Positions 1 to 38,046 of a stretch of 38,046 bases of DNA are shown piece by piece. Position numbers and translations under genes: made by a program. Source of the DNA: Pseudomonadales bacterium (lineage in GTDB: Bacteria; Pseudomonadota; Gammaproteobacteria; Pseudomonadales; Azotimanducaceae); contig JADHNI010000035.1 in assembly GCA_016779585.1 (NCBI GenBank), positions 1-38,046 on the forward strand, in the 5' to 3' direction. Position 1 is the first letter of the stretch. Each line of letters starts with the position of its first letter. The notes below the pieces were generated by a model. The model did not search any database. It had not been told where the DNA came from and worked only from the letters and a program-made list of their open reading frames with translations.

Positions 1-16
1 TGGATACTCAGCAGCA

Positions 17-976
17 ATGACAAGCAACGCAAACCGTGACGAAGAATCACGACTGGTGGAACTGAACTCCCTGGGGATACTGGATTCCGCAGAGGAAGAA
101 CGCTACGACCGATTCATTAGGCTGGCGAAGCGAACCTTCAACGTGCCCTTTGCGTCATTCTCCCTGGTTGACGATTCAAGGGAATGGTTCAAATCCCGTC
201 ACGGTTATGACGCCACGGAAATTCCCTTACGGGACTCCTTCGGCATCCACGCCATCTACAACAGACATGCTCTTGTGGTTCACGATGCCACTCGCGATCC
301 GAGATTTTCGAGCCAGGCCATGGAGTCGGGCATCAAGTTTTATGCCGCCTTTCCGATCCGCACACATCGCGATCAGGTCATCGGCACACTCAACATTGCT
401 GACACTACACCGAGAAACTTTTCTGATGAGGATCACAAGTGCCTCTCGGACCTGGCCTGCATGATCGAGGAAGAAATCAATCTGCAGTCCATCGCCAACA
501 TAGATGACCTGACAAGCCTGTTTAACCGTCGCGGTTTCATGGGGGTCGGACAGCATGCCATCGCCATCTGCAAGCGCATGCGGCGACCGGCAACCGTCAT
601 GTTTTTTGACCTGGATGGTTTCAAGCAGGTGAATGATACCTACGGCCATGCCGAGGGTGATCGGGTTCTGAAGAATATCGGCACGCTGCTGCGTTCGGTG
701 TTCCGCAACTCAGATGTTGTTGCCCGAATGGGTGGTGACGAGTTCTGCGTTCTGTTGACCGGCACCGATACTGATCACGTCGATCGCCCACTGCACAACC
801 TGGCTGACTCTATCCAGGTGCAGAACGAGAACACACCCTACGAGATTGGCTACAGTGTCGGCGTGGTGGAATACGAAGACAGGCACGATGACATCACCAA
901 GCTGATGGAAGAAGCCGACCACCTCATGCACCAACAGAAACGTGCCCGCAAGCAGGCCGGAGTTAGCGTCGCCTAG
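17..976 (+). CDS. GAF-GGDEF diguanylate cyclase
   Basis: Predicted cytoplasmic enzyme making cyclic-di-GMP from two GTP. An N-terminal GAF-type sensor domain (about residues 25-155) has the LGILD and WFKS-type signatures of GAF domains commonly joined to GGDEF. The GGDEF domain (about 160-319) carries an intact GGDEF active site at residues 239-243 and an RNSD inhibitory I-site (230-233) exactly five residues upstream, so product inhibition is expected. No membrane segment is visible, which suggests a soluble ligand or redox/light-sensing GAF. The frame stays open to the left edge and no Shine-Dalgarno is visible before this ATG, so a few more N-terminal residues may lie outside the window. 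Its TAG stop shares the palindrome CTAG with the stop of the convergent transporter. Confidence 0.93.
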   Translation: MTSNANRDEESRLVELNSLGILDSAEEERYDRFIRLAKRTFNVPFASFSLVDDSREWFKSRHGYDATEIPLRDSFGIHAIYNRHALVVHDATRDPRFSSQAMESGIKFYAAFPIRTHRDQVIGTLNIADTTPRNFSDEDHKCLSDLACMIEEEINLQSIANIDDLTSLFNRRGFMGVGQHAIAICKRMRRPATVMFFDLDGFKQVNDTYGHAEGDRVLKNIGTLLRSVFRNSDVVARMGGDEFCVLLTGTDTDHVDRPLHNLADSIQVQNENTPYEIGYSVGVVEYEDRHDDITKLMEEADHLMHQQKRARKQAGVSVA

Positions 977-2316
977 GCACCAGCGCTCATTGCCCGGTTT
1001 TCAGCCTCCAGTTCCCTGCGCATCTCTACCTGTCTTTCCTCGGTGATTGGGTAGTTCCAGATGATCACACATGATGCGAGATAGAAAATTGTCGGGAACG
1101 TCGCAAACAGGAACTTCAGCCCCCACAAGCTCATCAGCGTAATGGTTTCCGGCTGTGAGGGTTCGAAGCCGATAATCCACAACCCGTATAAACCGAGGCT
1201 GCTGCCCACAGACGCCGCGAGTTTCCAGGTGAACGAGTAGGTAGAGAAGAACAGGGCTGCCCGGTTCTCACCGGTCTTCAGTGTATCCAGGTCGATCACA
1301 TCTGCTTTCATCGAATTGGGTAGTGCGTTAAAGCCACCAGCGGCAAAACCGGTCGCGATGGTAATAGGCAACATGTACCAGAAGTCACCGTAACCGAGAA
1401 AGAGGTAGAACGGATGGGCGAGGCCAATCAAAAGGAAACTGCCGACATAAGCACGGTGCTTTCCTATCTTCGTAGAGAGCCATACCCAGAAGGGCACACC
1501 TGCAAGATTCGAAAGGTAGAAGAAAGTCAGCATATATATCGCCTGCTCTTCTGCACCCAGCACAAAGGTAATAAAAAAGAGATAAAGCGGAGTTGTAATA
1601 GACAGCGCCGTGGAACTGACCATGAAAGCAATGATCAGTCGCAGGAACGGCTTGTTTGAGAACATCAGCTTAAGGCCTTCCATAATCGGTGTACCCGTAT
1701 TGACGTACTCCGTAGGCTCCTTCACTCGGGTTACCGTGAAAAAAACACAAACAGGCATCAGTATCAGCATCGTTGTGCCAACGATCTCAAGTACCGCGCC
1801 ACTGCCACCAATCGCAAAGAAGAAAAGCGCGGCTGCTGGAGCCAGTTGGGCCGACAGGCTGCCCACGACACCCATCATGGCTCTCGCGCCGGTAATCCGG
1901 GAACGTTCATTGTATTCAGGTGACAGCTCAGCGCCCCATGCGTAATAGGGGATGATCATCATCGTGGTGGCTATTGATAACAGGAAATACCAGCTAGCCA
2001 TATGCCAGGCACCCGCACCTTCCGGGGGGAAAAACAGCTGGTACACCGCAAGCATCATGATTGGTGCGGACAGTGCTATCCAGAAACGCCGTCGCCCCCA
2101 GGGTGTAGGGTACTTGTCAGTGATGAATCCGAAGAAGGGATCCGTGAATACATCGGATATACGAACCGCAAGCATGATGTTTGCCGCGATAATCATCGGC
2201 ACTGCAAGTTCTGTTGTATAAAATTTTGGTACGAATACGATGACAGGGAACAATGCCATCGTAACCGGCAGATCAGCCAGCGAGTAAAAAAACAACGTCT
2301 TCTTTTGAAGCGCCAA
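973..2316 (-). CDS. GPH/MelB-type MFS sugar:cation symporter
   Basis: A 447-residue polytopic inner-membrane protein of the glycoside-pentoside-hexuronide:cation symporter family (MFS_2). The diagnostic region is the N-terminal half, with the RISDVFTDPFFG loop (the conserved Asp-rich cation/sugar site) followed by the GRRRFW cytoplasmic-loop motif. About twelve hydrophobic segments are visible. The substrate cannot be read from sequence; relatives move oligosaccharides, glucuronides or other osmolytes. The start is TTG at 2316, chosen because AAGGAGG lies eight bases upstream and the next Met is well inside the first membrane segment. It begins 29 bases after the isocitrate dehydrogenase stop on the same strand, so the two are probably cotranscribed. 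Confidence 0.88.
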   Translation of the reverse strand: MALQKKTLFFYSLADLPVTMALFPVIVFVPKFYTTELAVPMIIAANIMLAVRISDVFTDPFFGFITDKYPTPWGRRRFWIALSAPIMMLAVYQLFFPPEGAGAWHMASWYFLLSIATTMMIIPYYAWGAELSPEYNERSRITGARAMMGVVGSLSAQLAPAAALFFFAIGGSGAVLEIVGTTMLILMPVCVFFTVTRVKEPTEYVNTGTPIMEGLKLMFSNKPFLRLIIAFMVSSTALSITTPLYLFFITFVLGAEEQAIYMLTFFYLSNLAGVPFWVWLSTKIGKHRAYVGSFLLIGLAHPFYLFLGYGDFWYMLPITIATGFAAGGFNALPNSMKADVIDLDTLKTGENRAALFFSTYSFTWKLAASVGSSLGLYGLWIIGFEPSQPETITLMSLWGLKFLFATFPTIFYLASCVIIWNYPITEERQVEMRRELEAENRAMSAGA

Positions 2317-2345
2317 TACGTCCCCCTCCTTTTGCCGGATGAGGT

Positions 2346-3347
2346 TTACAGGTGGTCGATCAGTGCCTGTGTATATTCTGTTGTTGTAGCACTGCCACCA
2401 AGATCCGGCGTCGTGGTTTTCCCTTCGCCAATCACCTTCCGAACCGCGGTTCGTACACGCTGACTGGCATCGTTCAACTCAAGATAATCCAGCATCATCG
2501 CCGACGCCAGTAAAAGTGCCGTGGGATTGGCGATATTTTTACCTGCGATATCCGGGGCACTGCCATGCACTGCCTCAAATATCCCACGGTTGTTGCCAAT
2601 ATTGGCACCGGGTGCGAGACCAAGACCACCGACAAGGCCTGCACAGAGATCTGACAGAATATCGCCAAACAGGTTTGTGGTGACGATGACATCAAACCGG
2701 TGAGGATTCATGACCAGTTGCATGGCGCAGTTATCGACAATCATTTCCTCAAACTGGATGTCTTCGAATTCTTTTGCGACCTCCCGTGCTACTTCCAGGA
2801 ACAGACCAGACGTGGACTTCATGATGTTGGCCTTGTGCACAACCGCCACTTTTTCACGCCGTAGTTGCCGGGCCAGCTTAAATGCGTGACGTATAACCCG
2901 CGTGCTGCCCTTTCGCGTAACAACACTGGTCAACTCTGCACGCTCACCATCTTCGCTGCGCTTGTGACCGACCCCTGAATAAAGACCCTCCATGTTCTCT
3001 CGCACCACAAGAATATCGATATCGGTGTACCTCACGGTTGCCCCGGGAATGGACAGAGCGGGTCGCACATTCGCAAAAAGATCAAAGTGCTGCCTGAGCG
3101 AAACGTTGACCGAGCTGAAGCCACGACCGATCGGCGTTATAATAGGGCCTTTTAGTGCCACCGGATTCTCGGCAATTTTCGCCAGGGTTTCCTCCGGAAC
3201 GAGGTCAAGTCCCTGCTTCAGGGCTTCACCACCGGCAATGGCATATTCAAATTCAAGGCCGCACTCGAGGTGATCCAGCACCTGCGTGGTTGCCGCAACG
3301 ATATCCGGACCGATTCCGTCGCCGGGAAGGACAGTAACTTTTGTCAT
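2346..3347 (-). CDS. NAD-dependent isocitrate dehydrogenase
   Basis: A 333-residue member of the isocitrate/isopropylmalate dehydrogenase family, oxidatively decarboxylating a 2-hydroxy-3-carboxylate. The N-terminal LPGDGIGP loop, the S-x-N-x-x-LRQ substrate motif followed by ANVRP, and the catalytic Lys/Asp segments (VVHKANIMK and NLFGDILSD) are intact. The Ser-Asn pair in the substrate motif favours isocitrate over 3-isopropylmalate. The coenzyme motif HGSAPDIAGKNIANP has Asp after Pro, where NADP enzymes carry Lys, which indicates NAD+. No leuC or leuD neighbours are present. Length matches short bacterial NAD-IDHs. Homoisocitrate or tartrate activity cannot be excluded. The Shine-Dalgarno is weak. 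Confidence 0.85.
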   Translation of the reverse strand: MTKVTVLPGDGIGPDIVAATTQVLDHLECGLEFEYAIAGGEALKQGLDLVPEETLAKIAENPVALKGPIITPIGRGFSSVNVSLRQHFDLFANVRPALSIPGATVRYTDIDILVVRENMEGLYSGVGHKRSEDGERAELTSVVTRKGSTRVIRHAFKLARQLRREKVAVVHKANIMKSTSGLFLEVAREVAKEFEDIQFEEMIVDNCAMQLVMNPHRFDVIVTTNLFGDILSDLCAGLVGGLGLAPGANIGNNRGIFEAVHGSAPDIAGKNIANPTALLLASAMMLDYLELNDASQRVRTAVRKVIGEGKTTTPDLGGSATTTEYTQALIDHL

Positions 3348-3411
3348 GGAATATGGAGTATAAGAATGAATTCCCGCGCAAGGTACTCAATCCCGCGCAC
3401 GATTGCCAGTC

Positions 3412-3798
3412 TCAGGCTGCTTCCATGGCACTGCTCAGTTCTTCAATACGAGCCTCCCACGCCTTTTGGTACTCCGGTGTCCAGCGATCACCAGCCAGGT
3501 CACGGATAACCCCGGCAAATGCATTAAACAGCTGGCGATACATCGGGCGTTCAACACTATAGGCCTGTTCATGATTGCGCAGCTCAAAATCCAGGTAGGC
3601 AGCTTCCAGTTCCACGTCCGTACTCATGAGCAGCCGGGTGACCTCTTCCAGCATTCGACCCTTGGTCAGTTCATCCATGTGCAGCATCAGGTTTTCAGCC
3701 GCTGGGCTCGCTGCATAAAACGCGTCAAAGATTTTCGTGTAAACGTCTTCTTCGGTATCCGCAAGGTACTCGAGCGATTCGGCGATTAATTCGGTCAT
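3412..3798 (-). CDS. Globin-like protein (putative)
   Basis: A 128-residue, all-helical small protein. I read it as a globin-fold member because its C-terminal half follows the flavohaemoglobin/single-domain globin pattern: NHxxxYSVExxxY, a helix, then a WTPEYQKAW segment near the end. His76 in the NHEQAY stretch would be the proximal haem ligand. The usual distal Phe/Gln pattern is not obvious and the length is a little short, so it could be a divergent globin sensor that no longer binds oxygen. It lies upstream of the isocitrate dehydrogenase on the same strand (64-base gap) and divergent from the dsbA-like gene. The divergent spacer contains a symmetric CATTATAATG. Confidence 0.55.
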   Translation of the reverse strand: MTELIAESLEYLADTEEDVYTKIFDAFYAASPAAENLMLHMDELTKGRMLEEVTRLLMSTDVELEAAYLDFELRNHEQAYSVERPMYRQLFNAFAGVIRDLAGDRWTPEYQKAWEARIEELSSAMEAA

Positions 3799-3806
3799 GT
3801 GGATTC

Positions 3807-3836
3807 TTGTTCAGCATAAGATCGGATCATTATAAT
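3807..3836 (+). promoter_or_regulatory. Candidate sigma-70 promoter for dsbA-like gene
   Basis: TTGTTC (3807-3812), an 18-base spacer and a perfect TATAAT (3831-3836). Transcription would start near 3843, giving a leader of about 11 bases to ATG 3854 or 23 bases to ATG 3866. The -10 sits in the perfect palindrome CATTATAATG (3828-3837), so TATAAT is also present on the minus strand facing the globin-like gene, but no convincing minus-strand -35 is visible. Confidence 0.5.
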
Positions 3837-3853
3837 GGCCGATTGACACCAGG

Positions 3854-4546
3854 ATGACATACCCTATGGCAAAGAAAGAATCAAAATTCCTCCGGCAGCA
3901 GAAGCTCGCAGTGGGCGGTCTGGCCGTCGTGGTTCTTGCTATCGTGGCCTACCTGTCCTGGTTGACCGCCAGTGACGCCAACCTCGACGAGATCGTGGAA
4001 GGTGAACACTACCAGTTGATCGAGAATCCCAGGAGGATCCGGGGAGACAAGATCGAGGTCATGGAATTTTTCAGCTACGCCTGTGTGCACTGTTACAACT
4101 TTGATCCGTTGATCAAGGATTGGGCTGCAGAGCGCGACGACATCACCCTTGTGCAGACGCCAGCGATTGCCAACGAATACTGGCGATTGCTCGGTCGGCA
4201 CTACTACGCCCTGCAGGCCATGGGCGCGCCTGAAGAAAACCACATGAGAGCGTTTCGAGCGATTCACGAGGCCAGGCAGGCATTCAATGGACCGGAAAAG
4301 ATGATCCAGTTCGCGGAGTCTTCAGGGCTCGATCGGGAAAGCTACGAAAAAGCCTTCAACTCGACTGAAGTCAGCAATGCACTGAACCGCGCCGACCAGA
4401 TGGCCAGACGCCTGCGCGTCGCTGCTGTACCTACCATCATTGTGCAGGGCAAGTACCTGGTAAGAACCACATCTACTGTGGGGACAAGACGGATGCTTCA
4501 GGTGATTGATTACCTGGTGGCTAAAGAGAAAGCCGAAGCAGGCTAG
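3854..4546 (+). CDS. Membrane-anchored DsbA-family thiol:disulfide oxidoreductase
   Basis: A 230-residue thioredoxin-fold protein predicted to act in the periplasm. A single hydrophobic segment (about residues 18-37) forms an uncleaved anchor or signal sequence. The active site is CVHC (77-80), the DsbA-type CPHC motif with Val for Pro, and the cis-proline loop is Val192-Pro193. The helical insertion typical of DsbA lies between them. The Val dipeptide may change redox potential relative to CPHC enzymes. Two starts are possible, ATG 3854 and ATG 3866 (MAKKES); the second gives better spacing from the AGGA at 3851. The stop abuts the stop of the convergent carotenoid oxygenase with no intervening base. 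Confidence 0.88.
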   Translation: MTYPMAKKESKFLRQQKLAVGGLAVVVLAIVAYLSWLTASDANLDEIVEGEHYQLIENPRRIRGDKIEVMEFFSYACVHCYNFDPLIKDWAAERDDITLVQTPAIANEYWRLLGRHYYALQAMGAPEENHMRAFRAIHEARQAFNGPEKMIQFAESSGLDRESYEKAFNSTEVSNALNRADQMARRLRVAAVPTIIVQGKYLVRTTSTVGTRRMLQVIDYLVAKEKAEAG

Positions 4547-5968
4547 TCACAGGCGCTGCCATGCTTCCTGGTCAACCCAGGCAGAATGAAAACCAAACGG
4601 CACGCGCGCTGGCATCACAATGCGAGCAACAGGTCCTGCCTCGAAGTCGGCAGCATCAATGATAATACATTCGCTTCGATCCAGCGCTTCGTCCCGGACA
4701 AAGCCAATGACCCAGCCATCGTTTTCGTTTTGGCCACCTGTCTTCGGCGCAAATATTGGCTCACCACCCAGTCGGCCTTCCCCATAGGGATAGTGTGAGC
4801 TTTCACCAGTCTCCATATCGTAGCGGATGATCCCATCAAACCCGGACTCAAGGGTGTCACCGGCAATGCGTGCTGCATAGGAATACCGGTACGGGGCACC
4901 TATCCGGTCCTCATTGATCCGGGCAAACTCGCACCCCCACTCCAGGTCCAGTGCCTTCTCCTTAACCTCACCGGTTTTCACGTTAAATCGCCACTGGTAA
5001 AGCATAGGCAGATCGCTTCGGTCACCGGGCGCCGTCCGCTCTTCGTCACCAATGGAGTTTCGTTGCGAGCGACATCCGTCGACAATGACCCAATCACCGT
5101 CTTCGTAGGCGTTTACCGTGTGGTAGCAGTAGCAGTTTTCAACCTCAAACCACATGACCTTGTCGCCATCTTCGCCCCGTTTCAGCAGACCGAAACGCGA
5201 CCCGTTCTCTGGTTCGAAGTAGAGCATGCTCTTACCCTGGGCCATGCGTTCAAAATCAAATACACAGGGTAAATCCAGCAAAATGGTGTAGTTCTCCGAA
5301 ATAGCGCAATCGTGCATCATCACAGGCTTGGGAATATCTACGGTCGTTGTATGAGCAAGCCTGCCCTCCTTATCAACAACCGTAACAGAGCAATAAGGTG
5401 CCTGCACAACACTGTACCCGTTGCCGATTAGCTCACCCGTACGTGGGTCAATTTTCGGATGCGCTGAGTAGGGGTTTACCAGTTCTCCACCATAGTCCTG
5501 CTCACCGATTGGGTCGAGGTCTGGCATGGTCAGCTGAAATGGGTAGGCCGCTTCCTGCAGGGCGAGGAACATCCCTGCATGGAACACCATGTGCGTATTC
5601 GCGATGTTTTTCGAGAACTGGTATTTGGCCGCAAGCGCCGGATCAGTGTTCATACCATCCCAGATGTAGTCACCGTGCTCCTGTTCAGCAAGATGACCCG
5701 GCGTCTCAACAAAGCGGTTGTAGTAATAGGCGTTTCCATCCTCAAAACGTACCTGGTGAATCATGCCGTCACCCTGGAACGGGTGATATGCCTCTTCGGA
5801 ACTCACGAAGACCGGGTTTGCGCCGATACGAAGAAATGAGCCTTGAAGATCCTGGGGAATGCAGCCGATCACTTCAGAGCAGGGTACATTACTGTGAAGC
5901 TCCTGCACCGGGGCAAAGTTACCCTGGAAATAATGGACTGAGGGGTTTTCAATCTCGGAAATGCGCAT
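4547..5968 (-). CDS. Carotenoid cleavage oxygenase (RPE65/lignostilbene dioxygenase family)
   Basis: A 473-residue non-haem iron dioxygenase predicted to split a double bond in a carotenoid, apocarotenoid or stilbene. The four iron-binding histidines of the seven-bladed propeller are all visible: His170 (AHPKIDP), His219 (MMHD), His283 (CYHTVNAYED) and His461 (GFHSAW). The N-terminal GANPVF and HPFQGDGMIH signatures also match. No signal peptide is seen. The substrate is not predictable, but the upstream acyl-CoA synthetase and outer-membrane protein suggest uptake and catabolism of a hydrophobic compound rather than vision-type retinal synthesis. AAGGA precedes the ATG by eight bases. The gene starts 62 bases after the YCII gene and is probably the last gene of that operon. 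Confidence 0.9.
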   Translation of the reverse strand: MRISEIENPSVHYFQGNFAPVQELHSNVPCSEVIGCIPQDLQGSFLRIGANPVFVSSEEAYHPFQGDGMIHQVRFEDGNAYYYNRFVETPGHLAEQEHGDYIWDGMNTDPALAAKYQFSKNIANTHMVFHAGMFLALQEAAYPFQLTMPDLDPIGEQDYGGELVNPYSAHPKIDPRTGELIGNGYSVVQAPYCSVTVVDKEGRLAHTTTVDIPKPVMMHDCAISENYTILLDLPCVFDFERMAQGKSMLYFEPENGSRFGLLKRGEDGDKVMWFEVENCYCYHTVNAYEDGDWVIVDGCRSQRNSIGDEERTAPGDRSDLPMLYQWRFNVKTGEVKEKALDLEWGCEFARINEDRIGAPYRYSYAARIAGDTLESGFDGIIRYDMETGESSHYPYGEGRLGGEPIFAPKTGGQNENDGWVIGFVRDEALDRSECIIIDAADFEAGPVARIVMPARVPFGFHSAWVDQEAWQRL

Positions 5969-6030
5969 CAGGTGTCCTTAGCGAGGTCTTTTGTAATGGC
6001 AACTAATGTACGAACAAACACCGATCAACG

Positions 6031-6498
6031 CTAGTCGCTGATATTCAAGCGGCTCTCAGGATCGACTCGTTTGATACTGAAGCTTTTGTCGGGATCCTCA
6101 ATCGGCTGGGATGGCCTGCGCCTGACAAACCGCATCGATGACATATTGACACCCCAGGGCATGACCTGCGCCCGCACAAGCCTCATTTGCACCCCGGGGT
6201 CCTGGGCAGCAAGTTTCTGCGCTTCCTCGAGAGACCCCGTCCTGAGTAACATCGCGCTCAGCGCATCATAGGTAGTGTCTTCAACCACTGGCCCACCCAT
6301 AACTACCTGGTCGTTTAAGTGCAGTTCTTTCAGGTAATCGTGATGTTTCTTCAGGCCAGGTTGTTTTTCATAACCCAGCGCCTCATTCCAGGACGGTCCC
6401 GGCGTGTAAAGCAGCAGGAAATAACTTGTCTCCTCACCGTTCGCTGCTGCGCACAACAGAAAAAGGGTGAACAACAGGAGTCTCAGGCGATCAGTCAC
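6031..6498 (-). CDS. YCII-domain protein with signal peptide
   Basis: A 155-residue protein with a YCII-like (ferredoxin-fold) domain, seen as the SYFLLLYTPGPSW opening, the conserved HHDYLKEL helix, the GGPVV strand and the terminal MPWGV-type strand. The start is GTG 6498, which overlaps the upstream stop by eight bases and gives a clean signal peptide (LRLLLFTLFLLCAAA). A longer in-frame reading to 6597 exists but would bury that signal and overlap the upstream gene by more than 100 bases. Most YCII proteins are cytoplasmic and about 100 residues, so an exported version is unusual. The function is unknown; YCII domains occur in chloromuconolactone-dehalogenase-like enzymes. Confidence 0.7.
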   Translation of the reverse strand: MTDRLRLLLFTLFLLCAAANGEETSYFLLLYTPGPSWNEALGYEKQPGLKKHHDYLKELHLNDQVVMGGPVVEDTTYDALSAMLLRTGSLEEAQKLAAQDPGVQMRLVRAQVMPWGVNMSSMRFVRRRPSQPIEDPDKSFSIKRVDPESRLNISD

Positions 6499-6832
6499 TG
6501 ACCTTCTTGTGTATATGAGGCAGGGAACTCGGATCTTTTGGATCAAGAAAACGCTTCTCGGTACCGGTACGGGTAACGTTTTCGTAGGTACCGTCATAAC
6601 GTTTCTCCAGCTTGGTAAACCCGAGGTTCTTCAGATGTGCATTCCCGGCGGGGGTATTCGCCATGGGCGGCGTAGTGATGACCTTGCGAATGGACGAGGA
6701 CACCGGGGTATCTCCCGGATCAATGGACGCCAGTTCACACAGCTCACCCCAGGTGGAAATAGTCGTCGCTATACTGTGCACAACCTCAACGGTTCTGCCG
6801 TTTTCATCACAAATGTAGTCGTAACGTGGCAA
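6491..6832 (-). CDS. FmdB/zinc-ribbon-like small protein (putative)
   Basis: A 113-residue protein opening MPRYDYICDENG, the form typical of FmdB-family zinc-ribbon regulators, and continuing with the WGELCELA and DPGDTP segments of that family. Only two cysteines are evident, so the zinc knuckle looks degenerate. The start is TTG 6832, chosen because AGGAG lies eight bases upstream and this gives the family's usual MPRYDY start. A TTG at 6850 overlaps the previous stop but has no ribosome binding site. The gene is translationally coupled on both sides: it follows the DUF5916 stop closely and overlaps the YCII start. Its role here is unknown. Confidence 0.65.
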   Translation of the reverse strand: MPRYDYICDENGRTVEVVHSIATTISTWGELCELASIDPGDTPVSSSIRKVITTPPMANTPAGNAHLKNLGFTKLEKRYDGTYENVTRTGTEKRFLDPKDPSSLPHIHKKVSD

Positions 6833-6846
6833 CTTGTTAACTCCTG

Positions 6847-9264
6847 TCAAGAACCAAAACGATACCTGAGTTTTACCACCAGGAAATCACCGAGGGGATT
6901 ATCATACCCATCCGAAAAGGCATCTGAGAAGCTCTTTAGCGGACCTGAATCATCCAACAACCGGGTATAGACCACAAACAGATCTGACAACGGCGCCATT
7001 TCCCATCGATACCTTAACTGCAGGCTCAGGTCATTCAGGCTGAAGCTGTCTGTCGGGCCCGCCGGTTTGTCCACAGGGATCAGGTCACCTGGTCGGTCCG
7101 GCACCAGGAAGAATTCGTCTTCTTCCGCCTGGATGCCAACCCACTGCAGTGAGGCACGGAACTGCTGGCGAGCGGTCAGGAAATAGTCAGTGCTGAACCT
7201 GACCTCCCACTGCTCTGCATTGAAGGTCGTCATGTTGCGATCTTCCTGGTGCAGCAACCAGCCTTCACGATTGACATGACGCAGCGTGGTGGAGAGCGAG
7301 AATCGATCACTGGGCCGCCAGTTAACTTTAAAGCGACCAATGTAGGTATCGCCGCCGAGGTCCTCCTCCGAGAAACCGGCACCTATTTCAAAGCTGACCG
7401 GTTTCGTGGTATCCGAGTCCCAGGAGAAGCCTGCGAAAGACTCCTCTTCTATCCTGTAAGCGCCGTTCCCAAAGCTGTTCAGGTCATCGTACTGTTCAGG
7501 CTGGAAACTGGCTCTCAGCGTCAGGCTGGAAAGGTTGTCGAATGTCATCCGGTCCGCCAGGAAGATTCCGCCGCCGGTAAAGAGCCCCTCATCATTTCGC
7601 TGCACGAACCCCCTGATATCAAACTCATTGTTCCTCGCCCAGGAGATATCTGAACTGGTGCGAACGTGTGCTGTTCGAATTCTCAGGGCATCGTTTCGCT
7701 GCAGAAAGCCCAGGTCATTGATATCGACATGTTCGTCCTGGTACTCAATGCCCATTCGTTGAACCACTCCCTGGCGAAAAGTGTATTCAAAACCCACGAA
7801 GCCGCCGAAACCTGTATCTGTCTCCTCGTTGATGTCGTCTACGTCAGACATGTAAACCTGACCATCAATCTTCCACTTGCCGTCTTCAGACAGAAAGTGC
7901 CCGTCTATGCCATGTGTCTTTGCTTCCCGTTGGTCATTGAATACCGCGGTAGACATAACGCCCACGGCACGATAGGCACCCCCCGGCGCATCCTCAAACA
8001 GGACCCTGGCAACACCATAGTCGCTGCTCTCACCCTCCAGATGAATCGGGTCGCCGTTTCGCTCCGCATTAAACTTCACGTCATCCTCGAAAGCGCCCAG
8101 GAAGCCATAACGCAGACGACCGGATTGCCCCGTGACTTTGATTGCACCCAACAGGTCAACAGGCCGTATCAGGTCACGCTCTGCGATTTCCAGATCCGGA
8201 TCCTCTGCAGGTTCCAGGGGTGGACCGCCAATCCGGCGGGTGTTGATCAGCGTGGTTGGTGAGCCCCCTCGCCCAACGCCTCCTCGATTGGGTCTCGACC
8301 GGGGCGTGGCAATAAATATCTCCCGACCTTCCAGGAAAAACAGGCGTTTTTCCGGGAAAAAAACCTCTGTCGCTGAGAGATTGATCACGACGTCATCACT
8401 TTCCACGGCACCAAAGTCAGGGTTGATGGTGGCGGTCATCTGGAAATTGGATGAGGGTCGCCAAAAGAAATCCGCGCCTACCCGGTATTCCACATCGTCG
8501 TCTATCCGATCATGTGTGATCGCCGTAAAGGGGTAGATGCTGTACTGCTGCTTGGGATTGATACCACCGATCGAGAGTGGCTGCAGTGCAGAAATAAACT
8601 TCGGCACAGTGGAGGGAAGTCCTGGCCAGCCCCAATTTTCATCCACGTAGGCCACCTTCCGCGACATGTAGAGCCCGATGCGGCGACTGCCTTCAACGCT
8701 GGGCATGGCGACCGTACCCCAGGGTATGTGAAATTCACCTGACCAGCCGCTGGCTGTCTCGGCACTGGCGCCGCGCCAGGCACCATCCCATTCATTTGAA
8801 AACTGACGTTCAGGAAGAAGCGTCCCGTCTGACAGCGAGTCACCCAGATTCACACCAAACCAGTAGCCATATCGACCCTCACCGGAGGTATCCATGGTGA
8901 TGTTGATGGAATCCCGGTTGAGCCCGCCATTATCCCTGCCGGAAAGCCTGGCGATCAGGGTTTCCGGAGGCTGGTCCATATCAACACCGAAATAGATGCC
9001 CGTGCGGTCATAAAACATTCGCACCCGAGTGGCGTGCGACGTTGCTGCCAGTGTGTCGGGTTCAACAACCACGAACTCATCGTAGGCAGGAAGACCTGAC
9101 CAGACGTCCTCATCAAGCACGCCATCGATACGCACACCATTGTCCGGTATGCGCTGCACCACGATTGTTTCGTTGTCGCCGAGATCTACAACCAGATCGC
9201 CGGGTTCAGCCAAAGACAGCAGCGGAAAAAGGATTCCCAGTACAACAGGAATGGTTCTAGACAA
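6847..9264 (-). CDS. DUF5916 protein: CBM9-like domain plus outer-membrane beta-barrel
   Basis: An 805-residue exported protein. A signal peptide occupies about the first 19 residues. A CBM9/DOMON-like beta-sandwich follows (about 35-230), with the IDGVLDEDVW opening and TRVRMFYD strand. The large C-terminal part matches the DUF5916 barrel, with alternating amphipathic strands, the NPDFGAVESDDVVINLSATEVFFPEKR-type hallmark (here split across residues about 285-310) and the closing strand VVKLRYRFGS. Such proteins are thought to sit in the outer membrane; the substrate is unknown. The start is TTG 9264, eleven bases after the ligase stop, with AGAGGA five bases upstream. Context suggests binding or uptake of the compound processed by the neighbouring ligase and oxygenase. 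Confidence 0.85.
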   Translation of the reverse strand: MSRTIPVVLGILFPLLSLAEPGDLVVDLGDNETIVVQRIPDNGVRIDGVLDEDVWSGLPAYDEFVVVEPDTLAATSHATRVRMFYDRTGIYFGVDMDQPPETLIARLSGRDNGGLNRDSINITMDTSGEGRYGYWFGVNLGDSLSDGTLLPERQFSNEWDGAWRGASAETASGWSGEFHIPWGTVAMPSVEGSRRIGLYMSRKVAYVDENWGWPGLPSTVPKFISALQPLSIGGINPKQQYSIYPFTAITHDRIDDDVEYRVGADFFWRPSSNFQMTATINPDFGAVESDDVVINLSATEVFFPEKRLFFLEGREIFIATPRSRPNRGGVGRGGSPTTLINTRRIGGPPLEPAEDPDLEIAERDLIRPVDLLGAIKVTGQSGRLRYGFLGAFEDDVKFNAERNGDPIHLEGESSDYGVARVLFEDAPGGAYRAVGVMSTAVFNDQREAKTHGIDGHFLSEDGKWKIDGQVYMSDVDDINEETDTGFGGFVGFEYTFRQGVVQRMGIEYQDEHVDINDLGFLQRNDALRIRTAHVRTSSDISWARNNEFDIRGFVQRNDEGLFTGGGIFLADRMTFDNLSSLTLRASFQPEQYDDLNSFGNGAYRIEEESFAGFSWDSDTTKPVSFEIGAGFSEEDLGGDTYIGRFKVNWRPSDRFSLSTTLRHVNREGWLLHQEDRNMTTFNAEQWEVRFSTDYFLTARQQFRASLQWVGIQAEEDEFFLVPDRPGDLIPVDKPAGPTDSFSLNDLSLQLRYRWEMAPLSDLFVVYTRLLDDSGPLKSFSDAFSDGYDNPLGDFLVVKLRYRFGS

Positions 9265-9275
9265 TCTGATCCTCT

Positions 9276-10814
9276 TTAGGCGGTCGCAGGTCCGGGAAAC
9301 TGTTCCCGAAGCAGGCGCTTGAGCACCTTGCCGTTGGCATTCCGGGGAATGACATCGATGAAAGCGGCACCTTTCGGTAATTTGAAACGCGCCAGCTTGC
9401 CATCACAGTGGGCAAGCACATCATCTGCGGTAAGTCCGTCGTTTTTGCTGACAACCACCGCAAAAGGGGATTCACCCCACTTTTCACTGGGTTGGCCAAT
9501 CACCGCCACTTCAGCCACATCGGGATGGGACAGGATGACGTTTTCAATCTCTGCCGGGTAAACGTTTTCACCACCGGAGATGATCATGTCCTTGATGCGG
9601 TCCTGGATGTAAACAAACCCCTCCTCATCACAGGTGGCAACATCACCAGTCCTGAGCCAGCCGTCCTGGGTGATGGTTTCGGCTGTTGCGTCCGGGCGAT
9701 TCCAGTACTCGCGCATAATATGACGACCACGGACCCACACCTCACCCTGTTCGTCAGGTGCGGCATCTGAGCCATCTTCTGTCACGACCCGAACATCCGT
9801 ATGAAAGAAGGCTCGACCCGTCGAACCAATCTTGGCAATGGCATCCTCACCGGTAATCAGGCAGGCCGGACCGCAGCTTTCCGTCAGACCATAGATCTGG
9901 TGGATATCGATACCGATATCGGCATATCTCTGGATCAGGCTGACTGGCAGTGGAGACGCACCGCTCTGGATCCAGCGGATGCTCGAGTAGTCATACTTGT
10001 CTATATCTTCCACCTGAATCATGAAATTCAGCATCGCAGGTACCAGTAACGCCGAATTAATCTTCTCTTCCTCAAACAACTGCCAGGCTCGCACGGGGTC
10101 AAATTCGCGCATGACAACGCTGGTAGTACCCATGTAGACATTCAGTGTGACCGGGGTCAGAGCCCCCACGTGGAACAGTGGCAGCGCCGCGAGGTATCGG
10201 TCCGCCTCATGCGAATCAACAATCGGGACCAGAGTCGATAGCGCCCAGAACATGGTGGTGTGAGAATGAACGACTCCCTTGGGCAACCCTGTCGTACCTG
10301 AGGTGTACATGATGTAAAGCAGGTCATCGTCGCTGGCAGTGACTTCCGGCTCTTCCACCGAGGCTGCATCACGGGCAGCCTCATAGTTTTCCGCAAACGC
10401 TGATTCCCCCATGGAGTGCAGCCAGTGTTGAATATCCGTCTTGTCACCCCGCCCCTGAAGATCCTCTGCGAGGCCAGCAAATTCATCACCATAGATCAGG
10501 GTTGTTGTACCACTGTCTTTCAGAATGAACTCCAGCTCGTCTGCCACCAGGCGCCAGTTGAGGGGGACCACCACTCCACCGATCTTGGCAATGGCGAAAT
10601 AGGACTCAAAAAACTCCGCGCTGTTCATCATCATGATGCCAACACGATCACCTTTCTGGACACCCAGGCTAAGCAGGTGATTGGCCACGCGGTTACAGCG
10701 ATAATTGAGTTCATCGAATGTCAGGCGCAACCCGGACTGGCTGTCGACATAGGCTTCACGCCCACCACTCAATTGCGCACGCTTGGCGAGCATCTGACCA
10801 ATATTGTTCTCCAT
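9276..10814 (-). CDS. Acyl-CoA synthetase (AMP-binding, fatty-acid type)
   Basis: A 512-residue member of the ANL adenylate-forming superfamily that activates a carboxylic acid to its CoA thioester using ATP. The P-loop-like YTSGTTGLPKG motif, the IYGLTESCG motif, the GWLRTGDVA motif, the hinge DRIKDMIISGGENVYPAE and the C-terminal catalytic lysine in PRNANGKVLKR are all present, so it should be active. It resembles FadD3/FadD13-type ligases in size. Chain length or ring substrate is not readable. GGAAGGGGG precedes the ATG by four bases. It is the first gene of the minus-strand run that continues to the carotenoid oxygenase, and lies close to four acyl-CoA dehydrogenase genes. Confidence 0.93.
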   Translation of the reverse strand: MENNIGQMLAKRAQLSGGREAYVDSQSGLRLTFDELNYRCNRVANHLLSLGVQKGDRVGIMMMNSAEFFESYFAIAKIGGVVVPLNWRLVADELEFILKDSGTTTLIYGDEFAGLAEDLQGRGDKTDIQHWLHSMGESAFAENYEAARDAASVEEPEVTASDDDLLYIMYTSGTTGLPKGVVHSHTTMFWALSTLVPIVDSHEADRYLAALPLFHVGALTPVTLNVYMGTTSVVMREFDPVRAWQLFEEEKINSALLVPAMLNFMIQVEDIDKYDYSSIRWIQSGASPLPVSLIQRYADIGIDIHQIYGLTESCGPACLITGEDAIAKIGSTGRAFFHTDVRVVTEDGSDAAPDEQGEVWVRGRHIMREYWNRPDATAETITQDGWLRTGDVATCDEEGFVYIQDRIKDMIISGGENVYPAEIENVILSHPDVAEVAVIGQPSEKWGESPFAVVVSKNDGLTADDVLAHCDGKLARFKLPKGAAFIDVIPRNANGKVLKRLLREQFPGPATA

Positions 10815-11014
10815 GTATCCCCCTTCCGATTTAGATGATTCGGTTTACCAGGTCGCGCCACGGCTGCATCGTTCTCCTTGACAGGACTATTGCACTGCGG
10901 AAAACCGGGCGAGCCGCAATTGTAAGGGCTTTGGGCGGCCCCGTCGATGAAAGGTCTTTCCGAGCCAGTCTTTTCTCCGTACACTTTCCCAAACCCTCTT
11001 TTCCCTTGGTCTCC
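10815..11014. other. Divergent intergenic region, ligase / MBL-cNMP gene
   Basis: This 200-base spacer separates two divergent genes. It holds a perfect TTGACA on the plus strand (about 10877-10882) but no good -10 at 16-18 bases. The frame of the plus-strand gene stays open through most of it back to ATG 10835, but the encoded stretch is Arg-rich, lacks a family match and would leave only 20 bases for both promoters, so I treat it as non-coding. Confidence 0.5.
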
Positions 11015-13174
11015 ATGAACGCACCGGTTGTTGAAATTCCGGCACAGGGCAGTCGTATCGTCAAAGGCGGGGACGACGTCATCCTTTTCGGGCAGCCACC
11101 TGAAGTCCTTAAGGGACTCCTGGTCAACAATGTCACGGGCTTCGAAACCCTGGTGCTTACTGACGTCCGGGAAAAAGACGGTTCCCTGATCAACAACCTC
11201 GAGTTCCCGATCTACTTCTTCCTGTTTGTCATGAACGGTCTGGGACAAGGCAAAAAACTCAATCTCGTTGGCGAAAAAGAAGACATCAGCCAGGCGCTGC
11301 GCCTGCTGCGTTTTACCCTTATGGGTCCCACTCGCGCTGAACTCGAGGCCTGGGAAACGGATGAACCGCTGAAAGAAGAGTGGTTAGCGGTCGCCGACGC
11401 CATTGCACTGAAATATGACGATGGTGACATCATCCCGGTCGAGGAGTTTTTCCACGCCAGGCCCTTCGTCGACGGCGAAGCCCAGGTCGGAGAACTTACC
11501 ATCCGGCACGTTGGCCAGGACCACTACCAGGTCATCAACGATGCGGGTGAAGCCACTGTTAACCTGAACCAGGATTTTGAGATCCAGCCTTGTTATCCCG
11601 TACAGCGGGACTATGTACCGGGCGGGCTCGTGAAAATGGGGCTGGAGATTCTCGGCGGTGCATCCGGGTTCACACCGGAAGAACCTTGTACCGGTCTTGC
11701 GCTTTGTTATAACGGCGACTACCTCCTGATTGATTCCATCCCCTTCCTGGACCAGCACCTGTTTGCAAGGGGCATCTCGAAAAACCAGGTGTCAGCGGTG
11801 TTCCTAACGCACCTGCATGACGATCACTGCGCCATGTTTCCCCTGATGTTGATGCCGCATCGTGTTGAGGTCATTACAACCCGGGAAATCTACAACATGG
11901 CAATGGAAAAGCTGGCCTGCAGCCTGGGCTGGACCGTTGACGCGGTTGATGAACACTTCAAACTGGTGGAAGTTGTCCCCGGGGAAAGCCTGAATTACTA
12001 CGGTATGGACATCCTGCCTCATATTACCGTTCACAGCATTCCTACGATAGGCGCCACCTTCAGCACCATACACCGCGGTTACGAGCGGCCGATCTGTATC
12101 GTTGGCGACAATCACACCATGACCACGATCCGCAAGCTGCACAAGGAAGGTCACGTCCGCGACGAAACCCTGGAAAATCTCGAACATCTGTACACAGACC
12201 GCTTCAGCCTGCTGGTTGCAGACGGCGGCGCCGGTGCCATCCACGGAGACCCGGCTGATGCGCTGAAATCCACTGCTGACCGGGTCGTGTTTGTTCACGT
12301 CGAGCAGCTGCCTAACGAATTTGATACTACTTTTTCGCTCGCGAGCTCCGGCAAACGCTACACGGTCATCGATGGCGACCCCAGCGTTTACACCTCACAG
12401 GTGAGTCACTACCTGTCACACTGGCTGGGTGAACCTTTCCCTAATCGCTGGATGCGCAGCCTGCTGGCCGAAGAAGAGATACGCAAGTACAACACGGACG
12501 ACGTCATCATCGTCCAGGATTCCGAAACACGAGGATTTGTTTACCTGATACTAACGGGGTACTGCGATGTCGTGCAGCATGACGGCACCCAGTTCAATAC
12601 GGTCGCCAATCTGCAGGCCGGTGACGTGATCGGCGAAATGGCTGTGATTACCGGGGTCGGCACAAGAAACGCCTCTGTTGTGGCACGTACCCCCGTCACG
12701 GTCTGCGTATTTTCTGAGGAGACGTTTGCGGCGTTTATAAAAACCGAGGGTTTCCGGGACAAGCTGCTTAATCGCTGGGCACTTCGCCCCATCATCAAGG
12801 CCCTGCCCCAGTTCAACATGATGACGTCAACCGCACTTGAGAAAGTAGGCAACATCGCCCGTTTTGAAATCCTTGAAAAAGGTGATTCGCGTCGATTCGA
12901 TGACTCAGCCTGGTACATCCTGGCAGAAGGTAGGATCGAAGACGATGAGGGTGCCAGGGGTCCGTCCGCCGAGTACGGGTGGCGACCGTTCGCTGAAAAC
13001 AATTGTACCTCGGTGACCTGCCTCGAAGACTGCCGGTTTATCAAATTTCGAAGGGATCACCTGGAAACCCTTCGACGCGAAACGCCGCAGCTCAACTACT
13101 ACCTGCGCAAACAAAGAGTGGGGCAGGCAAACGCCCTGGTTGACTGGTTACTGGCAGAAGTCGATATCTACTGA
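11015..13174 (+). CDS. Metallo-beta-lactamase-fold protein with C-terminal cyclic-nucleotide-binding domains
   Basis: A 719-residue soluble multidomain protein. The middle part is an MBL-fold hydrolase with the metal motif THLHDDH (HxHxDH, about residues 264-270) and later metal-ligand candidates in VGDNHT and VADGGAGAIHGD. Residues about 490-575 form a cNMP-binding domain whose phosphate cassette GEMAVITG...TRNASVVA keeps the Glu and Arg expected for cAMP/cGMP binding. A second, degenerate cNMP-like domain (about 610-695) lacks the cassette. The N-terminal 200 residues are not recognised. The start at ATG 11015 is uncertain; an in-frame ATG at 10835 would add 60 residues of doubtful quality. 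The 3' end overlaps the convergent phosphoribosyltransferase by seven bases. A nucleotide-gated hydrolase is the natural inference; the substrate is unknown. Confidence 0.8.
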   Translation: MNAPVVEIPAQGSRIVKGGDDVILFGQPPEVLKGLLVNNVTGFETLVLTDVREKDGSLINNLEFPIYFFLFVMNGLGQGKKLNLVGEKEDISQALRLLRFTLMGPTRAELEAWETDEPLKEEWLAVADAIALKYDDGDIIPVEEFFHARPFVDGEAQVGELTIRHVGQDHYQVINDAGEATVNLNQDFEIQPCYPVQRDYVPGGLVKMGLEILGGASGFTPEEPCTGLALCYNGDYLLIDSIPFLDQHLFARGISKNQVSAVFLTHLHDDHCAMFPLMLMPHRVEVITTREIYNMAMEKLACSLGWTVDAVDEHFKLVEVVPGESLNYYGMDILPHITVHSIPTIGATFSTIHRGYERPICIVGDNHTMTTIRKLHKEGHVRDETLENLEHLYTDRFSLLVADGGAGAIHGDPADALKSTADRVVFVHVEQLPNEFDTTFSLASSGKRYTVIDGDPSVYTSQVSHYLSHWLGEPFPNRWMRSLLAEEEIRKYNTDDVIIVQDSETRGFVYLILTGYCDVVQHDGTQFNTVANLQAGDVIGEMAVITGVGTRNASVVARTPVTVCVFSEETFAAFIKTEGFRDKLLNRWALRPIIKALPQFNMMTSTALEKVGNIARFEILEKGDSRRFDDSAWYILAEGRIEDDEGARGPSAEYGWRPFAENNCTSVTCLEDCRFIKFRRDHLETLRRETPQLNYYLRKQRVGQANALVDWLLAEVDIY

Positions 13175-13737
13175 GCTGTTTTCGCTTCAGCGAGAATCGC
13201 GGCCAGCTCCGGACGATGATCGACAATTTCATCCTGGCTCAGTCCTTCAAGCGAGTGCGGAAACTTCAGCCAGTCCTCGGTCTCATGAATGAAATAATCA
13301 GGCACGCGTCCACTCAGGTTCCTGGTGGGTTTGTAGTAGGGAACGGCAACACGAATATCTGATGGCGTGTTTAAGCGTGCCTTTTCGTTCAGGTGATCAA
13401 TCACCGCCTCAATACTGCGACCGGTATCAAACACATCATCGACGATAAGGAGCGAGTCGTCATGACAGACGTTCTTGATGAGATAGTTCATGGAGTAAAC
13501 GCGCACCTCATCTTCCCGGCCATCAATACCTGAATAGGAAGCCGTCCTGATGGCAATGTGGTCTGAAACAATTCCGCGTGCCCTGAGCATCTCCTGGACC
13601 GCGACACCAATAGGTGCACCACCACGCCAGATGGCGACAATAAAAGTTGGCCTGAACCCGGAATCCGCGACCATTGCGCCAAGCTGCCAGCTATCTTCAA
13701 GCAGCTGCTGCGCGTCCAGATATTTTTTTAATGTCAT
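13168..13737 (-). CDS. Phosphoribosyltransferase paralogue A
   Basis: A 189-residue type I phosphoribosyltransferase. The PRPP-binding loop is LLIVDDVFDTGRS (two acidic residues, then DTGRS) and the FIVAIWRGGAPIG segment is the usual N-terminal PPi loop. Overall form resembles short hypoxanthine/xanthine PRTases, so purine salvage is possible, but the base specificity hood is not diagnostic. The start is ATG 13737 (MTLKKYL). An in-frame upstream start would overlap the divergent paralogue. It lies head to head with paralogue B with only 23 bases between start codons, and shares the same domain plan and the DSWQLG/DSFRLG opening, pointing to an inverted duplication or ancient paired genes. Confidence 0.85.
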   Translation of the reverse strand: MTLKKYLDAQQLLEDSWQLGAMVADSGFRPTFIVAIWRGGAPIGVAVQEMLRARGIVSDHIAIRTASYSGIDGREDEVRVYSMNYLIKNVCHDDSLLIVDDVFDTGRSIEAVIDHLNEKARLNTPSDIRVAVPYYKPTRNLSGRVPDYFIHETEDWLKFPHSLEGLSQDEIVDHRPELAAILAEAKTAQ

Positions 13738-13760
13738 GCTGTACAGACTAGAATGAAGCC

Positions 13761-14336
13761 ATGAGCGAGACAACCAAAACCTATCTTTCCGAGCAGACTG
13801 TCATGGAAGACAGCTTCCGGCTGGGTGTGCAGATCTACAACAGCGGCTTCCGCCCCACCTTTATCGTTGGGCTCTGGCGCGGTGGCAGCACTGTGGGGAT
13901 TTACGTACAGGAATGCCTGCAAACCCTGGGCGTGGAAACCGACCATATTGCCATCCGGACATCCTACGAAGGCCAGGGCGATTACCACGACATGATCAAC
14001 AATCCGCAGCAGGAAATTCGGGTCCACGGGACCCAGTACCTGCTGGAAACCCTGAATCGGGACGATTCATTGCTGATCGTCGATGACGTTTTTAGCACGG
14101 GGCTCAATGTCCAGGCAGTAATGGATCGCCTCACCACAAGATTGAAGAGAAACATCCCTGAAGAGGTTCGTGTCGCAACGCTTTGGTACAAGCCAGATGC
14201 GAGGCGAGTCGAACTGGAACCGGACTATTACCAGGCAACCACCGACGACTGGTTGGTGCTCCCTTATGAGTTGACCGGTCTCAGCGAGGAAGAGCTGCGA
14301 CAGTTCAAGCCTGCCGCAGCCAGACATCTCCTTTAG
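13761..14336 (+). CDS. Phosphoribosyltransferase paralogue B
   Basis: A 191-residue type I phosphoribosyltransferase related to its divergent neighbour. The PPi loop is FIVGLWRGGSTVG and the PRPP loop is LLIVDDVFSTGLN: Asp-Thr-Gly-Arg-Ser of paralogue A becomes Ser-Thr-Gly-Leu-Asn, so the loop is altered at residues that contact the PRPP phosphate and PRPP affinity or activity may differ. A TAGAAT hexamer (13749-13754) could act as a -10, which would make the mRNA start at or near the ATG. Only a weak GAAG precedes the start. The pair may form a heteromer in which B is regulatory. The gene ends four bases before the convergent acyl-CoA dehydrogenase. Confidence 0.82.
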   Translation: MSETTKTYLSEQTVMEDSFRLGVQIYNSGFRPTFIVGLWRGGSTVGIYVQECLQTLGVETDHIAIRTSYEGQGDYHDMINNPQQEIRVHGTQYLLETLNRDDSLLIVDDVFSTGLNVQAVMDRLTTRLKRNIPEEVRVATLWYKPDARRVELEPDYYQATTDDWLVLPYELTGLSEEELRQFKPAAARHLL

Positions 14337-14349
14337 GGAATCAGTTCCC
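14336..14349. other. Short hairpin between convergent stops
   Basis: GGGAA-TCAG-TTCCC lies across the two convergent stop codons (TAG at 14334-14336 on plus, TGA at 14343-14341 on minus). The stem is only five pairs and no T-run follows, so terminator activity is doubtful. Confidence 0.3.
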
Positions 14350-15582
14350 CGTCGGAATCTTGTTAAACGGCAAACCTTTATCGGCACGCATATCTTCAGG
14401 CAGTCCAAGCACCCTTTCCGAGATAATGTTGCGCAGGATCTGGTCCGTACCGCCTTCGATTCGCACTGCCGGAGACCGCATCAGCATGGCCTGAAGCCTG
14501 GCGGAGCCTGAAGCAATCTCGGGATCCATGATCGCACCGGGTAACCCCTGCAAGTCCAGGGCAAACTTGGCGATATCCTGCATCATGCCGCCGGCGACAA
14601 GTTTACCGATGCTGTTTTCCGGTCCAGGGGTTTCACCTTTTGACAAGGCCGAGATCGCACGGGATGCCGTATTCTTAAGGCCAGCGCTCTTGGCATACCA
14701 ATCAGCAAGCCTGGAGCGTACCGCGGGATCCTCGATAGCAGAGCCCGATGCAATGCGCAGTTCATCCACCAGCGCCTTGATCTCCGGAAAGCCCGTGGCA
14801 ATGCTGCCGCCAATGGCGAGGCGTTCATTCATCAGTGTGGTCAGGGAAACCTTCCAGCCTTCACCCACTTCACCAAGGCGCTGGGCATCCGGGATACGGA
14901 CATTATCGAAGTAAACCTCGTTAAAACCACTGTCCCCGTTCGCCTGCTTGATGGGGACAATATCAACGCCCTCACTGCGCATATCCAGGAAGAACATGGT
15001 GAGCCCCTTGTGCTTGGGCACCTCAGGGTCTGTTCGTGTGATCAGGATGCCGTAGTCACTGTAGTGGGCACCCGATGTCCAGATCTTCTGGCCGTTGATC
15101 ACCCAGTCATCGCCATCTTTCTCCGCACGGGTACGCAAACCCGCCAGGTCAGAACCACCATGGGGTTCCGAGAACAGCTGGCACCAGACTTCCTCGCCAC
15201 TGGCGAGCTTCGGCAGGTAACGCTGTTTCTGCTCTTCACTGGCATAAGCCATCATGGTCGGGGCACACATGCCCTGGCCAATAATAAAAGTACGGCTGAG
15301 GGAACCATAAACACCCTCTTCCTGATTCCAGATCACACTCTGGATCGGTGTAGCACCCCGACCGCCATATTCCTTTGGCCACTGGATGCACGCCCATCCC
15401 GCATCTGCTTTTTTCTTCTGCCATTTCTTGGCTTCGGTCAGCGGGTCGTAGTCACCAGTCCGGGTTGAGCCAAAACCACTGGTAGACAGGGGCTCATACA
15501 GGTATTCCGGGGCGTTCGCCGAGATCCACGCCCTGACTTGCTCACGAAACGCTGCTTCCTCAATAGTGTCGCTAAAATCCAT
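14341..15582 (-). CDS. Acyl-CoA dehydrogenase, catalytic-type subunit (cassette 1)
   Basis: A 413-residue FAD-dependent acyl-CoA dehydrogenase. Core signatures are the WCQLFSEPHGGSDLAGLRTRAE flavin-binding region (split here by position: about 130-150), the INGQKIWTSGAHYSDY segment and the C-terminal GGTDQILRNIISERVLG. The usual MCAD-type catalytic Glu before GT is replaced (IEGGTDQ), but Glu253 in LMNERLAIGG sits at the LCAD/IVD-type catalytic position. It is the downstream gene of a two-gene unit with the smaller subunit, as in heterotetrameric FadE pairs of steroid side-chain degradation. The start at ATG 15582 has AAGGAGAGG just upstream. Close paralogue of the gene at 18115. Confidence 0.92.
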   Translation of the reverse strand: MDFSDTIEEAAFREQVRAWISANAPEYLYEPLSTSGFGSTRTGDYDPLTEAKKWQKKKADAGWACIQWPKEYGGRGATPIQSVIWNQEEGVYGSLSRTFIIGQGMCAPTMMAYASEEQKQRYLPKLASGEEVWCQLFSEPHGGSDLAGLRTRAEKDGDDWVINGQKIWTSGAHYSDYGILITRTDPEVPKHKGLTMFFLDMRSEGVDIVPIKQANGDSGFNEVYFDNVRIPDAQRLGEVGEGWKVSLTTLMNERLAIGGSIATGFPEIKALVDELRIASGSAIEDPAVRSRLADWYAKSAGLKNTASRAISALSKGETPGPENSIGKLVAGGMMQDIAKFALDLQGLPGAIMDPEIASGSARLQAMLMRSPAVRIEGGTDQILRNIISERVLGLPEDMRADKGLPFNKIPTGN

Positions 15583-15592
15583 ATTCCTCTCC

Positions 15593-16708
15593 TTAAGCTG
15601 CGTCCGCCGGCAGTGCGGCAATCAGTTTGTCTTCCCAGGTGGCAAGCCCACCCAGCACCAGGGTCAGGTAATTCGAGCGCCGATAGTAAAGGTGGCAGTC
15701 GAATTCCCAGGTGAAGCCCATACCGCCATGTACCTGGATGTTATCCCGGGCACAGAGCTGGAATGCCTGGGTCGCGGATACCCTGGCTGCCGCCGCGGCA
15801 ACCGCAAGATCGTCAGCGTCATTCTGCAGTGCCCAGGCGGCGTAGTAGCAGTTTGATTCGGCTAGCTTCAACGCCACATACATGTCCGCCATCATGTGTT
15901 TCAGCGCCTGGAAGGAACCGATGGGACGACCAAAGGCGAAACGCTCCTTGGCATAGGCAACCGCCATGTCCAGCGCTTTCTCGGCGCCACCAATCTGCTC
16001 AAAAGCAAACAGCACGGCTGCACGATTATAGATATCTGCAAGCGCTGACCAGCCGTCCTTGGTGTCACCGGCACAACCACCAAGCTCCTCAGCCACAGTA
16101 TTGTCAAATGACAATGTCGCCGTGGCCATGGTGGGGTCCACCATCTCAATGGACGTTCTGCCAACGCCGTCCAGTTCTGCCAACACCAGTGTCAGGGCAT
16201 CACCCTTGCGTGCAATCACAACCGCAACATCAGCCACCATACCCTGCGGAACCACAAGCTTGGTCCCATTAAGCCGGCCATCCCCAAAGGTGGCAGTGAT
16301 GTTGTCAGGTCTGGCTTCTTCCACGGTTTCGCTGACGGCAATGGTGCCCTTCAGCTGGCCAGAGGCGATCATCGGCAGCCACTTTTCCTTCTGTTCCTGG
16401 GAGCCATAGCGGGTAAGCGCTTCGGCAAACAGGTAAACCGACGTTGAGAACGGCACCGGTGCAAGGTGCGCGCCCATTTCTTTTGCCGCCAGGCAGAGCG
16501 TCAGGTAACCCGCTTCTACGCCGCCGAACTCAGCCGGAACGGCAGTACCCTGCACACCCATTTCCGCCAGCCCCTGCCAGACCTTCTCTGCATAGGGTTC
16601 GTTACCCTCCAGAACCGATCGAAACACACTGAAGTTGCAGTTGTCGTTGAGATACCGGTGTACCTGCTCCTGCACCATCTTTTCGTCATCAGAAAAATCA
16701 AAATTCAC
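15593..16708 (-). CDS. Acyl-CoA dehydrogenase, small partner subunit (cassette 1)
   Basis: A 371-residue acyl-CoA dehydrogenase-fold protein opening MNFDFSDDEKMVQEQV. The C-terminal QVHGGMGFTWEFDCHLYYRRS segment is typical of the partner subunit of alpha2beta2 FadE enzymes. At the position matching the catalytic Glu of the larger subunit it has Asn-Arg (IYNRAAVLFA), so it is probably non-catalytic and supplies part of the FAD site. The start is GTG 16708 with AAGG eight bases upstream. It precedes the catalytic subunit gene by ten bases, so the two are cotranscribed and probably made in equal amounts. Close paralogue of the gene at 16987. Confidence 0.9.
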   Translation of the reverse strand: MNFDFSDDEKMVQEQVHRYLNDNCNFSVFRSVLEGNEPYAEKVWQGLAEMGVQGTAVPAEFGGVEAGYLTLCLAAKEMGAHLAPVPFSTSVYLFAEALTRYGSQEQKEKWLPMIASGQLKGTIAVSETVEEARPDNITATFGDGRLNGTKLVVPQGMVADVAVVIARKGDALTLVLAELDGVGRTSIEMVDPTMATATLSFDNTVAEELGGCAGDTKDGWSALADIYNRAAVLFAFEQIGGAEKALDMAVAYAKERFAFGRPIGSFQALKHMMADMYVALKLAESNCYYAAWALQNDADDLAVAAAAARVSATQAFQLCARDNIQVHGGMGFTWEFDCHLYYRRSNYLTLVLGGLATWEDKLIAALPADAA

Positions 16709-16986
16709 TTTATCGCCTTTCCAAATGTCATAAGTTTTAAAAGAACAGCAAGCTAACCGCTCCCCGCTATTCAGTCAAACTGCCCATCATGCAAAATCTG
16801 GATAGTTCACCCCAGTTTGCCTAGTATTGAGCTCCCTAAGAGATCATGGAACGCTTTGACGAGGCTAAGGTCGTTGGCAACCCCACTTACCTATGATCCA
16901 ACTTCATCCATGGCATCACTGAACTACCAGTGATGATCCGTGACTAGAACATCAGACAAATTCAATAAAAAACCTGGAGGAGACAC
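16709..16986. promoter_or_regulatory. Divergent control region between two dehydrogenase cassettes, with inverted repeat
   Basis: This 278-base spacer must hold the promoters for both cassettes. The clearest element is CATCACTG-AACTAC-CAGTGATG (16914-16935), a perfect inverted repeat with 8-base arms and a 6-base spacer, sized for a TetR-type dimer operator; the regulator is not in the window. I saw no convincing -35/-10 pair in either direction and no ORF. Confidence 0.5.
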
Positions 16987-18105
16987 ATGAACTTTGAATT
17001 TTCCGAGGAACAGGACATGCTCAGGGAGCAGGCACTGGGTTTCCTCACCGACCACTGCCCACCGTCAGTGGTTCGAAAGATCCTCGATGGTGATGAGCCG
17101 TTTGACGCAGACCTGTGGCAGAAAGTTGTCGACATGGGCTGGACCGCAACGGTCATTCCTGAAGAGTACGAAGGCCTTGGACTGAGCTACCTGGAACTGA
17201 GCGTGATCGCTGAAGAGCTGGGTCGTGCCCTGGCACCGCTGCCTTTCTCCTCGTCTGTTTACCTGGCAACGGAAGCACTGCTGCAGGCAGGTTCAGATGC
17301 CCAGAAGCAGGAATACCTGCCAAAGCTTGCTGCAGGTTCCAGCATTGGCTGCTTTGCGTTCAGTGAAGGTGGCGGCCAGACCACGGCGAAGTCGCTCAAG
17401 ACTTCTGCAGCCGGCGGCAAGCTAAGCGGCACCAAACTGCCGGTCGCTGACGGTGACGTTGCGGACTTCGCTGTTGTCCTGGCAAGCGCAGACAGCGGCG
17501 ACGGCGCGAGCGCCTACCTCGTGGATCTTTCCGGTGGCGGCGTTACACGGGAAACCGTGAAAACGATCGACCCCAGTCGTTCACATGCACGAATTGTGTT
17601 TGATGGCGCGGACGCAGCACTGCTGGGTGAGGAAGGACAGGGCTGGACTCTGCTCGAAAACGTCTTTAACCGTGCCGCCGTTCTCTTCGCATGGGAACAG
17701 GTTGGTGGTGCTGACACGGCTTTGAACATGGCCAAGGAATACGCCATGGGTCGTTTCGCTTTCGGTCGCCCCATCGCATCCTTCCAGGCGATCAAGCACA
17801 AGCTCGCCAACATCTATGTGAAAAACACGCTGGCTCGATCCAATTGCTACTTCGGAGCCTGGGCAATCTCCACAGAGGCGCCGGAATTGCCAATCGCGGC
17901 TGCGACAGCACGTGTTTCAGCCATCCAGGCGTATTACTACGCGTCGAAAGAAAACGTCCAGACACACGGCGGCATGGGTTTCACCTGGGAGTTTGACTGC
18001 CAGTTCCCGTATCGACGATCAAAACTGCTGGCCACCAATATCGGCAGTGAAGCGACCTGGCAGGACAAGCTGATCAGCGCCATCGAAGCAGACAGAGCAG
18101 CATAG
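16987..18105 (+). CDS. Acyl-CoA dehydrogenase, small partner subunit (cassette 2)
   Basis: A 372-residue acyl-CoA dehydrogenase-fold protein, paralogous along its whole length to the product of 15593-16708. It opens MNFEFSEEQDMLREQ and keeps THGGMGFTWEFDCQFPYRRS near the C-terminus. The equivalent of the catalytic Glu position reads VFNRAAVLFA, again Asn-Arg, so it should be the non-catalytic partner. The middle part (about 130-190) is the most diverged region between the two small subunits, suggesting altered acyl-CoA binding. GGAGGA precedes the ATG by six bases. It is followed nine bases later by its catalytic partner. Confidence 0.9.
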   Translation: MNFEFSEEQDMLREQALGFLTDHCPPSVVRKILDGDEPFDADLWQKVVDMGWTATVIPEEYEGLGLSYLELSVIAEELGRALAPLPFSSSVYLATEALLQAGSDAQKQEYLPKLAAGSSIGCFAFSEGGGQTTAKSLKTSAAGGKLSGTKLPVADGDVADFAVVLASADSGDGASAYLVDLSGGGVTRETVKTIDPSRSHARIVFDGADAALLGEEGQGWTLLENVFNRAAVLFAWEQVGGADTALNMAKEYAMGRFAFGRPIASFQAIKHKLANIYVKNTLARSNCYFGAWAISTEAPELPIAAATARVSAIQAYYYASKENVQTHGGMGFTWEFDCQFPYRRSKLLATNIGSEATWQDKLISAIEADRAA

Positions 18106-18114
18106 GAGAAAAAC

Positions 18115-19326
18115 ATGGACTTTAAAGATTCCCCCGAAGAAGCAACTTTCAGAGAAGAGGTTCGAGCCTGGCTGTCTCAGAATGTACCGACTGCACAGGA
18201 ACTTGATGGCCTCGACTACATTGGCCGGGCAAAGCTCTGGCAGAAAAGAAAATACGATGCCGGCTGGGCCTGTATCCGGTGGCCGGAAGAACATGGCGGT
18301 CGCGGTGCCAACGCCATCCAGCAGGTAATCTGGAATCAGGAGGAAGGCAAGTTCGACACGCCGGATTCCATCTTTGCGATCGGCCACGGCATGTGCGCTC
18401 CGACGATGATGACCTGGGCTACCGAGGAACAGAACAAGCGTTACCTGCCCAAACTCGCCAGCGGCGAAGAGGTCTGGTGCCAGCTGTTCAGTGAACCTGC
18501 CGGTGGATCAGACCTCGCGGCACTCAGGACGCGTGCCGAGAAAGATGGCGATGACTGGGTGATCAACGGCCAGAAGATCTGGACCTCCGGTGCGCACTAT
18601 TCAGACTACGGTGTTCTCGTGGTGCGATCAGATCCCACGGCACCAAAACACCAGGGCCTGACCTATTTCTTTATTGATATGAAGTCACCCGGCATCGAGA
18701 TCAAGCCAATCAAGCAGATCTCAGGTGGTGCCAACTTCAACGAGGTGTATTTCACCGACGTTCGGATACCCGATGCGCAGCGACTTGGCGCTGTGGGCCA
18801 GGGTTGGCAGGTATCCCTGACCACTCTGATGAATGAGCGTGCATCCATCGGCGGTGGCGGCGGTGGCTGTAACTTTGATTCAGTGTTTGACCTGGCAACA
18901 CGCGTCAACCTGGATGATGAACCTGCTATCAAGGACAAAAACGTGAGGGCCCAGCTGGCTACCTGGTACGCACAGGAATCCGGACTGAAGTACACCGGAT
19001 ATCGTTCCATGACAGCCCTGTCACGGGGTGAAATCCCCGGACCGGAAAACTCCATAGGCAAACTGGTCGGCGCGCCGAAACAGCAGGACATGGCGTCGTT
19101 CGCCCTGGACCTGATGGAAGCGAGTGGCGCTGTCTGGGATCCGGAACTATCCGAAGCCGCCGGTATGTTCCAGCTGACCTACATGTCCTCTCCGGGTCTG
19201 CGTATTGCGGGTGGTACCGATGAAGTGATGGCAAACATCATCGCGGAACGTGTACTTGGCCTGCCCCAGGATATTCGAGTCGACAAGGGTGTACCCTTTA
19301 ACGAGATACCCACCTCGAACTCCTGA
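18115..19326 (+). CDS. Acyl-CoA dehydrogenase, catalytic-type subunit (cassette 2)
   Basis: A 403-residue acyl-CoA dehydrogenase, closely paralogous to the product of 14341-15582: both share the WCQLFSEP flavin segment, INGQKIWTSGAHYSDYG, and a C-terminal GGTDEVMANIIAERVLGLP. Glu241 in LMNERASIGG is at the LCAD/IVD-type catalytic position. A Gly-rich insert (GGGGGGC, about 244-250) follows directly after it and is absent from cassette 1, near the substrate pocket, so acyl specificity probably differs. AGGAG precedes the ATG. Established knowledge: heteromeric FadE pairs act on bulky CoA esters such as steroid side chains; whether that is the substrate here is inference. A terminator follows at 19349-19393. 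Confidence 0.92.
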   Translation: MDFKDSPEEATFREEVRAWLSQNVPTAQELDGLDYIGRAKLWQKRKYDAGWACIRWPEEHGGRGANAIQQVIWNQEEGKFDTPDSIFAIGHGMCAPTMMTWATEEQNKRYLPKLASGEEVWCQLFSEPAGGSDLAALRTRAEKDGDDWVINGQKIWTSGAHYSDYGVLVVRSDPTAPKHQGLTYFFIDMKSPGIEIKPIKQISGGANFNEVYFTDVRIPDAQRLGAVGQGWQVSLTTLMNERASIGGGGGGCNFDSVFDLATRVNLDDEPAIKDKNVRAQLATWYAQESGLKYTGYRSMTALSRGEIPGPENSIGKLVGAPKQQDMASFALDLMEASGAVWDPELSEAAGMFQLTYMSSPGLRIAGGTDEVMANIIAERVLGLPQDIRVDKGVPFNEIPTSNS

Positions 19327-19348
19327 GCAACGCTCTCTATAAAAGGAC

Positions 19349-19393
19349 GGTCAGGTCCTGGCTCGATTGAGCAGGCCTGACCCGATTCTTTTT
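19349..19393 (+). terminator. Rho-independent terminator of dehydrogenase cassette 2
   Basis: GGTCAGG (19349-19355) pairs with CCTGACC (19376-19382), and the stem is extended inside by CTGGCTC/GAGCAG with one bulge. TTCTTTTT (19386-19393) follows. It lies 22 bases after the dehydrogenase stop and overlaps the last codons of the broken gene on the other strand. Confidence 0.75.
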
Positions 19394-19983
19394 GCGTAAG
19401 CCCAGGCGAGCCACTCGCCCGGGTAGCGCTCCTTCATGTAACTGGCAGCAGGGAAAAGCTGTTCCAGCAGGAAACGGCACTTCCTGACAATTCCCGGTAC
19501 CGCCCACAGGCTTGTGATTTCTCCTGTAGCCTGCCTCGCCATCTGATCCAGCGATACCTATTGCTCCGCGGCGTTGAGCCGTTCGAAAACAGAAACCGGT
19601 ATCGGACTCCGAAACAACTCGGCGGTTTTGCTAAACGCATCACCAACGACCACACAAAGTCTCGATGCCTCAGCATGTTCACAGATCTCCTGCCAGTCAC
19701 GCTCACTCATCTTTCCCGACAGCAGGTGAATATCATAAAGCCAGAGGATCAGATCCGCTTCCATCTTGTCGACACCGGAAAGGGTATATGCCACCTCGTT
19801 CAGGTGAGCGGCGCGATGCACGCAGGCGATCAGCAGGTTCGCCCAGTGCGCTGGCCGCCAGGCCCCGGCACAGAGCTTTTCAAGCGGTTCACGCGAAGCC
19901 CTGAGCGTCTCAAAGTCTATGGCGCCCGCAATGCGCCAGTTGTTATTCAGCCGCCAGTATATACGGGTAGTGAATTTCGCCAT
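19351..19983 (-). pseudogene. Truncated nucleotidyltransferase-family remnant with in-frame amber stop
   Basis: The translated region resembles the C-terminal half of uncharacterised NTP_transf_5-type nucleotidyltransferases: IYWRLNNNW, HRAAHLNE, LILWLYDIHLL, DWQEICEHAE, and, after a stop, FLLEQLFPAASYMKERYPGEWLAWAYAKR. The second part lies in the same frame as the first; a TAG at 19558-19560 separates them, and the frame continues VSLDQMARQ without a shift. The N-terminal nucleotidyltransferase domain is absent: an in-frame TAA lies five codons before the first Met at 19983. So the gene is both 5'-truncated and interrupted. A functional short protein (19558-19983, 141 residues) cannot be excluded. 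Confidence 0.65.
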
Positions 19984-20087
19984 TCCTTCGCGAAAACGTT
20001 AAACAAAGACGCGAGAGAAACAACCGGGCTTTTTTTCCTACAGGGTTTTATCCCCTATTTTCAATGAGTTATCACAGAAGTGAAAAC

Positions 20088-20103
20088 TGGCACGAAACAT
20101 GAA
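20088..20103 (+). promoter_or_regulatory. Possible sigma-54 promoter before the small exported protein and pspC-like gene
   Basis: TGGCACG-AAAC-ATGAA matches the -24 element fully and the -12 element (TTGCW) only partly; the usual GC at -12 is GA. Position and spacing are right for a start near 20114. psp genes in enterobacteria are sigma-54-dependent, which makes the match worth noting, but the defective -12 keeps confidence low. Confidence 0.25.
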
Positions 20104-20130
20104 ATGTAATCTGCAAAGGAGATTGATTGA

Positions 20131-20151
20131 ATGTCACATTGGGGAATGTAA
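20131..20151 (+). CDS. Possible six-codon leader ORF
   Basis: ATG at 20131 follows AAGGAG (20116-20121) by nine bases, encodes MSHWGM and stops at TAA 20149-20151, overlapping the ATG of the next ORF as TAATG. This is the best ribosome binding site nearby and would couple translation of the small exported protein. Alternatively the same site serves TTG 20127, giving the exported protein eight extra residues. Confidence 0.3.
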   Translation: MSHWGM

Positions 20152-20345
20152 TGAACGAGTCACTGCGAACCATTCGACCCAGTTCCAACTGGATTTCAGC
20201 CGGCCTGTTAACGCTGTTCGTGCTGTCTTTCGGCATCTTTGCGGAAAGCCACGTGCGCGCGAACACACACAGCTCGGATGCCTATGCCGGATACTGCACA
20301 TCCGACACGCCGGATCAGCCTCGAACGCTGATCCGCTTCCACTAA
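20151..20345 (+). CDS. Small exported protein of unknown function
   Basis: A 64-residue protein with a signal peptide: Arg-containing N-region, hydrophobic core WISAGLLTLFVLSFGIFA and a plausible cleavage after HVRA. The mature part would be only about 26 residues with a single Cys. No family is recognised. An in-frame TTG at 20127 with AAGGAG five bases upstream could instead start a 72-residue form. It lies 33 bases before the pspC-like gene on the same strand and is probably cotranscribed, hinting at envelope-stress function; this is inference. Confidence 0.55.
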   Translation: MNESLRTIRPSSNWISAGLLTLFVLSFGIFAESHVRANTHSSDAYAGYCTSDTPDQPRTLIRFH

Positions 20346-20378
20346 GCCAGACGGAAACCTTCCGATAAGGAGCGAACC

Positions 20379-20633
20379 ATGAAAGATCTCTTTGACGACA
20401 ACATGCCCCAGGAACTCTACCTGGACCCGACCCATCGCAAGATTGGCGGCGTATGTGCGGGTGTCGCCAGATACCTGGATGTTCCGCGATTCTGGGTTAG
20501 GATAGCCGCAGTCATCGGTTTGTTTATCCATGCCCCCAGTGTGCTGATCGCCTACGGTCTTGCATACATGATCCTGGATGATGCACCTGAGACTTATGAC
20601 GAGGTTATTCCACGGGAAGAATTCACTGACTGA
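20379..20633 (+). CDS. PspC-domain protein
   Basis: An 84-residue protein with a PspC domain: YLDPTHRKIGGVCAGVARYLDVPRFWVRIAAVIGLF, read at residues about 14-48, followed by a second hydrophobic stretch (APSVLIAYGLAYMILDD). PspC proteins are inner-membrane stress sensors that interact with PspA-type effectors or PspB. Here no pspA, pspB or pspF is nearby, so it may act alone or with the small exported protein upstream. AAGGAG precedes the ATG by eight bases. The family call is secure; the role in this organism is not. Confidence 0.88.
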   Translation: MKDLFDDNMPQELYLDPTHRKIGGVCAGVARYLDVPRFWVRIAAVIGLFIHAPSVLIAYGLAYMILDDAPETYDEVIPREEFTD

Positions 20634-21537
20634 TCAACAACATGACACTGGCCACAGGATCGGCATCGATCTCGGAGGCACCAAGATTGAAGGCATCCTG
20701 ATCGATGCTGCTGGCCAGGAACTGAAAAGGGAACGACGCGAAACACCACAGGGAGACTACGACGGGACTTTAGAAGCCATAAAGTCCCTGGCGGAGTACC
20801 TGTCTGCAGACCCGGCCGTGCCTGTTGGTATTGGCACCCCGGGCTCACTCTCCAGGGTTTCACCCCTGATGCGCAATGCCAACAGTACCTGCCTTAATGA
20901 CAGGCCACTGCTTGAGGACCTGCAATCACACCTTAACCGCCCTGTCAGCATGGCAAACGATGCTGACTGCTTTGCGCTGTCTGAAGCAACAGATGGTGCT
21001 GGCGCAGCCGGCAAGGTTGTCTTTGGTGTCATCCTGGGTACCGGTGTCGGCGGCGGCATTGTCGTGGACAGGAAACTGGTCAGCGGCATCAATGGCATCA
21101 GCGGCGAATGGGGGCACAATCCCCTGCCCTTCATTGAAGGTTTCACCCGGGGTCGCGAATGTTTCTGTGGCAGGCAAGATTGCATCGAAACCTGGCTTGC
21201 AGGCCCCGGCCTGGCCAGGTCTTATCATGAACATTCCGGGGACGAGCGTACCCCCGAACAGATTGCGCAACTTGCAGCGGGGGGAGATAACGCCTCCAGT
21301 GAAGTCATGTCTGCGTACCTTGATGCCCTCGCGGCGTCGCTTTCACTCGTCATCAACATCCTGGATCCTGACATGGTTGTGCTGGGGGGCGGGCTTTCCA
21401 ACATCGACCTGCTATACCAGGAATTACCCGGGAGGCTCGATCACCATGTGTTTTCCGATCACGTGGCGACCCGGGTGGTTCGGGCACAGCATGGTGATTC
21501 CTCAGGTGTCCGGGGTGCGGCGTGGCTGTGGCCCTGA
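20578..21537 (+). CDS. ROK-family sugar kinase (fructokinase/N-acetylhexosamine kinase type)
   Basis: Predicted cytoplasmic ATP-dependent hexose kinase. GIDLGGTKIEG is the phosphate-1 loop, the catalytic Asp lies in ANDADCFAL, LGTGVGGGIV is the phosphate-2 region, and the ROK zinc site is intact: GEWGHNPL then CFCGRQDCIE (CxCGxxxCxE). The lengthy family range and zinc motif fit Mak/NagK-type enzymes; the exact sugar is unclear. The start is uncertain. Homology begins near residue 27, and the in-frame starts at 20578, 20581 and 20596 all overlap the pspC gene; a non-standard CTG at 20626 after GGGAAGA is a possible true start. The 3' end overlaps the convergent channel gene by 36 bases. Confidence 0.88.
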   Translation: MMHLRLMTRLFHGKNSLTDQQHDTGHRIGIDLGGTKIEGILIDAAGQELKRERRETPQGDYDGTLEAIKSLAEYLSADPAVPVGIGTPGSLSRVSPLMRNANSTCLNDRPLLEDLQSHLNRPVSMANDADCFALSEATDGAGAAGKVVFGVILGTGVGGGIVVDRKLVSGINGISGEWGHNPLPFIEGFTRGRECFCGRQDCIETWLAGPGLARSYHEHSGDERTPEQIAQLAAGGDNASSEVMSAYLDALAASLSLVINILDPDMVVLGGGLSNIDLLYQELPGRLDHHVFSDHVATRVVRAQHGDSSGVRGAAWLWP

Positions 21538-22341
21538 GCCACCAGCCATCTGTTGCTCGAGCAACGCACGCAGCGCGCGCACCTCTGCATAAAGATCTTC
21601 CAGGTTCACGTGATCAGGGTCGGCAGCCTCCATCTTGGCGTGTTCCTCTTCCAGCACGTTAACAACAACGCCAATGACCATATTCAGGAAAGCGAATGCG
21701 GTCAGGAAGATAAACGACACATAAAACGCCCAGGACCAGCCGTATACCGCCATGGTTTCGTACATGACGTCAGTCCAGTCCTCGAAGGTCATGACCCGGA
21801 ACAGGGTCAGCATGGCGATACTGATGTCGCCCCAGAGAACCGGGTTAATCTCCTCGAACAGCAGGCTGCCAACCGCGGCGTAGATGTAGAAAATGATGAA
21901 CATCAGCGCCATAACGTAGCCCAGGCGTGGTAGTGCCTTCAGCAGCGAGTTCAACAGAACCCGAAGTTCCGGAATGATGCTGATCATCCTGAGCACCCGA
22001 AAGACTCGAACCAGCCGCGCCACCAGGGCCATGTCCGTGTTGTCGATAGGAATCAGGCTGATAGTCACAATCAGCGTGTCAAAAACATTCCAGCCACTCT
22101 TAAAAAAATGTGAGTGCGGATGAGTCGCCATGAAACGGATGGTAATCTCGATAACAAAAATCACCGTGATGCCAATATCTGCAATCTCCAGCACCTGCAA
22201 CCAGAATGGGGTGATGTTGTAGGTCTTCGCACCCACCGTCAGGGCTGACGCCATGATCACGAAGATGATAAAAAATTCGAAGATCTTGTTTGAAATGATG
22301 GTTTCGAAGCGCGATTGCACTTCCTTATAGGAGATGCCCAT
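21502..22341 (-). CDS. Bacterial voltage-gated cation channel (NavBac/BacNav type)
   Basis: A 279-residue single-domain six-helix ion channel subunit, expected to form a homotetramer in the inner membrane. S4 carries arginines at every third residue (R109, R112, R115, R118), the classic voltage sensor. The pore helix and filter read T-F-E-D-W-T-D (185-191) rather than the TLESWS of NaChBac-type sodium channels. An acidic pair at this place is the sort of change that raises calcium permeability in engineered channels. After S6 the C-terminal neck and a coiled coil (about 246-265, VNLEDLYAEVRALRALLEQ) match BacNav tetramerisation tails. A perfect TATAAT lies upstream. Sodium versus calcium selectivity is unresolved. 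Confidence 0.88.
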   Translation of the reverse strand: MGISYKEVQSRFETIISNKIFEFFIIFVIMASALTVGAKTYNITPFWLQVLEIADIGITVIFVIEITIRFMATHPHSHFFKSGWNVFDTLIVTISLIPIDNTDMALVARLVRVFRVLRMISIIPELRVLLNSLLKALPRLGYVMALMFIIFYIYAAVGSLLFEEINPVLWGDISIAMLTLFRVMTFEDWTDVMYETMAVYGWSWAFYVSFIFLTAFAFLNMVIGVVVNVLEEEHAKMEAADPDHVNLEDLYAEVRALRALLEQQMAGGSGPQPRRTPDT

Positions 22342-22383
22342 AAATTACCCGCAGCTAACTGAAGTAAGCTGAAAAAAGGCGGG

Positions 22384-22389
22384 ATTATA
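22384..22389 (-). promoter_or_regulatory. -10 box for the channel gene
   Basis: A perfect TATAAT on the minus strand, flanked by GC-rich sequence, would start transcription near 22377 and give a leader of about 36 bases to the ATG at 22341. No good -35 is visible. Confidence 0.4.
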
Positions 22390-22396
22390 GGCGAAC

Positions 22397-23113
22397 TCAG
22401 GTGCCCTGCAGGAAGCGTATTGTCCAGCGAGCCACATCGTCTCGCATCAACGGTTTGTCCAGGGAAGCGACACCCCTGGTGTAAGTATCCGGCCCCAGAA
22501 TGTCTTCACGCATGTCCATCAGGTCCTTTGAATACTCGCGCTTGAACTCGGGATGACCCTGCATCGTCAGAATATGCTCGCCGATCGTGTACATGCTGTT
22601 GGGACAGAAATCACTGGTTGCAATCAACTCTGCACCTTCCGGCAGCCTTACCACCTGGTCCTTGTGAGAGACAATGAGCGTGTAATGTTCAGCACCCCCG
22701 TCAATAAACCAGGGCTGTTCCACCAGCTGGCTGTCATGAATACCCACACCCCAGCCGACTTCTGCGCCGAGCGTCTTGCCACCCAGTGCCTCGGCCACAA
22801 GTTGGTGGCCGAAACAGAGTCCTACCGTTTTCTTCTTCGCCGCGTGGAGGTCACGAACATAGTCCATCAGGGCGCGAATCCAGGCCTCGTCGTCATAAAC
22901 ACTCTTCTTGCTGCCTGTAATGACGTAACCATCACAGTCATCAAGGGATTCGGGATAATGGCCGTGCTCAACATCGTAGGTCACGAAAGTAACGTCTACG
23001 TCCATTGCCCTCGCCGCATCACCGAGAACCTCGGCAATCATGCCGGGGTAATTTCCGTGTTTTGCCTGGAACTGGTCGAGGACCGAATCCGCCTGGAGAA
23101 TGCCGACTTTCAT
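22397..23113 (-). CDS. Class I glutamine amidotransferase (GMP synthase-like)
   Basis: A 238-residue single-domain class I amidotransferase. The nucleophile is Cys100 in GLCFGHQ, and the His187-x-Glu189 pair lies in MQGHPEF; the triad is complete. In this family such free-standing proteins hydrolyse gamma-glutamyl bonds or pass ammonia to a partner. Its ATG overlaps the stop of the glutamine-synthetase-like gene (TGATG), so the two are translationally coupled. By analogy with the PuuA/PuuD route, the synthetase may gamma-glutamylate an amine and this enzyme may release glutamate later. It is not a clear PuuD orthologue and the intermediate oxidation enzymes are not in the window. Confidence 0.85.
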   Translation of the reverse strand: MKVGILQADSVLDQFQAKHGNYPGMIAEVLGDAARAMDVDVTFVTYDVEHGHYPESLDDCDGYVITGSKKSVYDDEAWIRALMDYVRDLHAAKKKTVGLCFGHQLVAEALGGKTLGAEVGWGVGIHDSQLVEQPWFIDGGAEHYTLIVSHKDQVVRLPEGAELIATSDFCPNSMYTIGEHILTMQGHPEFKREYSKDLMDMREDILGPDTYTRGVASLDKPLMRDDVARWTIRFLQGT

Positions 23114-24483
23114 CAGATGATTTCGAAGTAGCGACCCAGTTGCCAGTCGTTAACCGCTCTCTCGTATTCGCGCACTTCCCAGTCCCTGGATGCGGCGTAG
23201 TGATCCACAAATGTATCGCCGAGCATGGATCTGGCGACGTCAGATTTCTCAAACGCGCGCGTTGCATCCCTGAGGTTGCCACAGAGCTGGTATGTCTCAG
23301 GCAGTTCATCCTGCAGGTCGTAAGCATTGCCCTTCAAAGGATCGCCCGGGTCAATCTTCTGCTCGATGCCCGTCAATCCCGCCGCCAGATTCGCAGCCGC
23401 AACCAGGTATGGATTACTGTCTGCCGAGCCTACCCTAAACTCAACCCGCTGCGCTTTTGCTGAGCCGGCGATGACCCTGAGTGCTGACGTTCGGTTTTCG
23501 ATTCCCCAGGTGGCTGCGGTCGGCGCCCAGGCGCCTTTGACCAGGCGGGTGTAACTGTTGATCGTAGGCGAAGTCAATGCCAGCAGCGGATTCATATTCT
23601 CCCGGAGCCCGCCTACATAATGACGCATCAGGAGGCTCATGTTGTTTTCAGCATCAGCGTCAAAGAAAACGTTTTCACCACTCTTGATGTCATTCAGGCT
23701 CTGGTGCACATGACCACTCTGGCCAGGGTAGTCCATGGACCACTTGGCCATGAAGGTTGCAGTCATGTCACGCTTCTGGAAGAAAGACTTGGCGAAGGTC
23801 TTGAAGAGCACAGCCTTGTCGGCGGCAGCCAGCGCATCATCTACAGCAATCGCCGCTTCCCAGACACCCGGACCCGTTTCACAGTGCACTCCTTCGAGCG
23901 GTAAGTTGTGGGCAACACAATAGTCCATAAATTCATTAAAGAGATCCGAATGCGTCATGGTTCGCAGAATGGAGTAACCAAAGTTACCCGGACTGAGCGG
24001 AATCAGATTACGGTAGTTCTTGTCGCGAATGGATTGAGGCGTTTCGTTGAAGATGAAAAACTCATACTCGAACGACATGCGTGGTTCAAAGCCCATGGAA
24101 GCCGCTTTTTCCAGAACATGCTTCAACCGGCTTCTTGGACAGATCGGGTGAGGCACACCCTCATCGCCAACAAACTCTGCCAGGAAGAAGGGAATCATGT
24201 TTTCGTCATGCAACCGTCGTTCTGTGCTGAGATCCAGTCGATAGGAGGCATCCGGGAAAGCCGTGTGCCAACCTGTAAAAGAAACATTGTCGTAGAGCTG
24301 GTCATCGACATCCCAGCCCAGGACACAGTCACAGAAACCTGATGTACCCGCCGCGATGTTGCGGAATTTCTCCAGGCTGATGTATTTGCCACGCAACACA
24401 CCATCCACATCCGCGAAACCCAGCTTGATACGGGGGATTCCCTCCTGCTCGTACTGACTAATCAAGTCATCTGCATTAATCAT
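23113..24483 (-). CDS. Glutamine synthetase-like gamma-glutamyl-amine ligase
   Basis: A 456-residue member of the glutamine synthetase superfamily, of the shorter PuuA-like group that joins glutamate to an amine using ATP. The N-terminal beta-grasp domain carries KLGFADVDGVLRGK; the catalytic domain shows the MSFEYEFFIF metal site (Glu-x-Glu), the GVHCETGPGVWEAAI motif, the SGHVHQSL ATP site and the RVEFRVGSADSNPYL arginine/glutamate region. No adenylylation site is evident. The start is ATG 24483, one base after the symporter stop; an upstream in-frame region is Arg/Trp-rich and rejected. Its placement in a symporter operon points to catabolism of an imported amine rather than ammonia assimilation. 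Confidence 0.88.
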   Translation of the reverse strand: MINADDLISQYEQEGIPRIKLGFADVDGVLRGKYISLEKFRNIAAGTSGFCDCVLGWDVDDQLYDNVSFTGWHTAFPDASYRLDLSTERRLHDENMIPFFLAEFVGDEGVPHPICPRSRLKHVLEKAASMGFEPRMSFEYEFFIFNETPQSIRDKNYRNLIPLSPGNFGYSILRTMTHSDLFNEFMDYCVAHNLPLEGVHCETGPGVWEAAIAVDDALAAADKAVLFKTFAKSFFQKRDMTATFMAKWSMDYPGQSGHVHQSLNDIKSGENVFFDADAENNMSLLMRHYVGGLRENMNPLLALTSPTINSYTRLVKGAWAPTAATWGIENRTSALRVIAGSAKAQRVEFRVGSADSNPYLVAAANLAAGLTGIEQKIDPGDPLKGNAYDLQDELPETYQLCGNLRDATRAFEKSDVARSMLGDTFVDHYAASRDWEVREYERAVNDWQLGRYFEII

Positions 24484-24484
24484 G

Positions 24485-26242
24485 CTACCTGTCTCCCGGG
24501 ATACGGATGTCCTCCACCAGCGCCTGGACTTCTTCCGGTGGTGGTGGCGTAAACCTGCAGACCACCAGGGAAACGGCAAAGTTCAGCAGCATACCCAACG
24601 TACCGATGCCTTCCGGCGAAATACCAAACCACCAGTGTGAGGGATTATTGTCCGCTGGATTGATGAATTTAAAATAAACAATGTAACTGAAGGTAAAAGC
24701 CAGGCCCGTGATCATGCCGGTAATGGCCGCTTCCTTGTTCATTCTCTTGTAGAAAATACCCAGCAGGATCACCGGGAAGAAACTCGCGGCCGCCAGACCA
24801 AAAGCAAACGCCACCACCTGTGCCACGAACCCGGGTGGGTAAATTCCAAACAGTCCGGCGATGCCAATCGCCACCGCCGCAGCTACCCTGGCAGCCATCA
24901 GTTCCTGCCTCTCTGTGATCTGCGGCATGAAGGTTTTCTTCATGAGATCGTGAGAGACCGCGGTTGAAATCACCAGCAGCAGCCCTGCCGCGGTGGACAA
25001 CGCCGCTGCAAGCCCGCCTGCTGCCACCAGGGCAATCACCCAGTTCGGTAACTGTGCAATCTCCGGGTGTGCGAGCACAATTATGTCACGATCAATGTAG
25101 AGCTCATTTTCACTGGGTGAAACACCGTTCTCCAGAAGACGTTCTCCATGATCGCCGCGCTCCCCGGAGTAAATCGGCTTCGCAGGTATTAACGCATCGC
25201 CGCCACGATAACGGATCACACCGTCAGCATTTTTATCACTCCAGGCGATAAGACCGGAATCCTCCCACTTGGAAAACCAGGAAGGCGCTTCGGCATACAC
25301 CATACCGTCCACATTGTTGATGATATTCATCCGGGCAAAGGCCGCGACGGCAGGAGCTGTGGTGTAGAGCAACGCGATAAACACCAGCGCGTAACCTGCT
25401 GAAATACGTGCATCCCTGACTTTGGGAACCGTAAAAAAACGCACGATCACGTGCGGCAGGCCAGCGGTACCTGCCATGAGTGCCGCGGTGATAAACAGCA
25501 TGTCGATGGTCGACTTGTGACCCGAGGTGAACGCCGCCATCCCGAGTTCTGTCGTGAGCCCATCGAGCTTATCCAGCAGGTAGGTACCACTGCCGTCATT
25601 CATGGTACCGCCCAGGCCGAACATCGGCAGTGGATTCCCCGTCAACATGATCGAGATATAAATTGCTGGTACCAGGTACGCGAAAATCAGAACGCAGTAC
25701 TGCGCTACCTGGGTATAGGTAATACCTTTCATGCCGCCAAGAACCGCGTAGAAAAACACGATGGCCATGCCGATGATCACACCGCTGTTGATATCCACTT
25801 CAAGGAAGCGACTGAACACGATCCCGACGCCACGCATCTGCCCGGCGACGTAGGTGAACGAAATGAAGATCACACAGATGACGGCAACCAGCCTCGCAGT
25901 CTGCGAGTAGTAACGATCGCCAACAAAATCTGGCACGGTGAACTTGGCGAACTTGCGCAGGTAAGGTGCCAGGAGCAGGGCCAGCAGCACGTAGCCTCCC
26001 GTCCAGCCCATCAGGTAACGAGCCCCATCGGCACCTTCAAAGGCGATGATACCGGCCATGGAGAGGAAGGATGCTGCAGACATCCAGTCAGCGGCAGTGG
26101 CCGCCCCATTGGCCACCGGGTTAACCCCGCCACCAGCCACGTAAAACTCATTGGTGGATGACGAGCGACTCCAGATGGCAATCCCGATGTAGAGCGCAAA
26201 CGAGAGGCCCACAAACAGGTAGGTCAGCATTTGGGCAGACAT
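24485..26242 (-). CDS. Sodium:solute symporter, large subunit (ActP/VC_2705 type)
   Basis: A 585-residue SSS-family inner-membrane transporter with about 13 hydrophobic segments. The N-terminal YVAGGGVNPVANGAATAADWMSAASFLSMAG region (residues about 33-63) and the GGMKGITYTQVAQY segment are characteristic of the acetate/cation symporter branch. A roughly 70-residue hydrophilic, acidic loop (about 305-385) separates two helices; this loop is typical of the VC_2705 subgroup that works with a DUF4212 partner. The start has AGAGGA at good spacing inside the end of the small-subunit gene, four bases upstream. The substrate is conventionally called acetate, but the neighbouring ligase and amidotransferase suggest an amine or amino acid. 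Confidence 0.9.
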   Translation of the reverse strand: MSAQMLTYLFVGLSFALYIGIAIWSRSSSTNEFYVAGGGVNPVANGAATAADWMSAASFLSMAGIIAFEGADGARYLMGWTGGYVLLALLLAPYLRKFAKFTVPDFVGDRYYSQTARLVAVICVIFISFTYVAGQMRGVGIVFSRFLEVDINSGVIIGMAIVFFYAVLGGMKGITYTQVAQYCVLIFAYLVPAIYISIMLTGNPLPMFGLGGTMNDGSGTYLLDKLDGLTTELGMAAFTSGHKSTIDMLFITAALMAGTAGLPHVIVRFFTVPKVRDARISAGYALVFIALLYTTAPAVAAFARMNIINNVDGMVYAEAPSWFSKWEDSGLIAWSDKNADGVIRYRGGDALIPAKPIYSGERGDHGERLLENGVSPSENELYIDRDIIVLAHPEIAQLPNWVIALVAAGGLAAALSTAAGLLLVISTAVSHDLMKKTFMPQITERQELMAARVAAAVAIGIAGLFGIYPPGFVAQVVAFAFGLAAASFFPVILLGIFYKRMNKEAAITGMITGLAFTFSYIVYFKFINPADNNPSHWWFGISPEGIGTLGMLLNFAVSLVVCRFTPPPPEEVQALVEDIRIPGDR

Positions 26243-26245
26243 CAG

Positions 26246-26518
26246 CTATTCCTCTTCTTCAACGCCGAAGCGGCGATCAAGGGCATTCATACGCCAGGCG
26301 TAGATGAAGATAAGGACGACAAAAAAGTAGATGGAGCCCTGCTGTGAAAACCAAAAGCCCAGCTTGTACCCAAAAAAACGGAACTGGTCGAGGAAATCGA
26401 CAAACACGATCCCCGCCATGAAAGAGACTGAAAACCAGACCACCAGCAGTGAAAGCATCAGGTTGATGTTGGCGCGCCAGTAAGCACGGTTGTTTTCCTC
26501 TGACCGCTCAGTGGACAT
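26246..26518 (-). CDS. DUF4212 small subunit of sodium symporter
   Basis: A 90-residue protein with two transmembrane helices (LMLSLLVVWFSVSFMAGIVF and the GSIYFFVVLIFIYAWRMN segment) and the conserved YWRANINLML start, identifying DUF4212, the accessory subunit of VC_2705-type symporters. The ATG at 26518 is preceded by AGGAG with eight bases spacing; an in-frame GTG at 26536 has no such site. The acidic tail EEEE ends four bases before the large subunit. First gene of the four-gene operon ending at 22397. Confidence 0.88.
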   Translation of the reverse strand: MSTERSEENNRAYWRANINLMLSLLVVWFSVSFMAGIVFVDFLDQFRFFGYKLGFWFSQQGSIYFFVVLIFIYAWRMNALDRRFGVEEEE

Positions 26519-26737
26519 AAAGCTATCTCCTGACACTGTTTCTAGGACTTGTGGATAACTCTGGGGGTAAAACTGTCCACAACTGCATGATCAACAGCAT
26601 TGAAGACAGTGATAAACAGAGCTTATTGTTCTTTTTCTTTTAAAATCAGCCAGTTATTGAAACATGACTGAAGACGTGCCACTGAGTTTCCCGAAACCGG
26701 GAAAATCTGTCAAATGGGTCAGGTTGTGAATAAGAAA
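26519..26737. other. Intergenic region before the symporter operon, with inverted repeat
   Basis: This 219-base spacer carries a perfect inverted repeat TTTCCCG-AAAC-CGGGAAA (26687-26704). On the minus strand TTGACA (26713-26708) lies just upstream of it, so a repressor bound at the repeat would cover the region where a promoter -10 would sit, though the -10 there (GAAACT) is poor. No T-run follows the repeat in the direction of rmuC, so it is not an ordinary terminator. The rest is AT-rich with no ORF. Confidence 0.45.
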
Positions 26738-28159
26738 TCAGCTTTCTGCTGACGAGATCGCCCTGGCGCCATCTCTCTGTGGCATTTCCACGAGGTTCTG
26801 CGGTAAAGACTTACTCACTTTCGCACCTAGCGCTTTCATATCCTCGGCACGTTTCACGAGGTTTCCACGACCCGATGCGAGTTTGTTAAATGCATCCTGG
26901 TACGCTGTTTGTGTGGATTCGAGACGACTGCCGATCAACTCCAGGTCCGCGACGAAATTCACGAACTTGTCATACAGCGCACCTGCTCGCGTCGCAATCT
27001 CCTGGGCATTTTTATTCTGCTGCTCGTACCGCCAGATGTTCTGGATTGTCCTGAGCGTCGCCAGCAGGGTCGACGGCGCAACGATCACAATATTTCTCGA
27101 GAAGGCATCCGAGAACAGTTCGGCATCTTCTGTTACCGCCACAGAGAAAGCGGCTTCGATTGGCACAAAGAGAAGCACAAAGTCGAGAGTGCGAATTCCT
27201 TCGAGTGCCTGGTAATCCTTGGCGGATAACTGACGGATATGCTGGCGCAACGACGCGATATGCAGCTTCAGCGCCTCGGCACGTTCTACTTCGTCTTCCG
27301 TTGAGCAGAAACGTTCATAGGCGGTCAGCGATACCTTGGAGTCCACAATCACATCCTTGTCCTCCGGTAACCGGACAATGGCGTCAGGCTGGAGCCGTTT
27401 ACCCTCTTCATTTTTCAGGGACACCTGGACTTCATACTCACGGCCCTTCTCCAGACCGGATTTTTCAAGCACCTTCTCGAGCACCACCTCACCCCAGATA
27501 CCCTGGGTTTTGTTTTCGCCCTTCAGGGCATTGGTAAGATTCACAGCGTCCTGTGCGATACGGCTGTTCAGGTCCTGCAGGTTCTTGAGTTCTTTCACAA
27601 GGGAAAAGCGTTCTTTTGCTTCATTGGTGTAAGTCTGTTCAACGCGCTTTTCAAACGATTTGATTTTCTCGTGCAACGGATCGAGCACACCACTCAGGTG
27701 TTCACGGCTCTGTTCCTTGAATTCTTTCTGCTTGGATTCAAATATCTCATTCGCCAGATTCTTGAAACCATCCTGCATGGAAACCCTGGCCTCCTTGATC
27801 AGCTCAAGTTTTTCTTCTGCCTGCTGCTTCTGTTCGCTCAGTGTGGTTTCCAAACGTGATATTTCCTGGCGGGTATGCCCGAGTTTAGCCCGCTCATCCT
27901 CAAGGGCCTTGTTTACTGAAGTCAGCTGGTTTTCCAGCTCTGCAATCTTCAGTTCACGGGAATGGAGTCGCTCACCCAGTGATGCCTTGACCACCTGCAT
28001 CTCACTCAGCTGGCGCTGCACGGTCAAAAACTGGTTATTCAGGTGTTCGGTGCGTGAAACGGCGTCTTTCTTCTCTGCGCGTGAGACAAAATAGTAGGTG
28101 ACTATGGTGGCGAGGACCATTCCGCCCAGTGCGGCGGCAAGGATATCCGGGGTAATCAA
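26738..28159 (-). CDS. rmuC: RmuC-family DNA recombination protein
   Basis: A 473-residue protein with a single N-terminal membrane helix (ILAAALGGMVLATIVTYYFV), a long coiled coil (about 30-180, heptad-rich Glu/Lys/Gln sequence) and a C-terminal nuclease-like RmuC domain. Domain signatures are NKTQGIWGEVVLEKVLEKSGL, the PDAIVRLPEDKDVIVDSKVSL strand pair with Asp and Lys residues of a restriction-endonuclease-like fold, and the FVPIEAAFS segment. RmuC limits inversions at short inverted repeats in E. coli. The start is TTG 28159 after an AGAGG-type site, placed just downstream of a LexA box (28206-28221). A longer in-frame reading from TTG 28258 overlaps the upstream gene and has no binding site. 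Confidence 0.9.
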   Translation of the reverse strand: MITPDILAAALGGMVLATIVTYYFVSRAEKKDAVSRTEHLNNQFLTVQRQLSEMQVVKASLGERLHSRELKIAELENQLTSVNKALEDERAKLGHTRQEISRLETTLSEQKQQAEEKLELIKEARVSMQDGFKNLANEIFESKQKEFKEQSREHLSGVLDPLHEKIKSFEKRVEQTYTNEAKERFSLVKELKNLQDLNSRIAQDAVNLTNALKGENKTQGIWGEVVLEKVLEKSGLEKGREYEVQVSLKNEEGKRLQPDAIVRLPEDKDVIVDSKVSLTAYERFCSTEDEVERAEALKLHIASLRQHIRQLSAKDYQALEGIRTLDFVLLFVPIEAAFSVAVTEDAELFSDAFSRNIVIVAPSTLLATLRTIQNIWRYEQQNKNAQEIATRAGALYDKFVNFVADLELIGSRLESTQTAYQDAFNKLASGRGNLVKRAEDMKALGAKVSKSLPQNLVEMPQRDGARAISSAES

Positions 28160-28205
28160 GGGGACACCTCTATTCAAGAACTGACCCCGTAAGTTTAGAC
28201 CTACA

Positions 28206-28221
28206 CTGTAGATATGTACAG
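28206..28221 (-). promoter_or_regulatory. LexA (SOS) box upstream of rmuC
   Basis: CTGT-AGATATGT-ACAG, an exact CTGT-N8-ACAG LexA operator as used in gammaproteobacteria, 47 bases upstream of the chosen rmuC start and downstream of the cnoX stop. It suggests an SOS-controlled internal promoter for rmuC. Confidence 0.7.
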
Positions 28222-28235
28222 CGTGCCACGGTCGC

Positions 28236-28264
28236 TCTTCATTGAAACGTAGTTTCAATGAAGA
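28236..28264. other. Perfect 13-bp hairpin spanning the cnoX stop codon
   Basis: TCTTCATTGAAAC-GTA-GTTTCAATGAAGA: 13-base arms without mismatch and a 3-base loop. The cnoX TGA lies within the arm that is 5' on the minus strand. No T-run follows in either direction, so it is better read as an mRNA 3'-end or barrier element than as a classic intrinsic terminator. Confidence 0.75.
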
Positions 28265-29103
28265 TAAGTAAACATCTTACGTCGATACGAAGTCGCGAGC
28301 TCATTACCCTTACCCAGCATGTTGAACACCTTGATCATGGTAAGACGGGCTTTTTCTTCTTCCCAGGTCTTGTCCGACTTCAGGATCCCAAGCAGTGTCT
28401 CGAGCCCCTGTTCAACCTGGTCCTCAACAATCAGGCGCACCGCAAGATCAAACCGGGCCTGCAGCTCACCTGATTCCGCCCGGCTTGCCAGTTCATCCAG
28501 CGTGCCCAGGTCACCGGCAAGATCAATAAACTCCAACCGGCTTTTTGGCTTATCCAGGCCTTCGGTGTCCGCTGGCAGCGCCTCAAGGATCTGCCGTGCA
28601 TCGTTCACTTCTCCTTCCATGATGAGCAGGTCGCAGAGTTCCACATGCAACCCGAAGTTGTTCGGCTCCTCAGCAATGACCTGCTGCAGCATCTGGATCG
28701 CCTGCTTACGTTCACCCTGGGCAACGAGGAAATCAATCTGCTCACGAACCCGCTCCATCGGGCTCATGGTCAGCTGGTCGAGGGCACTCCGAAGCTGCTG
28801 CTCATCAGCAGGACCTTCTATGTCACCGGCCATCTGGCCCTGGAAAATTATCTTGATACTGGGCAGCGCACGGACCTGCAGCTGCTGGACCAACTGCGGG
28901 TTCCTCTGCACTTCAACCCGGGCGAGTGCAAATTTGCCCTGGTACTCAGAGGCCAGCTTCTGCAAAAGCGCACTGGTTGCAGCGCACTGCTCTGCGCCTT
29001 CTGCGTAGAACTCCAACAGGACGGGAACCTGCTGGGACTTTTCTGCGACTTCAGTCTGAAAATTCTGGGCGTCTACCTCGACTGAAAAGGAACCTGTATC
29101 CAC
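28255..29103 (-). CDS. cnoX: Thioredoxin-like chaperedoxin CnoX (YbbN)
   Basis: A 282-residue protein: N-terminal thioredoxin fold (1-110) followed by TPR-like helices (about 115-282). The active-site position reads AEQC (37-40), so the first cysteine of CxxC is lost and only Cys40 remains, as in E. coli CnoX (SQHC). The cis-Pro loop is ALPSI. Established knowledge: CnoX holds unfolding proteins during bleach stress through its single redox cysteine and hands them to GroEL. The start is GTG 29103 with AAGGAG upstream. It lies between two SOS-marked genes but has no LexA box of its own nearby. Confidence 0.88.
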   Translation of the reverse strand: MDTGSFSVEVDAQNFQTEVAEKSQQVPVLLEFYAEGAEQCAATSALLQKLASEYQGKFALARVEVQRNPQLVQQLQVRALPSIKIIFQGQMAGDIEGPADEQQLRSALDQLTMSPMERVREQIDFLVAQGERKQAIQMLQQVIAEEPNNFGLHVELCDLLIMEGEVNDARQILEALPADTEGLDKPKSRLEFIDLAGDLGTLDELASRAESGELQARFDLAVRLIVEDQVEQGLETLLGILKSDKTWEEEKARLTMIKVFNMLGKGNELATSYRRKMFTYLH

Positions 29104-29203
29104 CGGCCGTCTCCTTTACTTCCTGCAAGCCCTATCGGGCCTAAAAAAACGGCTAGCCTATCAGATTTACGGCGACTTTTTATGCAGAGCTCTTGTGAAA
29201 GCT

Positions 29204-29350
29204 TCAGGCAGCCATACGCAGGCCTTCACGACGCAGCGCACTTTGCAGGGCCCTGGAGGAATGCCAGGGGTTTTCACGGCCGCGGTAGAGAACACGATTG
29301 CCTTTGCTCACGAACCAGATGTCGAGAGACTTGATGTGGCGTACTTTCAT
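29204..29350 (-). CDS. 48-residue basic protein, candidate SOS-induced small protein
   Basis: An ORF not previously named, starting at ATG 29350 with GGGAG upstream and ending at TGA 29206-29204. It encodes 48 residues: MKVRHIKSLDIW, then a basic stretch with WFVSKGNRVLYRGR, a middle ENPWHSSRAL and a helical Arg-rich tail SALRREGLRM. It has eight Arg and three Lys against three acidic residues, so it may bind nucleic acid or an acidic partner. No signal peptide or membrane helix. No family recognised. Three tandem LexA-type boxes (29368-29420) lie immediately upstream, 18-19 bases apart, so it is expected to be tightly repressed and induced by DNA damage. cnoX follows 101 bases downstream. 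Confidence 0.7.
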   Translation of the reverse strand: MKVRHIKSLDIWFVSKGNRVLYRGRENPWHSSRALQSALRREGLRMAA

Positions 29351-29367
29351 TTCAAACTCCCAAAAAG

Positions 29368-29383
29368 CTGTATGGATATTCAG
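29368..29383 (-). promoter_or_regulatory. LexA-like box 1 (one mismatch)
   Basis: CTGT-ATGGATAT-TCAG keeps the CTG-N10-CAG core with one mismatch in the outer half-site. It lies closest to the 48-residue ORF, 18 bases before its start. Confidence 0.55.
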
Positions 29384-29386
29384 TAA

Positions 29387-29402
29387 CTGTTAATGCGTAC
29401 AG
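29387..29402 (-). promoter_or_regulatory. LexA box 2
   Basis: CTGT-TAATGCGT-ACAG, exact CTGT-N8-ACAG. It begins 19 bases from box 1. Confidence 0.7.
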
Positions 29403-29404
29403 TA

Positions 29405-29420
29405 CTGTATATCCAGACAG
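29405..29420 (-). promoter_or_regulatory. LexA box 3
   Basis: CTGT-ATATCCAG-ACAG, flanked as TA...TTA, close to the E. coli consensus TACTGTATATATATACAGTA. It begins 18 bases from box 2, so the three boxes lie on nearly the same DNA face. Confidence 0.75.
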
Positions 29421-29448
29421 TTAACAACTGTTTTTTGGAAGAATTTCC

Positions 29449-30216
29449 CTAGCCGAGACTGATCCAGTCAAATCCCTCGGACTGGTTCGCCAGGACCAAA
29501 CTGCCCTGCCAGCCTGAAAGCTGTGGTTTAACTGCTTCCCGGGCAAGGTCTGGCTGGTTGTTCTGCTCCGAGATATGGGAAATAACCAGGTGCCGAAGTC
29601 GAACCAGGTCAAGGACATCAAGGAGTTCCGCAGCCTGGGCATTATTCAGGTGACCGTAGTCACCGCCGACGCGCCGCTTCAAGGGGTATGGGTAAGGTCC
29701 CTGCTCCAGCATCACCGGGTCATGGTTGCACTCAAGCAGCAGTGCATCACACCCCTGGTAGGAACGCTGCACATGCGGCGTAATGTGCCCGAGATCAGTC
29801 AACACGCCCACACTCACACCCTGAGAGCAGAGCACATACTGGCAGGGCTCCTTGGCATCATGAGGTACGGCAACCGGAGTGACTTCAAAGGATCCGACAG
29901 TAAAAGTCGAATGGCAGTTTATTTTGCGCAGCTCGGGCAGCTGGCCCATGGTTTTCGCTTCGTAGGTACCGGGCGTGAGGTACACCGGTGTAGAGAACTT
30001 GCGCGCAAATCCGGCGACACCGTGAATATGATCGGCGTGCTCGTGTGTCACCAGGATGGCATCAATATCGGCTGGAGAAACGTCGAGTCTGCCCAGACGA
30101 CGCACAGCTTCCTTGATGGTGAATCCAAGGTCGATGAGCAGGCAGGTGTTTCCGTCATCGATAAGTGTGCCGTTCCCCTTGCTGCCACTACCCAGCGAAG
30201 CAAATCGAACGCCCAT
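29449..30216 (-). CDS. MBL-fold metallohydrolase, YycJ/WalJ-like
   Basis: A 255-residue metallo-beta-lactamase-fold hydrolase. The opening RFASLGSGSKGNGTLI and the metal motif THEHADH (HxHxDH) followed by HGVAGFARKF are typical of the YycJ/VicX group; additional ligands are the Asp in GVLTDLGH and the His of the LVISHISEQN tail. YycJ-like proteins are proposed exonucleases linked to mismatch repair in Gram-positives; in gammaproteobacteria this gene usually follows bamC, as here, with unknown role. The start lies three bases after the bamC stop, so it belongs to the dapA-bamC operon. It sits directly upstream of the SOS-box cluster. Confidence 0.88.
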   Translation of the reverse strand: MGVRFASLGSGSKGNGTLIDDGNTCLLIDLGFTIKEAVRRLGRLDVSPADIDAILVTHEHADHIHGVAGFARKFSTPVYLTPGTYEAKTMGQLPELRKINCHSTFTVGSFEVTPVAVPHDAKEPCQYVLCSQGVSVGVLTDLGHITPHVQRSYQGCDALLLECNHDPVMLEQGPYPYPLKRRVGGDYGHLNNAQAAELLDVLDLVRLRHLVISHISEQNNQPDLAREAVKPQLSGWQGSLVLANQSEGFDWISLG

Positions 30217-30219
30217 GGA

Positions 30220-31332
30220 TCAGGTCGAGTACTCTTTAATGAGCTTGAGCAGGCGCTCTTTCAGGATGAGACTCTCGGTGGAACTGGCCAGCTCATTTTC
30301 AACATCAACCGTGACGCGAACTTCCTCGTCTTCCGGCGCCAGCTGGACCTTGAATCGATGACCCGGGTTCACGTCTTCCTTGCTGTTTTCACCACCACCA
30401 AAAACCCTGCTGAAGAAACCGGGGTCAGGGTCGTGGCGGGAAGAATAATAGACATAGTAGATGGCACTGGTTCGATCCAGGTCTTCCACGGTCACCCGCG
30501 CATCTTCCAGCGCGCTGCCGACCGTCGCCCAGGCACGATCAAAATCGAGCTTGTATTTCAGGACCATGCCATCGGGCTCAGCCACCAAAGCTGCCTTGCT
30601 TTCCTGAAGGCCAGCCGCCAACAGCGATACTGTTGGCCCTTCAGCCATTCGATCACCAAGATAATAAGCGAGCACGCTGAGCATTTTGCCTTCAAGTTCC
30701 GGATTGTCTGACATACCGTCCCAGGCTGGTTCAGCTTCCGGGTCAAAGCCGCCAAAAGGACGTTCCACCTGCTCAATATAGAGTTCAGTGCTGCCTGAGC
30801 GTACCCCTGGCTCTACCCGAACCCGGAACTTGTACTGCTGCGCCATGCCTCGTTCTTCCCACGCAGAACCGGAGGTCATGCTTTCATAAATCTCATCCGG
30901 GTTACCACTGGTGCCAAGAATCCACTCCGTCTCCAGGGTTCCCTGGCGGGGGTTCAATTGCGCTACCGGCAGGTGATTTTCTTCCCAGAAGAGAACCACC
31001 TGCGGCCAGATCGTCGCCACTGGCAGATCCAGGAACACCCAGCGATCATCTCCGAGACGGCGAATTACAACCTGGTCGACTCCGAATGTGGTACTCAGGG
31101 CGTCCGGCAGCCTCAATTCAACTTCCTGGCCAGCCAATCCCCGATAATCCACCACTTCCGGTATCGGCATGGCATCGACAAACCGTGGTTGGTCCAGGGT
31201 ATCCGGCACCTCTGTCAGCTCTGAAGAGCCCGTCTCCAGGCGTTTTTGCTCGTCACTTTTGCCAAACCAGCCAAGCCAGCCACAACCGCCGAGCAGCAGC
31301 GTCAAAAACAAAACAGGTAGGACTCGAATCAA
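30220..31332 (-). CDS. bamC: Outer-membrane assembly lipoprotein BamC
   Basis: A 370-residue lipoprotein of the BAM complex, which folds beta-barrels into the outer membrane. The signal peptide ends in a lipobox LLGGC with lipidated Cys17. An unstructured N-terminal stretch (PDTLDQPRFVDAMPIPEVVDYRGL) that in E. coli lies against BamD is followed by two helix-grip domains separated near residue 210. The start is TTG 31332, overlapping the dapA stop by four bases, with GGGAG seven bases upstream. The dapA-bamC order is conserved in gammaproteobacteria, which supports the name. Confidence 0.9.
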   Translation of the reverse strand: MIRVLPVLFLTLLLGGCGWLGWFGKSDEQKRLETGSSELTEVPDTLDQPRFVDAMPIPEVVDYRGLAGQEVELRLPDALSTTFGVDQVVIRRLGDDRWVFLDLPVATIWPQVVLFWEENHLPVAQLNPRQGTLETEWILGTSGNPDEIYESMTSGSAWEERGMAQQYKFRVRVEPGVRSGSTELYIEQVERPFGGFDPEAEPAWDGMSDNPELEGKMLSVLAYYLGDRMAEGPTVSLLAAGLQESKAALVAEPDGMVLKYKLDFDRAWATVGSALEDARVTVEDLDRTSAIYYVYYSSRHDPDPGFFSRVFGGGENSKEDVNPGHRFKVQLAPEDEEVRVTVDVENELASSTESLILKERLLKLIKEYST

Positions 31333-32201
31333 CTGATCACTCCCGCGGTGCGCATGGCTTCCCGCAACTCATCATGGTAGCGGGCATCAAACGTGGTCAT
31401 GGGCAGGCGCAGGCCTGAGTCGATTCGGCCCATCTCAGCGAGCGCCCATTTCACAGGAATCGGATTGGATTCCAGGAAGAGCTTGTGATGAATGCCCTGG
31501 AGTTGCTCATCAATCTGCTTCGCTGTGGTTTCGTCACCGGCCACCGCAGCATTCGCCATGGCTGCAACTTTGCCCGGAGCAATATTGGCCGAAACACTGA
31601 TCGTGCCTTTTGCACCCTGCAGCATCAGGTCACAGGATGTCGCATCGTCACCTGAGTAAATCGCTATATCACAGAGCGCCTGAATATCTTTGCTGCGCTT
31701 CAGGTCACCCGTGGCTTCCTTGATGGCAACCACAAGCTCATTTTGATAAAGGCGCGCCACCGTTTCGGGCACCATGTCACAGGCAGTCCTGCCTGGCACG
31801 TTATATAGATACTGGGGAAGTGCCACTGCCCTGGCAATGGCCGTGTAATGCTGGAACAGTCCTTCCTGGGTCGGCTTGTTGTAATAAGGTGTGACCAGCA
31901 GACAGGCATCAGCACCTGCTTCCTTGGCCGCGGCCGTGAGTTCAATGGCTTCTGACGTGGAGTTGGCCCCGGTACCGGCAATGACCGGTACCCGGCCGGC
32001 CACAGCGTCCACCGTGTACTTTACAATCTCACAATGCTCGGCCATGGATACGGTTGCCGACTCCCCCGTGGTCCCGACAGGGACAATCGCTGCCGTACCC
32101 TCCGCGATATGCCACTCAAGCAATTCACCGAGTTTCGGCCAGTCGATCTCACCATCAGTATGCATGGGAGTGACAAGAGCTACGATGCTGCCGGTAATCA
32201 T
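31329..32201 (-). CDS. dapA: 4-hydroxy-tetrahydrodipicolinate synthase
   Basis: A 290-residue TIM-barrel aldolase that condenses pyruvate with aspartate semialdehyde in the lysine and diaminopimelate pathway. The Schiff-base lysine is in VAIKEATGD, the tyrosine of YLYNVPGRT and the threonine pair of PVGTTGES are present, so it should be active. Length equals E. coli DapA. The start is ATG 32201 (MITGSIVALVTPM), which matches the family start; an in-frame TTG at 32219 adds six residues without a binding site. First gene of the dapA-bamC-hydrolase operon. Confidence 0.95.
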   Translation of the reverse strand: MITGSIVALVTPMHTDGEIDWPKLGELLEWHIAEGTAAIVPVGTTGESATVSMAEHCEIVKYTVDAVAGRVPVIAGTGANSTSEAIELTAAAKEAGADACLLVTPYYNKPTQEGLFQHYTAIARAVALPQYLYNVPGRTACDMVPETVARLYQNELVVAIKEATGDLKRSKDIQALCDIAIYSGDDATSCDLMLQGAKGTISVSANIAPGKVAAMANAAVAGDETTAKQIDEQLQGIHHKLFLESNPIPVKWALAEMGRIDSGLRLPMTTFDARYHDELREAMRTAGVIS

Positions 32202-32239
32202 ATCGGGGACCAAAAACAAAAGGTGCTCATATTACTGGT

Positions 32240-32467
32240 TCACGCCTTTCGCAACCAGTGTGTATATTGTCCGTCTTGCTCTTCCTGGCGCAGCAATTCA
32301 TTGCCGCTCTGCTTCGCGAAGACTTCAAAATCCCGGACCGAACCCGGGTCGGTGCAAACAACTTCCAGCACCAGCCCGCTGTCCATCTTGTTCAGCGTCT
32401 GCTTTGCCTTGAGCAGCGGTAAGGGGCAGGTGAGCCCGCAGGCGTCCAGTTTCTGATCAATATCCAT
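32240..32467 (-). CDS. TusA-family sulfurtransferase
   Basis: A 75-residue protein of the TusA/SirA fold, carrying the persulfide Cys14 in LTCPLPLLKAK (CPxP motif). Such proteins relay sulfur for tRNA 2-thiouridine, molybdopterin or sulfur oxidation. No tus partners are adjacent, so the exact role is open. A perfect minus-strand TATAAT (32480-32475) lies so close to the ATG that the transcript would start at or within a base or two of it, suggesting leaderless translation. It is divergent from bepA and upstream of dapA (38-base gap to the dapA start). Confidence 0.88.
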   Translation of the reverse strand: MDIDQKLDACGLTCPLPLLKAKQTLNKMDSGLVLEVVCTDPGSVRDFEVFAKQSGNELLRQEEQDGQYTHWLRKA

Positions 32468-32474
32468 GCGCCCG

Positions 32475-32480
32475 ATTATA
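32475..32480 (-). promoter_or_regulatory. -10 box for tusA-like gene
   Basis: A perfect TATAAT on the minus strand, preceded by CCGC and followed by CGGGCGC. A start about seven bases downstream would be at about 32468, directly before the ATG at 32467. The -35 is weak. Confidence 0.45.
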
Positions 32481-32559
32481 GCGGAAACTGCCCGGACGAA
32501 CTGCGGAAACTATTAGTGCGATAATGGGTCTCATAGATTTGAGCCAGAACCTTTTCAAC

Positions 32560-33987
32560 ATGAATCAACTGCTGCGTGCAGCGCTTGTTGTCATTTTTGC
32601 CCTGTCAGCCAACGCCAGGGCAAACGACCTGCCGAGCTTCGGCGACAGCACCTCCGGGATTATCTCCCTGGAGCAGGAGCGCGCGCTCGGCCAGCAGTTC
32701 CTGCGCTCTATCCGCGCACAGGCTCCCACCCTGGATGACCCCATCCTGCAGGATTACCTGGAACACCTGATATACAGGCTTGCGTCAAACAGCCAGTTGG
32801 AGGACCGGCGTATTGATCTCGTGCTCATTAAAAACCCCACACTGAACGCTTTCGCCGCGCCTGGTGGCATTATCGGCGTGCATCATGGCCTCTTCTTCTA
32901 TGGTCAGACAGAACATGAAATGTCAGCCATCCTGGCCCATGAAATTGCCCACCTGAGCCAGCGACACTTCGCGAGAAAACTCGCCGAGGGAAGGAAAAAC
33001 TCTGCCATTAACATCGCGGGTTTTATCGCCGGCATTATCCTTGCTGCAACAGCTGGTGGTGATGCGGCACTGGCCGCCTTTGCCGGCACCCAGGGCTACA
33101 GCCAGAATGAGTTCCTGAAATATTCAAGGGAACGGGAGGCAGAAGCCGATCGGGTGGGCATTGATACCCTTGCGGATTCCGGCATGGATCCACGCGCCAT
33201 GGCTTACATGTTTGAACGACTGCAGCGGGCAAGCCGGTACAGTGATGGTGACCGGATACCGGAATTCCTCAGGACCCACCCGGTGACCAAATCCCGTATT
33301 GCAGATTCCTACAACCAGGCGAGCGGTTTCCCGAAAGAGATCTACCCGCCAAGGCTGGAGTACCAGTTGATGCGTGCACGCGCACGGGCGTTGACCTCAA
33401 CCAATGTACGTGATGATATAGCGCGATTCAGGGAAGGTTTGGACCAGGGTTCTGCAGAAGAGCAAACCGCCAGCAGGTATGGACTGGCACTGCTGCTTAC
33501 AAAAGAAATGAAATTTGACGAGGCTCGCGTACATATCCGCAAGCTGCGTGAACAATATCCGCTCAATATCGCCTTTCGTATCGCGGAAGCTGAATCTTAC
33601 CAGGCTGCCCAGCAGCCTGAGATCGCCCTGGAGTTGCTGGAAGAGGCTCTGGACCTGACTCCCAGCAATTATCCTCTTTCGGTCAACTATGCCGAGGCGT
33701 TCCTTGCAGCACGCAAGCCACATGCCGCGCTGGACGTACTGATCCCGATCAGTGTCGACAGACCCAACGATGAATACATCTGGTACCTGCTCGCAGAAGC
33801 CTACGGGCTTGCCAACAATATTCCCGGGGTGCATGAAGCGCGGGCTGAGTACTTCGTGCTGAACGGCGCCTTTGATCTGGCTATCAAACAGCTGGGTTAC
33901 GCATTACCCCTGGTTCGGCACGACTTCCAGAAAAGTGCGCGGATTCAGCAACGTCTTGAGGATATCTGGGCCATGAAAGGGAGCTAA
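32560..33987 (+). CDS. bepA: Periplasmic M48 metalloprotease with TPR domain, BepA-like
   Basis: A 475-residue exported zinc protease and chaperone that in E. coli degrades or promotes assembly of LptD and other outer-membrane proteins. The signal peptide (1-21) ends near ANARA. The catalytic HEIAH is at 127-131, with a third zinc ligand Glu in the EREAEADRVG segment. The C-terminal half forms TPR repeats (about 300-470). The start is ATG 32560, which puts the signal peptide at the N-terminus; an in-frame ATG at 32524 adds 12 residues. The last codons form a perfect 13-bp hairpin with downstream sequence. Confidence 0.9.
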   Translation: MNQLLRAALVVIFALSANARANDLPSFGDSTSGIISLEQERALGQQFLRSIRAQAPTLDDPILQDYLEHLIYRLASNSQLEDRRIDLVLIKNPTLNAFAAPGGIIGVHHGLFFYGQTEHEMSAILAHEIAHLSQRHFARKLAEGRKNSAINIAGFIAGIILAATAGGDAALAAFAGTQGYSQNEFLKYSREREAEADRVGIDTLADSGMDPRAMAYMFERLQRASRYSDGDRIPEFLRTHPVTKSRIADSYNQASGFPKEIYPPRLEYQLMRARARALTSTNVRDDIARFREGLDQGSAEEQTASRYGLALLLTKEMKFDEARVHIRKLREQYPLNIAFRIAEAESYQAAQQPEIALELLEEALDLTPSNYPLSVNYAEAFLAARKPHAALDVLIPISVDRPNDEYIWYLLAEAYGLANNIPGVHEARAEYFVLNGAFDLAIKQLGYALPLVRHDFQKSARIQQRLEDIWAMKGS

Positions 33988-33999
33988 GCTCCCTTTCAT
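33973..33999. other. Perfect 13-bp hairpin spanning the bepA stop codon
   Basis: ATGAAAGGGAGCT-A-AGCTCCCTTTCAT, two perfect 13-base arms about a single central base, containing the bepA TAA. No T-run follows. It probably protects or ends the bepA transcript. Confidence 0.7.
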
Positions 34000-34017
34000 C
34001 GGCGACAGCCATATCGA

Positions 34018-34044
34018 AGATTCGTGCTAATACAGCACGAATCT
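34018..34044. terminator. Perfect 11-bp hairpin between convergent bepA and nadA
   Basis: AGATTCGTGCT-AATAC-AGCACGAATCT, in the middle of the 101-base convergent spacer. A T-run is missing, so it may work with the flanking hairpins as a bidirectional end. A small GAAA-tetraloop stem (TGGC-GAAA-GCCA) follows. Confidence 0.5.
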
Positions 34045-34073
34045 GATGTGGCGAAAGCCAAGGGTGGCACGTA

Positions 34074-34094
34074 ACCTGAAGCTACGCTTCAGGT
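34074..34094. other. 9-bp hairpin spanning the nadA stop codon
   Basis: ACCTGAAGC-TAC-GCTTCAGGT; on the minus strand the nadA TGA is inside the 5' arm. Same layout as the hairpin at the cnoX end, including the GTA/TAC loop. Confidence 0.6.
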
Positions 34095-35123
34095 GCGGAG
34101 CCTAAAATCCCCCCTGGTTTGAAAATCCACCATCCGCTGCAGCGGGATCATCGCCTTCTCACGAATCTCCTCATCCACCAGCACCTCGTTGCTGCCATCC
34201 CGCAGGGAAGACTCGAGATTTTCCAGAGCATTCATGCCCATCCAGGGGCAATGGGCGCAGCTGCGACACGTTGCACCGCTGCCCGCCGTCGGCGCTTCGA
34301 TAAACACCTTGTCCGGCGCGAGCACTCGCATCTTGTGAAAGATGCCCTTGTCTGTTGCGACGATAAACTGCTTGTTCGGCATCTGCTGCGATGCCTTGAT
34401 GATCTGCGTCGTAGAGCCGACCACGTCAGCCAGCTCTATCACTGAGGGCGGAGATTCAGGGTGTACCAGTACGGCGGCGTCAGGGTATACATGCATCAGG
34501 TCTTTCAGACCCTTGGCCTTGAACTCCTCGTGTACGATGCAGGAACCATCCCACAGCACCATGTCCGCACCGGTTTCATTGTTAATGTAAGAACCCAGGT
34601 AGCGATCAGGCGCCCAGATCATGGGTTTGCCTTCATCCATCAGGTGCTCAGCCACCTCAAGCGCAATGCTGGAGGTTACGACCCAGTCAGAACGGGCTTT
34701 CACCGCTGCTGAAGTATTCGCGTAGACAATCACTGTGTGATCAGGATGCTCATCGCAGAAGGCAGAAAACTCTTCAATGGGACAACCGAGATCCAGCGAA
34801 CAGGTGGCTTCGAGTGTTGGCATGAGCACGCGTTTTTCGGGGCTCAGGATCTTGGCGGTTTCTCCCATGAACTTGACGCCGGCGACCACCAGCGTTTGTG
34901 CATCACAGCGGGCACCGAAGCGTGCCATCTCCAGGGAATCGGACACAAAGCCCCCGGTTTCTTCCGCCAGTTCCTGGATCGCATCATCCGTATAGTAATG
35001 AGCCACAATGGCCGCATTCTTTTCGATCAGCAGTGCGCGGATTCGCTCCTTGTATTCAGCCACCTCAGCATCGCTCATCATGTGACTCTGATGGAGAGGT
35101 ACATCAAATGCTATGTTCGTCAT
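34089..35123 (-). CDS. nadA: Quinolinate synthase A
   Basis: A 344-residue [4Fe-4S] enzyme that condenses iminoaspartate with dihydroxyacetone phosphate to quinolinate in NAD synthesis. The signature segments are [27 protein letters not shown], the cysteines in [11 protein letters not shown] and in [16 protein letters not shown], and the PESPP motif; the three cluster ligands are present. Length equals E. coli NadA. A minus-strand TATAAT lies at 35169-35164, giving a leader of about 34 bases. It is convergent with bepA and divergent from the ATP-grasp gene. nadB is not in the window. Confidence 0.95.
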
Positions 35124-35163
35124 TTACCTGTTCCGGGTTTCTAATACCCTTAAGAGGGAGGCT

Positions 35164-35169
35164 ATTATA
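35164..35169 (-). promoter_or_regulatory. -10 box for nadA
   Basis: TATAAT on the minus strand within CTATTATAG, set in the short divergent spacer between nadA and the GshB-like gene. The plus strand reads TATTAT at 35163, which could serve the divergent gene. The -35 is not obvious on either strand. Confidence 0.4.
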
Positions 35170-35177
35170 GCCCAGCC

Positions 35178-36101
35178 ATGAAACGAATCGCGCTACTCAT
35201 CAAGGAGACACCGTTTGTCGAGGACGACAACTTCCTCCGATTCCTGCCTGCCCTGAAAGAACGCGGCTATGGCGTGGACATTTTGTTCGTGGACACACTA
35301 CGTCTAAGCAACAATCGGGTCGAAGCTTCCGGCTGCCTGGACGTCTCGCACCTTGCAAAAGGCGATCCGTGGCCAACGTCGATGTCCAAGGTTCTCGACC
35401 ACGATCTCATCTGGCTCCTCGGTCTGGGTGAACGCGCCACTTTCCTCGACAAATTCCAGCTGCTGTATGTGGTGTCCAGAACAATGACGCTCATCAACTC
35501 CACCGATGCAATCATGCATTTGAAGAGCAAGTACCTGCTGGCTGCCCAGGATGTATTCCAGGTACCTGAAACCTTTGCCGACACTAATGCAGACCACCTC
35601 GCTGACATCATCACCAGGAAAGGTGGTGACTGGATATTGAAACCCCCGGCCGGCAGCCTCGGACAGGACATCTACAGGGTCAGGTCAGACGACAAAAACA
35701 TTCACGATCTGATGGAGCGAATTTTCAAAGGCAGCACCGGCTATGCAATGTTGCAACGTTACCTGCCGGAGATCGAGCAAGGCGAAAAACGGGTGCTGAT
35801 GGCCGGCGGCAGGGTCATCAGCCAGTACCGGCGACTGGCAGAATCAGGCCAGACGACAAACCTGGCGCAGGGTGCTATCGCAGAAGCATGCGCGCTGTCC
35901 GGGGAAGAACAGGCGCTTTGCGAACGCCTTGCGGGTTACCTGATGCGGGAAGGCGGCTGGTTTTGCGGCGTTGACCTGGCGTTCCCCTGGCTGATTGAGG
36001 TGAACGTCATCAATCCAGGCGGCATCGTCACGATTGATGGCCTGACGGGCCGGGACTGGTCCCCCGAAGTCGTGAATTCGGTACTCGCCAACATGCCCTA
36101 G
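35178..36101 (+). CDS. GshB-like ATP-grasp ligase (glutathione synthetase family)
   Basis: A 307-residue ATP-grasp enzyme resembling prokaryotic glutathione synthetase. The segments DWILKPPAGSLGQDIYRV (central ATP-binding beta strand and flexible loop), MLQRYLPEIEQGEKRVLMAGG (metal/nucleotide site), and the C-terminal WLIEVNVINPGGI with Glu-x-Asn ligands match GshB. It begins MKRIALLIKETP with an N-terminal substrate domain less like GshB, lacking the usual MDP-x-I-x-K-DTT motif. So the acceptor may not be gamma-glutamylcysteine; another carboxylate-amine ligation is possible. It directly precedes tRNA-Lys, with the tRNA promoter starting six bases after the stop. Confidence 0.8.
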   Translation: MKRIALLIKETPFVEDDNFLRFLPALKERGYGVDILFVDTLRLSNNRVEASGCLDVSHLAKGDPWPTSMSKVLDHDLIWLLGLGERATFLDKFQLLYVVSRTMTLINSTDAIMHLKSKYLLAAQDVFQVPETFADTNADHLADIITRKGGDWILKPPAGSLGQDIYRVRSDDKNIHDLMERIFKGSTGYAMLQRYLPEIEQGEKRVLMAGGRVISQYRRLAESGQTTNLAQGAIAEACALSGEEQALCERLAGYLMREGGWFCGVDLAFPWLIEVNVINPGGIVTIDGLTGRDWSPEVVNSVLANMP

Positions 36102-36107
36102 ACTCCC

Positions 36108-36135
36108 TTGTGTTTTGGGTCTAAATCGGTATGAT
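36108..36135 (+). promoter_or_regulatory. Promoter of tRNA-Lys
   Basis: TTGTGT (36108-36113), 16-base spacer, TATGAT (36130-36135). Transcription would begin about 36142, a few bases before the tRNA. Confidence 0.55.
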
Positions 36136-36150
36136 ACCGGCCTTCTTTTC

Positions 36151-36226
36151 GGGTCGTTAGCTCAGTTGGTAGAGCAGTTGGCTTTTAACCAATTGGTCGC
36201 TGGTTCGAATCCAGCACGACCCACCA
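36151..36226 (+). tRNA. tRNA-Lys(UUU)
   Basis: A complete 76-base tRNA with encoded CCA. The acceptor stem pairs GGGTCGT with ACGACCC, the D-arm is AGCTCAGTTGGTAGAGC, the anticodon loop is CTTTTAA with anticodon TTT (36184-36186), and the T-arm GGTTCGAATCC is intact. The 3' half is a common integration target for tyrosine recombinases, and integrase-like and insertion-sequence remnants follow within 2 kb. Confidence 0.97.
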
Positions 36227-36231
36227 AAATC

Positions 36232-36257
36232 ACGGCCTCTAGCGGGCCGTTTTTTTT
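36232..36257 (+). terminator. Rho-independent terminator of tRNA-Lys
   Basis: ACGGCC-TCTAGCG-GGCCGT (6-base stem, 7-base loop) followed by a run of eight T. It starts six bases after the tRNA. Confidence 0.85.
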
Positions 36258-36540
36258 GGCTGTCACAAAAACCACCTACTGTCACAAAAATGAAGCCATT
36301 TTGGGGTTCGATGAGCTCATTTTGACGTTGTCTGTGACTCAGAGTTCCAGCACCAAGCGAGCCTACCTTAGGCCTGTGTGAAAAGGGTTCTGGTGCCAAA
36401 AAATTCTCCAGAAAAATTTCAGAAGTCACACATATTGAGTCGTTCGGCGCTGGCGTACGGTGACAAACGCTAAACTTAAATAGGGATTTTTCTTTCAGAC
36501 AGAGACTTATTCGTTAGAACGACTTCTAGTGTGCGACGGG
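36258..36540. other. AT-richer junction between tRNA-Lys and IS21 end, with direct repeats
   Basis: No supported gene. Short reading frames here overlap the tRNA or lack a ribosome binding site. The sequence CTGTCACAAAAA occurs twice (36260-36271 and 36279-36290, period 19), as expected of arm-type sites for a tyrosine integrase. The rest is more AT-rich than the genes to the left, consistent with acquired DNA. Confidence 0.5.
36260..36290 (+). repeat. 12-bp direct repeats beside tRNA-Lys
   Basis: Two exact copies of CTGTCACAAAAA, 19 bases apart start to start, begin three bases after the terminator T-run. They may be arm-type integrase sites of an integrated element. Confidence 0.55.
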
Positions 36541-37755
36541 TGTTAACGGCCATTTAAATTGACCCCCTACCGGTCAACAATTTTGCCCCCCTTTCTTCAC
36601 TTCAACGACAATCACAGCTCCTCATGAAGGGAGCTGTACATGAAGGATTGGGTCATGATTCACAAGATAAAAGCCATGTACGACGAGGGTCGTGGCAGTT
36701 CAATCAAGGAGATTGAGCGTGCCCTCGGCGTGTCAAGGAACACCATCCGCAAATACCTGCGGATGGATGAGCAGGAGGTCGAACGGACGCTGTCAGACCG
36801 CCAGCGTTACAAGGTGCTCGATGAGTACCGAAGTTACCTCAAGAGTCTGCTCAGCCGCTACGGTGACCTGAAGACCCCGAAGGTCTATCGCAAGCTCAAA
36901 GCCAAAGTACCAGAGCTCGATGTCTCTGAACGCACCCTGCGACGCTATCTGCAGCAACTCAGGCCATTGGTCGCCAGTACCCAGCGACGTCACTACCAGC
37001 CCGTGATCGACGATGTACCCGGCGTGCAGTGCCAGGTCGATGGCGGTGAGTTACGCGAGGTCAACATCGGGGGCGTTCAACGCACCGTGTACTTCCTGGT
37101 GTTTGTCCTGTCGTACTCGCGGCTGATGTACGTCAGCCTGTCACCGAGACCGATTGATACGACTACGTTCATCCACATGCACGATGCGGCCTTCCGCTAC
37201 TTTGGCGGTATCCCTGAGGAGTGCGTGTATGACCAGACAAAACTGGTAGTGATCAAGGAGGAGTTCCGCGAGGTGGCGCTCAACCACCGCTTCCACCAGT
37301 ACGCCAGCAGTGTCGGCCTCGAGGTCCGGGTTTGTGCGGGTTACGATCCGGAGTCCAAGGGCAAGGTGGAAGCCGGTGTCAAGTTCGTCAAGGGCGACTG
37401 TCTGTACGGTGATCTCTACCGTGACTGGTCGGCACTGGCTGACCATGTCCAGACCTGGCTGGATGAGGTTGCCAACTGCCGCACCCATGGCACCACGGGC
37501 CTGGTCCCTCGTGTACACTACGATGAGCAGGAACGTTGTGCCATGGGCCCTTACCTTGCGGCCAAACTACCGGCTGAGCAGCAGACCCGCAAAGTCGACA
37601 AGACCGGTCTGATCTCCTATGCCGCCAACAAGTACTCCGTGCCCATGGCGTATCAGCAGCGCACCGTACAGGTCACCACGGCAGACCATGAACTGGAACC
37701 AAGGCATTGTTATCAGTACTTTGAAGCAAACGGTGAAAGGGTCATTGCTCGACGT
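36541..37755 (+). mobile_element. IS21-family insertion sequence, truncated at its 3' side
   Basis: The left end begins TGTTAACGGCCATTTAAATT and continues GACCCCC, the form of IS21-type terminal inverted repeats. An internal related stretch (CAACAATTTTGCCCCCC) near 36575 fits the repeated transposase-binding sites of this family. istA begins at 36640. istB and the right inverted repeat are missing: istA loses its family match around residue 372, and the frame continues into integrase-like sequence. Confidence 0.75.
36614..36637 (+). promoter_or_regulatory. Hairpin masking the istA ribosome binding site
   Basis: ACAGCTCC (36614-36621) pairs with GGAGCTGT (36630-36637); the 3' arm includes the GGGAG ribosome binding site just before ATG 36640. 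Such structures limit transposase translation from read-through transcripts. Confidence 0.55.
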
Positions 37756-37902
37756 ACCATCGAGGTATTGCGTCATATGTGCACGATCGCCGTCCAATGG
37801 GGGCTACTGAAAAGAAACCCCATCAAGGGCGAACTGAGACTTAAAACACCGAAACCACGTCAACGCTACGTGACTGACGAGGAACTTGTGAATTCTCACT
37901 AG
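36640..37902 (+). CDS. IstA-type transposase fused in frame to an integrase-like tail
   Basis: A 420-residue chimera. The N-terminal helix-turn-helix (SIKEIERALGVSRNTIRKYL, 21-40) and the DDE catalytic core with Asp134 (QVDGG), Asp198 (VYDQTK) and Glu244 (SKGKVEAGVK) are those of IS21 IstA, which is usually about 500 residues. From about residue 373 the sequence changes to EVLRHMCTIAVQWGLLKRNPIKGELRL and RQRYVTDEEL, typical of the core-binding region of tyrosine integrases, then ends in NSH and a stop. The C-terminal IstA part and IstB are missing, so transposition activity is unlikely. Confidence 0.75.
   Translation: MKDWVMIHKIKAMYDEGRGSSIKEIERALGVSRNTIRKYLRMDEQEVERTLSDRQRYKVLDEYRSYLKSLLSRYGDLKTPKVYRKLKAKVPELDVSERTLRRYLQQLRPLVASTQRRHYQPVIDDVPGVQCQVDGGELREVNIGGVQRTVYFLVFVLSYSRLMYVSLSPRPIDTTTFIHMHDAAFRYFGGIPEECVYDQTKLVVIKEEFREVALNHRFHQYASSVGLEVRVCAGYDPESKGKVEAGVKFVKGDCLYGDLYRDWSALADHVQTWLDEVANCRTHGTTGLVPRVHYDEQERCAMGPYLAAKLPAEQQTRKVDKTGLISYAANKYSVPMAYQQRTVQVTTADHELEPRHCYQYFEANGERVIARRTIEVLRHMCTIAVQWGLLKRNPIKGELRLKTPKPRQRYVTDEELVNSH
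37756..37893 (+). pseudogene. Tyrosine integrase fragment
   Basis: About 46 residues in the frame of the chimera resemble the end of a SAM-like core-binding domain and the start of the catalytic domain of a phage/island integrase (AVQWGLLKRNP...KPRQRYVTDEELV). The catalytic Arg and Tyr regions are absent, so it is a remnant. Boundaries are approximate; both sides are junctions with unrelated sequence. Confidence 0.6.
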
Positions 37903-37954
37903 ATGCATGACACATCCAGTTCTTTTCTAATAGCTAGATTTAGAGGAGAACATA

Positions 37955-38046
37955 ATGACAAAAGCACAGCAAGCGAGGCTGGTGGCCTGGCGTCTTAAAG
38001 TCTTGAACTGGGCTCAGGGTGAGCCAAGACAGGTCTCTCGAACTTG
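37955..38046 (+). CDS. IS481-like transposase, N-terminal start (runs off window)
   Basis: ATG 37955 has GAGGAG six bases upstream. The visible 30 residues read MTKAQQARLVAWRLKVLNW and AQGEPRQVSRT, matching the N-terminal helix-turn-helix of IS481-type transposases. The rest lies outside the window. Confidence 0.7.
   Translation, partial: MTKAQQARLVAWRLKVLNWAQGEPRQVSRT

Follow-up and report, generated by a model that had tools for sequence, protein, structure and literature searches.

A putative self-regulated cyclic-nucleotide phosphodiesterase of the Azotimanducaceae, with a predicted degenerate metallo-β-lactamase domain ahead of the catalytic one

Three described systems are the natural points of reference for the gene analysed here. 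In GbpA and GbpB of Dictyostelium a metallo-β-lactamase (MBL) domain is followed by two cyclic nucleotide-binding domains (CNBs), and binding of cyclic nucleotide activates the enzyme (PMC11988041). Apyc1 and YhfI hydrolyse cyclic mononucleotides, and the active site of Apyc1 receives the catalytic residues E74 and Y112 from the opposing protomer (PMC9117128). Bacterial atypical class-II phosphodiesterases carry the signature [T/S]HXHXDH, in which X is mostly hydrophobic or small (PMC9293780). We consider it somewhat better than an even bet (roughly 55%) that the gene described below encodes a phosphodiesterase of cyclic nucleotides that is itself controlled by the messenger, like GbpA and GbpB.

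The gene occupies 11015..13174 on the forward strand (+) of the window, by which we mean the whole 38,046-nucleotide stretch of DNA analysed; all features given below lie on the same strand. It encodes 719 amino acids plus a stop. The reading frame is open from an ATG at 10835 (10835-13174, +, 779 aa), but we prefer the start at 11015, as proposed in the earlier note, because homologues share a Met there and stops lie above it in relatives: L006 has one two codons ahead of the equivalent Met, and in two same-genus relatives the matches that extend above 11015 are interrupted by stops. Purifying selection acts on the gene, dN/dS being 0.017-0.14 across the 11 comparisons, out of 20, with computable dS; dS is near saturation and, in the other nine, undefined. 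The four-part polypeptide described in the earlier note is borne out: an N-terminal domain is followed by an MBL domain whose metal site is complete, then by an intact CNB and a degenerate second CNB. An AlphaFold2 model, the structure prediction that the note had called for, gives folds for all domains, and these are confident predictions (pLDDT 90.7, pTM 0.92). Residue counts refer to a wider alignment of 56 rows, of which 25 belong to the window clade and 31 to a sister group; two of the rows, L030 and L047, represent one gene.

The catalytic MBL domain (residues 205-453, 11627..12373) is supported by Pfam, the AlphaFold2 model, structural comparison with VIA, a profile search and hhalign. 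Pfam reports Lactamase_B at 291-360 of the 779-aa frame (E 3.8e-6, 27.4 bits, cut-off 22.7). The HxHxDH motif read earlier from the sequence is present as THLHDDH, its metal-binding part H266-x-H268-x-D270-H271 (11810..11827) occurring in 56/56 rows. The earlier note would have been refuted by loss of the remaining metal ligands, and these are complete: H340 (12032..12034), the bridging D365 (12107..12109) and the last ligand H428 (12296..12298), assigned as ligands on the pattern of the MBL family, are each kept in all 56 rows. So are D403, G405, G407 and H410 of a second-sphere motif, D403-x-G-x-G-x-x-H410 (12221..12244), a segment that hhalign aligns with D...VHA of Apyc1 homologues. H340, D365, H428 and H410 are likewise invariant in the 26 rows of alignment A1. 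THLHDDH also matches the [T/S]HXHXDH signature, with Asp as its second X, and this counts for a phosphodiesterase.

By sequence and structure the closest relatives of the active MBL domain are RNase Z and the cyclic-nucleotide phosphodiesterases of the Apyc1 type. When a profile of the domain (A3, 11 rows) was run against PDB sequences, Apyc1 came first (7u2s, E 5.1e-7, profile 5-137 of 254; 7u2r, E 1.2e-6 over profile 7-77), and hhalign of the domain against nine Apyc1-family homologues, one of them partial, gave a probability of 98.5 and an E of 2.4e-14 over 240 columns. VIA superposes it on Apyc1 with Z 22.1 and rmsd 2.7 over 219 aligned residues. All of this, with the metal ligands, counts for the self-regulated phosphodiesterase. 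Counting against it, ELAC1 is also among the PDB sequence matches of the profile (1.5e-5), RNase Z is structurally as close as Apyc1 (tied Z), and the curated cut-offs are missed. The atypical class-II phosphodiesterase model NF041851 scores 21.5 bits against a cut-off of 400; the Apyc1 family PF23023 gives no match to the window protein at E <= 1, below its gathering cut-off, and reaches 18-23 bits (cut-off 50) on 8/9 sister or paralogue proteins.

These results bear on a second explanation, that the protein is a cyclic-nucleotide-gated nuclease, the MBL tandem resembling tRNase Z and cleaving RNA under the control of cAMP bound at the first CNB. ZipD (Z 22.4) and Bacillus subtilis RNase Z tie as the best VIA matches of the MBL domain, and ELAC2 is the listed solved structure whose match extends over both MBL domains (8rr1; 370 residues aligned with rmsd 4.0 and Z 20.3, model 1..453), with the proviso that absence of a family from the VIA-align list does not exclude it. 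Set against this, the profile search of sequences favours Apyc1 and the RNase Z cut-offs are far off (TIGR02651, 22.3 bits, cut-off 292.95; NF000801, 22.8 bits, cut-off 252). Furthermore, the MBL domain has 249 residues, near the 244 of Apyc1 and 241 of YhfI, and 223 of the 306 ZipD residues align with it, so that an extra tRNA-binding arm is probably missing. We regard a gated nuclease as unlikely.

The N-terminal domain (residues 1-200, 11015..11614), unrecognised in the earlier note, is predicted from its modelled structure to be a degenerate MBL fold that lacks metal ligands; DVREKDG stands where the active domain has HxHxDH. Residues 1-195 modelled alone by AlphaFold2 reach a pLDDT of 86.8. 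Foldseek with this domain alone ranks Apyc1 first (7u2r, E 5.7e-4, the sole match at E <= 0.001); MBL matches have TM-scores of about 0.3-0.47, and unrelated integrases appear from rank 16 on. In VIA, Apyc1 takes ranks 1-3 (Z 10.2, 10.1 and 9.8; rmsd 3.3-3.5; 150-151 aligned). hhalign finds no similarity between this domain and the Apyc1 homologues (probability 0.04), and none in sequence between it and the MBL domain (probability 0.18), which counts against our preferred reading. If the N-terminal domain is indeed a metal-free MBL fold, the protein would pair a pseudo-MBL with an MBL in tandem, as long tRNase Z does. The pair E63-F64 of the pseudo-MBL (11201..11206) is invariant (56/56 rows), and E63 is a candidate counterpart of E74 of Apyc1. 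No clear counterpart of Apyc1 Tyr112 was found in the pseudo-MBL among window-clade rows; position 103 is Tyr in 30/31 sister rows and Met or Leu in 20/25 window-clade rows.

Downstream of the catalytic domain lies the first CNB (CNB1, residues 488-600, 12476..12814), recognised from PF00027 (cNMP_binding; 550-637 of the 779-aa frame, E 2.6e-17, 63 bits, cut-off 27.5) and from its predicted fold. Its phosphate-binding cassette (12614..12694) retains both Glu541 and Arg551, R551 being present in 23/25 window-clade rows, so the intact cassette reported in the earlier note holds at the level of sequence. In CRP and PKA these Glu and Arg residues contact the ribose and phosphate of the ligand. The second CNB-like domain (residues 601-719, 12815..13171), which the note had also called degenerate, is supported by prediction: it is strand-rich in the AlphaFold2 model, and the model finds its top Foldseek matches in PKA and PKG, whose paired CNBs align with it over 254-310 columns. 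Pfam did not detect this second CNB in the window protein, and it is the least conserved part of the protein, with 6/119 columns invariant among the 25 window-clade rows.

The kept R551 counts for regulation by cyclic nucleotide; its losses, in L038 and L042 of the window clade, count against. The sister group, from the same phylum and with receiver or hemerythrin domains in some members, has Arg at the canonical CNB1 column in 0/31 rows and keeps the metal site. An Arg lies within two residues of the canonical position in L050, L063, L065, L066 and L068, and most sister rows have one right behind the T[YF] that follows the canonical site (L074 is incomplete there); alternative phosphate binding is therefore possible. 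Since the sister group, L038 and L042 all lack R551 and keep the metal site, MBL chemistry appears, across the wider family, to be independent of canonical cyclic-nucleotide sensing. Such sister proteins, as expected of sensor hubs, would suit a signalling pseudo-sensor, acting by contact with partners, in which either the CNB module does not bind cyclic nucleotide or a metal, oxygen or NO is sensed at the metal site. We find this very improbable for the window protein, given that its clade keeps the cassette in 23 of 25 rows and that the metal ligands are kept in 56/56. These pseudo-MBL/MBL/CNB/CNB proteins, some with receiver or hemerythrin domains, may be a multi-domain regulator group, apparently without a name.

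The surroundings of the gene were examined for further clues to function. Two Pribosyltran genes do adjoin it according to Pfam, as the earlier note had it; the functional link drawn from them was not upheld by neighbourhood conservation. Homologues of both genes (BLASTP E <= 1e-10) adjoin a relative in only one, L031, of the 11 named loci with at least 2 kb downstream, a twelfth, L033, having almost no downstream DNA and standing outside the count; we thus reject a phosphoribosyltransferase partnership as a general link. Among the commonest upstream neighbours, in loci with at least 5 kb upstream, are a divergent acyl-CoA ligase (5/9) and an acyl-CoA dehydrogenase-like gene (4/9; matched by BLASTP to a dehydrogenase encoded in the window, with about 30% identity, one of the four checked with Pfam). 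MBL folds act on many substrates, and the top structural matches include 8gyg, whose title names an arylsulfatase. These observations would fit a hydrolase switched by cyclic nucleotide and linked to acyl-CoA metabolism, its substrate being some other small molecule (an acyl or lactone compound, a sulfate ester or a different phosphodiester), but the acyl-CoA neighbours lie on the opposite strand, are not co-operonic and are missing from other loci of the clade, and the nearest relatives in sequence are phosphodiesterases. We judge such a hydrolase to be quite unlikely.

An anti-phage or phage role was also considered and rejected. tblastn of the window protein against PLSDB plasmids gave no match, and in one scan of viral contigs the sole match was weak (L077, 77 residues around the MBL motif). 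PADLOC matched the window protein to five Pycsar-type models (TIR effectors, cyclase), with the best stretches all in residues 461-577, around the CNB, and showed no sign of a defence system in the window protein and the two phosphoribosyltransferases. A PLSDB search with the sister protein L054 returned 1718 records; the best 20 of these 1718 cover at most 22% of the query, fall within L054 residues 1-245 around the receiver domain, and are uninformative.

The source genome encodes two class III cyclases. Across 150 genomes of the family, a PF00211 cyclase is present in 26/26 carriers of the gene (two of which hold fragments only) and 81/124 non-carriers. A CpdA-like gene (NF008359, E <= 1e-30, a threshold set after the data were seen; three of the 150 genomes pass the model's own cut-off) occurs in 2/26 carriers and 78/124 non-carriers. 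Both patterns count for the self-regulated phosphodiesterase, but the CpdA anticorrelation follows clades, which confound both associations, and this counts against it, as does a separate Apyc1-family gene in the source genome (G000:C82, E 6.6e-36). With that gene present, the window enzyme need not be the cell's sole such enzyme. Thirty-nine cyclase-bearing genomes have neither a window-type nor a CpdA-like gene. Class I adenylate cyclase (PF01295), found in 11/150 genomes and in none of the carriers, was rejected as the messenger source.

The earlier note had proposed an enzyme switched by cAMP or cGMP, or one that degrades a nucleotide signal; judged from anatomy and relatives, both proposals appear to stand, in combination rather than as alternatives. 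In the mechanism we envisage, the MBL domain would hold two metal ions in its HxHxDH-H-D-H site and hydrolyse a 3',5'-cyclic mononucleotide, cAMP being the likeliest, to yield the 5'-monophosphate. The pseudo-MBL, its metals lost, would replace the second protomer of Apyc1/YhfI/RNase Z-type homodimers and probably holds or completes the active site, possibly through E63. Cyclic nucleotide in CNB1 would shift the CNB pair and raise activity, the outcome being feedback control like that of Dictyostelium GbpA and GbpB. A bolder extension, which we think doubtful, is that the dead MBL donates catalytic residues in cis (E63 for the trans E74 of Apyc1) to a live phosphodiesterase gated by cyclic-nucleotide sensors, and that in the sister group this gate has been rewired by loss of the canonical Arg and, in some members, gain of receiver and hemerythrin domains; how fast the cyclic nucleotide is destroyed would then be governed by phosphorylation and by oxygen or iron instead of cAMP.

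If our preferred reading of a self-regulated phosphodiesterase is true, the class IIb type of Dictyostelium also exists in bacteria, in a gammaproteobacterial lineage, and would help to explain cAMP control in carriers, where class III cyclases are present and a CpdA-like gene is rare. It would also provide a case, outside tRNase Z, of an active MBL preceded by a fused, dead one, with E63 as a prediction that can be tested directly, and open up the apparently unnamed regulator group in the same phylum. We did not find the same bacterial architecture described in the titles and abstract openings searched, a coverage that takes in few subscription journals and therefore makes this weak evidence of novelty.

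Comparison with known systems places the protein between several of them. Like long tRNase Z, of which ELAC2 is an example with a degenerate first MBL domain, it is predicted to have a degenerate MBL fused ahead of an active one, and 370 residues superpose; however, its MBL is compact, without an obvious tRNA arm, its sequence is far under the RNase Z cut-offs, and it has CNB domains, which ELAC2 is not known to have. With Apyc1, YhfI and Rv1339 it shares an MBL fold of about 245 residues, THxHxDH and the best sequence-profile match, and Apyc1 is structurally like both of its MBL domains; yet it falls below the curated family cut-offs, and whereas Apyc1 and YhfI form homodimers from chains of about 245 residues, too short to include CNBs, the window protein has as its second MBL a fused domain free of metal. 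Tandem CNBs recall the PKA regulatory subunit and PKG, the best Foldseek matches of the model, but the second CNB lacks a recognisable cassette and the output is an MBL, not a kinase. The order of domains, which counts for our reading, is that of the class IIb enzymes GbpA and GbpB, compared here from their description, with an MBL catalytic domain upstream of two CNBs; in contrast to these, the window protein is bacterial and its second CNB is degenerate, and its N-terminal pseudo-MBL may be a further difference. Most likely this is the arrangement known from the social amoeba, joined here by a second, dead copy of the enzyme's fold, which may contribute to a complete active site.

We read the product of the gene at 11015-13174 (+) as a predicted bacterial cyclic-nucleotide phosphodiesterase controlled by a cyclic-nucleotide sensor, a reading to which we assign a probability of roughly 0.55. 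The combination of domains described in the earlier note proved to be real and conserved, and the structure prediction it had proposed as a check gave a confident AlphaFold2 model of the whole protein from 26 rows (pLDDT 90.7, pTM 0.92, every residue at or above 50). The uninterrupted frame extends from 10835 to 13174 (+), 779 codons, and the Met at 11015 is common to relatives. One of these, L006, has a stop codon two codons ahead of the shared Met, and in two same-genus relatives whose matches extend above 11015, stops fall inside those matches. The gene thus likely starts at 11015 and would encode 719 residues; we call this start likely rather than proven because some other relatives have frames that remain open further up.

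The predicted catalytic domain is of the phosphodiesterase type. Pfam Lactamase_B scores 27.4 bits (cut-off 22.7), and a profile of the metallo-beta-lactamase (MBL) domain built from 11 rows places Apyc1, an atypical class-II phosphodiesterase, first among PDB sequences (E 5.1e-7, 133 of 254 positions covered). Against nine Apyc1-family proteins of the same phylum, one of them incomplete, the domain aligns over 240 columns (probability 98.5, E 2.4e-14). Structural matches are tied between ZipD (Z 22.4), Apyc1 (22.1), RNase Z (22.1), YhfI (21.9) and a PhnP-family diphosphatase (21.9). The HxHxDH motif reported as intact is so: H266, H268, D270 and H271, together with H340, D365, D403, H410 and H428, are invariant in all 56 rows of an alignment that holds one gene twice (L030 = L047). 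PMC9293780 gives [T/S]HXHXDH as the signature of atypical class-II phosphodiesterases, with X tending towards hydrophobic or small; THLHDDH matches it, although its second X is Asp, unlike that tendency.

The N-terminal domain had been described as unrecognised, which holds for sequence-profile comparison, where no MBL relation was detected, but not for its fold: the predicted structure resembles an MBL. Modelled in isolation (195 residues, 18 rows; pLDDT 86.8), the domain has Apyc1 (7u2r) at Foldseek rank 1 with E 5.7e-4, the sole match at E ≤ 0.001, with TM-scores of about 0.3-0.47 and unrelated integrases from rank 16. Apyc1 also heads the VIA-align matches (Z 10.2, 10.1 and 9.8; rmsd 3.3-3.5; 150-151 aligned), modestly exceeding the given background of Z 7-8, and all 50 VIA-listed entries are MBL-fold by their titles. 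When the whole model serves as query, the solved structure of ELAC2 (8rr1), the human long form of tRNase Z, superposes on residues 1-453 (Z 20.3, rmsd 4.0, 370 aligned). DVREKDG occupies the position of HxHxDH, and the domain looks like a dead MBL.

According to PMC9117128, Apyc1 is a homodimer in which catalysis requires E74 and Y112 from the opposing protomer; by that source's numbering of H64, H66 and H69, E74 maps to the Glu of HADHxGGLE in Apyc1-family homologues. At the equivalent position the active MBL has Pro276 in 25/25 rows of the window clade, and Glu is absent there from all 56 rows. In the pseudo-MBL, E63 lies where the corresponding helix begins and is invariant in 56/56 rows, as are G56, N60 and F64, notwithstanding the 21-23% identity to the window protein of the sister proteins measured. 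We infer, as a hypothesis, that the fused pseudo-MBL would take the role of the second protomer, and that it may supply E63 as the catalytic glutamate. E63 could equally have a structural role instead. No counterpart of the Apyc1 Tyr, Y112, was found in the window clade.

Pfam detects a single cyclic-nucleotide-binding (CNB) domain in the protein (63 bits, cut-off 27.5). The claim of an intact binding cassette is borne out in CNB1, which retains Glu541 and Arg551, the latter in 23 of the 25 window-clade rows and replaced by Asn in L038 and L042. L042 also has Asp for the cassette Glu, and both proteins retain the metal site; judging from sequence, they have possibly lost cyclic-nucleotide sensing. 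The second CNB is degenerate, as had been noted, and is the least conserved part of the protein, with 6/119 columns invariant in the window clade, against 86/249 in the MBL domain and 34/200 in the N-terminal domain. In Foldseek the whole model matches best to the tandem CNB domains of PKA and PKG, with a lowest E of 4.4e-15; TM-scores are low and rmsd is 8-21, in our view owing to a different placement of the two lobes.

Counting the window's own genome each time, matches occur in 26/150 genomes of the family at E ≤ 1e-20 (two being fragments: G101 at a contig end and G135 with stops), in 4/244 at order level (two being pieces) and in 56/349 at phylum level at E ≤ 1e-25, where many carriers have up to three copies each, three being the number scored. 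Named relatives are labelled Gammaproteobacteria, Pseudomonadales or Proteobacteria in their records. Broken copies occur, L029 (G135:C43) being a fragment with several stops and L010 (G046:C42) interrupted by one; these therefore reflect either gene loss in places or assembly errors. In a midpoint-rooted tree of 55 sequences, excluding the duplicate L047, the 25 window-clade proteins form one clade (support 1.0), and the distant relatives are a sister group of 31 rows (L030, L047-L076). This group, apparently unnamed and of the same phylum, has the order pseudo-MBL, MBL, CNB, CNB with the metal site intact, and some members add a receiver in front or a hemerythrin behind. Some of its proteins are a bare core of 714-757 aa and others are longer. 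Of nine chosen relatives analysed with Pfam, eight show two CNB stretches, two (L054 and L065) have a receiver, and three have a hemerythrin (L050, slightly below cut-off, L054 and L073). The canonical CNB1 Arg is present in 0/31 sister rows (30 gaps in the alignment and one Leu; the sequences were also read directly); five have Arg within two residues of that position, and L074 is cut at that point.

The window's own genome, assembled to 3.49 Mb in 130 contigs and 94.6% complete, encodes 13 CNB matches, the window protein among them, and two class III cyclases, from which the messenger likely comes: one CHASE2-type (690 aa, L078:1677-3749 (-)) and one MASE2-like (412 aa, L079:1828-3066 (-)), its MASE2 match falling below cut-off at 23.6 of 25 bits. 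Searches of this genome gave no match to a class I cyclase, and none to CpdA at E ≤ 1e-3. A separate gene, G000:C82:2399-3181 (L080), encodes a stand-alone Apyc1-family MBL protein (E 6.6e-36), by similarity a probable second cyclic-nucleotide phosphodiesterase. Among the 150 family genomes, a PF00211 cyclase is present in 26/26 carriers versus 81/124 others (Fisher p 7e-5), and a CpdA-like gene (E ≤ 1e-30) in 2/26 versus 78/124 (p 1e-7), or 2/26 versus 42/81 among cyclase-bearing genomes only (p 6e-5). We regard this association as suggestive only, since the p values ignore shared ancestry, the CpdA threshold was fixed after viewing the data, just 3 genomes exceed the cut-off set for the CpdA model itself, and 39 of the genomes that bear a cyclase lack both genes.

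At its 3' end the gene shares 7 bases with a convergent neighbour, and a divergent gene lies on its 5' side; it is outside any operon within the window. Comparison of neighbourhoods does not support a general link with the two adjacent phosphoribosyltransferases pointed out earlier: these divergent genes with overlapping frames, 13168-13773 (-) and 13761-14336 (+), are kept in 1/11 loci, that of the nearest relative, and both score far under the cut-off of their best model, HGPRTase. Of nine loci with at least 5 kb upstream, five have an opposite-strand acyl-CoA ligase and four an acyl-CoA dehydrogenase-like gene directly upstream (about 30% identity by BLASTP; one Pfam-checked). Pfam gives no hit at E ≤ 0.01 for a 119-aa neighbour at 6491-6850 (-), which is conserved at 58-83% identity in 6/12 named loci.

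The known counterparts are GbpA and GbpB, Dictyostelium phosphodiesterases in which an MBL catalytic domain precedes two CNB domains and cyclic nucleotide, once bound, activates the enzyme (PMC11988041). The window protein has the same domain order and by its anatomy should work like them. Its pseudo-MBL in tandem and the altered form of the sister group are new relative to this known kind, and make the window protein a variant of it.
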